The position numbers and the translations under genes were made by a program. The notes under the pieces were generated by a model. It searched no databases. It was not told the origin of the DNA and saw only the letters and a list, made by a program, of their open reading frames with translations. A DNA stretch of 64,000 bases from Janthinobacterium sp. (GTDB lineage Bacteria > Pseudomonadota > Gammaproteobacteria > Burkholderiales > Burkholderiaceae_D): the NCBI GenBank assembly GCA_003133225.1, contig PKWL01000114.1:1-64000 (forward strand). The letters are read 5' to 3'. Positions 1 to 64,000 of this stretch are shown here, in pieces. Within the stretch, counting starts at the first letter, position 1, and each line of letters begins with the position of its first letter.

Positions 1-156
1 CTGGCGGCCGGCGCCGGCGACCTGCAGTTTTTCGAAGCCAAGATCGGCACCGCGCGCTTCTTTGCCGACCATCTGCTATCGCAGGCGCCAAGCTTACGCA
101 TCGCCATCATCGACGGCAGCGCCGGCGTCCTGGCGCTCACTGAAGACCAGTTCTAG
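1..156 (+). CDS. acyl-CoA dehydrogenase, C-terminal fragment (cut by window edge)
   Basis: Frame 1 is open from the first base to a TAG at 154-156 and gives 51 residues. The segment FEAKIGTARFFADHLLSQAP resembles the extreme C-terminal helix of long acyl-CoA dehydrogenases, the group with an extra C-terminal domain, where a KI(G/A)TARF(Y/F)A.H.L motif is usual. These FAD enzymes oxidise acyl-CoA thioesters to enoyl-CoA. No catalytic part is in the window, so the substrate cannot be judged. The downstream TM2 gene is on the opposite strand and convergent. The family call rests on about 25 residues and is moderate. Confidence 0.6.
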   Translation: MAAGAGDLQFFEAKIGTARFFADHLLSQAPSLRIAIIDGSAGVLALTEDQF

Positions 157-604
157 CATGGGGTGGGCGCAGGGCGCACGCCTTCTGGCAAGAATCGGCC
201 GGCACGCCGCGTCTTGCTGCGGAGGCGAAGAGTCAAGCACATCTGGCTGGGATTGACACCGTCAGTGGCCCCCAGTAATGCCCTGGAATGGCGGCCCCTT
301 CGCCATCCAAATCGCGCTCGGGCTGGTCCGATGGGTAGGCGGCGGACTCAAATCCACCCTGCGCCGGGCTACGGCTTTTTTGGTTTGCCATGGTCATGCC
401 GGCGTGATGGAATGCGCAAGGGGGGTGTCGATAGAGCATCATCCCGCGCGGCAGGTTCTTGGTTGCCGCTAAGGCTTACCGCGCCACTTCGCCCTGCCTC
501 TTCGTGGCAAAAGTCGCCCCTTCGCCCCGCTAGCGCGCCGTGGGATTGGGCGAGGACGCTTACCGCAGATGACGGCATCGATCCATCATTGGGGGCTAAA
601 AACG
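157..604. other. gene-free stretch between convergent genes
   Basis: No convincing gene was seen in these 448 bases. The open frames on both strands are rich in Arg, Ser and Pro, contradict each other in composition and lack plausible ribosome binding sites. The sequence has the same GC content as its surroundings and may be an eroded gene, but no family could be recognised. No clear U-tract terminator was found for either flanking gene. Confidence 0.4.
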
Positions 605-1021
605 TCAGCCATAAGAGCCGCCTGTGTAGAGCAGGTCGAACAAGCGCGAGATGGTCGCAATCAAAATGCCGGCCCCAAGCATCAGCGTGCTTACCAGCAA
701 CAGTGCCAGTGGCCAATTTGAGCCCGACAGCTGGCCTGAGCCGACGTTGTAGGCCGCATCCCATTGTTCATCGGACATTAGGCCAAGCACAAGTGCTTCG
801 AGAAAACCCACCAGGCATGACACGATCAACGGCAAGACCTTGTAGAAGCGGTCGGCGTCAGGGAACAGGGCCGCGACCAGTAAGGCCGCCGGGACAGCGC
901 TGAGGTGAACCCAGGCCCAGAGGTCTTTTGAACCGCGCAAGTAGAAGCGGTGAACGCCTAATCCGCCCACCAGGAAAGCGAGCAAACTGGTGAGAGTTTT
1001 GTTGATGTGTGCAGTGGGCAT
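605..1021 (-). CDS. TM2 domain membrane protein
   Basis: The protein has 138 residues when started at the ATG at 1021 (MPTAHINKTLTSLLAFL). An upstream in-frame start at 1063 would add 14 residues that look unlike a membrane protein N-terminus. Residues 8-60 carry the TM2 signature: a hydrophobic helix, then GGLGVHRFYLR, then a second helix. This GxxGxHRFYLG-like turn is the hallmark of the family. Two more hydrophobic segments follow (about 65-85 and 105-130), so there are probably four helices. TM2 proteins are small inner-membrane proteins of mostly unknown function. The predicted topology supports a membrane location, but the role is unknown. It is transcribed toward the acyl-CoA dehydrogenase. 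Confidence 0.75.
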   Translation of the reverse strand: MPTAHINKTLTSLLAFLVGGLGVHRFYLRGSKDLWAWVHLSAVPAALLVAALFPDADRFYKVLPLIVSCLVGFLEALVLGLMSDEQWDAAYNVGSGQLSGSNWPLALLLVSTLMLGAGILIATISRLFDLLYTGGSYG

Positions 1022-1172
1022 AGGATGGTCCAAATGTCTGGAATGTCGGCAAGTATCGGTCAATACGGGGCCTGCGCCTACCTTTTTAAATGAGATTCGG
1101 CTCTTGCCGCTGGCGCCGCTCTAGTTCATAATGCCCGATCGGCCCAAATTACGCGACTGTCAATATTAACGC

Positions 1173-1202
1173 TTGCCGCCTGTGGGGCAAGCGCGCTATA
1201 AT
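1173..1202 (+). promoter_or_regulatory. sigma-70 promoter of the rpsP operon
   Basis: A -35 box TTGCCG (1173-1178) and a perfect -10 box TATAAT (1197-1202) are separated by 18 bases. The -10 lies 40 bases upstream of the rpsP start. It fits the strong constitutive promoter expected for a ribosomal protein operon. Confidence 0.75.
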
Positions 1203-1242
1203 TTGCGGCTTTTTCCGCCTCAGCACACTTTTTGGAATTATT

Positions 1243-1491
1243 ATGGTCGTTATTCGTTTAGCTCGTGGAGGCGCCAAGAAGCGCCCGTTTTTCAACATCG
1301 TCGCTACAGATTCGCGCAATCGCCGCGATGGTCGCTTCATTGAGCGTATCGGTTTTTACAACCCGATGGCGTCGGGTGGCGAAGTGCCATTTCGTATTAC
1401 TGAAGACCGCCTGGCATACTGGGAAGGCGTTGGCGCGCAATTATCGCCAACCGTCGCTCGCCTGGTTGCGGCCGGCAAAAAAGCAGCGTAA
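1243..1491 (+). CDS. rpsP: 30S ribosomal protein S16
   Basis: The 82-residue product starts [20 protein letters not shown] and has the full S16 pattern, including [19 protein letters not shown] and the later RI..DR..YW..GAQ.S.TV segment. S16 binds 16S rRNA early in 30S assembly. It is the first gene of the rpsP-rimM-trmD-rplS operon conserved across proteobacteria, and its promoter is visible 40 bases upstream. The length is normal for the family. rimM follows about 45 bases after the stop. Confidence 0.97.
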
Positions 1492-1535
1492 GTTTGGTCA
1501 CTAGTTTGACAGTGAGTACGGCATTCGGGGTGAAG

Positions 1536-2066
1536 ATGCCCAGCGACCTGGTACAGGTTGGCTATGTCTCCGGTGCTTACGGCGTTGCCGGCTGGATCAG
1601 GGTCAAACCTTTTTCCGACGATGCGGATGCCTTATTGAACGTCAAAACTTGGTGGCTCGACAAGCCGGAGTTGCACGACAGCGATGTCATGCAGGTCAAG
1701 ATCCACGGCGGCGACGTCGTGGCCCAGCTGGTCGGTGTGGTTGGGCGGGATGCCGCAGAAGCGCTAAAAGGCGCCGCTGTTCAAGTTCCGCGCAGCCATT
1801 TTCCGGCATTGTCGGATGGTGAGTTCTATTGGTCCGATTTGATCGGGCTGACAGTAGAGAATATGCAAGGTGAGTGCCTCGGTCGGGTCGCCGACATGAT
1901 GAGCAATGGTCCGCAATCGATTTTGCGTATCGCCGCGCTCATCGATCCCGCAGCCGACACGAACGTCACGGCGCCCGAGCGCCTGATTCCGTTTGTTGAG
2001 CAATTTGTCGTCCGGATTGACCGAGCTGCAAATAAAATCACGGTTGACTGGGGTCTAGATTATTAA
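1536..2066 (+). CDS. rimM: ribosome maturation factor RimM
   Basis: RimM binds S19 and helps mature the 30S head domain. The chosen ATG at 1536 gives a 176-residue protein starting MPSDLVQVGYVSGAYGVAGW, which is the normal RimM opening (V.VG.I..AYG..GW.RV.). A GGGGTG stretch just upstream can serve as Shine-Dalgarno. In-frame TTG (1494, 1506) and GTG (1512, 1530) codons upstream are possible alternative starts. The N-terminal RimM domain (about 1-90) is followed by the PRC-barrel domain (about 98-175, beginning FYWSDLIGL.V and ending near the RIPFV.QFV..ID-like strand pair). It lies between rpsP and trmD in the conserved operon. Confidence 0.93.
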   Translation: MPSDLVQVGYVSGAYGVAGWIRVKPFSDDADALLNVKTWWLDKPELHDSDVMQVKIHGGDVVAQLVGVVGRDAAEALKGAAVQVPRSHFPALSDGEFYWSDLIGLTVENMQGECLGRVADMMSNGPQSILRIAALIDPAADTNVTAPERLIPFVEQFVVRIDRAANKITVDWGLDY

Positions 2067-2120
2067 GTTGCGTGCGCCTTGCAGTGCGCGGTAACGGACA
2101 GTGCGTGGAGCGGAGCTACG

Positions 2121-2891
2121 ATGCAATTTGATGTCGTCACCCTGTTCCCCGAAATGTTTGCCGCATTGACGCAGTCGGGCGTGACTCGACGCGCTTTTGA
2201 GCAGCATAGATGTGTCCTGTCGCTGTGGAACCCGCGCGATTTCACGGCCGACAAGCATCGTACTGTGGACGATCGTCCATTTGGCGGCGGCCCTGGCATG
2301 GTGATGCTGGCCAAGCCGCTGGAGGCGGCCATCCATGCCGCCAAGCGGCGCCAAGCCGAGGTCGGACTGGCTGCGCCGCGGGTGGTGTTCATGTCGCCGC
2401 AAGGGCGTGCTTTGACGCACGAACGCGTGATGCAGTTGACAGTGGAACCTGGCCTGATCATCTTGTGTGGTCGTTATGAAGCCGTCGACCAGCGCCTGAT
2501 CGAGCGTTGTGTCGATGAGGAAATCAGTCTCGGCGATTTTGTCGTTTCCGGCGGCGAGTTACCGGCCATGGCCTTGATGGATGCCGTGATGCGGCAACTG
2601 CCGGGAGTGTTGAACGACGATGCCTCCGCGATTGAGGACAGCTTTGTCAACGGCTTGCTCGATTCTCCACATTACACGCGGCCGCAGACGTACGAAGGCG
2701 ACAGCGTACCGCCGGTTCTGATGGGTGGCAACCACGCCGCGATCGAACAATGGCGCCGCCAGCGTATGCTGGAGGCGACTGCGCAAAAGCGCCCGGATTT
2801 GTTGGCCAAGGCGCGTGCAGCCGGGTTGCTCACGCGCTCGGACGAAAAGTTTTTGGAGGGCTTGTCGTGGACGGGTCCGAGTGGTAAGTAG
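2121..2891 (+). CDS. trmD: tRNA (guanine-N1-)-methyltransferase TrmD
   Basis: TrmD methylates G37 of tRNAs that read CNN codons, preventing +1 frameshifting. The ATG at 2121 ([13 protein letters not shown]) follows a GGAG and gives 256 residues, the usual length. A start at 2079 would add an atypical N-terminus. The trefoil-knot SAM site is clear: [14 protein letters not shown], then [19 protein letters not shown], where the Asp of SLGD.V is catalytic in known TrmD proteins. The C-terminal tRNA-binding part carries YTRP..Y.G..VP.VL..G.H..I..WR. It is the third gene of the ribosomal operon. Confidence 0.97.
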
Positions 2892-3009
2892 TGCTAGTTG
2901 GTAACAGGTAATGAAAAGCGGGCAGTTTCGCCCGCGTGTTTAACCCCATCCTCTACTGGGCGAGCCTCGCGCTTCATGCGCCAGCAAGATGGTTTCCGGA
3001 GTAATGAAA

Positions 3010-3393
3010 ATGAACTTGATTGAGCAATTAGAGCAAGAAGAAATCGCCCGCCTGGGTAAGACTATTCCTGATTTTGCACCCGGCGATACCGTTATCGTCA
3101 ACGTCAACGTCGTCGAAGGCACGCGTAAGCGGGCCCAGGCCTACGAAGGCGTGGTCATCTCCCGCCGTAACCGTGGCTTGAACTCGAACTTCATCGTTCG
3201 CAAGATCTCATCCGGTGAAGGCGTCGAGCGCACATTCCAGTTGTATTCCCCGCTGATCGCTTCGATTGACGTCAAACGCCGCGGTGATGTTCGCCGCGCC
3301 AAGCTGTATTATCTGCGTGAGCGTTCGGGTAAATCGGCGCGTATCAAAGAAAAATTGCCAAACCGTCGCGTCGCGGCGAAAGCAAGCGTTTAA
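3010..3393 (+). CDS. rplS: 50S ribosomal protein L19
   Basis: L19 sits at the 30S-50S interface. The product begins [20 protein letters not shown] and carries the standard PGDTV.V.V.V.EG...R.Q.YEG.VI.RRNRG..S.F.VRK.S.G.GVER.F pattern. Three in-frame ATGs (2989, 3004, 3010) are present. The one at 3010 has a CCGGAG about 8 bases upstream and matches the family start, giving 127 residues. The last gene of the operon, it is followed at once by an intrinsic terminator. Confidence 0.97.
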
Positions 3394-3415
3394 TTCCAGC
3401 GCCTTGTGTTTGGAT

Positions 3416-3446
3416 AAAAAGGGGCGCCAGCTGGTGCCCCTTTTTT
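3416..3446 (+). terminator. intrinsic terminator of the rpsP-rplS operon
   Basis: A GC-rich hairpin at 3421-3440 (GGGGCGCCAG paired with CTGGTGCCCC) is preceded by five A and followed by TTTTTT at 3441-3446. It sits 23 bases after the rplS stop, a textbook rho-independent terminator. Confidence 0.9.
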
Positions 3447-3481
3447 CACATGCGCGCCGCGCGCGCTGGAGGTAACCCGCA

Positions 3482-4147
3482 TTGGCCAACTTTCTTTTTG
3501 ACCCTCAGAAACTGCCCGTCGAGTCGATTGCCGGCGAAGCGGCGGTTGTGTCCGCACGTCTGACGCCGCACTGGCTGCGCAGCCGCTTTGCCCATCCGCC
3601 CGAGTGGATGCCTGAGTGCGTCGATGAATTCGGGTTGCAACGCAAGCACCCGGTGCCAATTAGCGCCTCGGTTCTGGTGCCCCTCGTGTTGCGCGAGAGC
3701 GGTATGACACTGCTGCTGACCCAGCGCACCACCCATTTGACCGACCATGCCGGCCAAGTTAGCTTTCCCGGCGGCCGAGTTGAACCTAGCGACGTCTCGG
3801 CAGCCGATACGGCGCTGCGCGAGACGCAAGAAGAGGTCGGCCTGGAACGTCGCCATATTGAACTGCTGGGCACCTTGCCCGACTACGTCACCGGCACCGG
3901 CTATGTCATCACCCCCGTGGTCGGCCTAGTTAAGCCGCCCTTCGAGCTACACGCCGATCCGTCCGAAGTGGCAGAGATTTTTGAAGTGCCGCTGTCCTTC
4001 CTGATGGATGGTCAGCACCACCAGCGCCTGTCGGTCCAGCTGCCAAGCGGACTTCGCACATTTTATGCCATGCCCTACCAGCGCTTTTACATCTGGGGCG
4101 CCACGGCCGGCATGCTGCGCAACTTGTTCCATTTCCTGCGTGCGTAG
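3482..4147 (+). CDS. NUDIX hydrolase, CoA pyrophosphatase type
   Basis: The 221-residue protein carries a complete NUDIX box, GGRVEPSD....AALRETQEEVGL-like (G, REx2EE and G in register), preceded by the CoA-pyrophosphatase extension LLTQRTTHLTDHAGQVSFPGG. That extension marks the YeaB/NudL branch, which cleaves CoA and CoA esters to 4'-phosphopantetheine and 3',5'-ADP. The start is a TTG at 3482, chosen because GGAGG lies 8-12 bases upstream at 3470-3474 and no ATG fits. It lies just beyond the ribosomal operon terminator and before a CobD/CbiB-like gene. Confidence 0.88.
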   Translation: MANFLFDPQKLPVESIAGEAAVVSARLTPHWLRSRFAHPPEWMPECVDEFGLQRKHPVPISASVLVPLVLRESGMTLLLTQRTTHLTDHAGQVSFPGGRVEPSDVSAADTALRETQEEVGLERRHIELLGTLPDYVTGTGYVITPVVGLVKPPFELHADPSEVAEIFEVPLSFLMDGQHHQRLSVQLPSGLRTFYAMPYQRFYIWGATAGMLRNLFHFLRA

Positions 4148-4220
4148 ATAAGTTTGATTCCAGTCATGCACTGCGCTATCGTAGCGGGCATGACGGCATT
4201 GCTGACAAAAAGGACTTTCA

Positions 4221-5180
4221 ATGACATTTCTCTCCATTCTGTGCGCGCTGTTAATTGAGCAGCTCAAGCCGCTGCGCGCGGATAATCCCGTCTACACTGA
4301 AATCAAATCCTTTGCCATGCGGATGGAGACTTGGTTCAATGCCGGCCATGCGCGTCATGGTCGGGTCGGTTGGTTCCTCATGATGGCGCTGCTGATGCTG
4401 CCGACAGCGCTAGTCTACTGGGTATTGATCCACTACCACCTGCCGCTGGTCGCTTTCGCCTGGAACATCCTAATTGTCTACCTGACCCTGGGCTTTCGCC
4501 ACTACAGCCATTATTTCACTTTGATTCAGTTGGCTTTGAACGCCGGTGACGAAGCGACGGCGCGCACGCTGCTGTCTGAGTGGACCAAACAGGATACGGT
4601 GGGCATGGAAGCGTCCGAGATCGCCCGCATCGCGGTCGAAAAGTCCTTGATCGCGACCCACCGTAATGTATTCGGCGTTTTTTTCTGGTTCCTGATGCCG
4701 CTCGGGCCCGCCTGCGCCGTCATGTACCGCGTAGCCGAGTACCTGGCGCGCGCGTGGAACGAGCCTGAGCACATGCGCAACGAAGCCTTCGGCCAGTTTG
4801 CCGCACGCGCGTTTTACTGGATAGACTGGATCCCCGTGCGCCTGACGGCCATCGCGTTTGCCGTCGTCGGCAACTTCGAGGATGCGATCTACGCTTGGCG
4901 TAACTTCGCTGACCGCTGGCAGGATGAAGCGATCGGCATCATCTTGTCGGCCGGTGGGGGCGCCATGGGCGTGCGCCTCGGCACGCCGGTGGAAAATGCG
5001 GGCCGGGTGTTGCCGGTCGACGCCGCCACCGTCGACACTACGGATGCCGAAACGGAAAGCTTGCCCGGCGAAGAGCCGAGCGTGCGCGCGTTGCAAAGCA
5101 CAGTTGGGCTGGTTTGGCGCGCCTTGTTGCTGTGGATGCTGTTGTTGTTGTTGTTGTCGGGCGCCGTCTGGCTGGGTTAA
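4221..5180 (+). CDS. CobD/CbiB-like membrane protein
   Basis: The 319-residue integral membrane protein starts MTFLSILCALLIEQLKPLR. It has hydrophobic segments near residues 45-65, 68-90, 155-175 and 205-220 and a final helix at about 298-318. It contains FRHYSHYF.LIQ.AL..GD and ALIAT.R.VFGVFFWF..LGPA.AV.YR, which are typical of the Burkholderiales proteins annotated CobD/CbiB (adenosylcobinamide-phosphate synthase-like) and related to AmpE. No other cobalamin gene is nearby, so a true cobalamin role is not shown. AmpE-like signalling or another membrane role is possible. An ordinary ATG start follows an AAAGGAC sequence. Confidence 0.72.
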   Translation: MTFLSILCALLIEQLKPLRADNPVYTEIKSFAMRMETWFNAGHARHGRVGWFLMMALLMLPTALVYWVLIHYHLPLVAFAWNILIVYLTLGFRHYSHYFTLIQLALNAGDEATARTLLSEWTKQDTVGMEASEIARIAVEKSLIATHRNVFGVFFWFLMPLGPACAVMYRVAEYLARAWNEPEHMRNEAFGQFAARAFYWIDWIPVRLTAIAFAVVGNFEDAIYAWRNFADRWQDEAIGIILSAGGGAMGVRLGTPVENAGRVLPVDAATVDTTDAETESLPGEEPSVRALQSTVGLVWRALLLWMLLLLLLSGAVWLG

Positions 5181-5200
5181 GCGGGCGCGGAACTGTCATG

Positions 5201-5235
5201 CATGGGACTGCCCGGCGAACCCGGTCAGTCCCATG
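5201..5235. repeat. long hairpin after the CobD/CbiB-like gene
   Basis: CATGGGACTG (5201-5210) pairs perfectly with CAGTCCCATG (5226-5235). The 15-base loop can form an extra CCGG/CCGG helix. It starts 20 bases after the upstream stop codon. No T-run follows, so it is either an mRNA 3'-end stabiliser, a rho-assisted end or an operator upstream of the DUF3579 gene. Confidence 0.6.
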
Positions 5236-5369
5236 TGCGGTTCTGCAGCATCAGGAATTCGATACTCAGGTCTTCTATAAGATATAATACCTATGAATCG
5301 TAAAAATGATTCGCCAGCCCGGAATTACTGCCGGGATCGTCCACGCCCTTTGGTATCCACACGCCGCCT

Positions 5370-5711
5370 ATGGCTGAGTTAGCTAAAAACAAAATCGTAC
5401 ATGCCACGGAATTCTTCATTCTTGGCACCACCAACAACGGCAAGCGGTTTCGACCGAGCGACTGGGCCGAACGTTTGTGCGGTGTCATGTCATGTTTCAG
5501 CCCAGATGTGGGCGCGCGCGATGCGCACTTGAAGTTTTCCCCATATGTGCGCCCCACCGTCGTCAACGGCGCAAAAGCGGTGGTCGTCAACACCGCCTTG
5601 CGCGAGCTGGAACCGCTGGCCTTCCATTTCGTCGTCGATTTCGCCAAGGATAACGACCTGCAAGTGGTCGATGCCTGTTTTCTGCCGTATTTGGATGATC
5701 CTGTGCCATAA
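5370..5711 (+). CDS. DUF3579 domain protein
   Basis: The 113-residue cytosolic protein has the core FFILGTTNNGKRFRPSDWAERLCGV followed by .YVRP..VNG.KAVVV.T.L..LEP.AF.F, which matches DUF3579, a family known mainly from Beta- and Gammaproteobacteria and without an assigned function. A TATAAT at 5283-5288 lies about 80 bases upstream but has only a weak -35, so its promoter is uncertain. A long open frame on the opposite strand across this gene is a shadow. The group II intron remnant lies downstream. Confidence 0.82.
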   Translation: MAELAKNKIVHATEFFILGTTNNGKRFRPSDWAERLCGVMSCFSPDVGARDAHLKFSPYVRPTVVNGAKAVVVNTALRELEPLAFHFVVDFAKDNDLQVVDACFLPYLDDPVP

Positions 5712-6042
5712 GAAGCGGCACCCTGCGTCGGCTGTACCCAAGACGCCCCGCATGCAAGCGCAGGCGTCAGGACGACCCAGCGCGACCTGCAGGCGCAAGA
5801 CCGGCGCGTTGCCGGGGCCAGCAGTGGTATTTTAGGAGTTTTCCACGGATTAGCCTGGGTCCTCGTGAATCCATCGGGCTCTCCCGTTCTCGTCGCGCCG
5901 CCGGCAGCGCCAGCTATTGACTGATGGCAAGAACATTTTGCAAACGACCACCGCAGCAGGAGCGCCGATAAAAGCGTAGGATACGGTCTTGCCCGGACCA
6001 GCAGTAGCCCATTGGAGCACCCGTTGGGCGCACTTTTTTTTG
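5712..6042. other. gene-free stretch, 5' flank of the intron remnant
   Basis: No gene was recognised. The stretch ends in a short hairpin, GCCCA (6008-6012) with TGGGC (6026-6030), followed by GCAC and eight T (6035-6042), which is a plausible weak intrinsic terminator. The intron starts directly after this T-run. Some bacterial group II introns, class C in particular, insert downstream of terminators, so this placement fits. Confidence 0.45.
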
Positions 6043-7102
6043 TGCGCTGACGAACAGGAAGCGGATATGAGGCGGCGTAGCCGGGTGAGATGTCACGTAT
6101 CATCAAAGCCCGATACTTGTACAGAACGCTACGACGTAGATCCGACAGGCATAAGCGTGAAGGTGAGTGCGCAATACCCGGGGAGATCTGCATACGTGCC
6201 TCGTGCTACCGGCAGCGAGAGGTGTCGGGGTGCGCATGCAGAAGTCAGCAGATGGCAAAGTAGGTCGAGGACAAGGCCGTGAGCCGAAGAGAGCCTGACC
6301 GAAGGGCTGAACATTAAACAACGCGATTAGGACATTCGACCTCGATGCAAATCGACGGCGCAACAAGGCAGACAACTACGCCCAACACGGAGAGAGACGA
6401 ACGGATTTCGTCGGCCGGGCTGGGTGCCGAGGTGGGCACGGCGGCGGATGGGCAAGCGAAAGCGGAAGGACCGCGGCAGATGGACGCCGTGGATTCTTTG
6501 ACCGGGGAAATCACGACACCTTGATGTCACGGATAGCCCGCAAGGTCAAGGCTGAACGGGCATTGAAACTGATCCGTCGTTACCTGGAAGCGGGCATGAT
6601 GTCGGAAGGAACCGTCAGTGCGAGGACCAAGGGCACGCCGCAAGGCGCGCCGCTGTCACGTGAAATCGTCGTCGGAAATGCCTCGCGCAACCTACCAAAC
6701 GAGTGCAGCACTTAACCCGGTGCTGCGTGGCTGGACCTCGTAATTCCGTCTGACCGAGGTAGGTGTGTTGGAGGACTTGGACGGGTGGATTCGGCGCAAA
6801 CTGCGCTGCCTGCTATTGGTGGCATGGAAGCGACCGGCCACTCGTAACAAGCGACTACAAGCAAGAGGCTTGGATGCGTCGCGGGCATGGAAATCGGCAA
6901 GCAACGGACGTGGCCATTGGTGGAACGCCGGAGCGAGCCACATGAACGCGGCCTATCCAAAACGCTTTTTTGATGTACAAGGGTTGGTTTCGTTGCTGGA
7001 CACTCAGCGCCGCTTCCAGCGTGTTAAATGAACCGCCGTATGCGGAACCGCACGTACGGTGGTGTGAGAGGGCGACGGGGGTAACTCTGGCCCCTACTCG
7101 AT
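6043..7102 (+). mobile_element. degenerate group II intron
   Basis: The 5' boundary is placed at GTGCG (6043), the usual group II intron start. The 5' RNA part includes the GGGAGATCTGC and CAGAAGTCAGCAG segments seen ahead of many intron-encoded ORFs. The 3' part, just after the maturase stop, folds as domain V at about 7031-7063: CCGCCGTATGCGG against CCGCACGTACGGTGG. It is followed by a domain VI-like arm and the end CCCCTACTCGAT (7091-7102). The encoded maturase is frameshifted and lacks its catalytic core, so the element cannot move on its own. At 1.06 kb it is about half the length of a complete intron. Boundaries are inferred and the 3' one is more secure than the 5' one. Confidence 0.8.
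6345..7031 (+). pseudogene. group II intron reverse transcriptase/maturase, decayed
   Basis: Three pieces can be read. Frame 3 from ATG 6345 gives an N-terminal stretch (MQIDGATRQTTTPNTERDER...) ending at a TGA near 6524. Frame 2 gives RRGFFDRGNHDTLMSRIARK and then RRYLEAGMM....TKGTPQGAPLS, which is the RT palm segment before the active site. Frame 3 resumes near 6711 with LNPVLRGWTS, an in-frame TAA where Tyr is expected, then FRLTEVGVLEDLDGWIRRKL and the maturase end (WWNAGASHMNAAYPKRFFD, ending at 7031). About 150 residues between PQGAPLS and LNPVLRGW, including the YADD catalytic motif, are deleted. It is non-functional beyond doubt. Confidence 0.88.
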
Positions 7103-7172
7103 CATGTTTTTTTGACTGAACATGCCGCCAGGCGCGCCGGCACCTTCCCGACATCATCCCCATGGGGCGTGA

Positions 7173-9926
7173 ATGAACTTAATGAATTTGAAACATGGCC
7201 TCGCCGCCACCCTGGTAATGTGCTGCATCTCCTGGGTCGTGCCCTCTGCCCAGGTCTGGGCCCAGAGCTTGCCGGCGGGTATCGCCAAGGGCCCGTCGGC
7301 CGAAGGCATCACGGAATACAAGCTGCAAAATGGTTTGAAGGTATTGCTGTTTCCCGACCCGGGCAAGCCGACTGTCACCGTCAACGTGACCTACCTGGTT
7401 GGCTCGCGTCACGAGAATTACGGCGAGACGGGAATGGCGCATTTGCTCGAGCACATGATGTTCAAGGGCGCGCCGAAAAACCACAGCATTCCCAAGCAGT
7501 TTGCCGAGCGCGGCATGGAGTTCAACGGCACCACCACATCTGACCGCACCAATTATTATGAAGTATTCCAGGCCGGCGGCGACAATCTGAAGTGGGCGCT
7601 TGATATGGAAGCGGACCGAATGGTGCATTCCTTCATCGACAAAAAAGATCTTGATTCGGAGATGACAGTGGTGCGCAACGAATTTGAAAGCGGCGAAAAC
7701 GCGCCGTTCGAGGTGCTGCTCAAACGTATGCAAAGCGTGGCCTTCGACTGGCACAGTTACGGCCGAGCGACCATCGGCAACCGCAGCGACATTGAAAACG
7801 TCAAAATTGCCAATCTGAAGGCGTTTTACAAGACTTATTATCAGCCCGATAACGCAGTGCTATTGGTGGCTGGAAAATTCGATGCGGCGCAAACCCTATC
7901 TTGGATCGGCAAGACGTTCGGCGCGATTCCCAAGCCGACGCGCAAGCTGCCGCAATTTTGGACCGTGGAGCCGACCCAAGACGGCGAACGCTCATTTACG
8001 CTGCGCCGCCAGGGCGATATACAGATCGTAGCGCTGGGCTACAAAATCCCGGCTGCGCTGCACGCCGACAGCGACGCTTTGAGCTTCATGTCGGCCATCT
8101 TGGGCGATAGTGCGACAGGCCGTCTGCAGAAGCTACTGGTCGATAGCGGCCAAGCGGTCGAAGTCTTTAGTTTCAGCCAGGCTGGTTATGCGCCGGGCCT
8201 CCAGGTCATCGGCGCCATGGTCAAGAAGGGCGACGCACTCGATCCGGTGCGCGACGCGTTGATCGGCGCGGTCGAGGATTTTGCGAAAAACCCGCCAACG
8301 CCTAAAGAGATGGAACGGGTCCGCCGCAACAATGCCAATAGCATCGAAAAAACCTTGAACGACCCGCAGCGGGTCGGCATTGCCCTGTCTGAGCAGATCG
8401 CACTGGGCGACTGGCGCTTGCTGTTTCAGGGGCGCGACGACCTGGCAAAGGTCACCTCGGCCCAGGTAAGCGCCGCCGCGGCCCATTATCTGACGCGTGA
8501 CAATCGAACCGTCGGCTGTTTTGTGCCCGACGACGCCCCGCGACGTGCCGAGATTCCAGCCGCACCGAGCGCGGCCGAGGTCCTCAAAGGCTTCGTCGGC
8601 AAGCCATCGAACCTAGCGGCCGAGAGCTTCGATCCGAGCCAGGCCAACATCATGGCGCGAACCGAGCTTAGAAGCGTTGGTGGCCTGAAAGTTGCCCTTC
8701 TGACGAAAAAAAACCGCGGCGAGATGGTTTCGGTAAATCTGCGCCTGCACTGGGGTGACGAGAAAAACCTGTTTGGCAAGGATGCGATCCCCGCCCTGAC
8801 GAACGCGATGCTGATGCACGGCACGAGCAAATTTAACCGCGCGCAATTGTCGGACGCCTTTGACGCGCTCAAGATTTCGGGCGGCGTCTATCAGTTCACC
8901 ACCACGCGCAGCAATCTAGCCGAGGCTTTGCGTCTGATCGCGCACGTGCTCAAGGATGCGAGCTTTCCCGCTCCTGAATTCGAGTCCGTGCGCAGGCAAT
9001 GGATTGTCGCTGCCGAAGCGGGCCGCAATGATCCGCAAGAGATGGCAGAGCGCGCTCTGGAGGAGCATTTCAACCTTTACCCGAAAGGTGATATTCGCGC
9101 CAGCTCCAGCCTCGACGAGCAGATTGCGGCGGCCGAAAAAGCCACACTAGATGAGGTGAAGGCCTTCCATCGCGACTTTTTTGGCGCCTCGCAAGGCGAA
9201 CTGGCCATCGTCGGCGACTTTGACGTGGCGGCCATTGGCAAAGTCCTTGAAGAAACGTTTGGCGCGTGGAAGAGCCAGGCGGCGTATGCGCGCATCAAGA
9301 CCGACAATTTTGACGTGGCGCCGCTGCGTCAGCACATCGATACGCAGGACAAGGAAAACGGCGTTTTCGCGGCGCGCCTGAACCTTGACTTGCGCACGGA
9401 CGATGTTGACTATCCGGCGCTGGAACTGGCCAACTATATTTTCGGCGATGGCGGCTTGAAGTCGCGTCTGGTGGACCGGATCCGGCAAAAAGACGGTCTG
9501 TCGTACAGTGTCGGATCGAGCCTTACCGTGAGCGACATCGACCGCGACAGTTCCTTTGGCATCAATGCGATCGCCGCGCCCCAGAATCTGAAAAAGCTCG
9601 AGTTGGCAATCCGGCAGGAACTGGCGCGCGCCCTCAAGGACGGCTTTACCGCCGCGGAAGTGGCAGGCGCCAAATCGGGCATGTTGCAACAGCGTATACA
9701 AAACCGCACCCAAGACGGCGTCTTGGCCAGCGGCTGGACCGGATACCTGTATCTGGGCCGCACCTTCGCGTGGAGCCGCGATTTTGAAGACAAGCTACAG
9801 GCACTCACGTTGGCCCAGGTCAATGCAGCTTTCCGCAAAGTCATTGACCCGGCCAAACTCAGTGTGGTGACGGCGGGTGACCAGGCCAAGGCCGGCGCGC
9901 ATACCGCCGGCTTGGCCAAACCGTGA
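7173..9926 (+). CDS. M16 family zinc metallopeptidase, secreted
   Basis: The 917-residue protein starts with a Sec signal peptide (hydrophobic residues 9-29, likely cleavage after VWA-QS). The N-terminal M16 domain holds the inverse zinc motif HLLEH at residues 90-94, with the third ligand probably Glu170 in VVRNEFESGENAP. A second, catalytically silent M16 half follows (about 500-900), ending with R.RQKDGLSYSVGS. These two-domain enzymes are periplasmic or outer-membrane-associated peptidases of the pitrilysin/insulinase clan. The start is an ATG at 7173, with another at 7182, 70 bases after the intron remnant. The intron therefore sits in the 5' leader region of this gene and may have displaced its original promoter. 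Confidence 0.9.
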   Translation: MNLMNLKHGLAATLVMCCISWVVPSAQVWAQSLPAGIAKGPSAEGITEYKLQNGLKVLLFPDPGKPTVTVNVTYLVGSRHENYGETGMAHLLEHMMFKGAPKNHSIPKQFAERGMEFNGTTTSDRTNYYEVFQAGGDNLKWALDMEADRMVHSFIDKKDLDSEMTVVRNEFESGENAPFEVLLKRMQSVAFDWHSYGRATIGNRSDIENVKIANLKAFYKTYYQPDNAVLLVAGKFDAAQTLSWIGKTFGAIPKPTRKLPQFWTVEPTQDGERSFTLRRQGDIQIVALGYKIPAALHADSDALSFMSAILGDSATGRLQKLLVDSGQAVEVFSFSQAGYAPGLQVIGAMVKKGDALDPVRDALIGAVEDFAKNPPTPKEMERVRRNNANSIEKTLNDPQRVGIALSEQIALGDWRLLFQGRDDLAKVTSAQVSAAAAHYLTRDNRTVGCFVPDDAPRRAEIPAAPSAAEVLKGFVGKPSNLAAESFDPSQANIMARTELRSVGGLKVALLTKKNRGEMVSVNLRLHWGDEKNLFGKDAIPALTNAMLMHGTSKFNRAQLSDAFDALKISGGVYQFTTTRSNLAEALRLIAHVLKDASFPAPEFESVRRQWIVAAEAGRNDPQEMAERALEEHFNLYPKGDIRASSSLDEQIAAAEKATLDEVKAFHRDFFGASQGELAIVGDFDVAAIGKVLEETFGAWKSQAAYARIKTDNFDVAPLRQHIDTQDKENGVFAARLNLDLRTDDVDYPALELANYIFGDGGLKSRLVDRIRQKDGLSYSVGSSLTVSDIDRDSSFGINAIAAPQNLKKLELAIRQELARALKDGFTAAEVAGAKSGMLQQRIQNRTQDGVLASGWTGYLYLGRTFAWSRDFEDKLQALTLAQVNAAFRKVIDPAKLSVVTAGDQAKAGAHTAGLAKP

Positions 9927-10178
9927 TGCGACATCAGCCGTAGTGGTATGCGCCGGATGCGGAACAAGAGGCAGTTTCGGCAAGGCGACAATTTCGGGTC
10001 CGCATTTGCTGGTCTTCGGCCAAGGAGCGGGTCGATGCGCCGCTCCTACGGCCGTTGCGTGCGCATATTTTCTCACGCGGTAAATCTTGCAGCGCGACTT
10101 CACGGCCAGGATCCGTCCGGTTCGTCTGTTAAAGAGTGGACCCGCCTTGCGCTCGACGCCCGCGTACCACCTGTCCGC

Positions 10179-11510
10179 TTACCGTGTTGCTGGAGCGGCG
10201 GCCGGCCGGTTGAGATAATAGATCCAGTAATGCGCCAGGTCGCCCGTGCCATCGATACCTTTGACGTTTTCAAACGCCTTGAGCGCCTCCTCCTTGCGCC
10301 CGGCCATAGCATAGGATTCGCCCAGGCGCATTTTAGCTTCTTCCGGATGCTTCAATTGGCCCTTGCCAAGGCCTTTTTGGATCAGACCGATGCCCTTGTC
10401 GAACTGGTCCATTGCGACATAGGTGTAACCGACGTTGATCAGACCGTTGCCATCCTGGGCTTTTTCCGCTAAAGCCAAGTCGGCCGCGATATTTTTCCCG
10501 TCTCTGGCGGCGCCCCTATTGGCCTGTTCGCGCAATTTTTGGTGACGAGGAGCGTTTGAGCCAGTACCCAATACGTTCGCCGCGTAGCCGGCATCGGCCA
10601 CTTTTTTCGCTTCGCTCGGGAAGCCCGCTTGCAGCGCCAGCTCACCCATGTCGACGTAGTCTGCGGCCGTCATGGCCGCCAGCACCATGCGCTTAAGGCG
10701 ATAGACATCGAGCTGCAGGTGATTCGAGTAGCCCGGTTTGTCCGGCAAGCGGCTTAGCAAATCGGTCCAGTAGTCATCGCTGGGATAATACTGAACCAGT
10801 TTTTCGAGCGCGCTCAGATAGCTTGCCATATCCTTCGTCTTGGAGCTGCTATTGGCCAGTAATTGCAAGTCTTCCAGCGCCGGCTGGTTGCCTGTTTTTT
10901 CATCGATTTGCAGCCCCCCCAGCAGGGCCCGCTTGGCCTGTTCGAACTCGTTGTCAAGATAGTAGGCGCGGACTAAGTAGGGGCGCACCTTGGCGTCATC
11001 GCCGCTTTCGCTTTGATATTGGGTGAACGTGATAATCGCTTTGGGATAATCTTTCGTATTGTATTGGTTTATGCCCAGCGCCAAGATAAAATCGATCCTG
11101 TCGGCCGGTGATAGGCGCCCCGATTCGATCAATGCTTGCAGCGCCGTCACGGCCATGGCGCTGTTGCCCGCGCGAGAAGCGAACGCGGCGCGCGTACGGT
11201 TCAGCACGAACGTTTCATACGGAGTCGGGTTAGGCAGCGCGCCAGCCTGGTCGATGCGGCTTTGCGCTTCAGGGTAGTTTTTGGCGGCCAGAAGCTCCTT
11301 CATGAGGGCAGGGTCGAGCAGCTTGAACATGTCGCGGCGTACTGTTTCGTGCGGCGCCTGCGGCGTAGGCGTCGTCTCCGCAGCTTGGGCCCGGGATGCG
11401 AAACCCGCCACGGCCGGGGCGATGTTGAGGCCGTTGGCGATTAGGCTAAGGCTAAGGCTAAGGCTAAGGCTAAGGCTAAGGCTAAGGCGAGCGAGAGGGT
11501 AATGGCACAT
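10179..11510 (-). CDS. secreted tetratricopeptide-repeat protein
   Basis: The 443-residue product begins MCHYPLARLSLSLSLS at 11510, with AAGGA about 7 bases upstream. The N-terminus is a signal peptide whose hydrophobic core is a run of Leu-Ser dipeptides encoded by a hexanucleotide repeat, with cleavage probably near ASRAQA-AE. The rest is helical with TPR-like pairs, for example PADRIDFILALGINQYNTKD and KVRPYLVRAYYLDNEFEQAK, and a C-terminal pair around LINVGYTYVAMDQFDKGIGL. It is probably a periplasmic scaffolding protein of unknown partner. It is convergent with the M16 peptidase gene. Similar proteins appear common in Oxalobacteraceae, but this was not searched. Confidence 0.75.
   Translation of the reverse strand: MCHYPLARLSLSLSLSLSLSLSLIANGLNIAPAVAGFASRAQAAETTPTPQAPHETVRRDMFKLLDPALMKELLAAKNYPEAQSRIDQAGALPNPTPYETFVLNRTRAAFASRAGNSAMAVTALQALIESGRLSPADRIDFILALGINQYNTKDYPKAIITFTQYQSESGDDAKVRPYLVRAYYLDNEFEQAKRALLGGLQIDEKTGNQPALEDLQLLANSSSKTKDMASYLSALEKLVQYYPSDDYWTDLLSRLPDKPGYSNHLQLDVYRLKRMVLAAMTAADYVDMGELALQAGFPSEAKKVADAGYAANVLGTGSNAPRHQKLREQANRGAARDGKNIAADLALAEKAQDGNGLINVGYTYVAMDQFDKGIGLIQKGLGKGQLKHPEEAKMRLGESYAMAGRKEEALKAFENVKGIDGTGDLAHYWIYYLNRPAAAPATR
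11443..11490 (-). repeat. hexanucleotide tandem repeat in a signal peptide
   Basis: Seven perfect copies of AGGCTA (11443-11484, TAGCCT on the coding strand) and an eighth changed copy lie inside the TPR protein gene. They encode the Leu-Ser run of the signal peptide. A six-base unit changes the peptide by two residues per slip and keeps the frame. Confidence 0.95.
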
Positions 11511-11839
11511 GCTAAATCCTTCAACGAATATGGCGAAAAATCGCAAAGCGCCGCCTTTTTGGCCGTTTCGCTCAACGGCAAGGCTAAAATCTAGCGTCCC
11601 CCATTGTTGCATAAACTGATCTTCGCACCGTTTCCCGCGTGCGCATGTCAGCAGCACGGCCGGCCAGGCAAGGGTTGGGGCGAACGGCCGCTACGGTCCT
11701 GCCGCTATTTTGCACGGCGAGAGTGCCGCGCTCGCCGAAGCCTGTGTCAAATGCGCTGGCGCCCACGATCAGCGACTAAAGCGGCCGAGTTTGGTCATTG
11801 TGGTGGCGCCACGGGCGCGTGGCAGGGTTTGCGTGCCGT
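11511..11839. other. gene-free stretch before the nag operon end
   Basis: No gene was recognised in 329 bases. It holds the 5' leader and promoter of the TPR gene (minus strand) and the 3' end region of the nag operon transcript. No clear -10/-35 pair or U-tract terminator was identified. Confidence 0.4.
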
Positions 11840-12862
11840 CTAATTCGTTCTGGTGACTTTGCTTAAGTTGCGCGGGCGATCCGGGTTTATGCCGCGCGCC
11901 GTCGCCAGCTTGGCCGCCATCACATAGAAGGCCTGCGCGGCAACGATCGGATCCAAGTCCGGCGTGGCTGCGCTCGGCAAGGTCAGGTCGCGTTCGGCAA
12001 CGTCGATCGGCGCGGCCAGCAGCACGCTGGCGCCGCGCTCGCGCATTTCACGCGCCAGTTGCCGCAGGCCGGGTTGGGTCGGCCCGCAGGTGGCGAAAAT
12101 GAGCAGCGGATAACCGTCTTCGATCAGCGCCATCGGGCCATGCTTGATCTCCGCACCGCTGAACGCTTCCGCTTGCAAGGCCGCCGTTTCTTTGAACTTC
12201 AAGGCCGCTTCGAGGGCGATGGAGAAACTAAGGCCGCGCCCGACCACCATGATGTTTTTGGCCGGAGCGAGTACGTCAATGGCGGCCGACCAGTCGCACG
12301 TCGTGGCCGCTTGCAGGGCGTCTGGCAGCGCTGCCAGGGCCCTTAGCAGCGCGGCATCGTTTTGCCATTGTCCAACCAAGCGCGCACTTGCAACCAGACT
12401 GGCGATGAAGCTTTTGGTGGCGGCGATGCTGTGCTCGCGCCCGGCGCGCAGCGGCATTGCCCATTCGGCGGCGCGGGAAAGTGGCGAGTTCATGTCGTTC
12501 ACCAGCGCCACCGTAGTCGCGCCGCCGTCGCGAAAATAGCGCATCGCTTCCACGACGTCGGGACTCTGGCCCGATTGCGAAATGGCGATGGTGAGCGTGT
12601 CGCGCGCCCGCAAAGGCGACTTGTACAGCGTCACCAGCGACATTGGCAGCGATGCGACCACGCGGCCCAGGCGCGCCATGATCAGGTAGGCGCAATAATT
12701 GGCAGCGTGGTCCGAACTGCCGCGGGCCACTGTCAACGCGACCGACAACGATGTGGTCCTCAATTTGTGGCCAAGTTCCGCGTAAGCTTGCGTATCGCTG
12801 GCCAGTTGCAGGGCCACGCAGTCGGCTGCGCCGAGGGCCTCTTTAAGCATCATTGAGGTCAC
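11840..12862 (-). CDS. SIS-domain glucosamine-6-phosphate deaminase (NagB-II type)
   Basis: The 340-residue cytosolic protein has two SIS domains like the isomerase half of GlmS but no glutaminase domain. Visible motifs are ARGSSDHAANYCAYL, then AISQSGQSPDVVEAM (sugar-phosphate binding), then GREHSIAATKSF, and ALKFKETAALQAEAFSGAEIKHGPMAL in the second domain. In a nag operon this architecture is the NagB-II deaminase, which converts glucosamine-6-P to fructose-6-P and ammonia. The start is GTG at 12862, with an ideal AAGGAG 7 bases upstream, overlapping the nagA end by 20 bases. It is the last gene of the operon. Confidence 0.88.
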   Translation of the reverse strand: MTSMMLKEALGAADCVALQLASDTQAYAELGHKLRTTSLSVALTVARGSSDHAANYCAYLIMARLGRVVASLPMSLVTLYKSPLRARDTLTIAISQSGQSPDVVEAMRYFRDGGATTVALVNDMNSPLSRAAEWAMPLRAGREHSIAATKSFIASLVASARLVGQWQNDAALLRALAALPDALQAATTCDWSAAIDVLAPAKNIMVVGRGLSFSIALEAALKFKETAALQAEAFSGAEIKHGPMALIEDGYPLLIFATCGPTQPGLRQLAREMRERGASVLLAAPIDVAERDLTLPSAATPDLDPIVAAQAFYVMAAKLATARGINPDRPRNLSKVTRTN

Positions 12863-13952
12863 AAAATTCTCCTTCGATACAGACGGCTTTGAGTCTTAGG
12901 GCCCGATCGAGCAGCACCAGGTCAGCGTAGCAGCCTTGGGCTAGGCGACCGCGTTCATGCAGGCCTAGAAAATCGGCCGCGTAAGTGGACACGCGGGCCG
13001 AAGCGTCGGCCAGATCGAGTCCGAGGCCAACCAAGTTGCGTAGCGCCTGATCCATGGTTAGCGTGCTGCCGGCCAATGTACCATCGGCGAGGCGCACGCC
13101 GCCCAGGCATTGATGTACGACTTGCCGCCCCAGCCGGTAGGCACCGTCCGGCATGCCGGCGGCGGCGGTCGAATCGGTTACGCAATACAGGCGCGGAATG
13201 GCACGCAAGGCGACCCTGATTGCGCCTGGATGGACGTGCAGCAAATCGGGAATTAATTCGGCGTATTGGGCATGCGCCAGAGCGGCGCCGGCCATGCCCG
13301 GTGCGCGGTGATGCAAGCCGCTCATGGCGTTAAACAGGTGGGTGAAACCGGTCGCGCCATGCGCCAGCGCCGCCACGCCGTCCTCGTAGGATCCCATCGT
13401 GTGGCCGATTTGAACGCGCATGCCGGCCTCGGTCAATGCGCGCACCAGCGTCAGATGGCCTTCGATTTCGGGCGCGATCGTGATCAGCTTCAAGGGCGCA
13501 TATGCGGCCAGCCGTTGCACTTCGGCAAGGGTGGCGACGCTCGTGTAATTCGGCTGTGCTCCCAGTTTTTCGGCGTTAATGAAGGGCCCTTCCAGATGGG
13601 CGCCGAGGACGCGCGCGGCGCTGGGGCGGCGCGCCCCAGCGCCGCCGATGGCGGCCAGCGCGTTTTGTATTTCTGCCGGCGGCGCCGTCATGGTGGTGGC
13701 CAGCATGCTGGTGGTGCCGTGCTGCGCATGCATGGCGGCGATGATATGCACCGCGTCGCCGCCATCCATAATGTCTTTGCCGCCACCTCCGTGCACATGC
13801 AAGTCGATGAAGCCGGGCAAGATGAAATCGTCGACGTTGATGGCCGGATCCACCGTGCTGCCGCTGACAGACTCGATTCGAGCGCCGAATGTGATGGCGC
13901 CATGGACCCAGCCGGTCGGGGTCAGGATATTGCCCTTGATCGAGTGACACAT
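12843..13952 (-). CDS. nagA: N-acetylglucosamine-6-phosphate deacetylase
   Basis: NagA removes the acetyl group of GlcNAc-6-P to give glucosamine-6-P for the next enzyme. The 369-residue amidohydrolase has the metal motif LPGFIDLHVHGGGGKD (His52, His54), HLEGPFIN with the metal-binding Glu, QIGHT, THLFNAM and VTDSTAAAGMPDG with the catalytic Asp. The start ATG overlaps the stop of the GntR gene as TGATG, showing translational coupling. The length is normal. Confidence 0.94.
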   Translation of the reverse strand: MCHSIKGNILTPTGWVHGAITFGARIESVSGSTVDPAINVDDFILPGFIDLHVHGGGGKDIMDGGDAVHIIAAMHAQHGTTSMLATTMTAPPAEIQNALAAIGGAGARRPSAARVLGAHLEGPFINAEKLGAQPNYTSVATLAEVQRLAAYAPLKLITIAPEIEGHLTLVRALTEAGMRVQIGHTMGSYEDGVAALAHGATGFTHLFNAMSGLHHRAPGMAGAALAHAQYAELIPDLLHVHPGAIRVALRAIPRLYCVTDSTAAAGMPDGAYRLGRQVVHQCLGGVRLADGTLAGSTLTMDQALRNLVGLGLDLADASARVSTYAADFLGLHERGRLAQGCYADLVLLDRALRLKAVCIEGEFCDLNDA

Positions 13953-14683
13953 CAGCGCGACTCGGCTACAAATTCAATAAAATCGCTACGCCAGAACGAT
14001 TGCGTCAATTCAACCGCTGCACCATTCTCCAGATAACTAACGCGCGTCATGTGCAGCAATGCCGCGCCCACCTTGACGTTGGTCAGTCTAGCCTGTTCCG
14101 GGCTGGCATTGATGGCGCGGATTTGCTGCAACGCGCGCATTGGCAGCGTGCCGCACGCTTCCAGATAGGCGTACAGCGATCCCGTGACGCGTTGCGGATC
14201 GGCCAAATACAGGGCCGGGATGGTGCTAGTCTGGATCGCCATGACGATGTCGTCGGCCGTGCGCAGGCTTTTCAAGCGGGCCACCGGCGCGTTCGGCGAC
14301 AGGCCCAGCGAGAGTGATTCAAGGGGCTCGGCCAGGCCGGTGCTGCGCTGCAACCAGCGCGAGCCGGCCGTGAAGCCGCGCCGGCGCAGTTCTTCTGAGA
14401 AACTCGTTAGGCGCGACAAGGGCGGCACCCGCTTCGGCGTGATGTAGGTGCCCGAACCGCGCTTGCGGTTCAGCATGCCGCGTTCGCATAACATGTCGAT
14501 GGCCTTGCGCACGCTGACGCGCGAAATCGCCAGCAGGTCGGCCAGCGCGCGCTCTGACGGCAAGGCGTCGTTGCCGCGCCAGTCGCCGGCGGCGATGCCG
14601 GCGGCCAGCTTGTTGGCCACCTGTAGATACAAAGGCGTGTCGTTGCCGGGGTCTGGTTTGAAGTTACTCAAGCGCGTTGGCAT
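13952..14683 (-). CDS. GntR/HutC family transcriptional regulator of the nag operon
   Basis: The protein has an N-terminal winged HTH (about residues 15-80: PLYLQVANKLAAGI..G, LPSERALAD.L.ISRVSVRKA) and a C-terminal UTRA effector domain (about 95-240, with LTSFSEELRRRGF and S..YLENG.AVELTQSFWRSD). This is the DasR/NagR/NagQ layout, whose effectors are GlcN-6-P or GlcNAc-6-P. The ATG at 14683 has AAAGGA about 9 bases upstream and fits better than one at 14719. It overlaps the kinase end by 16 bases. Position inside the operon suggests autoregulation of the nag genes through the repeats upstream of the kinase promoter. Confidence 0.88.
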   Translation of the reverse strand: MPTRLSNFKPDPGNDTPLYLQVANKLAAGIAAGDWRGNDALPSERALADLLAISRVSVRKAIDMLCERGMLNRKRGSGTYITPKRVPPLSRLTSFSEELRRRGFTAGSRWLQRSTGLAEPLESLSLGLSPNAPVARLKSLRTADDIVMAIQTSTIPALYLADPQRVTGSLYAYLEACGTLPMRALQQIRAINASPEQARLTNVKVGAALLHMTRVSYLENGAAVELTQSFWRSDFIEFVAESR

Positions 14684-15570
14684 GGCAGCTGTCCTTTTAT
14701 TTGGTTTTGGATTAACCACAGCGCACCCAGGGCGGAATCGGCGCTAGGCAAGGTGACGCGCTGACGCAGGTCGCCGGGCAGAAATATGGCAAGGGGGGCC
14801 GCCAAGCCGCCACACAAAGCAATCGGCAACCGGCCGGACGGATCGAGCGCGGCGGCGATGGCGGCCAGGTGTTGTCCTGCTTCAATTACGATCGAGTGGG
14901 CCACCTGGTCGCGAGCAGCATGGCTCAACACGAGTGGCGCCAATTGAGCATAACCGGTCTGGTTGGCACGGCCGAGCCAGTCGAACAATGCGTCGCGGTT
15001 CCGGCCGCAAACGTCGCTTAGCGCGCGCGCCAACGGGCTCGCCAACAGGCTCGCATCGGCGCGCCCGTCAATGAGCTGCTGAAAAAAATTGACGGCGCGC
15101 AGGCCGATCCAGGCCCCGCCCCCTTCATCGCCGGATGGGAAGCCCCAGCCACCGACTTCGCGCCGTTGTCCATCGGCTTGCAAGACGGCGCCGACGCTGC
15201 CCGTGCCGACGGCGACGACGGCGCCGGGCTGACCCTGATGGACGCTAAATAGAGTGGTGTCGGCATCACTTTCCAGCGCAATAAATGCGTAGCCGGGATT
15301 TTGCGCGAGCAAGGCGGCGCCCCACTGGCGATTGTGCGCCCCGGCCAGGCCAAGTCCGATGGCAATCGAGCCAAGGGCGGGGCGCAAAATGGCGGCGGCG
15401 GCAAACGCTTGCAACACGGCGGCGTCGATGGCAGCCCAGGCGCTGCCAATGCCGTGCGCTAAGCCGGACGGCCCGGCCCGCCCCTGCGCCAGTTCGGTGC
15501 CGTCACGATGGGCCAGGCGCACCCGGGTGCCGCTGCCACCGCCATCCACGCCTATCAAATAGTCGATCAT
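14668..15570 (-). CDS. N-acetylglucosamine kinase, BadF/BadG ATPase family
   Basis: The 300-residue protein has the ASKHA phosphate-1 motif IGVDGGGSGTRVRL, an adenosine region and the BadF/BadG-type VAVGTGSVGAVLQADG.R.EVGGWGFPSGDEGGGAWIG block. It also contains ALCGGLAAPL. These ATPases include N-acetylglucosamine and glucosamine kinases. As first gene of an operon with NagA and NagB-II, it very likely phosphorylates cytosolic GlcNAc. This implies uptake of unphosphorylated sugar rather than a PTS, and no transporter is in this window. The promoter is at 15642-15670. Confidence 0.85.
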   Translation of the reverse strand: MIDYLIGVDGGGSGTRVRLAHRDGTELAQGRAGPSGLAHGIGSAWAAIDAAVLQAFAAAAILRPALGSIAIGLGLAGAHNRQWGAALLAQNPGYAFIALESDADTTLFSVHQGQPGAVVAVGTGSVGAVLQADGQRREVGGWGFPSGDEGGGAWIGLRAVNFFQQLIDGRADASLLASPLARALSDVCGRNRDALFDWLGRANQTGYAQLAPLVLSHAARDQVAHSIVIEAGQHLAAIAAALDPSGRLPIALCGGLAAPLAIFLPGDLRQRVTLPSADSALGALWLIQNQIKGQLPCQRA

Positions 15571-15641
15571 TTTTGTGCCCGGCCCGGCCTACTTGACATT
15601 ACTCACGGCGTAGCCAGCCAACCAAGACAAGAGTTGGGCGC

Positions 15642-15670
15642 ACTATATGGCTGACAAAACACCTTGTCAA
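15642..15670 (-). promoter_or_regulatory. promoter of the nag operon
   Basis: On the minus strand a perfect -35 TTGACA (15665-15670) and a -10 TATAGT (15642-15647) are spaced by 17 bases, about 70 bases upstream of the kinase start. It is the only strong regulatory signal in the 314-base gap up to the next gene. Confidence 0.75.
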
Positions 15671-15671
15671 C

Positions 15672-15689
15672 TGGTATTTCATTGGTATT
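15672..15689. promoter_or_regulatory. candidate operator direct repeats of the nag operon
   Basis: TGGTATT occurs at 15672-15678 and again at 15683-15689, exactly 11 bases apart (one helical turn), directly abutting the -35 box. An inverted copy GATACCAC lies at 15790-15797. They are candidates for binding by the operon's GntR/HutC regulator or by an activator. The assignment is inferred from position. Confidence 0.5.
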
Positions 15690-15884
15690 GTCCAAAGGGG
15701 GGAGGCGGGATTGCTGTGCCAGCAAATGTTCACGCATTGCGTTGCCAATAGATTATGAAATTTATGACCATATTTTTTTAGACTCGATTGATACCACTTT
15801 GACAGGCCTTGGATAGGCGCCCCTTGCTGGCAACGTCCATCAAGAGTAAAGTCCGCCCTTTACACCTTAGTTGGACTCGGACAG

Positions 15885-16178
15885 ATGAATCACAAGGCAG
15901 CGCAGAATTTGTATTGGGACGATTGGCAACGCGAGGCGCTAGCCGCCGGCGTGGCAGCGGCCTTGGCCAAGCTTGGCATGGAAGTATTACAGGCACATCG
16001 TAAAAATCGCTGGCCGAAGGAATTTCTGGGCAGCGAGGACGATGGACCTCATATGCTAACGATGTGCCTGGATGACCCAGCCGAAACCGAGTTGTTTTTT
16101 ATTGAAAACCTGTACCCCTACGATGCTGCGCGCATCGAGGCAACCCGGGTTCGCCTTGGCTTGCCTTCTAACCGATGA
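15885..16178 (+). CDS. small hypothetical protein
   Basis: The 97-residue protein starts MNHKAAQNLYWDDWQREALA. It is soluble and mixed charge, with an Ala-rich helix near 20-35 and a C-terminal part rich in Asp/Glu, then Arg. No domain was recognised. The reading frame is uninterrupted and its amino acid composition is protein-like, with GC-rich third positions. It is probably a real lineage-specific gene of unknown function. It is divergent from the nag operon, and the ribosome binding site is weak. Confidence 0.6.
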   Translation: MNHKAAQNLYWDDWQREALAAGVAAALAKLGMEVLQAHRKNRWPKEFLGSEDDGPHMLTMCLDDPAETELFFIENLYPYDAARIEATRVRLGLPSNR

Positions 16179-16705
16179 TGGCCCGTCAATGCTTGCCAAC
16201 CTGGCGCCCGCGTTGGCGATGGCAAGCGGCGTGTTGTGTCTTTGCGCCAGCGCCCGCACCAGAACGGCCTTTTTCCGCCTACGCCCGCCAGTTCCGGTCG
16301 GCCAACTGATCGAGAGCGCCCGGTGGTGTTGCCTGTGGGGGCCGGCTGTGACGGGGCAGTTGGGGCGAGAAGAGCCACCATTAGCGCGGCCGGATTTTTT
16401 GCGTCCCGCGCCCATCGCGCGGACCGGGCAAAATTTATGTGAATGAGCCACTCTGATGGCATAATGCATCGGGCACACGTGCTGTGCGTTTCCGGCCTGG
16501 GTTGCTGGAAAAATTACTGTACCTCTACAGGCAGAAAACATCCGATGAGGAACAGCGTGTTTGGTCGAATCGCAAAAGAAGCCTGGGAAAGAGCGCTAAC
16601 AGCATCCGGGGCGCAGTCGACATTTCCGGCCCGTGCCAACGATTAATGCAAACCGGCAATGGATATCCCTGACGCCATTGTCGTTCAACCAAGGAGTCCA
16701 GCATC
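16179..16705. other. gene-free stretch
   Basis: No supported gene was found in 527 bases. Overlapping open frames on both strands (16072-16446, 16118-16462, 16443-16646, 16484-16672) look random, with many Arg, Pro and Cys and no ribosome binding sites. The last 60 bases carry AAGGAG (16691-16696) for the next small gene. Confidence 0.4.
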
Positions 16706-16816
16706 ATGAGCAAAGCGCAAGACAGTAAAAAAGAGGGCAAGAAGGAACCGGCGAAAAGCATGAAGGAAAAAAAAGAAGCGAAGAAAGTGAAGAAGGAGGA
16801 ACGCAAGCGCCAGTAA
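16706..16816 (+). CDS. 36-residue lysine-rich small protein
   Basis: The ORF MSKAQDSKKEGKKEPAKSMK...KRQ has 36 residues, more than a third of them Lys and most of the rest Glu and Ala, so it is highly basic and probably helical or disordered. AAGGAG at 16691-16696 is well placed for the ATG at 16706. Such Lys/Glu-rich mini proteins are seen in related genomes and may bind nucleic acid, but the function is unknown. It ends 2 bases before the next start, suggesting co-transcription. Confidence 0.65.
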   Translation: MSKAQDSKKEGKKEPAKSMKEKKEAKKVKKEERKRQ

Positions 16817-16818
16817 TC

Positions 16819-17304
16819 ATGTGGCCGCGACGCGCCGCTTGGCACACCCGGCTGGCCGGCTTGGCGCTGCTTGCCGGCGCTGCCAATCTGCTGGCTGCGC
16901 CAACGACCTTTGGCAGCGTAGTGGGCAGCGTCTTGCTGTGCCGCGAACACATCGACAGCGCCTACTATTACTCTTATCTGTCGGCGGCGTTCGGGCCCGC
17001 GTATAAGCGCGAAGGGGGCGCCTATTGGTTCAAGGCAAATGCCAGCTTGTGGGGCATTGCAATTTCCGACGTATTGGTTAGCGATGACAGCAGTCCCATC
17101 CTATTCGTCGGCGCGGTGGCCGATACCGTGCCTGACAAGCTGGGCCAGGCGATCGGGGCGGCGACCGGGGTGCACTATGTCAAGGCCGACAATACAGCGT
17201 TTCCGCTGCGCCTGTCGAGTGCGGGCAGCAAAATCGTTTATTTCAAATCCAAATCGAAGATCTATTGCGACAGCTACAACCCGCTGCCGCGTGGGGGGCG
17301 CTGA
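16819..17304 (+). CDS. exported hypothetical protein
   Basis: The 161-residue protein has a signal peptide (RRAAWHTRLAGLALLAGAANLLAA-AP) and a mature part with two Cys (LLCREHIDS and KIYCDSYNP) that could form a disulfide. It contains ISDVLVSDDSSPILFVGAVA and VHYVKADNTAFPLRLSS. No known family was recognised. It lies between the Lys-rich small gene and gspA with short gaps, so it may belong to the same transcription unit and act in the periplasm. Confidence 0.7.
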   Translation: MWPRRAAWHTRLAGLALLAGAANLLAAPTTFGSVVGSVLLCREHIDSAYYYSYLSAAFGPAYKREGGAYWFKANASLWGIAISDVLVSDDSSPILFVGAVADTVPDKLGQAIGAATGVHYVKADNTAFPLRLSSAGSKIVYFKSKSKIYCDSYNPLPRGGR

Positions 17305-17349
17305 TGCTGGCGCGCTGCATTCGCTGTGTCGTGTCTCCAGGATCACTTT

Positions 17350-18939
17350 ATGTACACGCAATTTTTTAATCTAAAGCAATCGCCGTTTTCAATTGCGCCC
17401 GATCCGCGTTATTTATTCATGAGCGAGCGCCACCGCGAAGCGCTGGCGCACTTGCTGTATGGCGTGGGCAGCGGCGGTGGCTTTGTGCTGTTAACGGGTG
17501 AAATTGGCGCCGGCAAGACCACGGTCTGCCGTTGTTTCATGGAGCAAATTCCCACCAATTGCAAGCTGGCCTACATCTTCAATCCGAAGCTTTCAGTGCC
17601 AGAATTGCTGTTGTCGATTTGCGATGAATTTCGCATCGACCTGACGTTGCAAGAGGCCGGCGCGGTCAGCGTGAAGACATACGTCGATGCCATCAACAGC
17701 TACCTGCTACGCAGCCATGCGCAGGCCAAAAACAATGTATTAATCATCGATGAAGCACAAAATCTGTCGGCCGAGGTGCTCGAACAACTGCGCCTGCTGA
17801 CCAATTTGGAAACAAGCGAACGTAAGCTGCTGCAAATTATCCTGATCGGCCAGCCCGAATTGCGTACCATGCTGGCGCTGCCGGAACTCGAGCAATTGGC
17901 ACAAAGAGTGATCGCACGTTACCACCTCGGTTCGCTGTCGGCAGCTGAAACGGGCAGTTACGTGCGGCATCGGCTAGCTGTGGCAGGCGCTGCTGCAGCG
18001 GCACCGTTTTCACGCCCCTTGCTGGCGCAAATCCACCAAATTAGCAAAGGGGTGCCGCGCCGCATTAACCTGTTGTGTGACCGTGCATTGCTAGGGGCGT
18101 ATGTGGAAAATCGGCATGAAGTCACACGCAATATCATGCGCAAGGCGGCCGCCGAAGTGTTTGGTGAGCATGCTACGCTGGCGGCCGCTGCCAAGCAACG
18201 CTGGGCCTACGGGTTGGGCGGTATGATGGCGGGGGTGCTCATCAGCGTGGCCGCAGTTTGGCATCTGTTGCCGCACAGCGCGCCAGGGGCAGTCAAGAGC
18301 GGCGCCCAAGCGGCAGCGGCAGCAGCGCTCAAGGCGGCGCCGACGCCGCCTATGGGCCTCGATGGCGCAGTGCGCGCGCTGGCGGTCCTTTGGGGCCAGA
18401 CCTTGCCAGACGGCGAGCCCTGTCAGGCGGCCCTTAATTTTAACTTGCGCTGCCATCGAAGCAAGGGCGGCCTGGAGGAGTTACGCTTGCTGGACCGGCC
18501 TGCCGTGCTCAGCTTGCATGACGGCCCGGCGACCTTGTCGTATGCATTGCTCACTAGCTTGAGCCAGGCCGGAGCGACGCTGCGCGTCAATGGCAAGGAT
18601 CAGGCGATCGGCCTGGCAGACTTAAAGGCGCGTTTCGACGGTGAGTTCCTCACTTTGTGGCGTGCCCCGCGGGGCTGGCGCGATGAAGTCTCGGGTGGCG
18701 ACCGCGGTCCCGATGTCGACTGGCTGATGCTGCGTTTGGCACAACGGTACGGAATAAAAACGCCGGCAGAAAACCAGCCGCTTGACGCCGAAATGCAAGG
18801 CCACTTGCGCCAATTTCAACTGAGCCAAAAGCTCGCCGCGGACGGGGTGGCCGGCCCGAAGACGTTTATTCGACTGAATCAGTTGGGCGGCGCCAAAGAG
18901 CCGCATCTGCAAAATGGCACCGACGAGGTAGGAAAATAA
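17350..18939 (+). CDS. gspA: GspA/ExeA-like ATPase with peptidoglycan-binding domain
   Basis: ExeA/GspA forms an inner-membrane complex with GspB and, through peptidoglycan binding, helps the type II secretion secretin assemble. The protein has 529 residues from ATG 17350 (MYTQFFNLKQSPFSIAPDP), the family's standard opening. Walker A is GEIGAGKT at residues 50-57 and Walker B is in NVLIIDEAQN. A transmembrane helix follows near residues 290-310 (GGMMAGVLISVAAVWHLL). The C-terminus has a peptidoglycan_binding_1-like domain with FQLSQKLAADGVAGPKTF. The start at 17326 is less likely. gspB follows after one base. Confidence 0.92.
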   Translation: MYTQFFNLKQSPFSIAPDPRYLFMSERHREALAHLLYGVGSGGGFVLLTGEIGAGKTTVCRCFMEQIPTNCKLAYIFNPKLSVPELLLSICDEFRIDLTLQEAGAVSVKTYVDAINSYLLRSHAQAKNNVLIIDEAQNLSAEVLEQLRLLTNLETSERKLLQIILIGQPELRTMLALPELEQLAQRVIARYHLGSLSAAETGSYVRHRLAVAGAAAAAPFSRPLLAQIHQISKGVPRRINLLCDRALLGAYVENRHEVTRNIMRKAAAEVFGEHATLAAAAKQRWAYGLGGMMAGVLISVAAVWHLLPHSAPGAVKSGAQAAAAAALKAAPTPPMGLDGAVRALAVLWGQTLPDGEPCQAALNFNLRCHRSKGGLEELRLLDRPAVLSLHDGPATLSYALLTSLSQAGATLRVNGKDQAIGLADLKARFDGEFLTLWRAPRGWRDEVSGGDRGPDVDWLMLRLAQRYGIKTPAENQPLDAEMQGHLRQFQLSQKLAADGVAGPKTFIRLNQLGGAKEPHLQNGTDEVGK

Positions 18940-18940
18940 G

Positions 18941-19597
18941 ATGTCCTATATCTTGGAAGCACTCAAAAAAGCGCAGTCTGAACGCCAGTTGGGCACGCTG
19001 CCGAGCATCCACGCGCCGGCGTTGCGGGACTTGGACGGCACAGCGGCCGCCGCCGTCAAGAGGCCGCTCTGGCTGGCGCTGGGCCTGATGACGCTGGTAG
19101 CTGTAGCACTGCTGGTGCTGATGTGGCGCCAATCTTGGCAAAACGCAAGCGCGGTGCGGCCCGCGCCGCCGTCGGTGCCAGTGACGATGCCCGCGCCGCT
19201 TCCCGCCGCGGCGCGCGCCAGCGCGGCCGCGCCGATCAAAGCGGCGCTGCGGACACGAGCGGCTGCCTTGGCGCCCGTGCCGGCGCTCAAGCAGCCTGAG
19301 CCGGCGGCGCAGGTGTTGTCAGCGCCGCCGCCGCAGACTCGACCGGCCCCGGCATCCGTAGTGGAGGATGCCGTTCCTTCCCTGCGCGAATTGCCCGAGA
19401 CGTTACAAAGACAAATTCCGCCGCTCGCGATTGGCGGGTACATCTATTCAAAAAATCCCGCCGATCGCCTGTTGTTGATCGACAATGTGTTGCGCCATGA
19501 AGGAGAGGAACTCGGGCCGGGGTTGACCCTGGAGACGTTGCAGCCAAAATCGGCCGTTTTCAATTACAAAGGGTATCGTTACCGCGTGCTCTACTGA
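18941..19597 (+). CDS. gspB: GspB general secretion assembly protein
   Basis: The 218-residue protein begins MSYILEALKKAQSERQLG, the diagnostic N-terminus of GspB/ExeB/PulB. A single transmembrane helix (about 46-66, WLALGLMTLVAVALLVLMW) leads to a long Pro/Ala-rich periplasmic linker and a C-terminal GspB domain (PPLAIGGYIYSKNPADRLLLIDN... and F.YKGYRYRVLY). It is translationally close to gspA. The two are separate from the main gsp cluster, which is not in this window. Confidence 0.9.
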   Translation: MSYILEALKKAQSERQLGTLPSIHAPALRDLDGTAAAAVKRPLWLALGLMTLVAVALLVLMWRQSWQNASAVRPAPPSVPVTMPAPLPAAARASAAAPIKAALRTRAAALAPVPALKQPEPAAQVLSAPPPQTRPAPASVVEDAVPSLRELPETLQRQIPPLAIGGYIYSKNPADRLLLIDNVLRHEGEELGPGLTLETLQPKSAVFNYKGYRYRVLY

Positions 19598-19823
19598 TCC
19601 AAATGGTTTTTCTGTGAGACGCTCGGGGTCAACTGAAACCGCGCAGTACGTTGAAATTTAAAATTCGCGTTGCGCCCAGGCCATGCGCTCATGGCTCGTG
19701 CCTGGATCTTCGGCGCGGACGGCAAGGCCCTGATGGCGACGCGCCACGGTCGGCGCCGGAATCGCTTGCAGCCCTTGCAGATCGTATAATGGCGCCTTTA
19801 CAGTGAAGGCAGGAAGAATGGCG

Positions 19824-20351
19824 ATGCACCAAGAAACTCCAACGCTGGGGCGCAACGTCATCGGCATCGTCGGCTGTTCCGGCAGCGGTAAGACGACCTT
19901 GCTTGAATTTGTGGTAACCCAACTGGCGGCCCAGGGCCTGCGCGTCAACATCATCAAACACAGTCATCACGATTTGGAGCTGGAGCCGGCGCACAAGGAT
20001 AGCGCGCGCCTGCGCAGTGCCGGGGCGGCCGAAGTGCTGGTGACGTCGCCGTTTCGTTTTGCCATCACCCATGAGTTGCGCGGCGCGCCGGAGCCTTCGC
20101 TGGACGAGCAGATATCGCGCCTGGCGCCAGCCGACCTGACCTTGGTTGAGGGATTTAAGTTCCATCCGCTGGCCAAGCTTGAAGTGTTCCGCACGGCACT
20201 GGGCGAATTGGCCCGTTACCCCCTTGATCCTTTTATTGTGGCGGTCGCCTCCGACCGTGCGGCGCCGGCCGATTTGCCGCCCGGTCTAGTCTGGCTGGAT
20301 CTGAACGCACCAATGAGTGTCTTGCATTGGTTGCTGGACCGCATCAAATAA
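19824..20351 (+). CDS. mobB: molybdopterin-guanine dinucleotide biosynthesis protein B
   Basis: MobB is a GTP-binding protein that assists MobA in attaching GMP to molybdopterin. The Walker A motif is [14 protein letters not shown], followed by [11 protein letters not shown] and [11 protein letters not shown], then DLTLVEGFK, all typical of MobB. The ATG at 19824 has AGGAAG 8 bases upstream. ATG 19818 and GTG 19803 are alternative starts. It stands alone, with no moa, moe or mobA genes nearby. The length (175) is normal. Confidence 0.9.
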
Positions 20352-20365
20352 TGTTTCTTCAGAGC

Positions 20366-20392
20366 TAAAGTATTTTTCCAATTTTCCGTTAA
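20366..20392 (+). promoter_or_regulatory. sigma-28 (FliA) type promoter
   Basis: TAAAGTAT (20366-20373), an 11-base spacer, then TCCGTTAA (20385-20392). This matches the flagellar sigma-28 consensus TAAAGTTT-N11-GCCGATAA at 7 of 8 and 6 of 8 positions. It lies 28 bases upstream of the motility-protein gene. Confidence 0.65.
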
Positions 20393-20420
20393 AAGGACAT
20401 GGATTTAAACGGAGAATCAT

Positions 20421-20621
20421 ATGAACGTTACCGGCATTACCCAGTTGGCTACCAGCATGGCCGAAACTGACACTCAGCAGGCCGTAAGTACTGCTGTGCT
20501 CAAAAAAGCGCAAGACATCGATATCTCGACCGCCACAGCCTTGATTCAAGGGCTGCCTGGTGGGTCGTCGAGCCAAAATTTACCAGCCCACCTCGGCAAT
20601 TCGGTCAATACTAGCGCTTGA
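20421..20621 (+). CDS. YjfB-like putative motility protein
   Basis: The 66-residue protein (MNVTGITQLATSMAETDTQQ... followed by VLKKAQDIDISTATALIQGL) matches the small YjfB-type putative motility family, which is found near flagellar genes and has no known mechanism. GGAG lies 6-9 bases before the ATG. The sigma-28-like promoter 28 bases upstream supports membership in the late flagellar regulon, though no flagellar cluster adjoins it. Confidence 0.72.
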   Translation: MNVTGITQLATSMAETDTQQAVSTAVLKKAQDIDISTATALIQGLPGGSSSQNLPAHLGNSVNTSA

Positions 20622-20798
20622 TTCTTGCCCTTGGGCAGGATGGGCGGGTGGCGACTTTAACCTCTTTGGCGCTGGTGTCATGGCACGTTCGAGGACGTTC
20701 CAACCTGCCGATGGCCGGCGCCCTTTTCTGTTTTTTTGGAAAGGACCATAAGCGTCTTAGCTTACATGGGCAAATGCGGAGTCTCCAAACGACACGCC

Positions 20799-21083
20799 TT
20801 ATTTGAACGCGCGCAACAGTTTGGCTTCGCCCGATTGGTTAATTAGCTGATCGTTGGCGCTTCGCGTCGCATCGATCATGCGCTCCAACTGGGCGTCTTC
20901 AAAAGAGGCCAGTTCTTCGGTTGCCGCCTGCAACGCCTGGGCCAGCCTGGCGCGGGCCTGCTGATACGGAGCGCTCGTGTTTCGATCCGTGCTTTTCAGT
21001 AATTCTTCCGCGGTCTCGATGACCTGACGCAGGTCGCCAAGCAGCTTTTCCTGGGTCCGTATGCTATGGTCCGGCACTTCCAT
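20799..21083 (-). CDS. DUF883/ElaB-like protein lacking the membrane anchor
   Basis: The 94-residue protein from ATG 21083 (MEVPDHSIRTQEKLLGDLRQ...) has the amphipathic, Ala/Glu-rich coiled coil of DUF883 (VIETAEELLKSTD and LAQALQAATEELA). Known family members such as ElaB/YqjD end in a Gly-rich transmembrane helix that anchors them to the inner membrane and can bind ribosomes. Here the C-terminus is DQLINQSGEAKLLRAFK, with no hydrophobic helix, so it may be soluble or truncated. A GGGGAT precedes the start. A longer frame from 21200 looks spurious. Confidence 0.65.
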   Translation of the reverse strand: MEVPDHSIRTQEKLLGDLRQVIETAEELLKSTDRNTSAPYQQARARLAQALQAATEELASFEDAQLERMIDATRSANDQLINQSGEAKLLRAFK

Positions 21084-21221
21084 ATCGATCCCCGCAGGCT
21101 TGTTGAGATACTCATTTAGAATATAAACAACGGGTTCAGTTGGGGTTTGACATGGCGCAATTTCAATGATCGGGTGGGGTCCGGGGCGGACAATGAACAT
21201 TGCTCAAGCTCAAAAAATGCC

Positions 21222-21449
21222 TTAGTTGGCGCCTATTGCCGCCACGTCAATGCGCACGTCGCCAATCATGACGATCTGGCCGGCGCGAATTTTGCAGGTC
21301 TTGCGCAATTCCTTTTTCCCGTCGACCGATACGATGCCGCTGGCCACCATCATTTTCCCCGCGCCGCCACTGTCGCAAAAGCCGGACAGCTTCAACAACT
21401 GGTTCAGTTCGATATAGTCGGTGGTTAAACCAAAACTGACTCTTTGCAT
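21222..21449 (-). CDS. S4-domain RNA-binding protein (YbcJ-like)
   Basis: The 75-residue protein is essentially one S4 domain: YIELNQLLKLSGFCDSGGAGK, V..G.V.VDG.KELRK.CKIRAGQ.V. This matches the YbcJ family of stand-alone S4 proteins, presumed to bind structured RNA. The start ATG at 21449 fits the family. It is on the same strand as the DUF883 gene, 140 bases upstream of it. Confidence 0.85.
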   Translation of the reverse strand: MQRVSFGLTTDYIELNQLLKLSGFCDSGGAGKMMVASGIVSVDGKKELRKTCKIRAGQIVMIGDVRIDVAAIGAN

Positions 21450-21706
21450 TTTATCCTCGCAAGCTATGATGAGTGTCGATCCCTAGTGTAGCGGCATTCC
21501 GTTAAGGCGTGAAACTTCGTTTCGAAGTCATGGGATCCGTTTTGCGGCAGGTCGCTTAAGCTGAAGAGGCTGCATGGGGCGACGGCACCTGCTAGTTCTT
21601 AGGTAAATAATTAATGCTGGATTTTCCAGTGCGCTTCCCACCTGGGTCGCCATTGGGGCGACAGCCAACCGCTGGCTGCTGCATCAACCCAATTTAGGGC
21701 TATGCC

Positions 21707-23107
21707 TTAGGCGCCAGCGGCATTTGGACGCGTCATGTCAAGCGGGACGACCCACTGATCGAATTGCTCGGGCGTGACAAAGCCGAGCGCCAGCGCCGCT
21801 TGCTTTAGCGTGCAGTTTTCATGCTGCGCTTTTTTGGCGATCTGGGCCGCGCGGTCGTAGCCGATGTGCGGCGCCAGCGCCGTTACCAGCATCAGCGAAC
21901 GCTGCATCAATTCGGCGATGCGCTCCCGGTTCGGCTCGATGCCCTGCGCGCAGTGCCGCTCGAAGCTGCGCATGCCGTCGGCCAGCAGGCGTGCGCTTTG
22001 CAGGAAATTGTAGGCGATCAGCGGCTTAAATACGTTCAGCTCGAAGTTGCCTGAGGCGCCGCCCAGTGTGATCGCGACGTCATTGCCGAACACTTGGCAG
22101 CACAACATCGTGAGCGCCTCGCACTGGGTGGGATTGACCTTGCCCGGCATGATCGAGCTGCCCGGCTCGTTTTCCGGGATCGTAATTTCACCCAAGCCCG
22201 AGCGTGGCCCCGACGCCATCCAGCGTACGTCGTTGGCAATCTTCATCAGCGCGGTGGCCAGGGTTTTCAGCGCGCCATGCGCGGCCACGAGCGCATCATG
22301 CGCGGCTAGCGCGGCAAATTTATTGGCGGCACTTTGGAACGGGAGCGACGTGGCGCGCGCCAGTTCGGCCGCGATGCGATCGGCAAACTCGGGATGGGCG
22401 TTCAAGCCGGTGCCCACGGCGGTGCCGCCCGCCGCCAATTGCAGCAAGGGCGGCAGGGCGGCACTAATGATGTGTTCGGCAAAATCGAGTTGCGCGACAT
22501 AAGCGGAAAATTCTTGGCCCAGGGTGAGCGGGGTCGCGTCCTGCAAATGGGTGCGGCCGATCTTGACAATGTCGGCAAACGCATTCGCCTTCTCGTTTAG
22601 GGTGGTCCGCAACTGGCGCAGCGCTGGCAGGAGCGCGTGTGCCAGTGCCTGCGCGGCCGCGACGTGGATCGCGGTCGGAAATATGTCATTGGACGACTGG
22701 CCGAGGTTGACGTCGTCGTTTGGATGCAGCAGACGCTTAGAACCGCGCGCGCCGCCCATCAACTCCGAGCCTCGGTTAGCGAGCACCTCGTTCATATTCA
22801 TGTTCGTCTGCGTGCCGGAGCCAGTTTGCCAAACGGCCAGTGGGAACTCGCCGGCATGCGCGCCGGCCAGCACTTCATCGGTCGCCTGCATGATGGCCGC
22901 CGCTTTTGGCGCAGCGAGTAAGCCCAAGTCCAGATTGACCGTGGCCGCGGCACGCTTGGCGCCGGCCAATGCGGCGATCAATTCGGCAGGCATGCGCTCC
23001 GTTGAAATGCGGAAGTGTTCGAGTGAGCGCTGGGTCTGCGCGCCCCATAAGCGGTCCGCCGGCACTTCAATCGGCCCAAAGCTGTCGTGTTCGATTCTGC
23101 CGTCCAT
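21707..23107 (-). CDS. fumC: class II fumarate hydratase
   Basis: FumC interconverts fumarate and malate in the TCA cycle as an iron-free, oxidative-stress-tolerant tetramer. The 466-residue protein starts [18 protein letters not shown], with AAGGGGAT upstream. Motifs are [49 protein letters not shown] and the superfamily signature [17 protein letters not shown] with the catalytic Ser. It is divergent from the FimV-like gene, with 109 bases between them. Confidence 0.96.
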
Positions 23108-23216
23108 GAGATCCCCTTGAATCACGGTTTAACAACGATATTAGTGTACTCCAGCACGAAAAAATGGCGCTAGGGCTATTTATCGGCGGCTGGCGGCCGT
23201 TAAAGAGGGGTGACGC

Positions 23217-24233
23217 ATGTCGATCACAGAAAGCGACCCCATCATGCAGCGCAGCACACTTTTCCGTTTCACCCGTGGCGGCAGTGCCGTAGGCTTGGCT
23301 GCCCTATTGTTTAGCAACGTCCAAGGCGCCGAATTGGGCGAGCTGACGGTGCGTTCCTTCGTGGGCCAGCCGCTGGTGGCCGATATCGAGCTGACGGCGC
23401 TAGCGCCCGACGAAATAACGGATTTGCAGGTACGCCTGGCGTCGCCCGATGTCTACCGCGGCGCTAACATCAGCATGAATCCCGCGTTGGCATCGCTGCA
23501 TCTGGCGCTGATGCGACACGACGATCAGCGCCAGTTTTTGCATCTGACCTCACTGCAGGCGGTCGATGCCCCTTATATTCATCTGTTTCTTAGCCTAAAT
23601 GCAGGTGGTCGGCACGCCGTGCGTGCGGCCACGCTTTGGTTGGCGCCCGACCCTCGACCGGCCCCGGCGCTGCCATTTGCCGCCAGCGCGCCGCCGTTGG
23701 CTGCCGCCGTGCCAGTACTGTTAGCCGCCTCCGCGCCCATGGTGCATGTCCCGCCGGTGGCACTGGCGCCCGACGTTGCGGTGTTCCGGTCGAGCCCGAC
23801 CGTCGCTGCCAGTCATCCGCATTTCGCGCCGGAACGCGCCTGCCCGCAGCAATCGGATGCACCAGTTCAAGCTTGCGCCGAGCTCGATTCCAAGAATGCC
23901 GCTTTAAGTGCGAAGATAGTCGATTTAGAAGAGAAAGTGAAAGTGCTACAGGTAGCGCTGGTGCCGCAAGGGGAGCCCTTGGCGGCGATGCCGCGCAAGG
24001 CGGGCGTGCCAGCGCCAAAGTTGAAAGCGGCGCAGTCGGCGGATATGACGTCAATGCTTGCTCTGATTGCCGGCGCCGTCATGGTATTGCTACTAATGGG
24101 GACTGGCGGCTATCTCTTCTTGCGTCGCAAGCAGGGAAAAGTGACGTTTGAGGTATCCAAATATTGGGTCTTATTGCGCTCTTCGTTCAAACGCGCCCCA
24201 GCGCTCGCGGAGCCGGCCGAACCAGCCGAATAA
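23217..24233 (+). CDS. FimV N-terminal-like membrane protein
   Basis: The 338-residue protein has a signal-like N-terminus (GLAALLFSNVQG) and then the FimV/TspA N-terminal domain: AELGELTVRSFVGQPLVADI and ELTALAPDEI...LASPDVYRGANI. After a Pro/Ala linker come a short coiled coil (LDSKNAALSAKIVDLEEKVKVL), one transmembrane helix (about 277-300) and a basic cytoplasmic tail. FimV proteins act in type IV pilus assembly and polar organisation. No LysM or TPR/FimV C-domain is seen, so this is a short form. GAGGGG lies 5 bases before ATG 23217. Confidence 0.75.
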   Translation: MSITESDPIMQRSTLFRFTRGGSAVGLAALLFSNVQGAELGELTVRSFVGQPLVADIELTALAPDEITDLQVRLASPDVYRGANISMNPALASLHLALMRHDDQRQFLHLTSLQAVDAPYIHLFLSLNAGGRHAVRAATLWLAPDPRPAPALPFAASAPPLAAAVPVLLAASAPMVHVPPVALAPDVAVFRSSPTVAASHPHFAPERACPQQSDAPVQACAELDSKNAALSAKIVDLEEKVKVLQVALVPQGEPLAAMPRKAGVPAPKLKAAQSADMTSMLALIAGAVMVLLLMGTGGYLFLRRKQGKVTFEVSKYWVLLRSSFKRAPALAEPAEPAE

Positions 24234-24276
24234 AGCGCCGCCGCCACTTTGCGTTGGCGCCAAACGAGGGCGTTCC

Positions 24277-24567
24277 TTATGATTGCTGGTGCGGCGCCTG
24301 CGCTGGGTTGAACAATCGAGACATCCAAGGCTCGGTAATGTTGCGGATGGCGCGGTCATTAGCTAAAATTTGTTTCAGCAGTTCGATCTTTCGCACGCGC
24401 GGGGCACAGCTTACGACGGCTAGAGCGTTCGCGGCGTGCGCTTGAGCCTCGCATTGTCCTTCCAGTTCGGTCAGATCATCCCAAGCACCCGTGCGCGCAG
24501 CGAGCACCATTTGATTGGTCAATCCGGCAATATTTTCGTACATCGATAAAACTTCGGTGGAGGTCAT
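24277..24567 (-). CDS. fliT: flagellar export chaperone FliT
   Basis: The 96-residue protein starts MTSTEVLSMYENIAGLTNQM. It is an all-helical small protein with WDDLTELEGQCEAQ and RKIELLKQILANDRAIRNIT, the FliT pattern. FliT is the chaperone of the filament cap FliD and in enterobacteria also binds FlhDC. It is alone here, without fliD or fliS, but a sigma-28-like promoter lies 48 bases upstream, consistent with late flagellar expression. Confidence 0.8.
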   Translation of the reverse strand: MTSTEVLSMYENIAGLTNQMVLAARTGAWDDLTELEGQCEAQAHAANALAVVSCAPRVRKIELLKQILANDRAIRNITEPWMSRLFNPAQAPHQQS

Positions 24568-24993
24568 ATGCGCACCATGTCAAAAATGGAATAGATTACT
24601 GCTTGTCTTTATTGTTAGCGGCAGGCGAACTTAGAACTTGAGGGCTTTTATGAAAATAATTGAAAAATAGTGAAAATGGCCTCGGCAGCATGCGCCGCAG
24701 CGTTAGCTGAGACGGTCCGCGAGCATCACGGGAAAAAATTTCAATCACTCGCGCGCCCTTCTGAAGGCCCGCTTTCCCGGATTTGCTCATTTGGGCCTGT
24801 GGCAACTTGCAGCAATGCGCGGCGCGGCCCTTCCCCGATTAAAATATACGTAGCGCCGGCAGCGTCATTGGCAATCCCTGTGCTGCGGGCCCGACTAGGA
24901 TAGGCATTCGAGGTGAACGGGGCCTGGGCGCGGCGCGAGCGCGCGCAGGTATGGTACGCAGCGGTGAGGCAAACAGATCGTTATCGGATACCT
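24568..24993. other. divergent intergenic region fliT / methyltransferase
   Basis: No gene was recognised in these 426 bases. The fliT side carries the sigma-28-like promoter listed separately. On the methyltransferase side the sequence is open in frame back to 24913, but that extension looks non-coding and no good ribosome binding site was found. No strong sigma-70 promoter was seen. Confidence 0.45.
24615..24641 (-). promoter_or_regulatory. sigma-28 (FliA) type promoter of fliT
   Basis: On the minus strand TCAAGTTC (24634-24641), an 11-base spacer, and GCCGCTAA (24615-24622). This matches TAAAGTTT-N11-GCCGATAA at 6 of 8 and 7 of 8 positions with the exact spacer. It is 48 bases upstream of the fliT ATG. 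Confidence 0.7.
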
Positions 24994-25626
24994 ATGGAAC
25001 ATACGCCTGAAGAGATCGAAAACATTACGCGCCTGACGCTGCAGTATTACGAGCAGCACGCGGCGCAATTTTTTGCCGCCACACGCGACCATGACGTCAG
25101 TCAAAACATCGCAGCCCTGCTCGATGCGATCACGGGACCTGCGCCGTACACTATCCTCGATCTCGGCTGCGGCCCGGGGCGCGATTTGAAAACATTTTCC
25201 GCACTTGGCCACACCGCCATCGGCATCGACGGCTCGCCACGCTTTGCCGAGATCGCGCGTGAATATAGTGGCTGCGAGGTGTGGCAGCAAGACTTTCTCA
25301 AACTCGATCTGGCGGTCGCGCGCTTCGACGGCGTGTTCGCCAATGCGGCCCTGTTCCACCTGCCAAGCGTCGCCTTGCCACAGGTGTTGGGCCATCTACA
25401 TCGCACCTTGAAGCCCGGTGGCGTCCTGTTCAGCTCGAATCCGCATGGCCAAAATCAGGAAGGCTGGAATGGAGAGCGCTACGGTAGCTATTATGATTAT
25501 GAAACCTGGGAGCGCTTGGTGACGGCTGCGGGCTTCAAAGCGCTGTCTCATTACTATCGCCCGCCCAATCTGCCGCGCGCCGAGCAGCCCTGGCTAGCTA
25601 GTTTATGGACCAAAGCGCTATGTTAG
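24994..25626 (+). CDS. class I SAM-dependent methyltransferase
   Basis: The 210-residue protein from ATG 24994 (MEHTPEEIENITRLTLQYYE) has motif I ILDLGCGPGRDLKTF, the acidic ribose-binding GIDGSP, and LKPGGVLFSSNPHG as post-motif. The family is small-molecule or protein methyltransferase of the Methyltransf_11/25 type. The substrate is not predictable from sequence. Two residues of note, His and Tyr in HYYRPPN.PR near the C-terminus, are common in the group. An extension to 24913 would add an Arg-rich N-terminus unlike the family. Confidence 0.82.
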   Translation: MEHTPEEIENITRLTLQYYEQHAAQFFAATRDHDVSQNIAALLDAITGPAPYTILDLGCGPGRDLKTFSALGHTAIGIDGSPRFAEIAREYSGCEVWQQDFLKLDLAVARFDGVFANAALFHLPSVALPQVLGHLHRTLKPGGVLFSSNPHGQNQEGWNGERYGSYYDYETWERLVTAAGFKALSHYYRPPNLPRAEQPWLASLWTKALC

Positions 25627-25772
25627 GAAGCGCACAGAAATGCTTTCAACTTGCGCCTACTCTTTGCTGGTCGCCGCGACATTAGCGTCGCGTGATTCGT
25701 AAGTCGAGTAATGCGGAGCTCAGTTGCGGCTCTGGCAATAGATGGATCAACCGATGGACAAAGGAGCTATAA

Positions 25773-25955
25773 ATGAACAAGGATCAAATCAAGGGCGCAG
25801 CAAAAGACCTGGGCGGAAAAATCCAGGAAGAAGCCGGCAAAGTGGTTGGCAGCACGGACCAGCAAGTCAAAGGCTTGGCGCACCAGATCGAAGGTAAAGT
25901 GCAGCAAAAGGTGGGCGACTTGAAAGAATCTGTCAAGGGCGTTAAGAAGCCATAA
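25773..25955 (+). CDS. CsbD family stress protein
   Basis: The 60-residue hydrophilic protein (MNKDQIKGAAKDLGGKIQEE) carries the CsbD pattern of KG..K...GK..E..GK.VG. repeated around Gly/Lys positions. CsbD proteins are abundant small proteins induced in general stress, and their mechanism is unknown. AAAGGAG lies 8 bases before the ATG, a strong ribosome binding site. Downstream, GCGCCA/TGGCGC (25962-25976) forms a small hairpin in the convergent gap to the peptidase gene. Confidence 0.88.
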   Translation: MNKDQIKGAAKDLGGKIQEEAGKVVGSTDQQVKGLAHQIEGKVQQKVGDLKESVKGVKKP

Positions 25956-25987
25956 AATCGTGCGCCAGAATGGCGCTAGATCTGGAT

Positions 25988-28204
25988 TTAATGGCCCCCA
26001 GGGGCGGAAAGGTTCTTCTTAAAAAACGCCTCGATCATGCCGTACACGTGGCGCTGATCGGCGCGTGACGAAATGCCGTGTTTCGCGCCGGGGTAGATCA
26101 TCAAATCAAACTGCACGCCGCGCTTCACCAGGGCATCGATGAGGCGCGTCGTGTTGCTAAATAGAACGTTATCGTCAGCCATGCCGTGCATGAGCAACAG
26201 TGGCGAGCGCAAACCGTCGAGATGGGCAAAGACGCCGCTGTTGGTGTATGCCATCGGATCCTCCTGCGGCGTGCCGATGAATTGTTCAGTGTAATGCGTG
26301 TCGTACAAGCACCAATCTGTCACCGGCGCAACCGCCACCCCCAGCGCGATCTTGTCTGATGCCGCTGCCAGCAGACGCAAGGTCATGAAACCGCCGTAAC
26401 TCCAACCGAACACACCAATGCGCTTGGCGTCGACGAAGCGTTGCTGGCCGAGCCAGTCGATGCCGGCCAGCTGATCGGCCACTTCGCTGGCGCCGAGCTT
26501 GTGATAAATGGCGTCGGTGAAAGTCCGTTCGCGGCGCGCCGAACCCCGATTATCGAGTCGAAATACGATAAAACCCTGCTGCGCCATATATTGGTCGAAA
26601 GTGTTGCCCCAACGTCGCACGACATGTTGCGCGTGCGGGCCGCCATAAGTTGACAGGAATACGGGATAGCGCTTTGAGCGCTTAAAGGCGGCCGGCTTGA
26701 GCAGCGAGTAGTACAGGACCTGGCCGTCGTCCGATTTCAAGGTGCCGTACTCGGTTGGCAGATGGCTGGCGCGGAACTTCGCATATGGATGCGTGGCGTT
26801 CAAGGCATTGTGCTCTAGCCAGCCCACCAGCGCGCCATCCGAACGGCGAATACTCACTTGGGGCGGTGTATCCGGGTCGGAGAAAGTATCGACGAATACT
26901 TCGCCGTTTTTGGCGAAGATGTCCTCATGCCAGCCGTCTTGCAAGGTGATGCGCCGGGGCCTGTCGGCCGTGCTGCCATCGAGCGCCAGCGCATAGGTTT
27001 GCTTGTCAATCACCGCATCGCGATTCGACGCCACGAAGACGCTGCCCGCTGCCTCGTCGATCCCCAGCACATTGTCGATGCCCCATTCGCCGCTCGTGAT
27101 TGGGTGCAGCAAACGGCCGTCGAGATCGTACAGGTAGAGGTGATTGCGGCCGCTGCGCTCGGACGACCAGATGAAGGCATCGCGCCCGTTCAGAAAACGC
27201 AGATTGTCATGAATGCTGACCCAGGTCGTCGAAGTTTCGGTGATCAAGGTGCGCTGGGCCAATGAGAGCGCATCGACCGCCACCAGATCGAGGCTCTTTT
27301 GATCGCGCGTTTGACGCTGATACAGCAGCGTACGGCTGTTTGCGCTCCAGTCGGCGCGCACCAGATAGATGTCGCTCAACGCGCCCAGGTCCACTTGGCG
27401 CTGCACGCCCGTGTCGGGCGCGACGATGATGAGTTGCACCAGCACGTTGGGGGCGCCCGCCGCAGGGTAGCGCTGCTCGATGATATTGGCGTGATCGGCA
27501 AAAATTTCCACGCGGCGCACCAACGGCACCGGCGCTTCATCGAAACGTTTGTAGGCGATGGCCGAATCGTCGGGCGCCCAAAAATAACCGCTGCGCTGGC
27601 CCATTTCTTCCTGCGCTACGAACTCGGCTTCGGCATTATGGATGCTGCCGCCGCCGTCGCTCGTCAGCTGGCGCTGCTTGCCGCTTGACAGGTCGAGGAC
27701 GAACAAATTCTGGTCGCGCACGAACGAGACATAATGGCCCTTGGGCGAAATCTTCGGGTCCAGCACGTCACCCGAGGCAACGAGGCGCGCCGTGTCCGGC
27801 CTGGCCACGTCAACGAGATATAGATTGCCAGCTAGTGGCACCAGCAGCTGCTTGCCGTCGGGTGACCAGTTGTAATCCAAAATGCCGCTCAGATTGGCGT
27901 TTCGCTCGCGTTCGCGGCGCGCTTTTTCTGCATCCGAAATAGACTCGTGCGGAGCGAGCCGTTTGGAATCGAGCAGCAGGTGCGTGGTGTTATCCCGCAA
28001 GTCGAATTGCCACAGATCGAGCTGAAACTGATTCTCGCTGCGGCCACGCAAAAAGGTGACCCGCGCGCCATCGGGCGACACTTTCAGATTGCGCATGCCC
28101 GGACCATCTAGAGCCGGGTCGGCGTGGATGCGGTCCAAGGTGAGGCGCTCGGCGGAGGTGGGAGCGCTGGCCGAAGCAGCTAAGAAACAGAGGGCAAAAC
28201 GCAT
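25988..28204 (-). CDS. dipeptidyl peptidase IV-like S9 family peptidase
   Basis: The 738-residue protein starts MRFALCFLAASASAPTSA, a signal peptide, at 28204. ATG 28231 is an alternative start. Residues about 60-470 form the DPPIV-like beta-propeller (DPP_IV_N), with AEAEFVAQEEMGQRSGYFWAPD carrying the paired Glu that binds the substrate N-terminus. The C-terminal alpha/beta hydrolase has the nucleophile in GVFGWSYGGFMT, then HGMADDNV (Asp) and GAKHGIS (His). It is expected to remove N-terminal dipeptides (Xaa-Pro type) in the periplasm. It is convergent with csbD. Confidence 0.92.
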   Translation of the reverse strand: MRFALCFLAASASAPTSAERLTLDRIHADPALDGPGMRNLKVSPDGARVTFLRGRSENQFQLDLWQFDLRDNTTHLLLDSKRLAPHESISDAEKARRERERNANLSGILDYNWSPDGKQLLVPLAGNLYLVDVARPDTARLVASGDVLDPKISPKGHYVSFVRDQNLFVLDLSSGKQRQLTSDGGGSIHNAEAEFVAQEEMGQRSGYFWAPDDSAIAYKRFDEAPVPLVRRVEIFADHANIIEQRYPAAGAPNVLVQLIIVAPDTGVQRQVDLGALSDIYLVRADWSANSRTLLYQRQTRDQKSLDLVAVDALSLAQRTLITETSTTWVSIHDNLRFLNGRDAFIWSSERSGRNHLYLYDLDGRLLHPITSGEWGIDNVLGIDEAAGSVFVASNRDAVIDKQTYALALDGSTADRPRRITLQDGWHEDIFAKNGEVFVDTFSDPDTPPQVSIRRSDGALVGWLEHNALNATHPYAKFRASHLPTEYGTLKSDDGQVLYYSLLKPAAFKRSKRYPVFLSTYGGPHAQHVVRRWGNTFDQYMAQQGFIVFRLDNRGSARRERTFTDAIYHKLGASEVADQLAGIDWLGQQRFVDAKRIGVFGWSYGGFMTLRLLAAASDKIALGVAVAPVTDWCLYDTHYTEQFIGTPQEDPMAYTNSGVFAHLDGLRSPLLLMHGMADDNVLFSNTTRLIDALVKRGVQFDLMIYPGAKHGISSRADQRHVYGMIEAFFKKNLSAPGGH

Positions 28205-28368
28205 GGATATCTCGCTTGGCGTAATACACAAAAACGCGGCACAGCAGGTTTTCTACCGGCAAGACGATAGCAGACATTGCTTATTTAAGCGATAGACATC
28301 AACCTAGGCTAGGCCGACACAGCGGGCAGCGCACCATAATTCATTCGCGCAAGGAAAGACAACAGCGC

Positions 28369-29778
28369 TTAAGGCAGGCTCAGTTCTTCCGAAACATGCA
28401 GGCGCTGGCGCGACAGGCGATCCAAATACCAGGTCAACAGCACGGCAGCCACGGTCAATCCCAGCACCAGGCCGATCCAGAAGCCGGTGGCCGCCATGGG
28501 CGCGGCCGGTGCCCACGGCAGGCCCGTCGGCGCCATCCCCATCAGATAGCCGAGCGGCAGCGCGACAACCCAGAACGATACAGCTTGAATGAGCATCGGC
28601 TGGCGCGTCACTCTATAGCCGCGTATGGCGCTCGACGTCGCCACCTGGGTCGCGTCCGACAACTGGAACAGGGCGGCAAACAGTAGCAGGTGCGCGCACA
28701 GCGCCTGCACTGCAGGGTCGGACGTGTAGGCAGCTGCAATCGCGTCGCGAAAGAGCAAGATGAAGGTGGCCGACAGAAGCGCAAACATGAGCGACATGGC
28801 GACGCCGATCCAGGCAGCAAAACGGGCCCGATGCGGATCGCCTTCACCGAGCGCCTGGCCCACGCGCGTGATCAGCGCGATGCCGAAACTAAACGGTACC
28901 ATGAACACGAGAGAGACAAAATTGAGGGCAATCTGGTGCGCCGAGACTTGCACCGCGCCAAAGCGGGCGACGAGGAGACTGACCACGCCAAAAGCGCTCA
29001 CTTCCGCAAAGTAGGTGATGCCGATCGGTACGCCAAGACGCAGCATATTGCCAATTTCCTGCCAGTGTGGCCACTCCCAGTGTGTGAAAGGGTAGGTCAG
29101 GCGGTAGGCTGGAGCATACGCCAGCCAGACCAGCATGGCGCCCAGCATCAGCCACATGCCGAGCCCGGTTGAAACGGCGCAGCCCAACGCGCCTAGAGGC
29201 GGCAAGCCCCAGTGCCCGAAAATCAGGAGCCAGTTGACGCCCACGTTAAACAGCAGTGCGCCGATGGCAATTAGCATCAGCGGCTTGGTCTCGTTGATAC
29301 TCGTCGAATATCCATATAGGACGCGATAAGCGGCAAACGGCGGCAAGCCGATGCTAATCACATGCACGAACATCGATGCATTCGCATTCAGCTCCGGCGT
29401 CAGATAGAGGTGATCGAAGAGCAGCGTTGCTAGATTAGCCAGCAGGCATGCGACTAGTCCCACCCCCAGCGCCTGCCACATTGCTTGGCGCACACTGTGG
29501 GCAATTCGGTCGAAACGGGCGGCGCCGAGATCGTGCGCGACTATCGTGTTGACGGCCATCATAATGCCGCTCACGCTAACTAGGACGATCATCCAGATTG
29601 ACGTGCCCAACGCCACGCACGCCAGTGCCTCGGCGCTGGCGTGCCCCGTCATGGCGACGTCGGCTACGCCCATCCCGACCGTGGCAAGCTGGCCGACCAG
29701 CATGGGCCATGCCAGTTGCCACAGGGAGCGCGCTTCGGCCCGTACGGCGGCCAAGCAAAATTGGAAAGTGGGCGACAT
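28369..29778 (-). CDS. MATE family multidrug efflux protein
   Basis: The 469-residue protein has about 12 hydrophobic segments in two halves. Each half begins with the MATE signature: LAWPMLVGQLATVGMGVADVAM in the first and LRLGVPIGITYFAEVSAF in the second. ALGEGDP.RARFAAWIG follows. MATE proteins (NorM type) export cationic drugs in exchange for Na+ or H+. The start is taken as ATG 29778 (MSPTFQFCLAAVRAEARSLW), with one three codons earlier also possible. Confidence 0.9.
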   Translation of the reverse strand: MSPTFQFCLAAVRAEARSLWQLAWPMLVGQLATVGMGVADVAMTGHASAEALACVALGTSIWMIVLVSVSGIMMAVNTIVAHDLGAARFDRIAHSVRQAMWQALGVGLVACLLANLATLLFDHLYLTPELNANASMFVHVISIGLPPFAAYRVLYGYSTSINETKPLMLIAIGALLFNVGVNWLLIFGHWGLPPLGALGCAVSTGLGMWLMLGAMLVWLAYAPAYRLTYPFTHWEWPHWQEIGNMLRLGVPIGITYFAEVSAFGVVSLLVARFGAVQVSAHQIALNFVSLVFMVPFSFGIALITRVGQALGEGDPHRARFAAWIGVAMSLMFALLSATFILLFRDAIAAAYTSDPAVQALCAHLLLFAALFQLSDATQVATSSAIRGYRVTRQPMLIQAVSFWVVALPLGYLMGMAPTGLPWAPAAPMAATGFWIGLVLGLTVAAVLLTWYLDRLSRQRLHVSEELSLP

Positions 29779-30126
29779 GAAAATCACAGAAATAAGGAAA
29801 TGCCGATTTTACGCACAATCGATCACGCTGTTGTTTGTGCCGGGCCTGGTTCGGTGCGGCTAACGGAATATATTATTGCCTTTCGGTGCCGGTCTGACCT
29901 GGCGCCGGACCCTGCCTTGCGCTCAGACGCCCTGCTGCCGGGGTGGCGCTGTTGCGCAACAAGGCTTGTTGGCGCGCTTGGCGCCTCCTGCGGCGGCCTT
30001 GCGCCCCATGCGCGACACTTGGTTGATGGGCGGGGATGTGTCAAATGCGCACGTCGCCGCGACTTTCGATATATGCTGTCAACCATGCAGAAGGTCCGGA
30101 TCAAGTAGACGCCAGGGAGCGAGCAC
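29779..30126. other. divergent intergenic region MATE / cbpA
   Basis: No gene was recognised in these 348 bases. It must contain promoters for both flanking genes, but no -35/-10 pair with good scores was seen. GGGAGCG just before 30127 serves the GTG start of cbpA. Confidence 0.4.
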
Positions 30127-31044
30127 GTGGAATACAAGGATTATTATCAGGAGCTGGGAGTTGAAAAAACGGCTGCGCCAGACGAAATCAAAAAAGCGTA
30201 CCGTAAGCTGGTGCGGAAATATCACCCGGACGTGAGCAAGGAGGTCGATGCCGACAAGAGAACTAAGGCATTGAACGAAGCGTATGGCGTTCTGGGCGAC
30301 ACCGAAAAACGGGCCGCATACGACCAGATCGGCCGCGGTCAGAGCGCTGGGCAAGAATTCCACCCGCCGCCGGGCTGGGGCGCAGGCGTCGGGCCGTCCG
30401 GCGCCGACGATAGCGACTTTTTTGCCGACCTGTTTGCCCACGTGGGCGGACGGCGCCGCGCCGGCGCCGGCTTTAAGATGCGCGGCGAGGACGTCCACGC
30501 GGCGATTGTCATCGATCTGGCCGATGCGTATCACGGGGCCACGCGCAGCATCAGCTTGCGCATGCCGCAAGTCGATGGGCAGGGCCGAATCGTAACCCAG
30601 GACCGCAAACTTGACGTCAATATTCCCAAAGGCGTTACGCCCGGACAGCAACTACGACTGAGCGGACAGGGCCAACCGGGCACTGGCGACGCGCCGGCTG
30701 GAGACCTGTATTTGGAGATTCAGTTTCAGCAGGACTCGCGATATCGCGTCGAGGGACGCGATATCTATCAAAGCGTGCCCGTGACGCCTTGGGAGGCGGC
30801 GTTGGGCGCGCAAATCGAAATCAGCACACCGTCTGGAAAGGTCGAGGTTACCGTTCCGAAGCAATCGCAAACGGGGCGCAAACTGCGCCTGAAGGGACGC
30901 GGCATTCCCGGCCATCCGGCCGGCGATTTGTATCTGCTGCTCGACTTGGTGCTGCCGCCGGCCGATACGGCCAAGGCACGCGAATTGTACGAAACCATGG
31001 CGCGCGAGATGGCATTTAATCCGCGCCAGAAGATGGGGACCTAA
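30127..31044 (+). CDS. cbpA: CbpA-type DnaJ co-chaperone / DNA-binding protein
   Basis: The 305-residue protein starts with GTG (30127) after GGGAGCG. An N-terminal J domain (residues 1-70, YYQELGVEKTA... and YRKLVRKYHPDVS with HPD at 33-35) is followed by a short Gly/Phe-rich region and the DnaJ C-terminal substrate-binding domains (about 120-300). There is no CXXCXGXG zinc finger, which separates CbpA from DnaJ. CbpA works with DnaK and also binds curved DNA in stationary phase. The next gene, cbpM, encodes its modulator. Confidence 0.93.
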   Translation: MEYKDYYQELGVEKTAAPDEIKKAYRKLVRKYHPDVSKEVDADKRTKALNEAYGVLGDTEKRAAYDQIGRGQSAGQEFHPPPGWGAGVGPSGADDSDFFADLFAHVGGRRRAGAGFKMRGEDVHAAIVIDLADAYHGATRSISLRMPQVDGQGRIVTQDRKLDVNIPKGVTPGQQLRLSGQGQPGTGDAPAGDLYLEIQFQQDSRYRVEGRDIYQSVPVTPWEAALGAQIEISTPSGKVEVTVPKQSQTGRKLRLKGRGIPGHPAGDLYLLLDLVLPPADTAKARELYETMAREMAFNPRQKMGT

Positions 31045-31047
31045 ATC

Positions 31048-31359
31048 ATGGCACAAACAACGGTCTTGACGGGCGTTTTGCTAGAGGATACCGCCCTTAG
31101 CTTGGAAGAACTGGCCCGCGCCTGTTCGGTCGAGCCAGCCTGGGTGGCGCAACGGGTACAGGCTGGCATCTTGCTCAACGGCGCTGCCGTGCAAGTGACG
31201 GGCTGGCGCTTCACCAGCGTTGATTTGGTGCGGGCGCGCCAACTGAGGGACATTGAGCGGGCCTTCGACGCGAACGAAGACTTGGCCGCCCTGGTGGTCG
31301 ATTTGACTGACGAGGTGAAGCGATTGCGGGCCAAATTGCGCGTGCTCGGCATGGAATAG
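31048..31359 (+). CDS. cbpM: chaperone modulator CbpM
   Basis: The 103-residue protein begins 3 bases after cbpA. It has a MerR-like start (LSLEELARACSVEPAWVAQRVQAGIL), a core like VTGWRFTSVDLVRARQLRDI, and ends in a coiled coil (LVVDLTDEVKRLRAKLRVLG). CbpM binds the J domain of CbpA and inhibits both its co-chaperone and DNA-binding activity. The gene pair is the standard cbpAM arrangement. Confidence 0.9.
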   Translation: MAQTTVLTGVLLEDTALSLEELARACSVEPAWVAQRVQAGILLNGAAVQVTGWRFTSVDLVRARQLRDIERAFDANEDLAALVVDLTDEVKRLRAKLRVLGME

Positions 31360-31711
31360 CTGCGCCAGGAAATGGTGTTCGAAGAACGAGCGGGAGCGCG
31401 CGAACCTAGCTCCTAGGTCGCGCTCGTCAACTCGCTTGGGGGCCCGGCCCGGCGCGTCCGGCATACTCGACTCCGGTTCGATATTGATCTCATCGCGCAG
31501 CGTTTCGCGTGCGGATAGCCCAAGAACACTCTTTTTCCTCGTTCGGTGGCGACGCCAAGCTGCACCTAGGCTCCTTGCACCTGTTTGCGTGATCAACGCA
31601 GTACGTTTTCCATGGATTGCCCGGGTCGCTGACCGATTCGGGCCCCTCCCGGCGTCCCTTTGACAGGACATGGCGAACTGACTGAACCCATTTTTTTCGG
31701 AGCATGAAGCA
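31360..31711. other. gene-free stretch between cbpM and pncB
   Basis: No gene was recognised in 352 bases. Short frames on both strands have random composition. TTTTTTTCGGAGC just before 31700 supplies a CGGAG ribosome binding site for pncB. Confidence 0.4.
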
Positions 31712-32911
31712 ATGATTCCCATCGTACGCAGCCTGCTGGAAACCGATTTATACAAATTCACCATGTGGCAGGCGCTGCTGCATAGCCATCCGAGCGCGCA
31801 CACGGAATATGAATTTTTGTGCCGCAATACGCCGGCCTTCCCTCTGTCTGAATTGAAGGATGAAGTCGAGCGGCAGCTCGACCATCTGTGCTCGATGACT
31901 TTTGCCGATGATGAGCTAGCTTACCTGCGCACATTACGCTTCATGAAAAGCGACTTCGTTGATTTCCTTACCGTGTTTCGTTTTCAGCGCAAGTTCATCA
32001 AGGTTGATTGCACTGGGGACACGCTGACCATCCGCGCCAGCGGCCCGCAAGTGCATGTGACGGGTTTTGAAATTTTCGTACTCTACATCGTCAGTGAACT
32101 CTATTTCCGCCGCTCCGATCAAGCGGAGGCGCTGGCCGAAGGGCGTCGGCGACTGGACGCCAAATTGGCGGCGCTCACGGCCTTCGCCGCGCAGCCTGAA
32201 AAAAAACACCCGTTCGAGCTGTCCGACTTCGGCCTGCGCCGACGCTTCTCCGGTGCCTGGCATGACGAAGTCGTCTATCGTTTGGCGACCGAAGCGGCGC
32301 CATACTTTAAGGGGACCTCCAACGTCTACCTTGCCAAACGCTTCGCCCTGGTACCGATCGGGACGATGGCGCATGAATACATGCAATCGTTCCAGGCCTT
32401 TGGGGTACGCCTGCGCGATTTTCAGAAGGCGGCCCTGGAAGGCTGGGTGCAGGAGTACCGCGGCGACCTGGGCACGGCCCTGACCGATGTCGTCGGCATG
32501 GATTCCTTCTTGTCTGATTTTGACCTTTACTTTGCTAAGCTGTTCGATGGTTTGCGGCATGATTCGGGCGACCCGGTGGCCTGGGGCGAAAAGGCGTTGG
32601 CCCATTACACGTCGTTGCGGATCGACGCCAACACCAAGCGGCTGGTCTTTTCCGATGGCCTCGATCTGAACAAGGCCCTAAATCTCCATCGTCATTTCGG
32701 TAACCGCATCATGACCGCGTTCGGCATTGGTACCAACCTGACCAATGACATGGGACCAACGCCGCTCAATCTTGTGATGAAGCTGGTGTCATGCAATGGC
32801 CAATCGGTTGCCAAATTGTCGGACTCGCCTGGCAAGACGATGTGCCGAGACGAAACCTTCCTAGCATATTTGCGCCAGGTTTTTCATCATCCGCAGGCGC
32901 CGCAGACGTGA
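31712..32911 (+). CDS. pncB: nicotinate phosphoribosyltransferase
   Basis: PncB condenses nicotinate with PRPP for NAD salvage. The 399-residue protein starts [18 protein letters not shown], the family signature, and contains [34 protein letters not shown] (with the His that is autophosphorylated), [13 protein letters not shown] and [15 protein letters not shown]. The C-terminus has [10 protein letters not shown]..., [12 protein letters not shown] and [11 protein letters not shown]. All family motifs are intact and the length is normal. The ATG at 31712 follows CGGAG. Confidence 0.95.
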
Positions 32912-33131
32912 CCGATCGAGCGTAATTGGCACCCTTACGTAGCCACCCGCTGGCTCCACCGGTTGCTGCCCGGATATCCGGCGCATGCGCCGGCGATATT
33001 TGGATTTTCACGCCATCGCCTGATGCGCCGAGCTCTTGTGAGGCTTCTAAAATCCGAGCATAACCGTCTGCGGGGGCGCGCGTGGTTGTTGCCTTCCTTT
33101 GACGTATTGCGCAAGCTGCACCTGGTGCCGC

Positions 33132-33482
33132 TCAAAGAATCGGGATATCGGTCCCGCCGAACTGTTTCATGATGACGGAGGCTCGGGCGAATTGCAGTTG
33201 GTCAGTCACATCCACGCTCAGTTGATAGACGCCCCGTTGGGCCGGCTGATGGCGGTGTTCAAGATGACGGGCGCCGCTACCGCTCAACAATTGGAAAATG
33301 CCTTCGACCGCTTCGGTAACCGTGCCGCCATCGGATCCCAAGTAGCCTTCAGTCTGCCCGCCTTCCTCTTGTCTTGCTCTCAAATGGACGCAAAACGAGG
33401 CGAAACCGCTGGCAAGTAGTTCGTCGCGCGCCTTCTCCGCATCGGAAAAATGATTGAAGACCTTGATTATCGTGTCCGCCAT
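33132..33482 (-). CDS. hypothetical protein, general-stress 17M-like fold
   Basis: The 116-residue protein from ATG 33482 (MADTIIKVFNHFSDAEKARDELLASGF) opens like the heat-induced YflT/general stress protein 17M domain, where a beta strand is followed by a helix containing A..A...L...GF. The C-terminal half carries VDVTDQLQFARASVIMKQFG, an alpha-beta unit of the same kind. GGAG lies 7 bases upstream. The function is unknown. An upstream frame to 33557 is probably untranslated. It lies convergent to pncB. Confidence 0.65.
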   Translation of the reverse strand: MADTIIKVFNHFSDAEKARDELLASGFASFCVHLRARQEEGGQTEGYLGSDGGTVTEAVEGIFQLLSGSGARHLEHRHQPAQRGVYQLSVDVTDQLQFARASVIMKQFGGTDIPIL

Positions 33483-33950
33483 CATGATTCTCCATAAAAA
33501 ACTACTTGATTGGGAACTGCTCTCTCTGTTTGATTCTGTGTGCCGTGAAAAATTCATCCTCGGCAGGATTTATTTAAATAAACGCGCCGTTGGTTCGGAT
33601 CGCATGGTGGCGTCTGACGCCCGTGGCTGGCGGAGGCTTGACCCCAGGCTTTAGCGACCCAGGTCGCCGAATTGCTATGGCGCCTCTTTGCCGGCGTAAA
33701 GGCAATTTCTTCCAAGCATATGATAGACAGCAAGGCCGGCGCTAAGGAGGCCGGCACCCGTTGCCCCCGCTAGGCAGTGAGGGCCCGAGCGTATCCGTCG
33801 CCATTTTCAAAGGGGCGGTGTATGCTGCCGGGAAGCATAGAATAAAAATGCTGTTTAAGCTACTGGGCCGGGTGCCGAATTGGTCCTCGACGCGTACGGA
33901 TCGAGGAAATGAACATGGCCTTCGGGCCCGACACGCTTAACGGAGGAGTC
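33483..33950. other. gene-free stretch
   Basis: No gene was recognised in 468 bases. ATTTATTTAAATAAA near 33570 is an AT-rich spot that could hold the promoter of the stress-protein gene on the minus strand. CGGAGGAG (33942-33949) is the ribosome binding site of the isomerase gene. Confidence 0.4.
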
Positions 33951-34739
33951 ATGCCAAAATTTGCCGCCAATCTGTCCATGATGTTTAATGAAGTCGCCTT
34001 TCCCCAGCGCTTCGCAGCTGCCGCAGCGGCCGGCTTCGAAGCCGTTGAATTCTTGTTTCCATACGACTATACAGCGCAAGAAGTGGCGTCTTGGCTGCAG
34101 GAAAACTGCCTGGAAAATGTGCTGTTCAATTTGCCTCCGGGCGACTGGGCTGCAGGCGAGCGCGGCATCGCGGCGCTGCCCGGACGTGAAGAAGAGTTCC
34201 AAGCCGGCGTCATGCGTGGCATCGAATACGCACAGGCGCTAGGCACCAAACGCGTGCACATGATGGCTGGCCTAATTCCGGCCGGCGCGCCGCGGCCGGT
34301 GCACCGCGATGTCTATCTGAACAATTTGCGCTATGCGGCGCGGGCGATGGGCAAGTACGGCATCACCTTGCTGATCGAGCCCATCAACGGACGCGACATG
34401 CCCGGCTATTTTTTCCATACCCAGGCCGAGGGCCATGCGCTTCGTGAAGAGTGCGGCGAACCGAACGTCAAGGTACAAATGGATTTTTATCATTGCCAAA
34501 TTGCCGAAGGCAATTTGGCAATGAACTTCCAGAATAATTTTAGCGGGATCGGTCATGTTCAAATCGCGAGCGTGCCCGGCCGCAACGAGCCGGACGACGG
34601 CGAAGTCAATTACCCATTCTTGTTTCGCCTGCTCGATGAGCTCGGTTATGAAGGTTGGATCGGTTGTGAATACCGTCCCCGTGCTGGCACCGAGAATGGC
34701 CTCGGCTGGCTGGCCACTGCAAGCCACACAAGGACATAG
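33951..34739 (+). CDS. hydroxypyruvate isomerase family protein (Hyi/OtnI-like)
   Basis: The 262-residue TIM-barrel protein starts [20 protein letters not shown] at 33951, just after CGGAGGAG. It has the Hyi family pattern: [94 protein letters not shown] and [10 protein letters not shown]. The metal-binding Glu, Asp, His and Glu residues are all present. Hyi converts hydroxypyruvate to tartronate semialdehyde, while OtnI converts 2-oxo-tetronate. No glyoxylate or tetronate operon is beside it, so the exact substrate is open. The C-terminus (TASHTRT) is slightly short. Confidence 0.87.
34491..34523. repeat. 15-bp perfect inverted repeat inside the isomerase gene
   Basis: CATTGCCAAATTGCC (34491-34505) and GGCAATTTGGCAATG (34509-34523) are perfect complements around a 3-base GAA loop. 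The protein sequence at this site ([11 protein letters not shown]) is conserved in the family, so the hairpin is superimposed on coding sequence. Confidence 0.9.
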
Positions 34740-35009
34740 AAGAGAAACGTTCTTGGCGGCCGACGCGGGCCCGGTCAGATGCCGCGCTCATCTTTAAGAA
34801 TGTGTACAATTCGGGCATGTCTTGGTGCCGTTGGCGGGCGGCCTACGCTGCCGCTAAGTTAAATCCCGTCCATCGATGCTCAGCATCGACCTTCGCTCGT
34901 ACGGGAATATTTGCTCAGATACAAGGAAAGTAATCCAGCTGATCTCTTTACCACTCACAGCATGGCCCACATCCCTAGCGGGTGATGCGCCACAATTTAC
35001 CATGACACA

Positions 35010-37202
35010 ATGCAAATTCTGAACGCATTAGAACATCATCGGGCGGGCCGCGTCTCTTTAGCCGTGCAACTGTATCAGCGCATCTTGCAGTTTGATCCCA
35101 GCAACGCAGAAGCATTGCACCTGATGGGCGATGCGGTCGGTCTGCTTGGCGACCTGGATTTGTCCATCTCGCTCATTTCAAGAGCGCGTGCCATAGCCCC
35201 AAAAAATACGACTTACCTTGCGTCTCTGGGGATGGCGTACCGGGCAAAAAAACAATTCGATTTGGCACTCGCCTGTTACGCCAGCGTATTGGAGATCGAA
35301 CCGAACAGTGCATTGGCCTTCTTCGACATTGGCAATACCCTACAGTGTCAGGATCGATTCGAAGAGGCGACCAACAATTTTACTTGGGCCCTTAAGATCA
35401 ATCCCGATTTTATCGAGGCGCGCTACAACCTTGCCAACTTGCAAAAATCATCCGGCGAGTTCGCGCGCGCCATCGATAATTACAAAATCGTGCTTACGGC
35501 AAAGCCAGATTTCGCTGCGGCATTTCACAACATGAGTAGTGCCTTACATGCATTTGGGAAACCCGATGAGGCTTTGCTTGGTTATGAGCAGGCTTCATGT
35601 CATAAACTTCCTGAGACGCACAACAATATCGGCAATATTTACTCCGAGAAAGGACATTTACAGCCGGCCTTGCGCTGTTACGAGCAAGCCATTTGCGGGC
35701 GGCCCGATTATGCCGAAGCCTACAATAACATGGGGCTCACACTGCGTAAATTAGGCCAATTTCAGGACGCGTATACGGCCTTGAGCGAGGCCATACGCAT
35801 CATGCCAGATTATGCCGGCGCGTATATCAATTTGGGTGACGTGCTGCTGGAGGTTGGCCTGGTCGACGACGCCGCAATTCAATACGAACATGTCACTTTA
35901 ATCGCACCCGGGTTGGCCCAAGCCCATTTCAATCTCGGCGTTGCCAGAAATAGTCAGGGCGATCTGGCGTCGGCCCGCATGTGCTTCGAACAGGCGCTCG
36001 CCGCTCGCCCCGGCGATCTGGATACACTCTACAACTTGGGCGTCGTCGATGGGCTGCTGATGCGAACGAACGAGGCGGAACGCTGGTACCGCCAGGTTTT
36101 GAGCCTCGATCCGGGCTACGTCAGCGCGCACATTAATCTGTCCGCCATCCTGATGAACGACGGCCGCACGCTCGAGGCGAAAAAACATATTGACCTTGCT
36201 TATTCCCGACAAAACGTGTTCGAAAAATACGCATGGGGTGCAAACAAAACGGTACTGATTCTTTTTGACGCAGGCAAGGGAAATCTCAACCTCACCCATT
36301 TGTTCAACAAAAAAACGAACAACTTGATTGATTGGATGATTGAATACGCGTCGGAAGCTCAAAGCGATAAGCTGCCTGCTTATGACTTGGTGTTTAACGC
36401 GATGGGCGACCCTGACATGACTGGCGATACCATCGGACCCGTCAGTCGATTTCTCGACGCGTGTACGAAACCGTTGCTCAACCATCCGCACAAGGTGGCA
36501 CTTACGGCTCGCAACGAGCTCCCGGCCTTGCTAGCTGGGATAGATCAGCTGATCGTTCCGGCGGTCTGGAGGTTTGCCAGCAGCGGCGACTGGCCGCCAT
36601 CAATCGTGGCGAAACTGCCGCTCTTGATTCGACCGGTACACACCCACGGCGGCGTCGGTCTGGTGCTTGCGACGAGCGCAGCCGAGCTTGCGCAATGCAG
36701 TACCATGCACTCCGGCCCAGTATACGTTTCGTGCTTTGTCGATTATCGTTCGGCTGATTCTTGGTATCGCAAATATAGGATGATTTTTATCGACCGCAAG
36801 CCTTACCCCTATCACCTGGCGATTTCGCAGAACTGGCTTGTACATTATTACACGGCGGATATGGAGCCCCATCCATGGAAGAAGAAAGAGGAAGAAGAAT
36901 TTCTTCAGCACCCAGAAATTGTTCTGGGCATTGCCGGCATGCAAGCCATCGAGGCCATTGGCGTAAAGCTGGACCTAGATTACGCCGGCATCGATTTCTC
37001 GATTATGCCAGATGGACGCATCTTGGTTTTTGAAGCCAACCCGACTATGCTGGTCCATCCGGAAATTGTCGCTGGTACGCTGGGCCATAAAAACTTCCAT
37101 GTGCAACAGATATTTGATGCTTTTGAGGGTATGCTGGAAAGCGCCATCGGTCTTGTTCCCAAGAGGGTGGCGGGACCCGAGCGAGAAGTCGCACCTCACT
37201 GA
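35010..37202 (+). CDS. TPR protein fused to an ATP-grasp-like domain
   Basis: The 730-residue protein is cytosolic, with no signal peptide. Residues 1 to about 400 hold some ten TPR units, many with the W/Y-x-LG...YxxA..P pattern (for example YAEAYNNMGLTLRKLGQFQD). Residues about 410-720 form a second domain with LIRPVHTHGGVGLVLAT (a Gly-rich loop as in ATP-grasp enzymes), YHLAISQNWLVHYYTADM and LDLDYAGIDFSIMPDGRILV followed by FEANP, where Asp, Glu675 and Asn677 resemble the metal-binding residues of ATP-grasp ligases. Such enzymes join a carboxylate to an amine or thiol using ATP. The substrate and TPR client are unknown. It appears to be a single-gene unit, with no obvious precursor peptide nearby. 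Confidence 0.75.
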   Translation: MQILNALEHHRAGRVSLAVQLYQRILQFDPSNAEALHLMGDAVGLLGDLDLSISLISRARAIAPKNTTYLASLGMAYRAKKQFDLALACYASVLEIEPNSALAFFDIGNTLQCQDRFEEATNNFTWALKINPDFIEARYNLANLQKSSGEFARAIDNYKIVLTAKPDFAAAFHNMSSALHAFGKPDEALLGYEQASCHKLPETHNNIGNIYSEKGHLQPALRCYEQAICGRPDYAEAYNNMGLTLRKLGQFQDAYTALSEAIRIMPDYAGAYINLGDVLLEVGLVDDAAIQYEHVTLIAPGLAQAHFNLGVARNSQGDLASARMCFEQALAARPGDLDTLYNLGVVDGLLMRTNEAERWYRQVLSLDPGYVSAHINLSAILMNDGRTLEAKKHIDLAYSRQNVFEKYAWGANKTVLILFDAGKGNLNLTHLFNKKTNNLIDWMIEYASEAQSDKLPAYDLVFNAMGDPDMTGDTIGPVSRFLDACTKPLLNHPHKVALTARNELPALLAGIDQLIVPAVWRFASSGDWPPSIVAKLPLLIRPVHTHGGVGLVLATSAAELAQCSTMHSGPVYVSCFVDYRSADSWYRKYRMIFIDRKPYPYHLAISQNWLVHYYTADMEPHPWKKKEEEEFLQHPEIVLGIAGMQAIEAIGVKLDLDYAGIDFSIMPDGRILVFEANPTMLVHPEIVAGTLGHKNFHVQQIFDAFEGMLESAIGLVPKRVAGPEREVAPH

Positions 37203-37402
37203 CCGACCTGGTTGGAACGACTGCCTGAAAGCGGTGCGCATGGCAGAACCGTTCAGGCCGGACCGCGGCTGCGAGAGCGCCGGCCGGCGCATTGCGAACT
37301 GCGTTCAAGGCGCCCAAGATCAGCCAAGAAATCAAATGACCAAGATACAGATAAACTCATCAGCTTCAAGGCCAGCGTCCAGCTCATAAAGGGGTACCGA
37401 GA

Positions 37403-38098
37403 ATGTTCAATCGTCACCTGGAGCGGCATAAACTGCACAGCATAGGGTGGCTCCGCGCCGCCGTATTAGGAGCGAACGACGGCATTGTGTCGACCTCTAG
37501 CCTGATACTCGGGGTGGCGGCCTCACATGCGACGCATCATAGCATTCTGGTTGCCGGCGTTGCCGGCTTGGTTGCCGGCGCCATGTCGATGGCAACGGGA
37601 GAATATGTTTCGGTGCAGTCCCAGGCCGATACCGAGAAGGCGGCCCTCGATGCAGAAACGATTGAACTGCGCGAGAATCCAAAAGGCGAACAACAGGAAC
37701 TGACCGGCATCTATATTACTCGTGGTCTTGACGCTTCCCTGGCAAAACGGGTCGCCGGTGACCTGATGGCGCATGACGCCTTGGGCGCGCATGCCAGAGA
37801 TGAGCTGGGAATTACCAACGCGATGAGTGCCAAGCCACTGCAGGCTGCATCTGCATCCGCCCTTAGTTTTTCCATAGGCGCCTTGCTTCCTTTGCTGACA
37901 GCGATGCTAGCGCCGATCGGAAGCCTGATTCCGTTTGTCGTCGTAGCCTCGCTGGTTTTTCTTTCCATCCTCGGCGGGTTGGCGGCAAAGGCTGGCGGTG
38001 CCGACGTGAAAAGGGGCGTGCTGCGGGTGACGTTCTGGAGTGCGCTTTCGATGGGTGTGGCAGCAGGTGTCGGTGCCATGTTTGGAACGGGGGCGTAA
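37403..38098 (+). CDS. VIT1/CCC1 family transporter
   Basis: The 231-residue membrane protein has the VIT signature near its start (WLRAAVLGANDGIVSTSSLILGVA) and then GAMSMATGEYVSVQSQADTE. A cytosolic helical domain with Glu-rich positions (about 70-135) precedes three C-terminal helices. The family moves Fe2+ or Mn2+ out of the cytosol. The conserved Met and Glu residues of the GAMSMA.GEY motif are intact. It starts with ATG 37403 after a GAG-rich leader and is not obviously linked to its neighbours. Confidence 0.88.
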   Translation: MFNRHLERHKLHSIGWLRAAVLGANDGIVSTSSLILGVAASHATHHSILVAGVAGLVAGAMSMATGEYVSVQSQADTEKAALDAETIELRENPKGEQQELTGIYITRGLDASLAKRVAGDLMAHDALGAHARDELGITNAMSAKPLQAASASALSFSIGALLPLLTAMLAPIGSLIPFVVVASLVFLSILGGLAAKAGGADVKRGVLRVTFWSALSMGVAAGVGAMFGTGA

Positions 38099-38184
38099 GC
38101 AGCATGCTCTACGTTCCTCCGTTTGGCGATGCCAGTGCATAAAAGATTTTTCTTCAAAGAAGCAATTACAGGAAAAAAGATACG

Positions 38185-39441
38185 ATGCGCTTTATTCACG
38201 CGGCTGACATTCACCTCGATAGCCCATTGACGGGGCTATCCGCTTACCAAGATGCCCCTGCGGCCCTATTGAGGACGGCTACCCGCGATGCCTTCGAGAA
38301 TCTGGTGACCGAGGCCATCGCTGGGGCCGTCGATTTCATGGTCATTGCCGGGGATTTGTATGACGGGAATTGGAAGGATTTCAACACTGGAATTTTTTTC
38401 GTGCGCCAAATGGGGCGATTGAACTCGGCGCGCATCCCAGTCTATCTGCTGTATGGCAACCACGACGCCGAGAGCGATATGACAAAGAAGCTAACGCTAC
38501 CGGAGAATGTGCACCATTTTCCCACGGGCAAGCCAAGCACGTTCAAGTTGCCGGAACTTCGAGTAGCGCTGCATGGACGCAGCTTCAAGGAGGCGGCCAC
38601 AACCGAGAATTTGGCCGTGGGCTACCCTGATCCAGTGGCCGGTTGGTTGAACATCGGAGTGCTGCACACCGCCCTTGAAGGCAACTCTTCCCATGCCAAC
38701 TACGCACCATGTTCGATTGCTGAGCTTGAGGCTCGTCGTTACCATTACTGGGCGCTGGGGCACGTCCATGAGCACAAAATCTGGCGTGGAACTTCAACCA
38801 TCGCCTTTCCCGGCAATCTACAGGGTCGCCACATCCGTGAAGCCGGTCCGCGCGGTGCTTTGATGGTCACGGCGAACGGGATGGAAATTGAGTCGGTCGA
38901 GCGACTCTATGTGGATGTCTTACGCTGGCAAGTGCTCAATATCGATGTTTCCGCAGCATCCAATCTGGCCGATGTCGTGCGTATGACCGGCCGCGGTATC
39001 GAAGATTTGCTTGGCGATAGCCAAGGAGATATGCCGCTGGCTGTGCGGGTAATATTGTTTGGCGCTTCGGCGGCGCATGGAGAACTTTTTGGCCTCGAAG
39101 CTCAGGTGCGTGCGGAAGTCCTGGCGCAGGCTGCGAGCCTCAGCGGCGAACGCTTATGGATTGAAAAGGTCAGAATTGAAACCTCGCCGCATGACTGCGC
39201 CGAGCAAATAGCGGCCCGGTTCGATGCGCTGGCAGACCTTCAGGCTCTGCTGGCCAAGGCTGCAGCGGACTCGGGCTTTCTACAGAGCCTTCAAGACGAT
39301 TTGATGCAGCTAGTGGGGAAGTTGCCGCTTGAGGTCATCGCAACCGTGGCCCAACTCGAAGCAATCCGGTCAGGCAATGTTCAAGATCTGGTGCGCAGTA
39401 CAACGCCTTCATTGGTAGCTTACGTTGCGAAGGCAGGATAA
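38185..39441 (+). CDS. YhaO/SbcD-like DNA repair exonuclease
   Basis: The 418-residue metallophosphoesterase has all motifs: FIHAADIHLDSP (Asp8, His10), VIAGDLYDG, LLYGNHDAES, GVLHTA and WALGHVHEH. The C-terminal part (about 260-418) is helical and resembles the capping region of YhaO. SbcD/Mre11-like enzymes are Mn-dependent nucleases that process DNA ends together with an SMC-like ATPase. The partner is the next gene, which begins 3 bases after this stop. The pair corresponds to the B. subtilis yhaO-yhaN arrangement, distinct from sbcDC. Confidence 0.88.
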   Translation: MRFIHAADIHLDSPLTGLSAYQDAPAALLRTATRDAFENLVTEAIAGAVDFMVIAGDLYDGNWKDFNTGIFFVRQMGRLNSARIPVYLLYGNHDAESDMTKKLTLPENVHHFPTGKPSTFKLPELRVALHGRSFKEAATTENLAVGYPDPVAGWLNIGVLHTALEGNSSHANYAPCSIAELEARRYHYWALGHVHEHKIWRGTSTIAFPGNLQGRHIREAGPRGALMVTANGMEIESVERLYVDVLRWQVLNIDVSAASNLADVVRMTGRGIEDLLGDSQGDMPLAVRVILFGASAAHGELFGLEAQVRAEVLAQAASLSGERLWIEKVRIETSPHDCAEQIAARFDALADLQALLAKAAADSGFLQSLQDDLMQLVGKLPLEVIATVAQLEAIRSGNVQDLVRSTTPSLVAYVAKAG

Positions 39442-39444
39442 TCC

Positions 39445-42400
39445 GTGCGAATCAACCGCCTTGACCTTATTCGTTATGGAAAGTTTACCGGAACATCAGT
39501 CAAGCTGCCGTCGGCCGAACGCGACTTTCATGTCCTAATCGGGGCCAACGAAGCGGGGAAGTCGACAATTCGGTCGGCTATTTTGGACCTTTTATACGGC
39601 ATTCCCAAGAACACCATTCTTGCATTTTTGCACCCGATGCCGGATCTGCGCCTGGGCGCCTCGATCGAACATGATGGCAATACACTTGAGTTCCAGCGTA
39701 GCAAGGCGAATAAGCAAACGTTACGAACTCCTGCCGACGCCATCATGCCCGATGGTGTCCTGGGTCCGTTCGTGGGATCAACGGACCGGGATTTTTTCTC
39801 CCAGATGTTTGGCTTGGACCATGCCCGTCTTGTCGCCGGCGGTCATAGCATTCTCTCGGCCTCGGACGACCTTGGCCAAATTCTGTTTCAGTCTGCGGCG
39901 GGCATCGGAAGTCTTGGAGTGTTGCGCGAGGCTCTAGAAGAAGAGGCAGACAAGCTCTGGTCCAAAAGAAAATCTGGAGACCGTGCTTACTACGTCGCGG
40001 CCGAAGAATTAGAACGCGCCACGGCCGCGCTCAAGAGCGCCACGGTGCGGACCAAGGATTGGGTGGAGGCGCAGGCGAAGGTGCTGGAGATTGAAGGAAC
40101 TCATGCCGCTGCCAAGAAACGTCACGCGGCCATCAAGGCGCGCCGAAGCATTTTGGAGCGCGTGCGGCGGGTTGCTCAGCATCTACGTGTGCTCGACGAA
40201 GTAAATGCCCAGATAATTGAGTTGGGGGACGTGTCAGAACTGCCAGAATCAGCCTCCAAGACTTTGGCCGGTGCCGAAAGGGAATCGGCCCTCGCGCAAG
40301 CTGAGATTGACCAGTACGCCAAATTAGAACAAGAAGCGCAAACGGCGCTGGCCGCCATCGCGACCGATTATAGTATTTGTGAATTCAGCACCGAGGTGAC
40401 AGAGTTAAATGAGCGTCGTCTCCAATACCGGGCTTACGAAAGCGATATCGGCCGGCGCCAGGCAGAAGTTGATGCGCAATGGGGCATCGTAACTGGTCTC
40501 GCGGAACACCTGGGCTGGACGACTGACAGTGAAGCAGCCGTCAAGGCCCAAATGCCCAGCTTGGCGGCACGCACGGCACTGGAACGACTCATTCGCAGCC
40601 AGGCAACCTTGCAGCAGACGTTCAAGGCCGGCGAGCGCGCGGAAAGATCGAAGCTGGCTGAAATTGACAAGGCGCGAGCGACCCAGGCTAAGCTGCCCGA
40701 GGCAGCCGTCCCAACTGGTCTCCAAGCGGCGCTGGCCCGCGCCCAAAAACTTGGCGACTTCGAAGTATTCGGGTGCGCGAAACGTGATCTGGTACAGCAG
40801 AAGGAAGCGGCACTAGAGGCGGCCTATGCATCGTTGGGCAAGTGGCGAGGCGACGCGGCAGCGCTCCGCGCCATGACGACGCAATCGGCCGAGGTTATTA
40901 ACGCATTCGCGCAAGAACAGGTTTCCGGTGAAATGGAAACTAGGGCTTGCGCCACTCGGGTTCAGGCGTTGGATCGCCAAGTTGCGCAACTGCAATTGGA
41001 AATCACCCTGTTTCGCGAGAGGCACCGGCCGGTAACGCGCGCTCAGATGCTAGGCGCACGCGCAGAACGTGACTCGACCTGGTCGATTATGAGAGGAAAT
41101 GTGGGGTCGCCGTGGGCCAAAGCGGACGATTACGAAAAACTTGTCGCCGACGCTGATTTTCTCGCCGACACAAGGCATGACAAGGTGCAGCAGGCCAGTG
41201 AGCTCATGTCCAAGCAACAGCAGCTTCAACGCCTCGAACTGGAGCTCGAGGCGGCGCAAGACGATGTTCGAAAGCTTGTGGGCGCGGGTATCGCACGCGA
41301 CTTACGGTGGTCCACGCTCACCAAAGAATGCGGGTGGCCCAAAGTCTCGGTTCAAGCTGCTGTCCAATGGCTCGACACCCGAAAGACCGCGCTCGACGCG
41401 TCCGATGCCTTAGCTGAGGCAAACCGTTTGCTTTCGGCGCATGAGGCCGCCTGCGATGGGGCGCGAACTATCCTAAGCGGGGAGTTGGCCAATTTGGGAC
41501 AGGCAACGGGAGGTGAAGTTCTGGCCATTTTGGTGCTGCTAGCCGATGGCATTGTCAAGGCAATAGTTGACGCGAGTGGTCAAAGGCGCACCTTGGGCCA
41601 GCAGATCGTTGATGCTGAGCAGGCTGTCATACCCTTGATGGAAGCGGTCGTTAGTGCAAAAACTCAGCTTGAGCAATGGCAAACGGGCTGGATACAGGCA
41701 CTCCAGCTGGCAGGCTTTTCGCGCCAGGACGACTTGGGTCTGGTGGAAGGCAAGCTCGAAGTCGTGCAACAGATAGAGACGGCTTTCGCCTCTATGCGGA
41801 AGACTCGAGTTGAGCGCATCGAAACGATGCGAGCCGACTTAGACGAGTATACGTCGGCAGCGCGCATCCTGGCAGGGCGCGTTGCTCCCGACCTGACTCA
41901 GCAGACGGCCAACGATATTGCCCTTGAAATGATGGGCCGGTTAAACGCTGCCCACAGCGCGCTTGTGGAAGCGAAGCGCCAGCACGCAGCCCATGAAGCG
42001 GCCCGAAACAAAAGGCAAGACGCGGCGTTGCGCTTGCAACAGGCTCAGGCCGTTTTGGTTCCGTTGCTGGCGCGCTTGGGCGGCGTGACGAATGCAGAAT
42101 TGTCCGAGGCAATTTCCCGCTCGGATAGGCAGCGCCGTTTGCTGTTACAGGCAAATACTTCGGTAAGGGCGGTTCGCGAGGGAAGTGATGGTCTTTCCAT
42201 TGAGCAACTTCGAATCGAAGTCGATAGCGTAGACGTCACAACATTATTTATCGAGTTGGACGATTTGACAACGAAGGATGAGGAGTTCGTCAATCAGTTA
42301 AGCGAATTGTCAGTTCAAAGGCAGGTCGCCGCCGCTTCCTTGGCCATTATCGGAGGCTCGGCAGATGCGGCCAATGCCGAGGGTCAGCGCCAGGAAGCAC

Positions 42401-42900
42401 TGGCGAAGATGGCAACAGCTGTCGAGCGCTACCTGAAAGTGTATACTGCCGCGCGTCTGCTGAAATGGTCAATTGAGCAGTACCGGGAGGCAAAGCAGGG
42501 CCCGATGCTATTGTTAGCGAGCGCCATCTTCTCGCGACTCACTTTGGGTTCCTTTGAACGCTTAAGCGTCGATTTCGAGAGCGAGCCGCTAAAGCTGCAG
42601 GGGCGCCGTCCCGATGGCACGGTAGTGTCCGTCGAGGGCATGAGCGAGGGTACGCGCGACCAGCTGTATCTTTCACTACGTTTGGCGGCTTTGGACATGC
42701 ACTTGGGCCAGGCACATGTGCTTCCATTTATTGCGGACGACCTGTTCGTCAACTATGATGATTGGCGTTCAAAGGCGGGTTTGGAGGCGCTTGGCGAGCT
42801 CTCCAAGAAGACCCAGGTCATCTTCCTGACTCATCACGAGCACCTGCTGCCCCTAATGCATGAGGTTTTTGGACCCGGCGTCAACGTGGTCAAGCTCTAA
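39445..42900 (+). CDS. YhaN-like SMC-family ATPase
   Basis: The 1151-residue protein starts with GTG and has Walker A GANEAGKST at residues 33-41 after the family opening RINRLDLIRYGKFTG. Long coiled-coil segments fill residues 160-1000. The C-terminal ATPase half has the signature GMSEGTRDQLYLSLRLA (about 1065-1081), Walker B VLPFIADDLF and the H-loop LTHHEHL. No zinc-hook CXXC was seen at the centre. It should form an SbcC/Rad50-like complex with the adjacent nuclease to process DNA ends or structures. The length is typical of YhaN. Confidence 0.88.
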   Translation: MRINRLDLIRYGKFTGTSVKLPSAERDFHVLIGANEAGKSTIRSAILDLLYGIPKNTILAFLHPMPDLRLGASIEHDGNTLEFQRSKANKQTLRTPADAIMPDGVLGPFVGSTDRDFFSQMFGLDHARLVAGGHSILSASDDLGQILFQSAAGIGSLGVLREALEEEADKLWSKRKSGDRAYYVAAEELERATAALKSATVRTKDWVEAQAKVLEIEGTHAAAKKRHAAIKARRSILERVRRVAQHLRVLDEVNAQIIELGDVSELPESASKTLAGAERESALAQAEIDQYAKLEQEAQTALAAIATDYSICEFSTEVTELNERRLQYRAYESDIGRRQAEVDAQWGIVTGLAEHLGWTTDSEAAVKAQMPSLAARTALERLIRSQATLQQTFKAGERAERSKLAEIDKARATQAKLPEAAVPTGLQAALARAQKLGDFEVFGCAKRDLVQQKEAALEAAYASLGKWRGDAAALRAMTTQSAEVINAFAQEQVSGEMETRACATRVQALDRQVAQLQLEITLFRERHRPVTRAQMLGARAERDSTWSIMRGNVGSPWAKADDYEKLVADADFLADTRHDKVQQASELMSKQQQLQRLELELEAAQDDVRKLVGAGIARDLRWSTLTKECGWPKVSVQAAVQWLDTRKTALDASDALAEANRLLSAHEAACDGARTILSGELANLGQATGGEVLAILVLLADGIVKAIVDASGQRRTLGQQIVDAEQAVIPLMEAVVSAKTQLEQWQTGWIQALQLAGFSRQDDLGLVEGKLEVVQQIETAFASMRKTRVERIETMRADLDEYTSAARILAGRVAPDLTQQTANDIALEMMGRLNAAHSALVEAKRQHAAHEAARNKRQDAALRLQQAQAVLVPLLARLGGVTNAELSEAISRSDRQRRLLLQANTSVRAVREGSDGLSIEQLRIEVDSVDVTTLFIELDDLTTKDEEFVNQLSELSVQRQVAAASLAIIGGSADAANAEGQRQEALAKMATAVERYLKVYTAARLLKWSIEQYREAKQGPMLLLASAIFSRLTLGSFERLSVDFESEPLKLQGRRPDGTVVSVEGMSEGTRDQLYLSLRLAALDMHLGQAHVLPFIADDLFVNYDDWRSKAGLEALGELSKKTQVIFLTHHEHLLPLMHEVFGPGVNVVKL

Positions 42901-43196
42901 TACGGGCTGGAGTGTGACAAGTGAAAGTGTGACAAGGGGCGGTGAGACGGTATGTTGACCGACGCGCAGGCCCCAACTGCCGTTGCCGGGTGCCGTTGCA
43001 ACGGAATTTTTGACTTGATGGTCCCGCATCTTGTTTAATTTCTAACGGATGGCATGGCAATAACAAGTGTTCCCATGTATGGTAATTCGCGTCATAGATT
43101 GAGATAATGCCTCTTTCTCTTCCCAGCGCTTGGCTAAATAGGCCCGCACAGCAACAGCTGCGACGTGTGCCGCTTGACCTAGTGCTGACACACACA

Positions 43197-43940
43197 ATGA
43201 CTTTTTCATGCCCTGCAGCAACCATCCGGGAAGCGGCGCTTCTTCTCCGGAGAGCAAACCGCATCCTTGTCCTGTCCGGTGCCGGCTTGTCGAAGGCCTC
43301 CGGCATCCCAACCTATCGTGATTCCGGTGGACTTTGGGTAACGGGGGATAATCTCAAATATTCCCACATCGACGCGTATCGGGAAGACCCGGTGTCTTTT
43401 TCCGAATTTTGGGCCGCGCGGCGCAAGGAAATTTCCTTTGCAAGGCCAAATGCCGCCCATTTAGCGCTGAAGCAGCTTCAAAAAATCAAGCCAGAAACGC
43501 TGCTTGTCACCCAGAATATCGACGGCCTCTTGCAGCAGGCGGGCTGTGACGGGGTGCTGGAGCTGCACGGCAATTTGCTGTCCTCCCGCTGCGGTAGTTG
43601 TGGCTTGCCCGATCCTGGGGCGCTGGGCGACATATGTCGCCGCTGTTTTTCACCCATGCGGCCAGATGTCGTGTTGTTTGGCGAACCGTTGCCGGAACAA
43701 GCGCTGTTTCTTGCCGAGATGGGTGCAAGCCGGTGTGACGTGATTTTGGTCGTCGGAACCACGGCCGCCGTCTATCCGGCCGCCGAGTTACCGCGCATCG
43801 CGACCCGCTGCGCAGCCAAACTCATCTTGATGGATGTCGAGCCACCTTTACTGGCGCGTGCGGCCGATGTCGTACTTGTAGGAAAAGCTGAAGAGCTCTT
43901 GCCGGCACTCGTTCGGGCAGTTCTTGAGAATTTCGCGTGA
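43197..43940 (+). CDS. SIR2 family NAD-dependent protein deacylase
   Basis: The 247-residue protein (ATG 43197) has GAGLSKASGIPTYRD (NAD site, residues 28-42), TQNIDGLLQQAG and the catalytic His in ELHGNL. Four zinc-ligand Cys follow in SRCGSCG and DICRRC, then RPDVVLFGE and VGTTAAVYPAAELP. All elements of a class III/bacterial sirtuin are present, so it should deacylate lysines using NAD+. ATG 43107 would add 30 residues of doubtful origin. It lies 296 bases after the yhaO-yhaN pair on the same strand. A functional link is possible but unproven. Confidence 0.88.
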   Translation: MTFSCPAATIREAALLLRRANRILVLSGAGLSKASGIPTYRDSGGLWVTGDNLKYSHIDAYREDPVSFSEFWAARRKEISFARPNAAHLALKQLQKIKPETLLVTQNIDGLLQQAGCDGVLELHGNLLSSRCGSCGLPDPGALGDICRRCFSPMRPDVVLFGEPLPEQALFLAEMGASRCDVILVVGTTAAVYPAAELPRIATRCAAKLILMDVEPPLLARAADVVLVGKAEELLPALVRAVLENFA

Positions 43941-44010
43941 ATTTCCAACTGCGGCTTTACCTTGGGCCGTGGGCCGTACACATCTTTTTTTTCAGGATCG
44001 ATACCACAAC

Positions 44011-44631
44011 ATGAAATCAAAAACAATTAAAACGATGATGCTGACCGCCATCGTGGCCCTCGCCGCTTATTGGTACTGGTCACCTTTCTTGGTTGTGCGG
44101 CAACTTCAGTTAGCCGCCCAAAACAGGGACGCGGAGGCCTTAAGCGAGCATGTCGACTTCCAAAAATTGCGTGAGAGCATCAAAAATCAATACTCGGATC
44201 GGTTGGCCGTTAAATTTGGCCATCGCGCCGATTCCGACAACGAGTTCGCCACGCTTGGTGCCGCATTGGGAAGCATGATCGGCAAGGCGGTGGTGAGTCC
44301 GATTGTTGACGCCTTTATTCGCCCCGACGCCGTTATGCAAGCCGTGCAGTACGGCCGGCTGGCCATAACAGAACCAAGCCAGCGCTCAAGCGACACCCCG
44401 ACCCAGACCACGGATCGTCCCAGTGGCCGGAGCGGCAACGCGCCAAAGAACGAGGACGGTAAGGTTAAGTGGTCCTTTGAACGCAAAGGCGTGGACAAGG
44501 TCATCGCATACGCCATCGATCCCCAGCGGCCGGATGGAAGAGATCAGGATAAGTTCGCTCTGGTGTTACAGCGTAGCGGTTTCGCGACCTGGAAGTTAGT
44601 CGGGGTGCAGTTGCCAGAGATGAACAAATAA
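44011..44631 (+). CDS. DUF2939 domain protein
   Basis: The 206-residue protein starts MKSKTIKTMMLTAIVALAAY at 44011 and has an N-terminal membrane anchor. It then has SPFLVVRQLQLAAQNRDAEALSEHVDF, the DUF2939 hallmark, and ends with WSFERKGVDKVIAYAI...FALVLQRSGFATWKLVGVQLP. The family is widespread in Proteobacteria, probably as periplasmic or membrane-anchored proteins, and has no known function. A Ser/Thr-rich linker (about 130-150) separates the two parts. It follows the sirtuin gene closely. Confidence 0.8.
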   Translation: MKSKTIKTMMLTAIVALAAYWYWSPFLVVRQLQLAAQNRDAEALSEHVDFQKLRESIKNQYSDRLAVKFGHRADSDNEFATLGAALGSMIGKAVVSPIVDAFIRPDAVMQAVQYGRLAITEPSQRSSDTPTQTTDRPSGRSGNAPKNEDGKVKWSFERKGVDKVIAYAIDPQRPDGRDQDKFALVLQRSGFATWKLVGVQLPEMNK

Positions 44632-45165
44632 ATGGATCAATTCTTTTTGCTCGAAAAATAGTCCGGTCCCGGCCTTTGCCTACGGGCAGAGGAAATTGAG
44701 GAAATTTTTCAAGAAAGCTATGAATAATATAATATGATAGAAAATAACAACTGGCGGGATATGGCTACGCAGCACAAGATGAATCTACCTAATTTGACCA
44801 AGGGCGCAGCCCTTGGTCAATGCGTTTTTGAAGAACTAATTGGAATGGTGACGCACTCGGGCCCCTTTATCACGCGCCATCTGGGAGCGGGCGTATGTTA
44901 ATCAGGTGTGCTGCTTTGCGCACTCAGTCCGATAACGACGAAAGCGGGTTCTTTTCCTTGTCGCCGACCAGAAAATTCATGCCAATCGGGCGCCGCTTTT
45001 CTGCATACAGGCCTGCAAATGAGCTCTTTCTCGTCATGCCCACTGTTGGCCAAGCTGGCTCGGCTACGCCTAGATGAAACTGTGTCCGGTTCCCTTCGAG
45101 CGCTCCATGAATCAAAATCCGAAGTGAAATTTCTCATTCATTAAATGCTCAATCTAAGGAACCTC
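44632..45165. other. AT-rich stretch with a possible 55-residue ORF
   Basis: The stretch has lower GC than its surroundings (for example 44710-44760). A possible short ORF runs from ATG 44734 to TAA 44899 and spans a strong hairpin, but it has no ribosome binding site and no recognisable family. TAAGGA before 45166 is the ribosome binding site of the next gene. Nothing else was found. Confidence 0.4.
44794..44820. repeat. 12-bp perfect inverted repeat with 3-base loop
   Basis: TTGACCAAGGGC (44794-44805) and GCCCTTGGTCAA (44809-44820) flank GCA. TGCGTTTTT follows, so the hairpin may act as an imperfect intrinsic terminator on the plus strand, or as an operator. It lies about 160 bases after the DUF2939 gene. 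Confidence 0.85.
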
Positions 45166-45669
45166 ATGCGAAAAAATACTCTCACGTTGCTCAGTGGCCT
45201 GCTATTTCTAGTTGGTGCCACGTGCGCCGCGACCCCTCAGTCGGATCTTCTCGTCAACGCCCACCCAATCGTTTTTTCGCCGCTGGAAGTTGCCGCTTCA
45301 GCAAACGTGCCCTTCCAAGGTGAGTGGGAAGGACGTTTCGCGGGCGATTCCGCTGGCAATATCAAGGTGACGGTGGGCGCCAACGACATCGCCAAGGTGA
45401 CCTGCACGACAGAGGCCGGGCGTACTTTCGAAATGTACGGTCCGGTCGAGGCTTCCGGGGCGGTCACCGCCATTCAGAATTCCTTCGGGCCTTCTGGCAT
45501 CAAGGTCAGGTTCAAAGGCACGCTAACCCATGGCGGAACTGCGACCGGCACATGGGACAATCCATTTTTTGGTTTAAAAGGCCAATGGCAGGCCGCACGA
45601 AAGCGTGACTTGCCAAGCACCGTTTTAAGCGCGCAAAGTCAGACCCAAGCTAAAAGCGAATATAGGTAA
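45166..45669 (+). CDS. exported hypothetical protein
   Basis: The 167-residue protein from ATG 45166 (AAGGA 5 bases upstream) has a signal peptide (MRKNTLTLLSGLLFLVGATC-AA). The mature part looks like a small beta barrel: FQGEWEGRFAGDSAGNIKVT...VRFKGTLTHGGTATGTWDN, alternating Gly-rich strands as in proteins that assess binding of a ligand between sheets. Cys at the end of the signal could be a lipobox (LVGATC), so it may be a lipoprotein. No family name was assigned. Confidence 0.65.
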   Translation: MRKNTLTLLSGLLFLVGATCAATPQSDLLVNAHPIVFSPLEVAASANVPFQGEWEGRFAGDSAGNIKVTVGANDIAKVTCTTEAGRTFEMYGPVEASGAVTAIQNSFGPSGIKVRFKGTLTHGGTATGTWDNPFFGLKGQWQAARKRDLPSTVLSAQSQTQAKSEYR

Positions 45670-46558
45670 GTACGACCGGCATTCCTTAATGAAGTTGGCG
45701 CTTCGAGATTTGGCAAATCCCTTGGAGATCCGCGGCAGCGAGCCAGCGCTTCGCGAGTCGGCCTGGCGCAGTTCCTGCCCTGACGAGCCGGCCGGGCGCA
45801 GCGTATGCGCTGTAAACCGCCTGCTCGCTATGTTTTGACGCGACTTACCTGTGCCCGACCGCCCTCCAGATTGCTGGCGCCGGCGCCGCTTTTTCAGTAG
45901 CCGCCTTAAGCCGCGAACCCGAATCTTATGTTTTGTCGAATCGATGCCAATTGTCGTCATCGGCCCGCGCTCTCTTGGGAAAATGGGGGGCATCTCCCTA
46001 GGCGCTTAAGTGCTCTTTAGAAGGGCGGGCCGCCGTTTATTAAGGTTCTGGCCCATCATGCGGCCTCATTTGGTCGTGGGGTGCAAACTAAGGCTCCTAG
46101 CTCGGCTCTCGGCACGTTCGGTTGCGCGATTGGGGGGCGCCGCCAGCACCGGCTTGCACGCTCGCCAGCCCTATGTCCTGAAGCAACAATGGGGGACCTC
46201 GAGGCGATTTGCTCAACATGAGCTAACACCTTGTTACATTGTTGGCGTTCCGTGCGCACGGTCCGTGCTAAGGTAGTCGACATGTCTCCCTATGGCTCGG
46301 GCCGGTGTTGCCGGTGCGCATTGGCTAGGGGCAAACACCACTTTGGAAAGCGTTTAACGAACTGGTGCTGGCAGCGAATCGTCACCACTGAGTCCACATC
46401 TATTGGCGCTGAAGGCCGTGCGGTTGGCGCCGGTAATTATTTCCAAATACATTGAAACCAACGTACATGGGAGAGTCTATTTTCTTCAGGTTGATGGGGC
46501 CGGCCACGGCACACTCCCCTGAACAGCTTGCCCCCATTTAACACGGAAGGAAACTCCC
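45670..46558. other. gene-free 0.9 kb upstream of the second ftsZ
   Basis: No intact gene was found. On the minus strand an ATG at 45957 begins MTTIGIDSTKHKIRVRGL, which resembles the start of IS110-type transposases, but the similarity ends after about 17 residues, so at most a fragment remains. CCGTGCGCACGG (46250-46261) is a 12-bp perfect palindrome. AAGGAA (46545-46551 region) is the ribosome binding site for the TTG start of ftsZ. No strong promoter pair was seen. Confidence 0.4.
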
Positions 46559-47737
46559 TTGTCTGATCCGAAGAACGCGCAGTGCGAGACTGTGATTAAA
46601 GTAATTGGTGTGGGCGGCGCTGGCGGTAATGCCGTCACCCACATGGTGTCGTCAGGTTTGTCCGACGTCGAATTTATCTGCGCCAATACAGACGCGCAAG
46701 CTCTTTCAAAAACGGGTGCCGCAACAAAAATTCAACTCGGCGAAACCGGACTGGGCGCGGGAAGCGTCCCCGAAGTCGGCCGCGAAACCGCAATCCGAGA
46801 GCGTACGAGCATTGCGGACGCGCTGAAGGGCGCGCACATGGTTTTCATCACGGCTGGCATGGGCGGCGGCACCGGAACGGGCGCGGCTCCCGTCGTGGCG
46901 GAAGTAGCCAAGGAAATGGGTATTTTGACCGTCGGGGTCGTCTCGAAGCCTTTTGAGTTTGAAGGCGCCCGCCGTATGCGCGTGGCCGATGAAGGAATCG
47001 AAAATTTGTCGAAGTCCGTCGATTCGCTCATTATTGTCCTAAATAGCCGTCTGGAAGAGGTTTTGGGTGATGACATCACCCAAAAACAAGCCTTTAGCGC
47101 CGCTGATGACGTACTTAGCAAAGCCGTATCTGGCATATCGGAAATCATCAACGTACCCGGTATGATTAATGTGGATTTCCAAGACGTGCGCACCGTGATG
47201 CGCGAAATGGGAACGGCAGTCATGGGCACCGCAACGCACTCGGGCGACGACCGCGCCATTAATGCAGCCCAAGAGGCAATTTCTTGTCCGCTGCTAGATG
47301 GCTTGAGCCTGCATGGCGCCCGCGGATTGTTGGTGAACATTGCCGCATCCGAGGAAACATTGAAACTGCGCGAAACCAAACAGGTGATGAATCTCATCTG
47401 TTCGCATACGAGCGACGATGCCATCATCAAATTTGGCGCAGTATACGACGAGTCGCTCGGCGATGCCATGCGTATAACCGTCGTCGCGACGGGGTTGTCG
47501 CTGCCACGGGGCGTTGGGCCGGGACCGGTGCAGCCGTATCAATCGAGAACGGCTGCTGCTGGCATCAGCCGGGGCCGAAATTCGGGAAGCCCAGTTCGCG
47601 GCGCTAGCGCAAAGGAGATCCCTTTGCTTTTTGGCCAGCGCCCGAGCAATTCTGCTGATCCCCTGGCAGGCCCAGCACCAAAAATTGTGCCTGCGCCGCC
47701 CCAGTCTGCTTCAAATAGCGAGCACGGCAAAAATTAG
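46559..47737 (+). CDS. ftsZ: FtsZ paralogue outside the division cluster
   Basis: The 392-residue protein is a full FtsZ GTPase core: KVIGVGGAGGNAVTHMV, the tubulin signature AGMGGGTGTGAAPVVAE (residues 99-115), PFEFEGARRM, INVPGMINVDFQDVRTVM (T7 loop with Asp206 and Asp209) and ATHSGDDRAINAA. Polymerisation and GTP hydrolysis residues appear intact. The C-terminus is unusual: it ends in SEHGKN and lacks the DIPAFLRKQAD-like peptide that binds FtsA and other partners. Only a degenerate AKEIPLLFGQR is seen at 351-361. There is no mur, ftsQ or ftsA gene near it, so this is a second, orphan copy. The TTG start follows AAGGAA. Confidence 0.9.
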   Translation: MSDPKNAQCETVIKVIGVGGAGGNAVTHMVSSGLSDVEFICANTDAQALSKTGAATKIQLGETGLGAGSVPEVGRETAIRERTSIADALKGAHMVFITAGMGGGTGTGAAPVVAEVAKEMGILTVGVVSKPFEFEGARRMRVADEGIENLSKSVDSLIIVLNSRLEEVLGDDITQKQAFSAADDVLSKAVSGISEIINVPGMINVDFQDVRTVMREMGTAVMGTATHSGDDRAINAAQEAISCPLLDGLSLHGARGLLVNIAASEETLKLRETKQVMNLICSHTSDDAIIKFGAVYDESLGDAMRITVVATGLSLPRGVGPGPVQPYQSRTAAAGISRGRNSGSPVRGASAKEIPLLFGQRPSNSADPLAGPAPKIVPAPPQSASNSEHGKN

Positions 47738-47891
47738 GGACCAGTTTCTTCGCCGTTGTCGGGCAAACCCCGATGGTCACCGCAAAACGCGACCCGACGG
47801 AGCTACCATTATGGTCTGCCGTTGCGCGCGCCCAGCTCGATCTTGGGCGCGATTTGGTGAGCAACTGGCCAAATTTGATTACAATTGCACG

Positions 47892-48481
47892 ATGAATACA
47901 GCTAACCGTTTGAAAGGTGGCCTGGACGGTCTGCTAATCGGCGCCGCCTTAGGTGTGGAAATGGTTCCCTGATGCGCGCGCTTCCGCTGGCCTTGTGGCA
48001 TCGAGGAAGCGATGAAGAACTGGTCGGGCTGGCACACGCCCAATCCTTGTTGACCCATGGCCATGTGTATTCCCAGGTTTGTTGCGGCTTCTACGTTCTG
48101 GCCGCAAGGCGCTGGTTGGAAGGAAAAAAATGAATGAGGCATGAGACTGCACAAAAGAGGACTTGGCCACGCTGTATGCCAATTTACTCTTTGCGCCGGC
48201 GCTCGATTTTGTTTTATCCGTGAAGCCGGATAAACTGCAAGGGTCGGGTTATGTCGTAGACAGCCTCTGGTCGGCCAAAAGTGCTTGCCAAGAATCGACC
48301 TTCGCGGCGTTGTGAAAGCGGCGATGGCGCTTGGCGAGGACTCCGATACGACCGCCTGCATTGCCGGGGGCCTCGCCCGTATTCATTTCGGATTGATTCC
48401 ATCCCGTTGCGCTGGATGGATATTTTGCGCGGAAGAGAGCTGGTAAAGCCCCTTGAAAAATCGCTCCTTCTCGGAGTCTGA
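47892..48481 (+). pseudogene. ADP-ribosylglycohydrolase (DraG family), decayed
   Basis: Several out-of-phase pieces form one ADP-ribosylglycohydrolase. They are MNTANRLKGGLDGLLIGAAL (47892-47972), RALPLALWHRGSDEELVGLA then HAQSLLTHGHVYSQVCC (47972-48133), DKLQGSGYVVDSLWSAKSAC, the metal-site segment MALGEDSDTTACIAGGLARI, and DSIPLRWMDILRGRELVKPL. Frames change at least three times, and part of the N-terminal half between pieces one and two is deleted, so the gene is dead. Such enzymes remove ADP-ribose from proteins using two Mg2+ ions. It starts 154 bases after the ftsZ paralogue. Confidence 0.88.
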
Positions 48482-48682
48482 CACGGCCAGATGTGGCGTA
48501 GTGCCGAGGTGGCCATTTTGCCAAGGTTGGGTGTGCCTTCGGCAACAACGGTGAACCTGGCATTTGAGGCCCAGGCGAATTGTTCCAAAAAATACCAACA
48601 GCGAAAGCAGGCGATACTGAAAAACGGGTGCTGCGCCCGCATTCGTCTGCCAACCACGATGGCTTGCCAATTTGAGGAAAAA

Positions 48683-49297
48683 ATGAAACAGCTAAGTTTA
48701 TCTTGGATTTTATTGCTGGCACTATTTCTGAGTGCCAGCAGTTTTGCTGACGAAACCATCGTGCTGGTGCGCCATGGCGAGAAACCGACTTCCGGGCTTG
48801 GACAGCTTAGCTGCCAAGGCTTTAACCGGGCCCTGGCGTTGACCAACGTCTTGCAAAAAAGATTTGATAGGCCCACTGCTATTTTTGCGCCCAATCCAGG
48901 AGTTCTCAAAAACGACCAAGGCCAAGTCTACAATTACGTCCGCCCCCTTGCCACGATTGAGCCCACGGCAATTGCCTTAGGCCTTCCCGTAGATACGCAA
49001 TATGGCTTCGAGGACATCAAACATTTGCAAGAAGCATTGGCGTCCCCCGCGTACAAAGACGCGACTATTTTCGTTGCTTGGGAGCATAGGCTGCTCGAGC
49101 AAGTCACGCGCAACCTGATCTCGGCAAATGGGGGCGACCCTGATGTCGTGCCGGTATGGACTGATTACGATTTTGACAGTATTTACATCGTTAGCCTTAA
49201 ATCAGACAGGGACGGCCGCCGCACTGCCACGTTCAAACTGGATTTCGAGAGGCTAAATCGGATGCCCACGGCATGTCCGGGACAACCGGCGATTTAG
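48683..49297 (+). CDS. exported histidine phosphatase family protein
   Basis: The 204-residue protein starts at ATG 48683, with GAGGA about 5 bases upstream, and has a signal peptide (WILLLALFLSASSFA-DE). The catalytic motif IVLVRHGEKP follows immediately, with the nucleophilic His. A later VAWEHRLLEQ carries the second active-site His typical of branch 1 phosphatases, and RPLATIEPTAIAL supplies a helical cap. The periplasmic substrate is unknown. A longer frame to 48491 overlaps the pseudogene end and is not translated. Confidence 0.8.
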   Translation: MKQLSLSWILLLALFLSASSFADETIVLVRHGEKPTSGLGQLSCQGFNRALALTNVLQKRFDRPTAIFAPNPGVLKNDQGQVYNYVRPLATIEPTAIALGLPVDTQYGFEDIKHLQEALASPAYKDATIFVAWEHRLLEQVTRNLISANGGDPDVVPVWTDYDFDSIYIVSLKSDRDGRRTATFKLDFERLNRMPTACPGQPAI

Positions 49298-49660
49298 CAA
49301 CTCGGCCAATGGTGAAGGCATGCTCATGCCGCGAGTGCGCCCCCTTGCTATTACTGCGCCAAAGAGCGCTGCGAAGTGGAAACGCCTGTTTAGCACTGGG
49401 TTTGAGATGGAGCCGATGGGGAAGGGTTCTGAAATTGAAGTTCTTTTTGGCTGTGGCGACATGTCGCCACAGAAAGGGATGCTTTTATTGGCCCAAATGG
49501 CTTTTTTTTTCCGTTTGACGGCTGCCGCGGGTGCTTCGCCGCCTGCCAATCCGTCCAGTTTGCCAACGTGATTCATCGATTCCCAACAGTTGATCAAGTG
49601 TATCGGCATCAAATAATCTCATTTCGCGCGACACCAGGGCTGCCCGCGAGCGGTTAATCT
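49298..49660. other. gene-poor stretch with a 22-bp palindrome
   Basis: Overlapping open frames exist on both strands, the longest on the minus strand at 49253-49612 (119 codons, MPIHLINCWESMNHVGKLDG...), but it overlaps the phosphatase end, lacks a ribosome binding site and has no recognised family. It is left unassigned. The palindrome at 49451-49472 is listed separately. Confidence 0.4.
49451..49472. repeat. 22-bp perfect palindrome
   Basis: CTGTGGCGACA (49451-49461) is followed directly by its own reverse complement TGTCGCCACAG (49462-49472), with no spacer. It suits a dimeric DNA-binding protein site better than an RNA terminator, as there is no loop and no T-run. Confidence 0.95.
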
Positions 49661-50317
49661 ATGGTCATGAAAATTCCTCTAGAAACCATCATTCCATTGC
49701 TACACAAGACGATATTTGGCGTTCTGGCGACCCAGTCAACGCAACTGCCGGGCTACCCATTCGCATCCATTATGCCGTTCATGGCAGATGAACGGCATCG
49801 CCCGGTATTTTTTGTCAGCCGTCTGGCTGAGCATACGAAAAATCTCTTGGCGGATCTTCGTGCCAGTTTCCTAGTCTCCAGCCCCGACGGGAAAAACGTC
49901 TTGACGGGAGCGCGTTTAACGCTCGTCGGAGATGTGATGCCTATCGACGCCACACCGGATTTGGTCGCGCGCTATCTTCGCTATCAACCAGACGCGAAGC
50001 AGTACCTTGACCTCGGAGATTTTGCTTTTTTCCGCCTCATGCCACAGCGCGCTAGGTATGTCGCTGGTTTTGGCGAAATGGGCTGGGTGGAAAAGGAAGA
50101 GTGGGCTGATGGGGCATTCCTGCCGCTGGCCGACGAAGCGATACTTTATCGGGACTTGCTTGCGGTTTTGCCGAAGGGCATTCGATTGCTTGGCTTAGAT
50201 TGTTATGGGGTAGATATCGAACGCCAGCGCAAGCGCGAGCGCCGGCAGTTTCCCAATGGGACGGCGGCGGTGGAAAATTTTGATGAAGTGACAAAGCGGT
50301 TTCTTGCGGCATTATAG
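49661..50317 (+). CDS. HugZ-like pyridoxamine-phosphate-oxidase-fold protein
   Basis: The 218-residue protein has a split-barrel PNPOx-like fold: FGVLATQST...GYPFASIMPF, VFFVSRLAEHTKNLLAD, ASFLVSSPDGKNVLTGARLTLVGD and FAFFRLMPQRARYVAGFGEMGW. The pattern of the first segment with the AGFG-A/E motif is that of heme-iron utilisation proteins (HugZ/HutZ), which bind heme, and of related flavin-linked proteins. The C-terminus has the DUF2470-like part GIRLLGLDCYGVDIERQRKRER. ATG 49661 or 49667 is possible as start. Confidence 0.8.
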   Translation: MVMKIPLETIIPLLHKTIFGVLATQSTQLPGYPFASIMPFMADERHRPVFFVSRLAEHTKNLLADLRASFLVSSPDGKNVLTGARLTLVGDVMPIDATPDLVARYLRYQPDAKQYLDLGDFAFFRLMPQRARYVAGFGEMGWVEKEEWADGAFLPLADEAILYRDLLAVLPKGIRLLGLDCYGVDIERQRKRERRQFPNGTAAVENFDEVTKRFLAAL

Positions 50318-51205
50318 ACGCCAGCTTGGGGCAAACGCACGTCGAGATGCCGTCGGTGGGAAGAAATGGGCGGTCGAGACTGCGAAAAACTTGCTGGTGA
50401 CGCCGAAATGAACGAAGCATCCCGAGTACCAGATCAGTTTCCAGACTGCAACTGAAGGGCGAAGGTCGCAGACGCATGCGGCGCGCCGACATCCGTGGCG
50501 CCAGCGCTGGCGCCTTCACTCCAATGAGTTTCCAGCGATCGTCCCCACTGTGCCATCAGGTTCTCGTACTTTTCGGCGCACGCCGCCAGGTGGCTGGGAA
50601 GTATCGCCACAACGCCTATGATTTTCCGCACAGTGCCACAAGCGCCGGCAGCGCTACTCGTGGCCAGACTATCCAATTGCATCGATTTTGCCATGAGCGC
50701 CTGGCTGAGCCGGGCGGGATGAACGATGAGCCGGTTGGGCGGGAAAAGTGTTGGCTTGTGAGTTATTCAAATTAAACTGCAGCATCTGGATAAATCGCGG
50801 TTTCTATGTGTGCGAACGAACGGAAGGGGGCGTGGCAAATGCCTTATCGTTGAAACGTAAGTGGTTAATCTAATGCCGAGGGACTGGGTTAATTATTTTT
50901 TCCAAACGCAGGGGATGACGAAAATAGCGACCAACGGCCAAGTGTGAAGAGGTGCTGGAACGTCGGAGGCCGGTATTCCACCACCGTGAAGAAAATCGCC
51001 ACGCAGCAAGAATTCGGCAATTTTTAAACTTGAGGCGGCCAGCGAAAAGTCGCGCTTAAGCCACTGAGCATGGAATGGAAAGGTGGAAAAAGGTGTTGGC
51101 ATAGGCTGGAAAATATTGGCTTGGTGAATGGGCGTGACTGGCGAAAAGCGTGAGGGGAAGAACAAAAAGTTAATGGCAATTTAATAGTGTGACATTGGAG
51201 GTATT
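50318..51205. other. gene-poor stretch
   Basis: No supported gene was found in 888 bases. The most protein-like frame is on the minus strand at 50434-50694 (MAKSMQLDSLATSS..., 86 codons), which has only a weak CAGG before it. Another on the minus strand (50893-51165) has 90 codons. Neither could be assigned. The last 20 bases contain TTGGAGGT, a strong ribosome binding site for the next ORF. Confidence 0.4.
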
Positions 51206-51643
51206 ATGTCTGCAGTAATTTACGCGAATAACTTGGTGCCTGACATCTGTCCAAAAGCGATGGCAATCGAAATTTGTGAGGGGGACTGGAAGACCTATTT
51301 GCGTCACATCTCGAAACGCCATGATAATAAAGTTTTTATGGGGCGTGATGGTGACGTCATGGTATACAAACGACAGTGTGCAATGGCGTATCTGGGAAAA
51401 CGCGCGCAAATTCACGGCGGGGTATATAGCAGAACACTGCCGCGGACGTTGACGGCGCAGTTTAACGCTGACCTAGAGGCAAGGAACAGAGCCCAACGCT
51501 ATCAGCGCTACCCTTGGTTAGAGAAGTTGCAGAATCTGCTGGCGGAGATTGAACGAATTCAGGACGAGGGTCTGGGGAGTGATGTTATTTCATTGGTATC
51601 GCTATACCATTGCCGGACCGCGCAAAAAATTCCGTTGTGCTGA
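51206..51643 (+). CDS. hypothetical protein of unknown family
   Basis: The 145-residue protein (MSAVIYANNLVPDICPKAMA) has an excellent ribosome binding site (GGAGGT 5 bases before ATG). It contains DWKTYLRHISKRHDNKVFMG and RDGDVMVYKRQCAMAYLGKR, with a basic helix-rich C-terminal half (AQRYQRYPWLEKLQNLLAEI). No signal peptide or membrane helix is present, and no family was recognised. Base composition is lower in GC than core genes, suggesting acquisition. The last ~20 residues may be out of frame, see the overlapping ORF. Confidence 0.5.
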   Translation: MSAVIYANNLVPDICPKAMAIEICEGDWKTYLRHISKRHDNKVFMGRDGDVMVYKRQCAMAYLGKRAQIHGGVYSRTLPRTLTAQFNADLEARNRAQRYQRYPWLEKLQNLLAEIERIQDEGLGSDVISLVSLYHCRTAQKIPLC

Positions 51644-51837
51644 ACGAAGCACCGTTGCTAGATGTCGGCTCACCGGCAATTTCTACCATCCTTGGCGGCC
51701 ACCTATCGCTAGTGTCCGTTGTAGGAGGGCGTGATTTCTGTACCCACGATGACGGCAGCGAGACGGTAATCAACCCACGAGGAAGCCAGCTCAACAGGTT
51801 ACAAAAGCGCGGCGCAGATATCTACAGCTCGCGATAA
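51610..51837 (+). CDS. possible small ORF or frameshifted tail of the preceding gene
   Basis: From TTG 51610 the frame gives 75 residues (LPDRAKNSVVLNEAPLLDVG... GADIYSSR), overlapping the preceding ORF by 34 bases in another phase. Its composition is protein-like, but there is no ribosome binding site. TGGTAT/ATACCA (51594-51609) forms a hairpin just before it. It may be a second gene, or the true C-terminus of the preceding protein after a frameshift. Confidence 0.3.
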   Translation: MPDRAKNSVVLNEAPLLDVGSPAISTILGGHLSLVSVVGGRDFCTHDDGSETVINPRGSQLNRLQKRGADIYSSR

Positions 51838-52011
51838 TTAGAATTAGGCCGACCTGCAGGCCAACCTGCGGCGGCTGTTTCTCCATCGCGCCCGTGCGCG
51901 GCAAAGATGGCAAACCTGGGAGCGGGCACGGCGGCGAATGGCGCTGCTCTTGTCCTGCGACTGAATGGCTTAATTGAAGGGGCGCCATCCCTGGCTTAGC
52001 ATCGCGATGGA

Positions 52012-52761
52012 CTAATGGTCGGCCAGGTAATCATAGACCACTTCGCCATAACCTAGCGTTAAGTTGGAAACGAGATGCTTGGCACCAAGAATTTTGCGTA
52101 CCGGCAAGGAAGCAACAGGCGCGAGCGCATGCTGGAATAGGTCGAGCGCGGCGGGCCCGGACCATGCCTCAGTAACGGTCACGTCTCGTAAGTAAAAGCG
52201 AACCAATTCGCAGATGCGCGCTGAGCCGTCTACATGCGGGATAATCTTTAGCAGGTAGTTCGGAGTACCGGCAAGCACAGACGCTTCCGCCGCCGTGTCT
52301 AGCCTTTCGTATTTGTAGCCCATGGTGCCACGGGCGACGCAGACTGGCCCGTACATTAAGGTGCCAAGCAAGGTATCGGAACATACTTCCAACTTAGGAG
52401 CTGCCAGACGTTTTGGGAACCCCCAAATCTCCCTGCCAGCGGCAATAGGGGCCTCGTCGTCAAGGTACATCGAGTGCGTATAACTGCCTGCAACGCCGTT
52501 GGCGTCAACCACGGCAATGACTTGCCCGCATTCAGTGTAATTGCCAAAACCCGAGGAGTCTGGCATACGGATAAACTCGTAGCGCACGATGGGGATAGTT
52601 ACTGTCAGCGGCTCCGGCACGACAGCTTGCAAGGCGTCCAGGTCGGTTAAGTAGCTAATGATGAAGTATTCGCGATTCGTAAACCGGTAGGGACCCTTCG
52701 GATATGAAGGGCAGGTGTACGGCATGGAAAAAGCATTGTCGCGTATTTTTTGGATGTTCAA
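52012..52761 (-). CDS. adc: acetoacetate decarboxylase
   Basis: The 249-residue protein has the ADC signature [12 protein letters not shown], whose Lys is the Schiff-base residue; the following Lys of the clostridial enzyme is Arg here. It also has YECGQVIAV-like and [16 protein letters not shown] segments and a starting region [24 protein letters not shown] converts acetoacetate to acetone and CO2. No ketone or solvent genes flank it, so the role is probably ketone body or acetoacetate overflow disposal. The Lys116-to-Arg change may alter the pKa of the active Lys. Confidence 0.9.
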
Positions 52762-53327
52762 TGGGTTTGTCCTCTATTGCCATATCGGGGTTAATTCGAG
52801 TAACTCATTTGCGGTATCTATAATGATAAGTGAATTTTTCTGTCAATTCTGTGCGCTATCACGCATTGCGTTATACGGTATATTGCACAGGAAGAATTGT
52901 TATTCGTCGTTTTTATTACCGCGAATGGTCGCGATGGGTACCGAGCGCCAAATGTTTGTTGCTGTCGGCATTGGAAGTTGTACCGTGTTTTGACGAATGC
53001 GAGCCACTTCAATTTCGAGCTTGCGAACAACGTTCTCGCCCATATTTACGCCCCTACCATCCGAGTTAATTTTGCAAGCGAGCAGCCCCCTTGTTTGCGC
53101 CGCTGCTGGCGAATGCAAGAACGACGGCGGGTGGCGCAACCGTGCGTGACTCCGCGGTTATTGGTTAAACATGCATCCATGCAACTTGTTGATTTAAAAT
53201 GAGTTTTTAATTTAGAATTTTAGAATTGCTGGTAATATCCCATTTCTGTAGACCAGTCGCCGCCGCAACCATGATTTTGTAGGCGCTGTTGGAATCGACT
53301 CCTCACCGGGCATCTGAACTTTAGAAC
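52762..53327. other. AT-rich gene-free stretch
   Basis: No gene was recognised in 566 bases. Short overlapping frames on both strands are contradictory. TATAAT at 52819-52824 could be a -10 box on the plus strand, but no -35 lies at the right distance. The region just before 53328 is AT-rich and probably holds the promoter of the cyclase gene. Confidence 0.4.
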
Positions 53328-53369
53328 GTGGTGTATGAAAAAAAGATACTTCCGGTATCCGCTCAGGGC

Positions 53370-55241
53370 ATGGCTGACATGCTGAGGCCTTGGCGTATCT
53401 TACGAAAAAATTGGCGTATTTTTTTAGTTTGGCCACTCGCCGGATTGCTCATATGGGGCATTTCGTTGAGCATTTTGCTCGCCGGGTTGGCCCGCGACAG
53501 GGAACAAGCGGAGCGTGAAGGCATCGCCGAGGCGGCAAGTCTTTCTAGGGGCTACGCGGAAAAAGTAGCCCGAACCATGGATGCGGTGGACCAAAGCCTT
53601 CTCCATGTCCGCTACGAGTGGGAATTATCAAAGGGAACGCTGCAATTGGAGATCATGGCCGGAAAAGGCTTGTTTCCTCCGTCTAAATCATCTTACGTTG
53701 CCGTTATCGACCGGGAAGGCAATCCGCGCACCAGTACGCTGCCGGAAAAGGGCAAGTTAAACGCGATGGACCGGCGCTATTTCAAGCAACAGATAACGTC
53801 CGCCGGCGATAATCTGTTCGTTGACCGGCCGACCATCGGGCGCGCGTCCAAACAAAAGGTTCTCCAATTTTCGCGACGCCTTGTGGATGCCAACGGCGCG
53901 TTTGACGGGGTCGTCATGATGTCCGTGACGCCCGACCACTTCACGGCAAATTTTGATGTGGCGACATTTGGCGCACGCGGGTATCTCGGAATTGTGGGCG
54001 CAGACCATGTCGTTCGCGCGTCACGTATCGGACAAGCCGTGCAAAAATCGGATGCCCTAGACTTAATTCTAGTGCCCCGATTTTCTGCGCCAAGCGGTAG
54101 TGCCTTGCTAGAAGGTAGGACTTGGTTTTCTGACAAACGGAACCGGTTTGTGGGATGGCAATCGGTCCCGGGGTATCCCATGATTGCGGTGGCCGGATTG
54201 GATGAAACATCCGCACTCGCGCACTACGAGAGGGCACGTGCCGCTACCATGCGGCACGCATTGCTGGCGACGATGGCATTCGCAGCAGGTATCGTGATAG
54301 GGATGCTTTTCTCGCTGCGCCTAGCTTGGAGAAAGCATCAAGTCCAGCTGATTCAGGCGACCTACAGGATGGCCACCGAGGGCAGCAATGATGGATTTTT
54401 CATATTGGGCGCGTTGACCGACACCACCGGCAAGATTGACGATTTCGAGGTCGTCGATTGCAATCAGCATGGCGCCGAGGTGTGCCGGCTGCGACCCCAA
54501 TCCCTGATTGGCCGAAGCCTGTCGAGCCTGTATCGGGAAAATATTCTTGCGCGAATCATGAATCCGTTGCTCGATGCCATGGAAACAGGGCAGTATGAAG
54601 GCGAGCTTGAATTTGGAGACGGCGAGGTGGGTGAGCCGCGATGGCTGCATCTCAAGGCGGTTCGCTCCGATGCGACGCTGGCGATAACCCTTCGTGACAT
54701 TTCGGACTCAAAGGCGTACGTCAAAGAGCTCGAGCGCCGCGGCAACCAGGACGCTTTGACCGGGCTGCCCAATCGTCACTGGCTGCAGTGCTACCTGCCG
54801 CAGGCGATCGCACGGGCCGCGGAAAACGGAGTACGGCTCGCTCTCCTTTTCATTGACCTTGATGGTTTCAAGACGGTCAATGACACCATGGGCCATTTCG
54901 CGGGAGATGAGCTACTGCGGTACGCTGCGCGGCGACTGCAAGACGCCGTGCGCCCGCTTGATTATGTGGCCAGAATCGGTGGGGATGAGTTCGTGGTGAT
55001 ACTGGAAAATGATGCGCTCGCGGCGGATGCGGCGCAAGTTGCCACGCGCGTGCTCGCCGCGTTCAAGCCAAAATTCAAACTGACGAAAGGAGCTATTTCG
55101 GTTGGCGCATCGATTGGCATCAGCGTATTTCCCAATGATGGGCAGGATGCAGCCACTCTTTTGCAAAATGCCGATGTGGCCATGTACGCAGTGAAGATGA
55201 ATGGCAAGGAGCATTACCGTTGCTTTGCGGCGGCGTTTTAG
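53370..55241 (+). CDS. diguanylate cyclase with periplasmic sensor and PAS domain
   Basis: From ATG 53370 the protein has 623 residues. GTG 53328 is an alternative start. A first transmembrane helix (about 20-45) and a second (about 290-310) enclose a periplasmic Cache-like sensor region. A PAS-like domain (about 330-440) is followed by a GGDEF domain with YVARIGGDEFVV. The signature RIGGDEF is intact, so it should make c-di-GMP from GTP. RPLD, five residues before GGDEF, is an intact RxxD inhibitory site. The C-terminus ends QNADVAMYAVKMNGKEHYRC. No EAL domain is present. Confidence 0.93.
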   Translation: MADMLRPWRILRKNWRIFLVWPLAGLLIWGISLSILLAGLARDREQAEREGIAEAASLSRGYAEKVARTMDAVDQSLLHVRYEWELSKGTLQLEIMAGKGLFPPSKSSYVAVIDREGNPRTSTLPEKGKLNAMDRRYFKQQITSAGDNLFVDRPTIGRASKQKVLQFSRRLVDANGAFDGVVMMSVTPDHFTANFDVATFGARGYLGIVGADHVVRASRIGQAVQKSDALDLILVPRFSAPSGSALLEGRTWFSDKRNRFVGWQSVPGYPMIAVAGLDETSALAHYERARAATMRHALLATMAFAAGIVIGMLFSLRLAWRKHQVQLIQATYRMATEGSNDGFFILGALTDTTGKIDDFEVVDCNQHGAEVCRLRPQSLIGRSLSSLYRENILARIMNPLLDAMETGQYEGELEFGDGEVGEPRWLHLKAVRSDATLAITLRDISDSKAYVKELERRGNQDALTGLPNRHWLQCYLPQAIARAAENGVRLALLFIDLDGFKTVNDTMGHFAGDELLRYAARRLQDAVRPLDYVARIGGDEFVVILENDALAADAAQVATRVLAAFKPKFKLTKGAISVGASIGISVFPNDGQDAATLLQNADVAMYAVKMNGKEHYRCFAAAF

Positions 55242-55400
55242 AATAATGAAGAAAGCGGGCCGGGTGCCCAGTTTATCGATCAATGGCGATCGGGTAGGGC
55301 GCCATCACCATGCGGTTCTAGCCGCTTCGATGGGGAACTTTCCCGTGTCGCGTCGGGGCGCCGTTAAAGCCAAGGCGATACTTGACGGTCAAATAAGGTT

Positions 55401-56261
55401 TTAACTGAACAAGTAGCGCTGCATGAACTCCAACGTTTCTGGTTTCTTGATATCGAGCTGGAACGATGCGGCATTTTTATGTCCTCCGCCGCCATATTGT
55501 TTGGCAATTGAGCCCGCGTCGACCTCCTTCGCAGAGCGCATACTGACATATAAGCGCCCATCCTCGACGCGCCACAAGAGCGCGAGTGTTCCATTTTTCT
55601 CGTAGATGTACCTGCCGACATCGGTCGCAAAGAGTGACGGCAAGTTAACCCGGCCGGCGGCATAGCCGTGGAAATTAACGGGTTCGGCCAACTCAGCTAG
55701 TCGGCGTGCGGCCCATTGGAATTTTTCGCTCATCTGCCTGCCACTTTCAATGAAGCGCGCGAGCTCATCAGGGTATAGGTCGAGCTCGGCAACTCGATGC
55801 CACGCCTGAAAGTCGTAAGGGAGTGTGTCTAGCTTAGATGTGAAGTACTCCGTTTTTTCCTGGTACTTCCAAACGAACAAATCACGGTCTTCAACGAAAT
55901 TAATGAGTGAAGGCCGCGCTAGGCCCGGATGGAAGTAATCCCATGCCAAGCCGGCACCGGAGCGGTGCATGTCGAACGAGGCGTAGGACAGGCCCACGAG
56001 GTCTTCCTGCGCCGTCTTATGGTGGTCCAGAATGACGAACGACGTGGCTTGCTCGAAAATCGCTTCCAATTGAGGGCGTTTCAAGCTGAAGTCCAGCATG
56101 TACACCTCTTTGCCAGCCAGGTTGACGTCGAAATTTAGGCCATGTCCGGCCGGCAGATAACTCGCGCTGTCGCCGAATTTACGCCAGGCCGCATACGCTG
56201 CCGCAAATCCATCCGGACAAGGTGCGTGATAAATGACGACGATGTTTTTCAAGGGTTTCAT
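55401..56261 (-). CDS. DHH/DHHA1 family phosphoesterase
   Basis: The 286-residue protein starts at ATG 56261 (MKPLKNIVVIYHAPCPDGFA), a form of the DHH phosphoesterase opening (xDGxxAA). The second motif is VILDHHKTA (DHH), and the C-terminal DHHA1 domain has the metal and substrate motif AKQYGGGGHKNAASF. Related stand-alone enzymes cleave nanoRNA, pAp or cyclic dinucleotides. The substrate is not determinable here. It is close to a diguanylate cyclase on the opposite strand, and a linear dinucleotide (pGpG) role is worth considering. Confidence 0.85.
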   Translation of the reverse strand: MKPLKNIVVIYHAPCPDGFAAAYAAWRKFGDSASYLPAGHGLNFDVNLAGKEVYMLDFSLKRPQLEAIFEQATSFVILDHHKTAQEDLVGLSYASFDMHRSGAGLAWDYFHPGLARPSLINFVEDRDLFVWKYQEKTEYFTSKLDTLPYDFQAWHRVAELDLYPDELARFIESGRQMSEKFQWAARRLAELAEPVNFHGYAAGRVNLPSLFATDVGRYIYEKNGTLALLWRVEDGRLYVSMRSAKEVDAGSIAKQYGGGGHKNAASFQLDIKKPETLEFMQRYLFS

Positions 56262-56578
56262 GCAAAAGTCCTTTTTTGACGTAAATTTTGGCGGCGCGGC
56301 CATTTTTTCCTATCATGCCGCAATTTCGTTGGCCCAGCCACTTCCGACACTGCCCGCGCTCGGCACCGTCAACACATTGCTGCAAGCGAGCGCGGGAATT
56401 CGAGCAAACCGCGGGGGCCGCTTGACGCTTTGCCTCGAATCGCACCTTGAGTAGGATCAATGCGGCAGGGGTTGACTCGTTCTTGGACGCGATTGCCTTC
56501 CGGCAAAGTTGTTGCAACTCTGGTAACGGAGGCCCTCGCATGCACTGCCGCGACCGCTCCAAGCCATGCCAGAAAACG

Positions 56579-56614
56579 AAAAAAATCAATCACCTTGCAA
56601 GTGATTGATTTTTT
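56579..56614 (-). terminator. bidirectional intrinsic terminator after ssrA
   Basis: TCAATCAC (56586-56593) and GTGATTGA (56601-56608) pair around CTTGCAA, with seven A on one side and six T on the other, so it works on either strand. It lies 58 bases after the tmRNA 3' end on the minus strand. Confidence 0.85.
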
Positions 56615-56671
56615 ATGGGAAACCTTTGATTTTATTGAATATTTTAATAAGATCTCAGGCGAATAAAGGTA

Positions 56672-57028
56672 TGGAGGCGGCGGGAATCGAACCCGCGTCC
56701 GCAAGTACTCTACAGACAGTTCTACATACTTAGCACTGCCATTTGATTTAACCCGTACGACGCGGACGTGCACGCTTCGTAAAGGCGATTCACCTTAGTT
56801 TTAACGTTACGCCAAGTGACCCGTAGTAACGCGATTCCCTGTAAATGACTCTACAGCTTTTGACGGCCCACCCCAGGGAAGAAGTGTTGTAGAGTTAGCA
56901 GCAATTAAGCTGCTAATGCGTACGAGTTATCGTTTGCAGTTAAGTTTTTCTGGTTGTATTTACGAGGTAGCCAGCCCTCGGTATGCCCTGCGCTGCTTTG
57001 CAACCCACGTCGAAACCAGGTCGCCCCC
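56672..57028 (-). ncRNA. ssrA: transfer-messenger RNA (tmRNA)
   Basis: The minus strand starts GGGGGCGACCTGGTTTCGAC and ends with the T-arm GGTTCGATTCCCGCC and the acceptor GCCTCC followed by discriminator A. The 5' GGGGGC pairs with this GCCTCC, with one G-U. No CCA is encoded (ATACC follows), so CCA must be added by the nucleotidyltransferase. The length is about 357 nt. It releases ribosomes stalled on broken mRNAs and tags the products. Pseudoknot arms are visible as GC-rich complementary segments. The tag sequence is listed separately. Confidence 0.97.
56905..56937 (-). other. tmRNA proteolysis tag reading frame
   Basis: Within ssrA the resume frame is GCA AAC GAT AAC TCG TAC, then GCA TTA GCA GCT and TAA. 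It encodes the tag ANDNSYALAA. The ALAA end is the normal degron for ClpXP and related proteases. It differs from the E. coli tag (ANDENYALAA) at two positions. Confidence 0.95.
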
Positions 57029-57083
57029 ACAGAAATTTAATTGTAGCGCATTCTGGGCTTGCATGCATCTTAGATTCGCCGCC

Positions 57084-57788
57084 TCAAGCCATTTCCGCTT
57101 GACGCGCGTCAAACACGACCTTGCGCACCACGGTGAGCAGGGCCAGCGGCGTGTCGAGAAGATAATCCGCGCTCCAGTTTTGCGGCGCGACCGGGCCACA
57201 ATAGCCCCAGGCGCAAGCGACCGTCACCATGCCGGCTGCGCGCCCGGCCTCGATGTCGCGCAGGTCGTCACCGGCATACCAGCATTGCGAGGGCGTCAGT
57301 TGCAGGCGCCGTGCCGCCTCGACCAGTGGGGCCGGGTGTGGCTTGGCATGCGCGGTTGTGTCGCCCGAGATCACGCAGCCGGCCTGCTGCAAGCCGATCA
57401 GCCCTATCAAAGGGTCGGTAAAGCGCGCCAGCTTGTTGGTCACCACGCCCCAGGCGAGGCCGAGCTGGGCTAGGCCATTTAGCATCTCGTTCGTGCCCGG
57501 AAATAGGCTACTACGCACCATCAGCGCCGCGGCATAATTGTCGAGGAAGCTGGTGCGCAGCCCCTCATATCCATCGTCGCCGGGCTTTTTGCCAAACGCG
57601 ACATCGATCATTCCGCGCGCGCCCGCTGATGCGACCGGGCGCAGCAGTTCGTACGGTGTCGGCGCCAGCCCGGCCTCGGCGCGCAGCAGATTCATGGCAG
57701 CAGCTAGGTCCGGCGCCGTGTCGGCCAAAGTGCCGTCAAGGTCGAATAGGATGGCGCGCGGGGCCTGTAGTCGGTTTGGCTCGGTCAT
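57084..57788 (-). CDS. gph: phosphoglycolate phosphatase, HAD superfamily
   Basis: The 234-residue HAD protein starts MTEPNRLQAPRAILFDLDGTLADTAPDL, containing motif I DLDGTLADT. Motif II is VVTNK and motif III lies in GDTTAHAKPHPAP. Motif IV is YAGDDLRDIEAGRAAGM. Gph hydrolyses 2-phosphoglycolate produced by oxygenase reactions or DNA repair. Placement after ubiG, 37 bases from it, is the conserved Burkholderiales order ompA-ubiG-gph. The length is normal. Confidence 0.94.
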   Translation of the reverse strand: MTEPNRLQAPRAILFDLDGTLADTAPDLAAAMNLLRAEAGLAPTPYELLRPVASAGARGMIDVAFGKKPGDDGYEGLRTSFLDNYAAALMVRSSLFPGTNEMLNGLAQLGLAWGVVTNKLARFTDPLIGLIGLQQAGCVISGDTTAHAKPHPAPLVEAARRLQLTPSQCWYAGDDLRDIEAGRAAGMVTVACAWGYCGPVAPQNWSADYLLDTPLALLTVVRKVVFDARQAEMA

Positions 57789-57825
57789 GTTGGCGGCGGG
57801 CGGGGCCGCCTCGTTAGGGGTTGGC

Positions 57826-58521
57826 TTAATCCGGGCGGCTGCACGCCACCATGTAATTGACGCTGGTGTCGTCGTTAAGCGAAAAAATCTTGGTGAAGGG
57901 GTTGTAGACCAGACCCTTTAGGCTATCGACGACCAGTCCTGCACTGCGCGCGTACTGTGACAGTTCCGCCGGCGTGATGAATTTGTCGTAATCGTGCGTT
58001 CCCTTGGGCAGCAAGCGCAGCAGGTATTCGGCGCCGAGGATGGCTTGCAGGTAAGCCTTAGGGTTCCGGTTCAGGGTCGAGAAGAACACTTGGCCACCTG
58101 GCTTTAGGAGCGCAGCGCAGGCTTGGACAATGGCGGCCGGGTCCGGTACATGTTCCAACAATTCCATGCAGGTCACCACGTCGAATCTGCCAGCCTCTTG
58201 CATGGCCATGTCTTCGGCGGCGATCAGCCGGTAACGCACTTGGACGTCCGATTCCAAGCTATGCAGGTCGGCTACCCTGAGGGCCTTCTCGGACAGGTCG
58301 ATGCCAGTCACGTTGGCGCCTTTTTTGGCCATGGATTCGGTGAGGATGCCGCCGCCGCAGCCGATGTCGATCACGTTCCTACCGGCTAGCGGTGCGCGCG
58401 CGTTGATCCATTCCAGGCGCAGAGGGTTGATCTCGTGCAGCGGACGAAATTCGGATGTGGGGTCCCACCAGCGGTGGGCCAGCGCACTAAATTTTTGCAG
58501 TTCTAGGGGGTCGGCGTTCAT
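57826..58521 (-). CDS. ubiG: ubiquinone biosynthesis O-methyltransferase UbiG
   Basis: UbiG carries out both O-methylations of ubiquinone synthesis. The 231-residue protein from ATG 58521 starts [20 protein letters not shown], matching the family (EL.KFS.LA..WWD..), with the usual [14 protein letters not shown]. The SAM motifs [29 protein letters not shown] and [13 protein letters not shown] follow. [14 protein letters not shown] is present, a UbiG hallmark. A start at 58638 would add an irrelevant leader that overlaps the ompA terminator. Confidence 0.96.
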
Positions 58522-58569
58522 AGACCAAATAATAACGGCAAATTGCCCTATTCCACAGATTGGCACGTA

Positions 58570-58595
58570 AAAAAACCCGCCGAAGCGGGTTTTTA
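58570..58595 (-). terminator. intrinsic terminator of ompA
   Basis: AACCCGC (58574-58580) and GCGGGTT (58585-58591) form a stem around CGAA, flanked by an A-run and TTTTT. It lies about 45 bases downstream of the ompA stop on the minus strand and within the 5' leader of ubiG. Confidence 0.85.
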
Positions 58596-58638
58596 TTGTC
58601 CTGGGGGCTGTTTGCCGAAGCAAATGTCTTACAGGCAA

Positions 58639-59340
58639 TTACTTGTTGCGGGTGCCGACAACTTCAATTTCTACGCGACGGTTTTTGGCGCGGCCGGCTG
58701 CTGTTTTGTTATCAGCAATAGGTTGCTTTTCGCCCTTGCCTTCGGTATAGATGCGGTTGGTTTCGATTCCTTGCGACACCAAATATGCCTTGACGGCTTC
58801 AGCACGACGGATCGACAGTTTTTGGTTGTAGGCATCAGTACCGATCGAATCGGTGTGACCGACGGCGATGATGACTTCCAAGTTCATGTCCTTGATCTTC
58901 GTGGTCAGCTCAGCTAGCTTGGCTTTGCCTGCTGGCTTGAGCACGGCTTTGTCGAAATCGAAGAATGCGTCAGCGGCGAAGCTCACTTTTTCCGATACGG
59001 GAGCTGCGACCGGCGGCACTTCGGCCGGCGCGGGGGTGGGCTCGACAACCGGAGGCGGAGGCGCCACGCATTTGCCGTCTTGCAGCGTTTCCGGGGCGAC
59101 GCAAAGTGGCAGGTCGCAGCCGGGAACTGCATCTGCAGGGGTCCAGTAGCCAGTGTGCCAGCACAGGCCGAATGGATCGCGGGTAATTACACTGCGGGCA
59201 TCTTGCACGTAGGCGCTTTTCGGAGGCGCAATAATATCAGTCGTCAGTGGCGCAAAAGGAGGCGACGTTGGCGTTTGAGCCGACGCTGTGCAGGCAATCA
59301 CTGCGGAAGCAGCGAAAAGTATTTTGACAAATTTATTCAT
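58639..59340 (-). CDS. ompA: OmpA family outer membrane protein
   Basis: The 233-residue protein from ATG 59340 (AAAGGAA upstream) has a signal peptide (FVKILFAASAVIACTASA-QT). A Burkholderiales-specific N-terminal part with WHTGYWTPADAVPGCDLPLC and two Cys pairs is followed by a Pro/Val-rich linker and the OmpA C-terminal domain. That domain has FFDFDKAVLKPAGKAKL, VGHTDSIGTDAYNQKLSIRR (with the peptidoglycan-binding Asp and Arg), IETNRIYTEGKGE and KNRRVEIEV. No beta-barrel is present. It is a periplasmic peptidoglycan-associated protein attached by its N-terminal part, abundant in this group. Confidence 0.92.
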   Translation of the reverse strand: MNKFVKILFAASAVIACTASAQTPTSPPFAPLTTDIIAPPKSAYVQDARSVITRDPFGLCWHTGYWTPADAVPGCDLPLCVAPETLQDGKCVAPPPPVVEPTPAPAEVPPVAAPVSEKVSFAADAFFDFDKAVLKPAGKAKLAELTTKIKDMNLEVIIAVGHTDSIGTDAYNQKLSIRRAEAVKAYLVSQGIETNRIYTEGKGEKQPIADNKTAAGRAKNRRVEIEVVGTRNK

Positions 59341-59816
59341 TTTATTTTTTCCTTTCGGGAGTGATATCCGCAGTATCACTGGGCGGACTTCGTAGACAAG
59401 ATTTTAACATGCAGTCCAGCAACGCTTGTTCCATTTGGTGAAACTTGCAATTAACTTCTTCATTCTGCCACAGGCATCGCCAGCGCACGACCATGGTCAA
59501 ATCAAAGTTTTAGGGATTTTAATTTGATGTTGTTTTTATGCAACGTTGATGCAGAATGATTATCGTGTGTAGACGAAAGCGGAACGGTTACCGCATGAGT
59601 CGGCAGCGCTGCCGGCGCTGCGGTGTGGCGGCGCACCCATGGGCGCTGTGCTGAATTACGCTCTGAGGGGGCGCGCATGCTAAAATCATGGGCTTGACGG
59701 GAGTAAATATATGGTAGGGCCCATCGCGCGCCGCCACACCGTCGCCGGATATGCAGTACTTGCGTCACACATTGCGTAACAAATATAACCACAGCCAAAG
59801 ATCAGTCGACTCGCCA
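59341..59816. other. divergent promoter region ompA / gyrA
   Basis: No gene lies in these 476 bases. The ompA side has the promoter listed separately. The gyrA side contains TAAAAT (59681-59686), a possible -10, about 130 bases upstream of gyrA, with no convincing -35. A frame open upstream of gyrA from 59751 is not family-like. Confidence 0.5.
59372..59399 (-). promoter_or_regulatory. candidate ompA promoter
   Basis: On the minus strand TTGTCT (59394-59399) and GATACT (59372-59377) are spaced by 16 bases, 31 bases upstream of the ompA ATG. An inverted repeat AGTGATA (59360-59366)/TATCACT (59374-59380) overlaps the -10 and may be a regulatory site or a 5' mRNA hairpin. Confidence 0.45.
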
Positions 59817-62450
59817 ATGGATCAATTCGCAAAAGAAACAATCCCAATTTCCCTCGAAGAAGAGATGCGCAAGAGCTATCTCGATTACGCGATGAGCGTG
59901 ATCGTCGGCCGCGCTTTGCCGGATGTGCGCGATGGCTTGAAGCCAGTGCACCGCCGCGTCCTGTTCGCAATGCATGAAATGAACAACGTGTGGAATCGTC
60001 CCTACGTCAAATGCGCGCGCGTGGTCGGCGAAACCATGGGTAAATACCACCCGCACGGCGATGCTTCGATTTATGACACCTTGGTGCGTATGGCGCAGGA
60101 CTTCTCCTTGCGCTACACCTTGGTCGATGGTCAGGGCAACTTCGGCTCGGTCGACGGCGACAGTGCCGCGGCGATGCGTTACACGGAGTGCCGTCTGGAC
60201 AAGATCGCCAGCGAGATCTTAGCCGACATCGACAAAGATACTGTCGACTTCGTGCCCAATTACGATGGCAAGGAAAAAGAGCCGTCCGTGTTGCCTACCC
60301 GCATCCCGAATCTGCTGATCAACGGCTCGTCGGGCATCGCGGTCGGCATGGCGACCAATATTCCCCCGCACAATATTACGGAAGTGATCGACGGCGCTTT
60401 GCATTTGCTGCGCAATCCCGATTGCACCATTGACGAGCTAATCGAGATCATTCCGGCACCGGACTTCCCGACCGCGGGCATCATCTACGGCGTGTCCGGC
60501 GTGCGCGACGGCTACCGCACGGGCCGCGGCCGCGTGGTGATGCGAGCCAAGACCCACTTCGAAGAGTACGGCAAGGAAGGCGGGCGCATCGCCATCATCG
60601 TCGACGAACTGCCCTACCAGGTCAACAAGAAATCGCTGCTCGAGCGCATCGCTGAAAACGTGCGGGACAAGAAGCTCGAGGGTATTTCCGACATCCGAGA
60701 TGAGTCCGACAAGTCGGGCATGCGCGTCGTGATCGAACTAAAACGTAATGAAGTGCCGGAAGTAGTGCTCAACAATCTGTACAAGCAGACCCAGTTGCAA
60801 GACACCTTCGGCATGAATATGGTGGCTCTGGTCGATGGCCAGCCGAAACTGCTGAACTTGAAGCAGATGCTGCAATGCTTCCTGTCGCACCGACGTGAAG
60901 TGGTCACGCGCCGCACCGTATTTGAGCTGCGCAAGGCGCGCGAGCGCGGCCACGTGCTCGAAGGCCTTGCCGTGGCGCTGGCCAACATCGATGACTTCAT
61001 CGCTATCATCAAGGCCGCGCCGACGCCGCCGATCGCCAAGCTCGAGTTGATGGCGCGTCCATGGGATTCCTCGGTCGTCCGTGAAATGCTGGCCCGCACC
61101 GGCGACGGCAGCACCGCCGGCGGCATCGAGGCTTTCCGTCCCGAGCACCTGCCGAAACATTACGGCATGCAGTCCGACGGCCTGTACAAGCTATCCGACG
61201 ACCAAGCGCAAGAGATTTTGCAAATGCGTCTGCAGCGCCTGACCGGTTTGGAACAGGACAAAATAGTCAACGAGTACAAAGAAGTTATGGCGCATATCGC
61301 CGACCTGCTTGACATCTTGTCCAAGCCAGAGCGCGTAACAGTCATCATTACCGACGAAATGATTCTCGCCAAGAACGAATACGGTGAAGGCAACAAAGAC
61401 GTACGCCGCTCGTATATCGAACTAAATGCGACCGACTTGGAAACGGAAGACTTGATCACGCCGCAAGATATGGTCGTGACGCTGTCGCACACCGGCTACA
61501 TGAAGGCGCAGCCGATTTCCGAATACCGGGCGCAAAAACGGGGCGGGCGCGGCAAACAGGCGATGGCGACCAAAGAAGAGGATTGGATCGACCAGCTCTT
61601 CATCGGTAACACCCATGATTACATTTTGTGCTTCTCCGACCGCGGCCGCATGTACTGGCTCAAGGTATGGGAAGTGCCGCAAGGATCGCGCAATTCGCGC
61701 GGCAAGCCGATCGTCAACATGTTCCCGCTGCAAGATGACGAGAAGATTACGGTCGTGCTGCCGCTGTCGGGCGATAACCGCAGCTTTCCGGAAGACCATT
61801 ACGTATTCATGTCGACCAGCCTGGGCACCGTCAAGAAGACACCCCTCAAAGACTTCAGTAATCCCCGCAAGGCCGGCATCATCGCAGTCGACCTGGACGA
61901 TGGCGACTTCCTCATCGGCGCCGCGTTAACCGACGGCAAGCACGACGTGATGCTGTTCTCCGATTCCGGCAAGGCCGTGCGTTTCGACGAAAACGACGTG
62001 CGTCCGATGGGCCGTACCGCGCGCGGCGTGCGCGGCATGAACCTGGAAGAAGGTCAGCACGTGATCGCCTTGTTAGTCGCCGAGAATGAGCAGCAGTCGG
62101 TCCTGACGGCGACCGAAAACGGCTTCGGCAAACGCACCCCGATCACCGAATACACCCGTCACGGCCGCGGTACTAAGGGCATGATTGCGATCCAGACCAG
62201 CGAGCGCAACGGCAAGGTGGTTGCCGCGACACTAGTTGAGGCAAGCGACGAAATCATGCTCATTACCACTGGCGGCGTGTTGATTCGCACCCGCGTTGCC
62301 GAGATCCGCGAAATGGGCCGCGCCACGCAAGGAGTGACCTTGATCGCAGTTGAGGATGGTACCAAGCTAAGCGGTCTGCAACGTATCGTCGAAGCCGACG
62401 TCGAAGACGAAGTGGCCGAGACGGAAGCGCCGGACGAAATAGCGGAGTAG
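59817..62450 (+). CDS. gyrA: DNA gyrase subunit A
   Basis: GyrA is the DNA cleavage subunit of gyrase. The 877-residue protein from ATG 59817 starts [20 protein letters not shown]. Catalytic Tyr122 is in SAAAMRYTE. The quinolone region reads [11 protein letters not shown], so position 83 is Ala and 84 Ser in E. coli numbering, with Asp87 intact. The GyrA-box QKRGGRGKQ near residue 565 is normal for a functional gyrase, and the six-bladed C-terminal domain follows, ending in an acidic tail ([16 protein letters not shown]). It is followed by serC and pheA, the conserved Burkholderiales order. An extension to 59751 is unlikely. Confidence 0.97.
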
Positions 62451-62475
62451 CCGCGACCGGTTTGACCGTCGCGGA

Positions 62476-62500
62476 CGGGCTGGGTGCGCGCCCCAGCCCG
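62476..62500 (+). repeat. GC-rich hairpin between gyrA and serC
   Basis: CGGGCTGGG (62476-62484) pairs with CCCAGCCCG (62492-62500) around a 7-base loop. No T-run follows, so transcription may read on to serC, with the hairpin giving partial termination or mRNA protection. It is 26 bases after the gyrA stop. Confidence 0.7.
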
Positions 62501-62613
62501 ATGTCATTCTCGTTCCATGATGTCGCGTTGGCGCAGGCTGCATGATTGCTCCTGCGGCATTTGCGCCAATGGAGCTGCGAATACTCGCTTTGCAAATAAC
62601 AAAGGATGGCATC

Positions 62614-63702
62614 TTGACCCATATTTACAATTTCTCGGCTGGCCCGGCTGTGCTGCCCAAGGAAGTGTTGCGGCAGGCCGCCGCTGAAATGCTCGATTGG
62701 CATGGCAGTGGCATGTCGGTCATGGAAATGAGCCATCGTGGCCCTGAATTCATCTCGATTTACCAAGAGGCCCAACGCGACCTGCGCCAGCTGCTGGCGG
62801 TACCGGATAATTACAAAATCCTTTTCCTGCAAGGAGGCGGTTTGGGCGAAAACGCCATCGTCCCGATGAATCTGGTCGGGCGCAAAGAACAGCCCGCCAC
62901 GATCGATTTTGTGCACACCGGCTCCTGGTCTGGAAAATCGATCAAGGAAGCGGCCAAGTACGCCAACGTCAATATCGCAGCATCCGCGCAGGCCGACGGC
63001 TTTCGTCGCGTGCCACCGCAAGACAGCTGGCAGCTGACCGCGGGCGCGGCTTATCTGCACATCTGCACCAATGAAACCATTGACGGCGTCGAATACGATA
63101 GCGATCCTGAACTGGCGGACGATACGCCGATCGTGGCCGACATGTCATCGCACATTTTATCGCGCGTCATAGACGTATCAAAGTATGGCGTCATCTTCGG
63201 CGGCGCGCAAAAAAACGTCGGCCCGGCCGGCCTGACGCTAGTCATCGTGCGCGAGGATTTGCTCGGCAGCGCGTTGCCAGTTTGTCCCTCGGCCTTCGAC
63301 TGGAAGGTTGTGGCTGACCACGATTCGATGTACAACACGCCACCGACCTATGCAATCTACATCGCCGGCCTGGTGTTCCAGTGGCTTAAGCGGCAAGGCG
63401 GCATAGCGGCCATAGAACAAAATAATATTGACAAGGCGGCGCTGCTGTACGCGGCCCTTGATGCCGACGATTTCTACCAGAATCGCATCGACAGGCAATA
63501 CCGTTCGCGCATGACGATTCCGTTTTTTCTGGGCGACGAAAGCCAAAACGGCCAATTTCTTGCCGGCGCCAAAGAGCGCGGCTTGTTACAACTAAAGGGC
63601 CACAAGTCGGTCGGTGGTATGCGTGCGGCGATCTACAATGCGATGCCAATCGAGGGCGTGCAGGCGCTGGTCGATTATTTGAACGAGTTTGCAGGGAGAT
63701 AG
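62614..63702 (+). CDS. serC: phosphoserine aminotransferase
   Basis: SerC transfers an amino group to 3-phosphohydroxypyruvate in serine synthesis and also acts in pyridoxal-phosphate synthesis. The start is TTG 62614, because [18 protein letters not shown] is the family N-terminus, AAAGGA lies 7 bases before it, and the length of 362 is standard. ATG 62569 is the alternative. The PLP Lys is in [14 protein letters not shown]. Other motifs are [19 protein letters not shown] and [15 protein letters not shown]-like ([12 protein letters not shown]). Clustering with pheA is typical of Burkholderiales. Confidence 0.95.
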
Positions 63703-63824
63703 CTTTGGGCCGCCAAGTGGCGGGCCAGATACCTGCAGTCAAATGCGCCAAGAACCGCAGGGCCGGTCGCTCGAGATGGCACCGGCACCGATAAACCCGC
63801 AACCGAAGTGCGCCTTTTAAGCAA

Positions 63825-64000
63825 ATGATGACAAACAAACTGACCCCGCTGCGTGAACAGATCGATGCGATCGACGCGCAGATTCTCGACTTATTGAACC
63901 GGCGCGCGCAAGTGGCGCAGGCAGTCGGCCACATCAAAGCGGCCACCCGCGCCCCCGTGTTCCGGCCCGAGCGCGAAGCGCAGGTCTTGCGCGGCGTGGT
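63825..64000 (+). CDS. pheA: chorismate mutase / prephenate dehydratase, 5' part (cut by window edge)
   Basis: The 58 residues read so far start MMTNKLTPLREQIDAIDAQI and continue LDLLNRRAQVAQAVGHIKAA and FRPEREAQVLRG, the chorismate mutase domain (AroQ class) at the front of the bifunctional P-protein for phenylalanine synthesis. Catalytic Arg of the LREQID helix and Arg/Lys of RAQVAQAVGHIK are present. ATG 63825 or 63828 may be used. Position after serC is the conserved order gyrA-serC-pheA. Confidence 0.93.
   Translation, partial: MMTNKLTPLREQIDAIDAQILDLLNRRAQVAQAVGHIKAATRAPVFRPEREAQVLRGV

Follow-up and report, generated by a model that had tools for sequence, protein, structure and literature searches.

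A second FtsZ without a C-terminal partner-binding peptide in a Janthinobacterium genome and its relatives

Most bacteria divide with one FtsZ, and the canonical protein binds FtsA, ZipA and MinC through a C-terminal partner-binding peptide (CTP). A contig of Janthinobacterium sp. (PKWL01000114.1, assembly GCA_003133225.1) carries a gene, here called ftsZ2, for an FtsZ-like protein that ends without this peptide. The gene lies within the stretch of 64,000 nucleotides that was analysed (the window). It raises the questions of whether the protein is a true second FtsZ or the remnant of one, where it comes from, and what a bacterium might gain from an FtsZ that the usual partners presumably cannot recognise. 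The features of the gene are as follows.

46545..46553, + strand: ribosome-binding-site-like GGAAGGAAA 5' of the TTG, based on the sequence and a 30-row upstream alignment
46559..47737, + strand: ftsZ2, an accessory FtsZ of 392 aa that lacks the C-terminal peptide; begins with TTG, coordinates include the stop codon (TAG)
46589..47497, + strand: conserved core of GTPase and C-terminal domain, residues 11-313 approximately, under purifying selection, based on Pfam spans and dN/dS
47168..47185, + strand: T7 catalytic loop N204-x-D206-x-x-D209, invariant or nearly invariant alignment columns
47498..47734, + strand: variable Arg/Pro-rich tail of 79 residues without the DIPAFL peptide

The locus and its surroundings

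The genome of the window (5.74 Mb in 158 contigs, 98.4% complete, 2.7% contamination) contains two matches to PF00091, namely ftsZ2 and a canonical ftsZ. The canonical gene, on contig C116, adjoins ftsA (Pfam FtsA, 169 bits), and its product ends in DIPAFLRKQAD; FtsZ2 is 62% identical to it over residues 6-315. In the window, ftsZ2 is not beside ftsA and lies outside the division cluster. The first-pass annotation, made from the window alone, had described an orphan second FtsZ away from the division cluster and had suggested a search for the dcw copy. The gene beside ftsA bears this description out, and the possibility that the genome has no other ftsZ falls away. A canonical FtsZ ending in DIPAFLRKQAD is present in all 30 carrier genomes searched for one.

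Only one of 40 genomes in the window's genus carries ftsZ2, and apart from a few short pieces at other sites, the local window DNA is matched in its genus mates only by their canonical ftsZ. These two findings prompted a consideration of contamination. This was ruled out by gyrA on the same contig: at E <= 1e-200 the genome has no other gyrA match, and the gene is 93-95% identical to that of seven genus mates. The gene order gph, ubiG, ompA, gyrA is kept in the seven relatives inspected, with ssrA adjoining in the six scanned, and the GC content of the window (0.576) compares with 0.52-0.63 in nine stretches of the genome's other contigs, a tenth stretch (L239) consisting of N. The ftsZ2 locus is native chromosome in a variable region.

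This region spans 24 kb (32911-56672), from pncB to ssrA, the tmRNA gene, with ftsZ2 inside it. The matching interval in one relative (G002) measures about 13 kb and contains none of the 15 window genes of the stretch by tblastn. The ssrA gene is a common integration spot, and the variable stretch may mark a hotspot near its 3' end. Integration at ssrA is not claimed here; the interval is variable, but a search for an att-like repeat of the ssrA 3' end found none. Within the stretch, a calcineurin-like phosphoesterase and a large AAA_27 protein (38185-42900), a pair that presumably resembles SbcD/SbcC, stand beside a Sir2-family deacetylase (43107-43940). For the genes at 38185-43940, PADLOC returned only weak matches, to the AAA protein. 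An ADP-ribosylglycohydrolase gene that is broken (47854-48490) follows ftsZ2 directly on its 3' side. The genome has a longer, open copy of it on contig C86 (L236 8460-9506; ADP_ribosyl_GH, 231.8 bits), and the two are 82% identical in DNA over 526 bases.

A survey of the neighbours at 29 ftsZ2 loci, in which the script called ftsZ2 itself in 28, found no shared family in more than six loci and no widely shared operon partner. An upstream element, situated about 115-150 bases before the start, is common to the ftsZ2 loci of one genus. In that genus (g18), it takes the form TTACAAATGNTTNCGANTGNAACGTTT (for example in L270, L271 and L272), with a GTTTC-GATT-GAAAC palindrome in some copies; it is only faintly visible upstream of the window gene. 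A 27-base pattern of the element, with up to three mismatches allowed, has a single match, upstream of ftsZ2, in each of three of the four genomes scanned; neither the fourth genome (G171) nor the reversed control gave a match.

A conserved core and a tail without the peptide

In Pfam, FtsZ2 hits Tubulin with 146 bits and FtsZ_C with 92.5 bits. It scores 375.5 bits against the NCBIfam ftsZ equivalog TIGR00065 (cut-off 295.2), compared with 367.4 bits for the canonical copy. The closest solved structures by sequence are bacterial FtsZ proteins, the best being 2vaw_A (3.8e-101). With the GTP-binding motif GGGTGTG and the T7-loop residues N204, D206 and D209 in place, the protein can be classed as an FtsZ on its equivalog score and motifs.

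The core is well preserved across the family of 33 paralogues, the window copy among them. In 55 canonical FtsZ proteins, 137 positions are at least 95% conserved, and 126 of these are retained in half or more of the paralogues; the remaining 11 are altered in most of them, including R281C in all 33. Because the paralogue core keeps these conserved residues, it reads as a conservative FtsZ, not a degenerate one. Across the 14 closest among 435 pairs of genomes, dN/dS is 0.050-0.141 for the paralogues and 0.010-0.080 for the canonical copies, and the window gene gives 0.036-0.064 against four relatives, at a dS of 1.4-2.0 that is near saturation. These ratios indicate purifying selection on the ftsZ2 core. 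Its mean pairwise identity is 0.863, versus 0.927 for the canonical copies of the same 30 genomes.

Paralogues and canonical copies share a conserved residue in 140 of 316 core columns, whereas 37 are conserved but different, a fixed difference being a column in which each group is at least 95% conserved. Ten of the 37 fall at residues 163-188 and ten at 270-300, stretches that we take to lie near the longitudinal interface. Residue 291 is K in 33/33 paralogues, A in 33/33 canonical copies and I in 20/21 other betaproteobacteria; alignment to a Salmonella FtsZ places it at V293 of E. coli FtsZ, which is described as sitting on the longitudinal subunit interface (PMC4603965). In view of these fixed differences, the interfaces of FtsZ2 and the main FtsZ may have diverged. 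Measured against other betaproteobacteria, the paralogues have 12 fixed changes, one of which is the first residue and has little meaning, and the canonical copies have 22, with four positions in both lists. The resident FtsZ of this bacterial family (L142-L171) has thus itself changed at more betaproteobacteria-conserved positions than the paralogue.

The tail presents a different picture. It comprises 79 residues in the window protein, with nine K+R against three D+E, and ends in SEHGKN with no DIPAFL. No member of the family (0/33) contains [DE]IP[AST]FL. A CTP hidden by a frameshift, which had been named as a possible artefact, was sought in three frames of 47481-48700, where the best 12-mer scores 9, compared with 63 for the canonical peptide against itself. 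The missing peptide is therefore a real feature of the protein, as had been supposed. What does not survive is the idea of a degenerate peptide remnant at AKEIPLLFGQR. This site lies in a variable linker in which relatives carry other letters, and EIPLLFGQR has a CTP score of 12, which is reached by 38% of 500 shuffles of the same tail and thus stands at chance level. When the 33 paralogue tails were compared with 14 canonical tails by best ungapped 10-mers, none of the matches fell on the CTP, and most scores were at shuffle level. In a direct test for the CTP, the shuffle fraction was below 0.05 in four of the 33 tails and below 0.01 in two (L041 and L042). These two end in PAVLRQTA[SP], resembling PAFLRKQAD (0 and 2 of 500 shuffles) without the DI, so a worn CTP is possible in a few relatives, L041 and L042 among them. 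The 29 full tails measured are 43-92 residues long and poorly conserved in sequence. In one genome (G382), no stop codon follows the tail of the paralogue, whose frame stays open up to the end of the locus (L061 1498-3996, 1287 codons); the stretch downstream of the tail presumably resembles DNA polymerase II, and this sequence was trimmed before tree building.

The start codon is equally characteristic of the family. In the window gene, the next possible starts in the same frame are two GTG codons (residues 12 and 18) and an ATG (residue 29). Since a start at residue 29 would remove the first GTP-binding loop, the TTG start is credible. All 33 members start with TTG when the codon nearest the aligned start is picked among ATG, GTG and TTG; the ATG of the canonical rows is an unfair contrast, the script having permitted only ATG or GTG there. 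A GGAG lies within 20 bases upstream of the start in 29 of 30 ftsZ2 copies, and the window copy has AGGAAA instead. The complete GTPase core and the TTG start noted on first inspection are thus upheld by the intact motifs, the equivalog score and the family-wide TTG. A terminator-like hairpin followed by TTTTT (47609-47627) lies within the ftsZ2 frame, some 110 bases short of its stop codon; a scan for such hairpin and T-run sites found three, with 4.1 expected by chance.

Distribution and descent

In the bacterial family, 38 of 392 genomes match at E <= 1e-118. Thirty of them, the window genome included, score at least 485 bits, and the eight at 399-420 bits are taken as canonical FtsZ by score alone. 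By genus, carriage amounts to 1/40 (the window's own genus, its genome included), 4/5, 20/62 (g18), 5/74 and 3/17, a total of 33 of 198 genomes in five genera. When GTDB contigs were scanned with a pattern for close relatives, nine copies appeared, in Massilia, Rugamonas, Pseudoduganella and one Pseudomonadota bin, all of which fall within the 33. Sampling 399 genomes across the order gave 15 with a match at E <= 1e-122. Besides the window genome and G049 there were 13, and since the matches in all of these 13 end in a [DE]IP[AS]FLR peptide, they are canonical.

In a tree of 94 rows, the 33 paralogues form one clade (100/100) and 34 canonical FtsZ proteins of the same family form another (100/100). 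The window copy is the first branch within the paralogue clade. This clade joins the canonical FtsZ of Ichthyocystis (100/98), but both branches are long and the placement is unsure. A union of the paralogues with the canonical copies is rejected (p-AU 0.0098), with the same long-branch caution. By this phylogeny, FtsZ2 is a lineage of its own and not a decayed copy of the resident FtsZ. Paralogue identities partly track the canonical identities of the same genomes (Spearman 0.40, 435 genome pairs), a correlation that suggests ancient vertical descent accompanied by many losses and occasional transfer. Judged from its patchy carriage, the function of ftsZ2 is dispensable.

Possible roles of a second FtsZ

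The reading preferred here, with a probability of roughly 0.4, is that FtsZ2 has an accessory role, in which it would assemble together with the main FtsZ and alter tethering or turnover without replacing it. FtsZ2 would be made at a low level from its TTG start and would use the longitudinal interface to enter or cap the filaments that the main FtsZ forms. Because a subunit without the CTP would be unable to bind FtsA, ZipA or MinC, such filaments would carry fewer membrane tethers and regulator sites. The lower tether density and the changed filament turnover might then tune Z-ring dynamics under some condition. This proposal is consistent with the intact GTP-binding and T7 motifs, the conserved positions retained (126 of 137), the low dN/dS, the absence of the CTP from all 33 members and the presence of a CTP-bearing FtsZ in 30 of 30 carriers, and it has a precedent in chloroplast FtsZ1 (PMC12343686). 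Against it stand an identity of only 62% between the two proteins, the 37 fixed differences in 316 core columns, the K in place of A at residue 291 on the longitudinal interface, and the patchy carriage.

The same differences fit a strong rival, namely that FtsZ2 builds its own, unmixed filaments with a different partner and task, for instance in shaping the cell, at an internal membrane or during a special growth phase, and that its tail is a new binding sequence. This is a tentative reading. It would explain why the clade does not derive from the resident FtsZ (union rejected at p-AU 0.0098) and why 20 of the fixed differences gather in two stretches, with residue 291 on the interface; a basic Pro/Arg-rich tail, whose end appears RQ.AS-like in several members, and an upstream element found solely at ftsZ2 in three of four genomes would suit it as well. 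However, no conserved neighbour offers itself as a partner, since no family recurs in more than six of the 29 loci; tails of such variable length and sequence are unlike a partner-binding end, and the core motifs are still canonical. The lack of a shared neighbour weighs equally on the improbable alternative that FtsZ2 is a conditional division inhibitor or decoy, which when induced would poison or sequester the main FtsZ and delay division. Without a CTP, FtsZ2 presumably cannot recruit the divisome, its TTG start suggests low basal expression, and the conserved upstream element suggests control in one genus, all of which would be in keeping with such a role; a poison subunit would nevertheless have no need of the catalytic residues that are kept throughout the family.

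That ftsZ2 is a relic, a transferred or duplicated FtsZ in decay, might be read from its patchy carriage (33/198), its variable tails, the L061 tail that continues into a downstream reading frame, and the broken ADP-ribosylglycohydrolase copy next to it in the window. This reading is disfavoured and has a slim chance at best, as purifying selection acts on an open core in both the window copy and the closest pairs, and the TTG is kept in 33/33. A phage, plasmid or defence gene, a context raised by the first-pass annotation, would agree with a position inside the 24-kb variable stretch adjoining ssrA. The neighbours differ between genomes and the ssrA 3' end is not repeated; moreover, two pattern scans of viral contigs found no close FtsZ2 relatives, phage and plasmid records reach at most 60.3% identity and resemble ordinary FtsZ, and PADLOC gave no match for the protein. 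The phage, plasmid or defence reading is therefore largely refuted and very improbable.

Co-assembly with the main FtsZ can be set beside several known systems. Chloroplast FtsZ1 is reported to have a C-terminal amphiphilic membrane motif. Like FtsZ2 here, it and red-algal FtsZB are second FtsZ proteins without a defined CTP beside a CTP-bearing one, and FtsZ1 is reported to coassemble with chloroplast FtsZ2 and to raise its turnover (PMC12343686). The chloroplast pair, although of a different lineage origin and with a coassembly that is known there and proposed here from sequence, may be regarded as the best-documented parallel. FtsZm of Magnetospirillum is not known to carry a CTP either. 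It likewise is an accessory FtsZ beside a generic homologue in a proteobacterium, and ftsZm mutants are described as defective only under some growth conditions (PMC7017999, PMC8547445). Magnetospirillum ftsZm belongs to the mamXY magnetosome operon and is co-transcribed with mamX and mamZ, whereas ftsZ2 has no shared partner; Pfam scans of thirteen window proteins, FtsZ2 included, named no magnetosome family, and the two nearest neighbours match no Pfam.

The alphaproteobacterial cases are set beside FtsZ2 by description. Agrobacterium is reported to have three FtsZ homologues, of which one is essential and is the sole one with a linker and CTP (PMC13170164), and S. meliloti has ftsZ1 and ftsZ2 (PMC4414408); FtsZ rows from Rhizobium and Sinorhizobium plasmids are 47-53% identical to the window FtsZ2. 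FtsZl1 and FtsZl2, described in 2010 as additional members of the FtsZ superfamily in proteobacteria (PMC2875224), are remote homologues, FtsZl2 having a C-terminal region of about 300 aa, whereas FtsZ2 is a close FtsZ with a 79-aa tail. With canonical betaproteobacterial FtsZ (TIGR00065), FtsZ2 has the GTPase core, T7 loop and FtsZ_C in common, but it differs in its missing CTP, its TTG start, its location outside the dcw cluster and its separate clade. According to a survey of FtsZ evolution, few bacteria have two copies, and in these the additional FtsZ is located outside the dcw cluster and is perhaps subfunctionalised (PMC9871819). A search of titles and abstract openings in the open-licence literature found no description of the FtsZ2 family, which is weak evidence that it is a previously undescribed family within a known kind, the CTP-less accessory FtsZ beside a complete one.

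A wider version of the co-assembly proposal, which is speculative and rather unlikely in full, would be a Massilia-type lineage with a two-FtsZ ring. In such a lineage, a CTP-less FtsZ would have been kept since before the genera split, expressed from its own promoter, and would form mixed filaments that set turnover, as a free-living counterpart of chloroplast FtsZ1 and FtsZ2. The family places a CTP-less FtsZ in named, sequenced isolates, while it is absent from 42 of 62 congeners in one genus. With these natural carriers and non-carriers, the contributions of the peptide and of a second FtsZ to ring dynamics could be tested.
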